This document shows, piece after piece, positions 1 through 7,671 of a stretch of 7,671 bases of DNA. The notes below the pieces were generated by a model. It worked only from the letters and a program-made list of their open reading frames with translations. It ran no database searches and was not told the DNA's origin. The position numbers were made by a program, and so were the translations under genes. Origin of the DNA: Acidaminobacter sp. (GTDB taxonomy: Bacteria; Bacillota_A; Clostridia; Peptostreptococcales; Acidaminobacteraceae); the NCBI GenBank assembly GCA_009881125.1, contig WXFH01000013.1, positions 1-7,671 of the forward strand. The letters are read 5' to 3'. The first letter of the stretch is position 1. Each line of letters begins with the position of its first letter.

Positions 1-59
1 CAGACAATATGATACTGAATGGAGTAGACATAACCTCGACCTTTTTTTACTTTTGACAT
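1..59 (-). CDS. tnpA: IS200/IS605-family transposase TnpA, N-terminal part (runs off the left edge)
   Basis: Only the first 19 codons are in the window, starting at an ATG on the minus strand (59-57) and reading MSKVKKGRGYVYSIQYHIV. This resembles the start of the small Y1 HUH transposases, whose N-terminus has a basic stretch followed by a YSxxYHxVW-type strand. The catalytic HUH histidines and the tyrosine would lie outside the window. A GAGGTG ribosome binding site (complement of 67-72) sits 7 bases before the start and supports it. Family members are usually about 130-150 residues. The enzyme excises and inserts the element as single-stranded DNA. Whether the gene is intact, and whether a tnpB follows, cannot be seen. 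Confidence 0.8.
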   Translation of the reverse strand, partial: MSKVKKGRGYVYSIQYHIV

Positions 60-78
60 ACCACAACACCTCAGTACT

Positions 79-106
79 ATTATAACATATGGTTATGTTG
101 TAACAA
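79..106 (-). promoter_or_regulatory. Probable promoter of tnpA
   Basis: On the minus strand a perfect TATAAT (plus 79-84) is preceded by TG one base upstream (extended -10). A TTGTTA -35 match (plus 101-106) lies 16 bases away. An inverted repeat AACATA/TATGTT (84-89 and 94-99) overlaps the spacer and could be structural or an operator. The position fits transcription of tnpA about 20 bases downstream. Confidence 0.5.
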
Positions 107-158
107 AGTAATTTGAAGGCTTACAATATAATTCATAACTATACATAAGGCACCGATA

Positions 159-180
159 ACCCACGACTGAAGTCACGGGT
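159..180 (-). repeat. Subterminal hairpin of the IS200/IS605 left end
   Basis: On the minus strand ACCCGTGACT and AGTCGTGGGT form a 10-pair stem with a two-base TC loop, using two adjacent G-T pairs. The plus strand has two mismatches at the same place, so the hairpin is better on the tnpA-coding strand. This is what is expected of TnpA recognition hairpins, which act on one DNA strand. Confidence 0.7.
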
Positions 181-195
181 GTGCGCGGTAATTTA

Positions 196-304
196 ATCAA
201 ACCTCAAAATAAAATTTGCTGCAGAATTTGACGCATTGGACAAGTACTGCGAAAACCTCACTGAAAGCGAAGTGCTGATTGGAAGGTTTGAAAGCCTGAC
301 GTAA
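196..304 (+). pseudogene. Possible 3' remnant of a gene interrupted by the IS200/IS605 element
   Basis: One frame reads without a stop from the presumed IS boundary to a TAA at 302-304. Its last 30 or so codons encode a plausible globular C-terminus (KFAAEFDALDKYCENLTESE, then VLIGRFESLT). The only upstream in-frame stop (TAA, 194-196) spans the proposed IS junction, so it would have been created by the insertion. There is no start codon with a ribosome binding site, and I do not recognise the family. It could be chance: the stretch is only about 35 codons. The missing 5' part would be expected beyond the other end of the element. Confidence 0.4.
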
Positions 305-314
305 TCTAAAAGTG

Positions 315-320
315 TATAAT
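315..320 (+). promoter_or_regulatory. Possible -10 box for the polyferredoxin-selenoprotein operon
   Basis: A perfect TATAAT lies about 34 bases before the chosen start at 354. The best -35 candidates are weak (TTGAAA at 288-293 is 21 bases away), so a regulator may be needed or the match may be chance. If real, the more upstream GTG at 312 would lie inside the promoter and could not be the start. Confidence 0.35.
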
Positions 321-353
321 GGAATCAGCGGGATGGAGATGAGGTGGACGTTT

Positions 354-1421
354 ATGCCCAACAAGACGGATAAAGACTTAGCCCTGCTTAAAACAATTCT
401 TTGGATCTACATCATTTTATGCTTTGTCCTTGCAGGCTTAAACTACGGTTATGTCAAATCTGCACCTGAAGCTGTAGGCAAAGCCATCACGTGGTTTTGG
501 CACTTCTATGAAAACTGGATTAAAACCGCATTTATCATTGCTGCGAGTATTCTAACCTTAAGGATCACAAAGCAATCCAAACGGACGACCATGAGAAGAA
601 AGAATTTGAGGGGCTTCATAATTGCAGCCCTTTTTGTACATATCCTGTCGCCCTTACTCATAAATAATAATGAACTCTACTTCTTCGCCATGCCGCTGCC
701 TTGGACCACAACGCCTCTACAGCTGTTGGTGGAGGGATCCTCCTTTTACACCAGTCGGTTTCCACTATGGGGCGCGGCTGGGATCACAGCAGCTATGATT
801 TTTTATGCTGTAATCAGCGCGATTATATTGATAGGCACGTTACTATTCGGAAGGCGCTGGCAGTGTTCGACTGTATGCCTCTTTAACGGATTTGCCTCTG
901 AAGTCTTTGCGCCTGCGTTTCCTTTGATCGGTAAAAAGAAAAAAATTCAGCCTAAAACCACAAGTCTCCTCATGCTCCTTAAGTGGGCCATGTTCGCGCT
1001 TGCCATATTTTTTACAGGGTATTGGATTTTATTGTTGAGCGGTGTTCAGACCCTCGAAAACTATAATCTGATAGGCAAAATAGAAATCTACAAATATTTG
1101 AGCGCAGAACTGCTCATGATGATGTTCTTCTGGATCGTATTTGTTGGAAGAGGGTATTGTTACTATTGTCCTCTGGGCACGGTGCTGGGTTTCATAAGTA
1201 AACTTTCCGGGCAGAAAATCATTACAAACCTCACAAAGTGTATTAACTGCGGGGCGTGCAATTCAGCATGCCCTATGGCGATAGATCTTCAAAGCAAAGC
1301 CATGAAAGGGGAACCGGTGACCTCATTAAGATGTGTGGGCTGCGGTCATTGTGTGGACGCTTGTAAAACGAAAAACCTTTCTTACACGACAACCTTTCTG
1401 AGTAAGCTTTCAAGCAAATAG
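354..1421 (+). CDS. Membrane-bound NapH-like polyferredoxin (4Fe-4S binding protein)
   Basis: A 355-residue integral membrane iron-sulfur protein. About six hydrophobic segments can be seen (roughly residues 13-35, 55-75, 86-105, 140-165, 207-230, 250-268). Two short cysteine motifs at membrane boundaries, C171-x3-C175 (CSTVC) and C269-x2-C272-P (CYYCP), are typical of the NapH/NosR/CcoG-type Fer4_5 region. The C-terminus has two ferredoxin motifs: C296/C299/C302/C306-P and C327/C330/C333/C337. Proteins of this family pass electrons between membrane donors and soluble or periplasmic enzymes. The ATG at 354 is chosen because GAGGTGG (341-347) precedes it at 6 bases; an in-frame GTG at 312 has no such site. 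The selenoprotein starts 20 bases after the stop, so the two genes are almost certainly co-transcribed. No FMN-binding domain is seen, so it is not a full NosR or RdhC. The exact partner is unknown. Confidence 0.85.
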   Translation: MPNKTDKDLALLKTILWIYIILCFVLAGLNYGYVKSAPEAVGKAITWFWHFYENWIKTAFIIAASILTLRITKQSKRTTMRRKNLRGFIIAALFVHILSPLLINNNELYFFAMPLPWTTTPLQLLVEGSSFYTSRFPLWGAAGITAAMIFYAVISAIILIGTLLFGRRWQCSTVCLFNGFASEVFAPAFPLIGKKKKIQPKTTSLLMLLKWAMFALAIFFTGYWILLLSGVQTLENYNLIGKIEIYKYLSAELLMMMFFWIVFVGRGYCYYCPLGTVLGFISKLSGQKIITNLTKCINCGACNSACPMAIDLQSKAMKGEPVTSLRCVGCGHCVDACKTKNLSYTTTFLSKLSSK

Positions 1422-1441
1422 TATGATAAGGAGATGACACC

Positions 1442-1906
1442 ATGGCAAGTGTTGAATTGACCAGAGAAGCGCCGGATTTCGAAATAGAAGACTACAAAGG
1501 TGATCTTTTCAAACTTTCCGATCTCAAAGGGAAGAGCAATGTCCTGATCGTACTGAACAGAGGCTTTGTCTGAGCGTTCTGCCAAAAACATATGATGCAG
1601 TTGCGTCAAAACTTTGAAAAATTCGTAGAAAAAAATACGAAAATTGTCGTGATCGGACCTGAAAACGCTAAGGCTTTCGAGAGTTATTGGGAGGCGCATG
1701 ATCTGAAGTTTATTGGGATTCCTGATGACAAGTTCTCCGTCCTGAAATTATACGGCCAGAAGGTCAACTTGTTCAAACTCGGCAGAATGCCGGCCCAGAT
1801 GCTGGTGGATCAAGCCGGGATCCTAAGATATGTCCACTACGGGCACTCCATGAGTGATATCCCTGAGACCGCTGAAATGCTAGAGCTTATAGATTCGCTG
1901 AAATAG
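1442..1906 (+). CDS. Peroxiredoxin-like selenoprotein (AhpC/TSA superfamily) with U-x-x-C active site, UGA at 1571-1573 read as selenocysteine
   Basis: A 154-residue thioredoxin-fold protein read through one in-frame TGA. The N-terminus has the peroxiredoxin signature APDFEIEDYKGDLFKLSDLKG (residues 10-30, in two blocks), then the strand VLIVLNRGFV (34-43). The TGA is codon 44, exactly where relatives with a RGxWCPxC motif have the catalytic cysteine, giving U44-A-F-C47. The frame stays open and conserved-looking to TAG at 1906, including GRMPAQMLVDQAG with the cis-proline region. U44 and C47 are the only redox residues, suggesting a selenenylsulfide cycle that reduces peroxides or disulfides. 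The start is fixed by AAGGAG (1428-1433), 8 bases upstream. It follows the polyferredoxin by 20 bases. A standard gene caller would give a false ORF starting at 1592. A nonsense-mutated pseudogene is the alternative, but the position of the TGA argues strongly against it. Confidence 0.88.
1571..1604 (+). promoter_or_regulatory. Candidate bacterial SECIS element after the UGA
   Basis: Immediately 3' of the UGA the mRNA can fold: GCG (1574-1576) with UGC (1602-1604, one G-U pair), a small U-rich internal loop, then CUGC (1579-1582) with GCAG (1597-1600), closing a 14-base loop. A guanine in the loop (1594) is 21 bases beyond the UGA, within the spacing known for bacterial SECIS hairpins. The stem is short, and the fold was made by eye. 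Confidence 0.5.
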
Positions 1907-1944
1907 GACTGATAAGAAATAGAGGACTAGTTTTTAGCCTCAAG

Positions 1945-1977
1945 AAAATGACAAGGCTTATGCCGATGGTCATTTTT
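1945..1977 (+). terminator. Intrinsic terminator of the polyferredoxin-selenoprotein operon
   Basis: AAAATGAC (1945-1952) pairs with GTCATTTT (1969-1976), with an inner GGC-TTAT-GCC hairpin (1955-1964) and a T-run at 1973-1977. It lies 39 bases after the selenoprotein stop. The 3' arm TGCCGATGGTCATTTT (1961-1976) is repeated exactly at 3095-3110. Confidence 0.7.
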
Positions 1978-2006
1978 CCTTCACCAAGCACCAATTCACT
2001 GCTAAG

Positions 2007-2036
2007 TTGCGACCACCAGATCGAGATCTGTAAGAA
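2007..2036 (+). promoter_or_regulatory. Possible promoter with a palindromic operator before the QueG-like gene
   Basis: TTGCGA (2007-2012) and TAAGAA (2031-2036) are 18 bases apart and could be -35 and -10 boxes. The spacer is filled by a perfect palindrome CAGATCGAGATCTG built as CAGATC-GA-GATCTG (2017-2030), a position where a bound repressor would block RNA polymerase. The -10 match is only moderate. The downstream gene starts at 2064, about 28 bases later. Confidence 0.35.
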
Positions 2037-2063
2037 TTGAGCCCAAGGAGGGCAAAGAACAGC

Positions 2064-2993
2064 ATGAGATTTCCAATGCCCAGAGAGTACAACTATATCC
2101 GGCCGGTAGATGATGTTTGGTACGGTCAACCCACCTATAAAGAGGGTCTGATCGTTCCGGAGATCAACATCAAGTACGGCAGCCTGTATTCCAAAGTTAA
2201 AACTATGCCGTCCTACGCAAAATACCTGTTTGGCTCCTTGAGAGAGTTAAGAAAGACAGTTAAATCCATTAGAAATAATCCATACACAGGAAACCAAACT
2301 ATCACACCTGAAGCTCTCAAGGAGTTGGAGGACTGCGCCAAGTCCCTTGGCATCTCAGGCATAGGCGTGACACCAGTAAATGAATCACACATGTTCAAGA
2401 ACTCCATTGTTCTTTTCAAAAACGCCATTGTCTTCACCATGGAAATGAAGAAAAGCGACATTGAACAAGCGCCATCCATACAAACCAATATTGAGGTGTT
2501 CAGAACCTATTATGAGCTCGGAAGAGCTGTAAATCTGATCGCTGAGTTCCTTAGAGAAAGGGGATTCAACGCCCAGGCTGTTCCGGCAATCAGCAGTAAT
2601 TTGAACCTAGCGGTTATGGCAAGGGATGCAGGTCTGGGCGGATTTGGGAAGCACGGCCTTCTTATCACGGATGAGTTCGGGCCAAGTGTTCGTATTGCCG
2701 CTGTATTGACAGACCTAAATAATCTGCCGTTTTCCAACGCGCAAAACAAGGCATGGATCAAGGACTTCTGCGATACCTGCAATGCCTGTGTACGAAAATG
2801 CCCGGCAAAAGCGATTTACGAAAAGCCATTAGTTCTTGAAGACGGAAGCGAACAGCACATAGATTTTAAAAAATGTGCCGTGCCCTTCAGCAAACAACAC
2901 GGATGCACGATCTGCATCAAAGAATGTGCATTTTTCAAGAGTGATTACGAGAAACTAAAAGAGGCATTTGAGAAAAAGCTGGCAGAGGATTAA
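2064..2993 (+). CDS. Soluble two-[4Fe-4S] protein of the QueG/reductive-dehalogenase-like superfamily
   Basis: A 309-residue protein with no membrane segment. The centre (about residues 180-220) reads LAVMARDAGLGGFGKHGLL then ITDEFGPSVRIAAVLTDL, close to the AGLGxxGKxGLLI...G...LTD stretch shared by epoxyqueuosine reductase QueG and the core of reductive dehalogenases. The C-terminus has two [4Fe-4S] motifs: C236/C239/C242/C246-P, and C271 with C281/C284/C288. It may therefore be a cobalamin-dependent or related reductase, but cobalamin binding cannot be shown from the sequence. It lacks a Tat signal, so it is not a typical exported RdhA, and it lacks QueG's extra C-terminal repeat region. 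The start at ATG 2064 is supported by AAGGAGG (2045-2051), 12 bases upstream; the in-frame TTG at 2037 has none. It lies after a terminator, so it is probably a separate unit from the selenoprotein operon. Confidence 0.75.
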   Translation: MRFPMPREYNYIRPVDDVWYGQPTYKEGLIVPEINIKYGSLYSKVKTMPSYAKYLFGSLRELRKTVKSIRNNPYTGNQTITPEALKELEDCAKSLGISGIGVTPVNESHMFKNSIVLFKNAIVFTMEMKKSDIEQAPSIQTNIEVFRTYYELGRAVNLIAEFLRERGFNAQAVPAISSNLNLAVMARDAGLGGFGKHGLLITDEFGPSVRIAAVLTDLNNLPFSNAQNKAWIKDFCDTCNACVRKCPAKAIYEKPLVLEDGSEQHIDFKKCAVPFSKQHGCTICIKECAFFKSDYEKLKEAFEKKLAED

Positions 2994-3002
2994 AATCAAG
3001 CG

Positions 3003-3025
3003 CCCAGCCAGGCTTGGCATGTGGG
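3003..3025 (+). repeat. Small nested hairpin after the QueG-like gene
   Basis: CCCA (3003-3006) pairs with TGGG (3022-3025) around a GCCA-GGCT-TGGC hairpin (3007-3018). There is no T-run after it, so it is not a classical terminator. It begins 9 bases after the upstream stop codon and may protect the 3' end of the mRNA. Confidence 0.35.
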
Positions 3026-3043
3026 AGAAGAGGTGCGGGCATG

Positions 3044-3110
3044 TGACCATCGGCAGAAGTCTTTGGGCTTTAAAAAGCTCTAGGACAATTAGTTTGCCGA
3101 TGGTCATTTT
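3044..3110 (+). terminator. Long-loop terminator-like hairpin carrying the repeated arm sequence
   Basis: TGACCATCGGCA (3044-3055) and TGCCGATGGTCA (3095-3106) form a perfect 12-bp inverted repeat, followed by TTTT at 3107-3110. The 39-base loop holds a second stem, GGGCTTT (3065-3071) with AAAGCTC (3074-3080), flanked by GTC/GAC (3059-3061 and 3084-3086). It probably ends transcription of the QueG-like gene. Its 3' arm is identical over 16 bases to 1961-1976. Confidence 0.6.
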
Positions 3111-3113
3111 ACA

Positions 3114-3185
3114 TTCAACGTGAACCCCAATTTCAAAGGGGTATATATTGCTTAGTTGAACGTGATCCGTCTCGACTACCGAGAC
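3114..3185 (+). promoter_or_regulatory. Structured leader with a direct repeat upstream of the uvrA-like gene
   Basis: TTCAACGTGAACC (3114-3126) and TTGAACGTGATCC (3156-3168) match at 11 of 13 positions and start 42 bp apart, four helical turns. Between them ACCCC (3124-3128) can pair with GGGGT (3138-3142), and TTCAAC (3114-3119) with GTTGAA (3155-3160). A further hairpin GTCTCG-ACTAC-CGAGAC lies at 3169-3185. No convincing -35/-10 pair was found, although TATATT occurs at 3144-3149. It may be a two-site operator or an RNA leader; which one is undecided. Confidence 0.4.
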
Positions 3186-3227
3186 CGAAAATTGTCATCT
3201 GGCAGTTAACGAAGGGGGCCCAACCGC

Positions 3228-5504
3228 ATGAAGCCCGATCAGATCCTGATCAGCAACGCGAGAACGCACAACCTGAGAAGCATTTCCCTGGCGATTCCCA
3301 AAAACAAACTGGTCGTGTTTACCGGTGTGTCCGGATCCGGCAAATCCTCGCTGGTGTTTGACACGATCTACACCGAAGCCCAGCGCCAGCTGATAGAAAC
3401 CTTTTCCTCCTTCGCCCGGGAGAGAATGCCCAAGCTCACCCGGCCGGATGTGGAGGACATTCAAAACCTGTCCACGGCCATAGTCATAGATCAGAAGCGC
3501 ATGGGCACAACTATGAGGAGCACAGTGGGAACGGCGACAGAGCTCTATACCTATCTCCGGCTGCTGTTTTCCCGCTGCGGAGAACCCTTTATAGGTCCCT
3601 CTTTTGTCTTTGGCTTCAACCACCCAGCCGGCATGTGTCCCCAGTGTCACGGCCTCGGAAAAAGAATCAAAGTGGACGTGACCCAGCTTCTGGATCTGGA
3701 CAAAACCATTCGGGAAGGCGGGATTACCCATCCGGATCACAAGGTTGGGGGCTGGAACTGGCGGGAGATGGTGGCCATTGACCTGTTTGACGTGGACAAA
3801 AAACTGGGAGAATTCTCTGAAGAGGAGATCCAAAAGCTCCTGTTTGCCAAGGACATTCCAATCAGCAGGGCTCACGGCGCTGGAACCTATTCAAAGACGT
3901 TTAATGGCGTTGCAGAGCGACTCGAACGGGATTATCTGAATAAAGCCCCTGAGGATCTGCCTGCGGCCAAGAAGGACGCCTATGAAAAGTACTTCATTTA
4001 TATGGATTGTGACGCTTGCCACGGCTCACGCCTTAATGAACAAGCACGAAGCGTTGTGGTGAACGGCAGGACCATCCCGGATCTGATCCATCTGGAGTTT
4101 ACGACACTCCTGGAATTCCTCGAAACCATTGACAATCCACTCGCTCAGCCTATACTCAAGAAGATGAAGCAGATTCTGTCCCATCTGATTGAGATTGGCG
4201 TCGGGTACCTGTCGCTGAACCGGTCAGTGGCGACACTGTCAGGCGGGGAAAGCCAGAGGGTCAAGATGGCCAGACAGCTTGACTGCGATCTCGTGGATCT
4301 GATGTACATTTTGGACGAGCCGTCCATAGGACTGCACCCCAGAGATACGGACAAACTGGTGGGCATGCTGGTCAAGCTGAGGGATAAGGGCAACAGTGTA
4401 TTTTTCGTGGAGCATGATCCGGACATGATCCGGATGGCGGAGTATGCCATAGATATTGGTCCTAAAGCAGGGTCACATGGCGGGGAAGTTGTCTACGCCG
4501 GGCCGGTGGCGGGTCTCTTTACCTCCGGAGGTCTGACCGGGGAATATTTAAGGAATCGGATGGTCTATAAGGGCGAAAGAAAACTGCACCAAGGTTACAT
4601 AGAAATAAACAATGCCTCGCTTCACAATCTCAAAAACGTCTCGACAAAAATTCCTAAAGGAGTTCTAACCTGTATCACAGGGGTCGCGGGATCAGGGAAG
4701 AGCAGCCTGATTTTGGAGACCTTTCTCAACCAGTACAAGGATGCGGTTGTCATAGACCAGTCCGCTATAGGGAAAAACTCGCGATCGAATCCGGCGACTT
4801 ATACCGGGATCTTCGACCTGATTCGAAAGGAATTCGCTCAGGGCTCAAAATCGAATCCCTCTCTTTTCAGCTTCAACTCGACAGGTGCCTGTCCTAAATG
4901 CAATGGTCTGGGTGTCATCAGCTATGAAATGCATTTTATGGACGCCGTCAAGGTCACCTGCGAGGAGTGTCAGGGCAAGCGCTACACGGATGAGGTGCTG
5001 TCGCTGAAATATAAGAATAAAAGTATCCACGACGTCCTGATTACCACTATTCAAGATCTGAGAGGTTTCTTTGAGCATCCGGAGATCAATAGAAAACTGG
5101 GTGTTCTATGCGAGGTAGGCCTTGGATATCTGGAACTTGGACAGCCCCTCAGTACTCTGTCCGGCGGGGAAGCCCAGCGGATCAAGCTGGCTTCAGAGCT
5201 TCAGAAAAGCGGCAACATCTATGTCATGGATGAGCCGACCACCGGTCTGCACATGGCGGATATTGAAAGGCTGCTCGCTATAATCAAGCATTTGGTGGAC
5301 CATGACAACACGGTCATTGTCATAGAGCACAATCTGGACGTGATTGGCCACGCTGACTGGATCATTGATCTGGGGCCTGAAGGCGGGGTTAGAGGCGGCG
5401 AGATCATTTTTGAAGGGACGCCTGAGGATTTGATGGCATGTCAGAGAAGCTATACAGGACACTATCTGAAGAAAATGCAGCAGTCTGAGCTGGCGCTGGG
5501 CTGA
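3228..5504 (+). CDS. Short UvrA-like ABC ATPase lacking the UvrB-binding domain
   Basis: A 758-residue protein with two ABC ATPase halves. Half one has Walker A G33-VSGSGKS-40, an [16 protein letters not shown] block, zinc pair C137/C140 (CPQC), second pair C261/C264 (CDAC), signature LSGGESQR (337-344) and Walker B ILDEP (D363/E364). Half two has Walker A 485-492 (GVAGSGKS), zinc pairs C555/C558 and C578/C581, signature LSGGEAQR (644-651) and Walker B VMDEP (D668/E669). All ATPase motifs look intact. True UvrA is about 940 residues. Here [10 protein letters not shown] runs almost directly into [13 protein letters not shown], so the first UvrA zinc module and the UvrB-binding insertion are absent. 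It belongs with UvrA2/DrrC-type proteins, which bind DNA without recruiting UvrB and in some producers protect against DNA-binding drugs. That role is inference here. GAAGGGGG (3211-3218) precedes the start by 9 bases. Codon use is richer in G and C than in the flanking genes. Confidence 0.88.
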
Positions 5505-5550
5505 GTAAGACCTTTTCTCACAATAAGCAAATCGTGTATAAACTAACATG

Positions 5551-5575
5551 AAGCCGCTTGATTTCAGCGGCTTTT
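5551..5575 (+). terminator. Intrinsic terminator of the uvrA-like gene
   Basis: AAGCCGCT (5551-5558) and AGCGGCTT (5566-5573) form an 8-bp stem with a 7-base loop, followed by a T-run ending at 5575. It is 46 bases after the uvrA-like stop. Confidence 0.8.
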
Positions 5576-5580
5576 GTCAA

Positions 5581-5625
5581 AAAACAAGAAGTGTTGCTCA
5601 GAATTTCAGCAACACTTCTTGTTTT
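5581..5625. terminator. Bidirectional terminator between the convergent uvrA-like and degV genes
   Basis: A perfect 18-bp inverted repeat, 5581-5598 with 5608-5625 (core AAGAAGTGTTGCT and its complement), has a 9-base loop. It ends in TTTT on the plus strand and has an A-run (5579-5584) that gives a T-run on the minus strand. It can therefore stop transcription from both sides; for degV it lies just past the stop codon. Confidence 0.85.
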
Positions 5626-5635
5626 AATTTGAACT

Positions 5636-6595
5636 CTATTTACTCTGCCTTTTCCCGAACTTTTCGAGAAATTCATCTCTTTTTGCTACGAAATTGTTCA
5701 ATTCATTAGCAAGCAAACCATCATGATGTCTGTCTTTTTCAATAAAAAACATGGAGACGCCGCCCAGACCAACATGAGTGCCTACTGAAACCCCCATTTG
5801 CATGATGTACACCTCACCTTGGAAATGACTTTCCTGAAGCAATTTCAGCTTCAGATTCTCAGCATAGGCCAGGTCGGAGGTATAACCAATAATAACAAAG
5901 GTCGTCAGCTCGTCATCAACGCGCTTATTGAATTCTCTGACATAGTGATCCAGCACGTGCTTGCGACCGCGCTCTTTGGCAACAATGGCGCCTTTGCCGC
6001 CTTTCATGGTCATGATGGGCTTGAGCTTCAAAATTTTGCCTATAAACGCACTGGTATTGGACAGCCGGCCGCTTCTGATCAGATTGTCCAGATCATCTAC
6101 GGAAAGGTAATGCTTGACGTGTTTCTTAAAGGTTTCATTGAACAAAACCAATTCTTCAAAGCTGTACCCAATGTCTCGAAGTTGTGCAGACTTTAGAATC
6201 AAGTAACCGCTGCCGTGACTCATGCATAAGGAATCAACAATATGCAGCTTATACTCGCCGGGATCATAGTTTTCAAAGAAGAGCTCCTTCGCCAGCATGG
6301 CGGACTGATAAGAACCACTGGTACCGCTTGACATGCAGATGCACAAAATTTCTTTGCACCCTTCAGCGATGCCCTCTTCCATGCAGCGCAAAAATTCAAC
6401 AGGGCTTGGCATAGCCGTTGTTGGATTTTTTTCCAGGTCCATCATCATGTGATAGAACTCATCCGGCTGAATATCAATGCGATCCTTGTACTCTTTGTCA
6501 TTGATCTGAATAATGAGAGGCGCGATACTAATGCGATAGCGAGCTAAGACTTCATCCGATAAATCACATGTTGAGTCTGCAATAATCTTTATCAT
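5636..6595 (-). CDS. DegV family fatty-acid-binding protein
   Basis: A 319-residue protein with the family pattern throughout: IIADSTCDLS (4-13) at the N-terminus, TTAMPSP (59-65, family TSxPSP), CMSSGTSGSYQSA (87-99) with the serine and threonine that hold the lipid carboxylate, DSLCMSHGSGY (121-131), a DDLDNLIRSGRLS block (168-179), KPI (192-194), and a C-terminal glycine-rich THVGLGG stretch. DegV-type (FakB-like) proteins bind a fatty acid and present it to the kinase FakA for phosphorylation, so incorporation into phospholipid is the likely role; no fakA is in the window. Length is somewhat above the usual 280-290. The start is fixed by GGAGGC (complement of 6601-6606), 5 bases before the ATG. 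It is divergent from the fic gene and convergent with the uvrA-like gene, so it is probably monocistronic. Confidence 0.9.
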   Translation of the reverse strand: MIKIIADSTCDLSDEVLARYRISIAPLIIQINDKEYKDRIDIQPDEFYHMMMDLEKNPTTAMPSPVEFLRCMEEGIAEGCKEILCICMSSGTSGSYQSAMLAKELFFENYDPGEYKLHIVDSLCMSHGSGYLILKSAQLRDIGYSFEELVLFNETFKKHVKHYLSVDDLDNLIRSGRLSNTSAFIGKILKLKPIMTMKGGKGAIVAKERGRKHVLDHYVREFNKRVDDELTTFVIIGYTSDLAYAENLKLKLLQESHFQGEVYIMQMGVSVGTHVGLGGVSMFFIEKDRHHDGLLANELNNFVAKRDEFLEKFGKRQSK

Positions 6596-6711
6596 TGAAC
6601 GCCTCCAATTTTATTCTTTAGTGAAATTGTAACACCTTCAAATTAATTTAGATATAAAAACAAGTGTAACTATAGCTAAATTTAAGAATAAATCCAGTCT
6701 GATTCCAGTGA

Positions 6712-6736
6712 ATTCTTATTAAGAATAGAATATAAT
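6712..6736 (+). promoter_or_regulatory. Probable fic promoter with an overlapping palindrome
   Basis: A perfect TATAAT (6731-6736) lies 36 bases before the TTG start. Just upstream, ATTCTTATTAAGAAT (6712-6726) is a perfect 15-bp palindrome around a central T. It covers the spacer and the poor -35 region. The weak -35 and the palindrome together suggest a regulated promoter, but no regulator is known. Confidence 0.5.
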
Positions 6737-6772
6737 GATCTTAACGTATGAAATCAAGAAGAGGTGAGTCCT

Positions 6773-7504
6773 TTGAACTATCAAGTACTCCTAAACAAAC
6801 TAGAAAGCTACAATCAAATTAAGGCTTCGCTTCCAGATGCAAGCATCAAATCCTATACCCAAGCCTTTGAACTTGAATATACTCACAACTCAACAGCCAT
6901 CGAAGGCAATACACTCACACTTCTGGAAACTAAAGTTGTACTTGAAGATGGCTTATCTGTAGGCGGCAAACCATTAAATGAAATCTATGAAATAATCAAT
7001 CACAATAATGCCTATCAATATTTGAAGAAATGGATCTCTGATGGCCTGGCATTAAACGAGAATATCATAAAGGATCTCCATTCTATACTGATGGACCGCA
7101 TTATGATTGGCGGTATTTATAGAAATGTGGATGTCTATATTTCAGGCGCGGCGCATACACCGCCATCTCCTTCTGATATGTATAACCAGATTAAAAATTT
7201 CTACTTGGAGCTTACTGAGCGAAAATTTGAAAGTGTCATTGAACTGGCAGCTTGGACACACGCTGAATTTGTCAGGATTCACCCTTTTGTAGATGGTAAC
7301 GGCAGAACTTCCAGACTCATTATGAACTATCAGCTTATGGCAAATGGATTTTTGCCAGTCTCAATAAAAAAGGAGACGCGACTTGAGTATTTCAACGCAC
7401 TTGAAGCCTATGCAGTCGAAAAGGACTTAAGCCAATTTGCAGATATGATTGCAGTGCTTGAAGAAGAGCAGTTGGACAAATATTTAGGCATGAGAATGAA
7501 ATGA
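6773..7504 (+). CDS. Fic family protein (probable AMP transferase, inhibitory helix at the N-terminus)
   Basis: A 243-residue Fic-domain protein. The catalytic motif is complete: H170-PFVDGNGRTSR-181, with the catalytic histidine, the acidic residue at 174, and the phosphate-binding GNGR. Upstream lies the flap IYRNVDVYISGAAHTPPSP. The N-terminus has S40-TAI-E44-G-N, matching the (S/T)xxxE(G/N) inhibitory motif of class II Fic proteins, where the glutamate blocks productive ATP binding. The expected activity is transfer of AMP (or another nucleotide moiety) to a hydroxyl side chain of a target protein; the target is unknown. The start is taken as TTG 6773, because GAGGTGA (6761-6767) lies 5 bases before it. 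The GTG at 6764 is part of that site and is an unlikely start. No separate antitoxin gene is visible. The gene is AT-rich compared with the uvrA-like gene, which may mean a different origin. Confidence 0.9.
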   Translation: MNYQVLLNKLESYNQIKASLPDASIKSYTQAFELEYTHNSTAIEGNTLTLLETKVVLEDGLSVGGKPLNEIYEIINHNNAYQYLKKWISDGLALNENIIKDLHSILMDRIMIGGIYRNVDVYISGAAHTPPSPSDMYNQIKNFYLELTERKFESVIELAAWTHAEFVRIHPFVDGNGRTSRLIMNYQLMANGFLPVSIKKETRLEYFNALEAYAVEKDLSQFADMIAVLEEEQLDKYLGMRMK

Positions 7505-7524
7505 AATTAAATAGAATTATTAGA

Positions 7525-7535
7525 GACCATCGGCA
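7525..7535 (+). repeat. Orphan 5' arm of the repeated terminator hairpin
   Basis: GACCATCGGCA matches the 5' arm at 3045-3055 exactly and is the complement of the arms at 1961-1971 and 3095-3105. No 3' arm follows before the IS3 end at about 7547. It sits 20 bases after the fic stop, where that gene's terminator is expected. Confidence 0.55.
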
Positions 7536-7595
7536 ACGTCATGAAGTGAAGTGCCCCCCGTCAAGTAGACAGTACAAAAAACAAAAGCATTTGAT

Positions 7596-7629
7596 GCCGC
7601 TAACCCTTTTATGGTTGGCGGTATTTTTT
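7596..7629 (+). terminator. Terminator inside the IS3 end, facing incoming transcription
   Basis: GCCGCTAACC (7596-7605) and GGTTGGCGGT (7613-7622) form a 10-bp stem (two G-U pairs) with a 7-base loop, followed by six T (7624-7629) on the plus strand. In this direction it would stop transcripts coming from fic before they run antisense into the transposase. On the minus strand the same hairpin lies just after the transposase stop, with a less tight T-rich tract. Confidence 0.7.
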
Positions 7630-7671
7630 ATGCTGCAATGTTTGATAGATATTGCCTGTATTCAAGCGGGG
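7628..7671 (-). CDS. IS3-family transposase, C-terminal end (runs off the right edge)
   Basis: The last 14 codons read (S/T/P/A)PLEYRQYLSNIAA then TAA (7630-7628). The PLEYR motif is the hallmark C-terminus of the IS150-type OrfB integrase (usually SPVEYR or SPLEYR), which carries the DDE catalytic domain. The active site is outside the window, so completeness is unknown. A family-typical terminal sequence follows 50-80 bases downstream, supporting the assignment despite the short length. Confidence 0.65.
   Translation of the reverse strand, partial: PLEYRQYLSNIAA

Follow-up and report, generated by a model that had tools for sequence, protein, structure and literature searches.

The window, i.e. 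the whole 7,671-nucleotide stretch of Acidaminobacter sp. DNA analysed here, contains an open reading frame at positions 1442-1906 (+ strand) with a single in-frame TGA, and this frame very probably (we put the probability at about 95%) encodes a full-length selenoprotein of 154 residues, in which UGA codon 44 would be decoded through SelB and a downstream hairpin with an AGUU loop. That the frame is one whole gene with UGA44 read as selenocysteine (Sec), as a sequence-only reading of this DNA had proposed, is strongly supported by comparative sequence data, namely the conservation of the TGA among relatives, the covariation of the hairpin, the sel genes of the two Acidaminobacter genomes closest to the window and the occurrence of rare Cys44 forms.

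The reading frame and its surroundings

The frame starts with ATG, runs for 43 codons to the TGA and then for 110 sense codons to a terminal TAG, and is otherwise intact. Its read-through product has the site NRGFV-U-AFC and matches the Pfam families AhpC-TSA (PF00578; residues 8-131, E 4.9e-18, 65.7 bits against a cut-off of 26) and Redoxin (residues 9-144, E 3.6e-13). The homology therefore runs across codon 44, which bears out the initial impression of good peroxiredoxin (Prx) sequence on either side of one TGA. The RGxWCPxC-type motif that had been read at this site is not there, no Trp preceding the TGA. As also observed in the earlier reading, TGA serves as a stop for other genes of the window: it terminates both the UvrA-like and the Fic gene and is thus no general sense codon in this DNA. 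An Rfam scan of the window gave three matches only, all under their gathering scores and none related to selenium. The features are as follows.

312..1421, + strand: NapH-like membrane 4Fe-4S protein (under NCBIfam cut-offs), ending 20 nt before the Sec gene
1428..1441, + strand: leader with a Shine-Dalgarno-like AAGGAG 5' of the ATG, read by eye
1442..1906, + strand: predicted selenoprotein gene for a Prx-fold thiol:disulfide oxidoreductase with a UxxC site (154 aa, Sec44; from frame, Pfam and TGA conservation)
1571..1573, + strand: putative Sec codon 44, in-frame TGA (TGA in 80/80 best relatives' loci)
1580..1582, + strand: TGC for Cys47, putative partner of Sec44 in UxxC
1593..1608, + strand: candidate bacterial SECIS hairpin, 6-bp stem, AGUU loop at 1599-1602, 25 nt past the TGA (from folding and covariation)
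2037-2993: iron-sulphur protein resembling reductive dehalogenase/QueG, under both curated cut-offs
3228-5504: UvrA-like ATPase (758 aa), flanked by the iron-sulphur gene and a DegV gene
6764-7504: Fic gene

Active site and relation to known families

When the protein is aligned by profile to AhpE of M. tuberculosis, with no gap around the site, Arg40, U44 and Cys47 fall on the Pro, Thr and Cys, respectively, of the canonical peroxiredoxin motif PxxxTxxC, and neither this motif nor PxxxTxxU is present in the 154-residue protein. The TGA had been placed exactly at the catalytic cysteine, which is right inasmuch as U44 is the counterpart of the leading Cys in a CxxC of the ResA type; the residue aligned with the canonical peroxidatic Cys of peroxiredoxins, however, is Cys47. 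A TGA followed by a Cys three codons later was found in all 81 sequences (the window and the best 80 of 337 relatives), and Pro117, which we take to lie at the thioredoxin cis-Pro loop, is likewise invariant. Judged from these alignments, the site is a thioredoxin/ResA-style UxxC, unlike the TxxU of true Sec peroxiredoxins, and it is likely that U44 attacks and C47 resolves in the thioredoxin sense.

The protein could alternatively be a true Sec peroxiredoxin, with Sec44 acting as the peroxidatic residue by the standard mechanism of these enzymes. It shares the Pfam family with them and is predicted to adopt the peroxiredoxin fold, Bcp/AhpE scoring slightly above ResA/TlpA, but the missing motif and the invariant Pro117, in its presumed cis-Pro position, make this unlikely. 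Moreover, true Sec peroxiredoxins as described in PMC13188914 carry Sec at the Cys of PxxxTxxC (i.e. TxxU), whereas the window protein has Cys47 there and its Sec at the Thr position.

The UxxC protein belongs instead to a class that is already known, as had been suspected. Prx-like selenoproteins of the thiol:disulfide oxidoreductase type with a UxxC site are described in PMC1088965 and in the review PMC13188914 (under PF00578) and, compared by description, share the AhpC-TSA domain and the UxxC with the window protein. The UAFC spelling, with Ala for the usual Pro (A. hydrogenoformans, for one, has UPFC), had been singled out for a check and is a minor variant, found in 2 of the 81 sequences, the window and a sister Acidaminobacter MAG. 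The top NCBIfam match of the protein is the SelL-related redox protein (NF040769; residues 9-105), to which it scores 73 bits, where the curated cut-off is 120. ResA is a membrane-tethered protein with Cys at its site, and the window protein differs from ResA/TlpA in having no N-terminal signal that could be recognized by eye. No paper linking 'UPFC' to selenocysteine was found in a literature search, and the matches for selenoprotein with either Acidaminobacter or OhrR were judged off-topic from their listings.

Conservation of the TGA codon

Among genome contigs, 337 relatives were found, the best 80 of which were used. All 80 loci, found in Clostridia, in Chloroflexota and in records under other group labels, have TGA at the codon 44 site; one of them, L001 (Acidaminobacter sp. 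MAG4), is 92.3% identical to the window across 4.8 kb. A second stop occurs in the matched stretch of two of the 80 (L022 at codon 112, L024 at codon 151), and a further stop is also found in the matches of G245, G348 and G595. Viral contigs yielded no confirmed relative and plasmids no similar DNA.

The same picture was obtained in broader samples. Nine of 41 genomes from the family of G002 have a strong match, each with TGA and one additionally with TAA; ten of 299 genomes of the phylum carry the gene at an E value of 1e-30 or lower, TGA being present in every one and TAG in two as well; and among 251 Chloroflexota genomes the gene is present in 29, with a TGA copy in 28. From the phylum and Chloroflexota samples 39 loci were read in this way, seven of them (L107-L110, L113, L116 and L118) in genomes among the 80, and codon 44 is TGA in 37 and TGC in 2. 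Both stop-free copies spell CPFC, one being a second copy in G067 and the other the sole copy in G637. The search for homologues with Cys or Sec at position 44, proposed as a check, thus returned TGA throughout the 80 loci and rare Cys forms besides, and the contrary outcome named beforehand, an unrelated residue at this position followed by decayed sequence, was not what the relatives tested showed.

A covarying hairpin downstream of the TGA

According to PMC13188914, bacterial SECIS elements have a loop of 3-9 nt that shows a G within its first two bases, a stem of 4-16 bp, a distance of 16-37 nt from the UGA and an energy of at most -7.5 kcal/mol. The hairpin of the window agrees with these rules in its loop (4-nt AGUU), stem (6 bp), G and distance (25 nt), and is borderline in its energy, which is -6.9 kcal/mol alone, short of the limit, and -8.0 when 50 nt starting at the UGA are folded. 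When the window alone was folded and compared to shuffled sequences, a 26-nt piece stood out (z -2.41; 6/200 shuffles as good) and pieces of 39, 50 and 65 nt did not (z -0.66, -0.29 and 0.11). Since only the shortest piece beats its shuffles, fold significance in the single window was not used, and covariation was relied on instead, which gives strong support across the 81 sequences.

The covariation analysis was run on 74 distinct rows from the 81 sequences, against 500 shuffles. Pairing was found in 98.4% of the cells (92.4% in shuffles), 52 cells were changed on both sides of the stem (9.5 in shuffles) and the covariation score was 0.327 (0.195 in shuffles), values that none of the 500 shuffles reached. 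A weaker measure is the count of doubly changed pairs (2), which 16/500 shuffles attain, and the count of additional pair types (5), attained by 500/500, is uninformative. Kinship among the rows is not eliminated by the shuffling, but slid versions of the hairpin gave at most 4 doubly changed cells.

Codon usage in the stem and loop region is also uneven: Leu54 is TTG and Gln53 is CAG in 81/81 sequences, compared to 18% and 59%, respectively, elsewhere in these genes, and Ala52 is GCG in 46/46 (19% elsewhere). Residues 52 and 55 change together, Ala52 occurring with Arg55 in 46/46 cases and Met52 with His55 in 29/33 (the others being 3 Arg and 1 Leu); these changes track the pairing of their codons, with a possible contribution of shared ancestry.

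The predicted folds of the 37 TGA loci among these 39 place the loop at the same position in 24 (23 AGUU, 1 GGUU) and approximately three codons nearer the UGA in 12 (9 AGUUG, 1 AGUUA, 2 GUU). The shifted loops (L123-L125, L127 and L129-L136) all belong to the Chloroflexota sample and keep the GUU core over different protein positions. In the remaining locus, L115, which has another stop, no hairpin was predicted, nor was one predicted in the TGC copies L137 and L145, which are the two Cys forms seen as DNA. In L141, whose stem is GGCAC-AGUU-GUGCC, the altered pair coincides with Cys instead of Arg at the residue aligned to position 55 of the window protein (LAQLCQD); this is an amino-acid change linked to the RNA, in a locus that also has a TAA in its match.

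Selenocysteine machinery

In the two nearest relatives, both Acidaminobacter, the genome contains selA, selB, selC and selD; the absence of these genes, which had been named as evidence against Sec, was therefore not encountered in these two. Both encode a tRNA-Sec with anticodon TCA, a SelA scoring 631 bits and a SelB scoring 383 and 381 bits, and a SelD that itself carries an in-frame TGA. In the genomes of the 80 TGA loci, tRNA-Sec was detected in 46/50 and 21/30, and of the 50 searched for SelB, 44 had a match over the cut-off; the 13/80 genomes with no tRNA-Sec match and the 6/50 with no SelB over the cut-off may reflect incomplete assemblies.

Carriers of the gene are also enriched in tRNA-Sec, which is present in 10/10 carriers versus 186/289 other genomes in the phylum sample (Fisher p 0.017) and in 27/28 TGA carriers versus 161/223 others in Chloroflexota (p 0.004). 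As kinship is not corrected for in these tests and a large share of either sample has tRNA-Sec (196/299 and 188/251 genomes), they are supportive but not decisive. The sole TGA carrier of the Chloroflexota sample without a listed tRNA-Sec is G646, and G637, whose only copy is CPFC, is likewise missing from the list of genomes with a tRNA-Sec match.

Selection, database records and other readings of the TGA

Comparison with L001 gives a dN/dS of 0.07 over codons 1-43 and of 0.04 beyond the TGA; compared with L002, it is 0.03 before the TGA, where synonymous sites are saturated, and 0.13 after it. These ratios indicate purifying selection on either side of the TGA. Termination at the TGA followed by an internal restart, giving a separate 104-residue protein, is very improbable on this account: the ATG at 1592 does open a frame of 104 codons and database proteins begin at the corresponding Met, but no Shine-Dalgarno-like stretch is visible by eye before 1592, the piece lacks the UxxC site, and residues 1-43 are themselves constrained. 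Still less credible is a pseudogene, in which an ordinary redox gene would have acquired the TGA by nonsense mutation. Under the standard code the codon is a stop, and many database proteins consist of the post-TGA part only, but the TGA is shared by all 80 loci from several bacterial groups, the frame is otherwise intact, the downstream dN/dS against L001 is as low as 0.04 and the hairpin covaries.

The protein search gave 5182 matches, the best 120 of which were aligned with the window (121 sequences). Apart from the window itself, position 44 is absent in 44, Trp in 71, Cys in 4 and Arg in 1. Most records without this position are 102-105 aa long and begin just past the site; P0084 of A. 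hydrogenoformans, for instance, named peroxiredoxin Q/BCP (103 aa), is identical to the post-TGA end of L002. The abundance of Trp would suit a TGA read as tryptophan, by genetic code 4 or a suppressor. However, putting W for the TGA of L010 reproduces P0004 exactly from residue 2 onwards, and L006 and L014 translated in this way are 98% like P0003 and P0009, respectively, so that at least these entries look like code-4 translations. Both tRNA-Trp genes seen (stretches L083 and L084) have anticodon CCA, whereas tRNA-Sec has TCA; in addition, two genes of the window terminate in TGA, the hairpin covaries and Cys forms exist at position 44. We consider this reading as improbable as the pseudogene. 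The Trp of the WPFC entries (including P0002-P0016) was consequently not taken at face value, as it stems at least partly from code-4 translation of contigs. Restart, pseudogene and Trp were all rejected, leaving the full-length selenoprotein as the preferred reading.

Gene neighbourhood and proposed function

The NapH-like gene upstream is possibly co-transcribed with the Sec gene, and its membrane 4Fe-4S product is a possible electron donor. Within the flanks examined, such a neighbour was found in 1 of the 80 loci only, that of the sister MAG (L001), and the neighbours vary by group; conserved gene context therefore failed as a universal clue. A DegV-family gene lies downstream on the same strand in 18/80 loci (L031, L032, L036 and others), mostly of Chloroflexota, and in several loci a small hydrophobic protein is encoded between it and the Sec gene. 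OhrR-type regulators adjoin the Sec gene in some relatives, which would favour a role in organic-peroxide stress.

In the mechanism that we propose from these sequences, SelB with Sec-tRNA(Sec) would decode UGA 44 owing to the AGUU-loop hairpin 25 nt downstream. In the predicted peroxiredoxin/ResA thioredoxin-like fold, Sec44 would immediately precede the first helix of the active site, with Cys47 positioned one turn inside this helix. The selenolate of Sec44 may then attack a disulfide or an (organic) peroxide, Cys47 may resolve it by forming a selenenylsulfide, and the enzyme may be recycled by a reductant of the thiol or ferredoxin type; substrate, reductant and order of attack are what we infer from the site and its context.

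A wider interpretation is offered tentatively and may well not hold: the family would be a distinct group, nearly always selenoproteins, acting as organic-peroxide or disulfide reductases under OhrR-type control in some hosts, and its SECIS would govern the protein sequence, residues 52 and 55 changing together because their codons pair (Met mostly with His, Ala with Arg) and the hairpin having moved approximately three codons upstream in some Chloroflexota with its GUU loop kept. The family would in this respect be a clean case of an RNA recoding signal within a gene that limits the usable amino acids. The family records examined are pieces of approximately 103 aa that start past the active site, or have Trp in place of Sec, and in both cases the catalytic residue is lost. 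Correct calls matter for selenoprotein counts and for our understanding of redox and peroxide defence in anaerobes.
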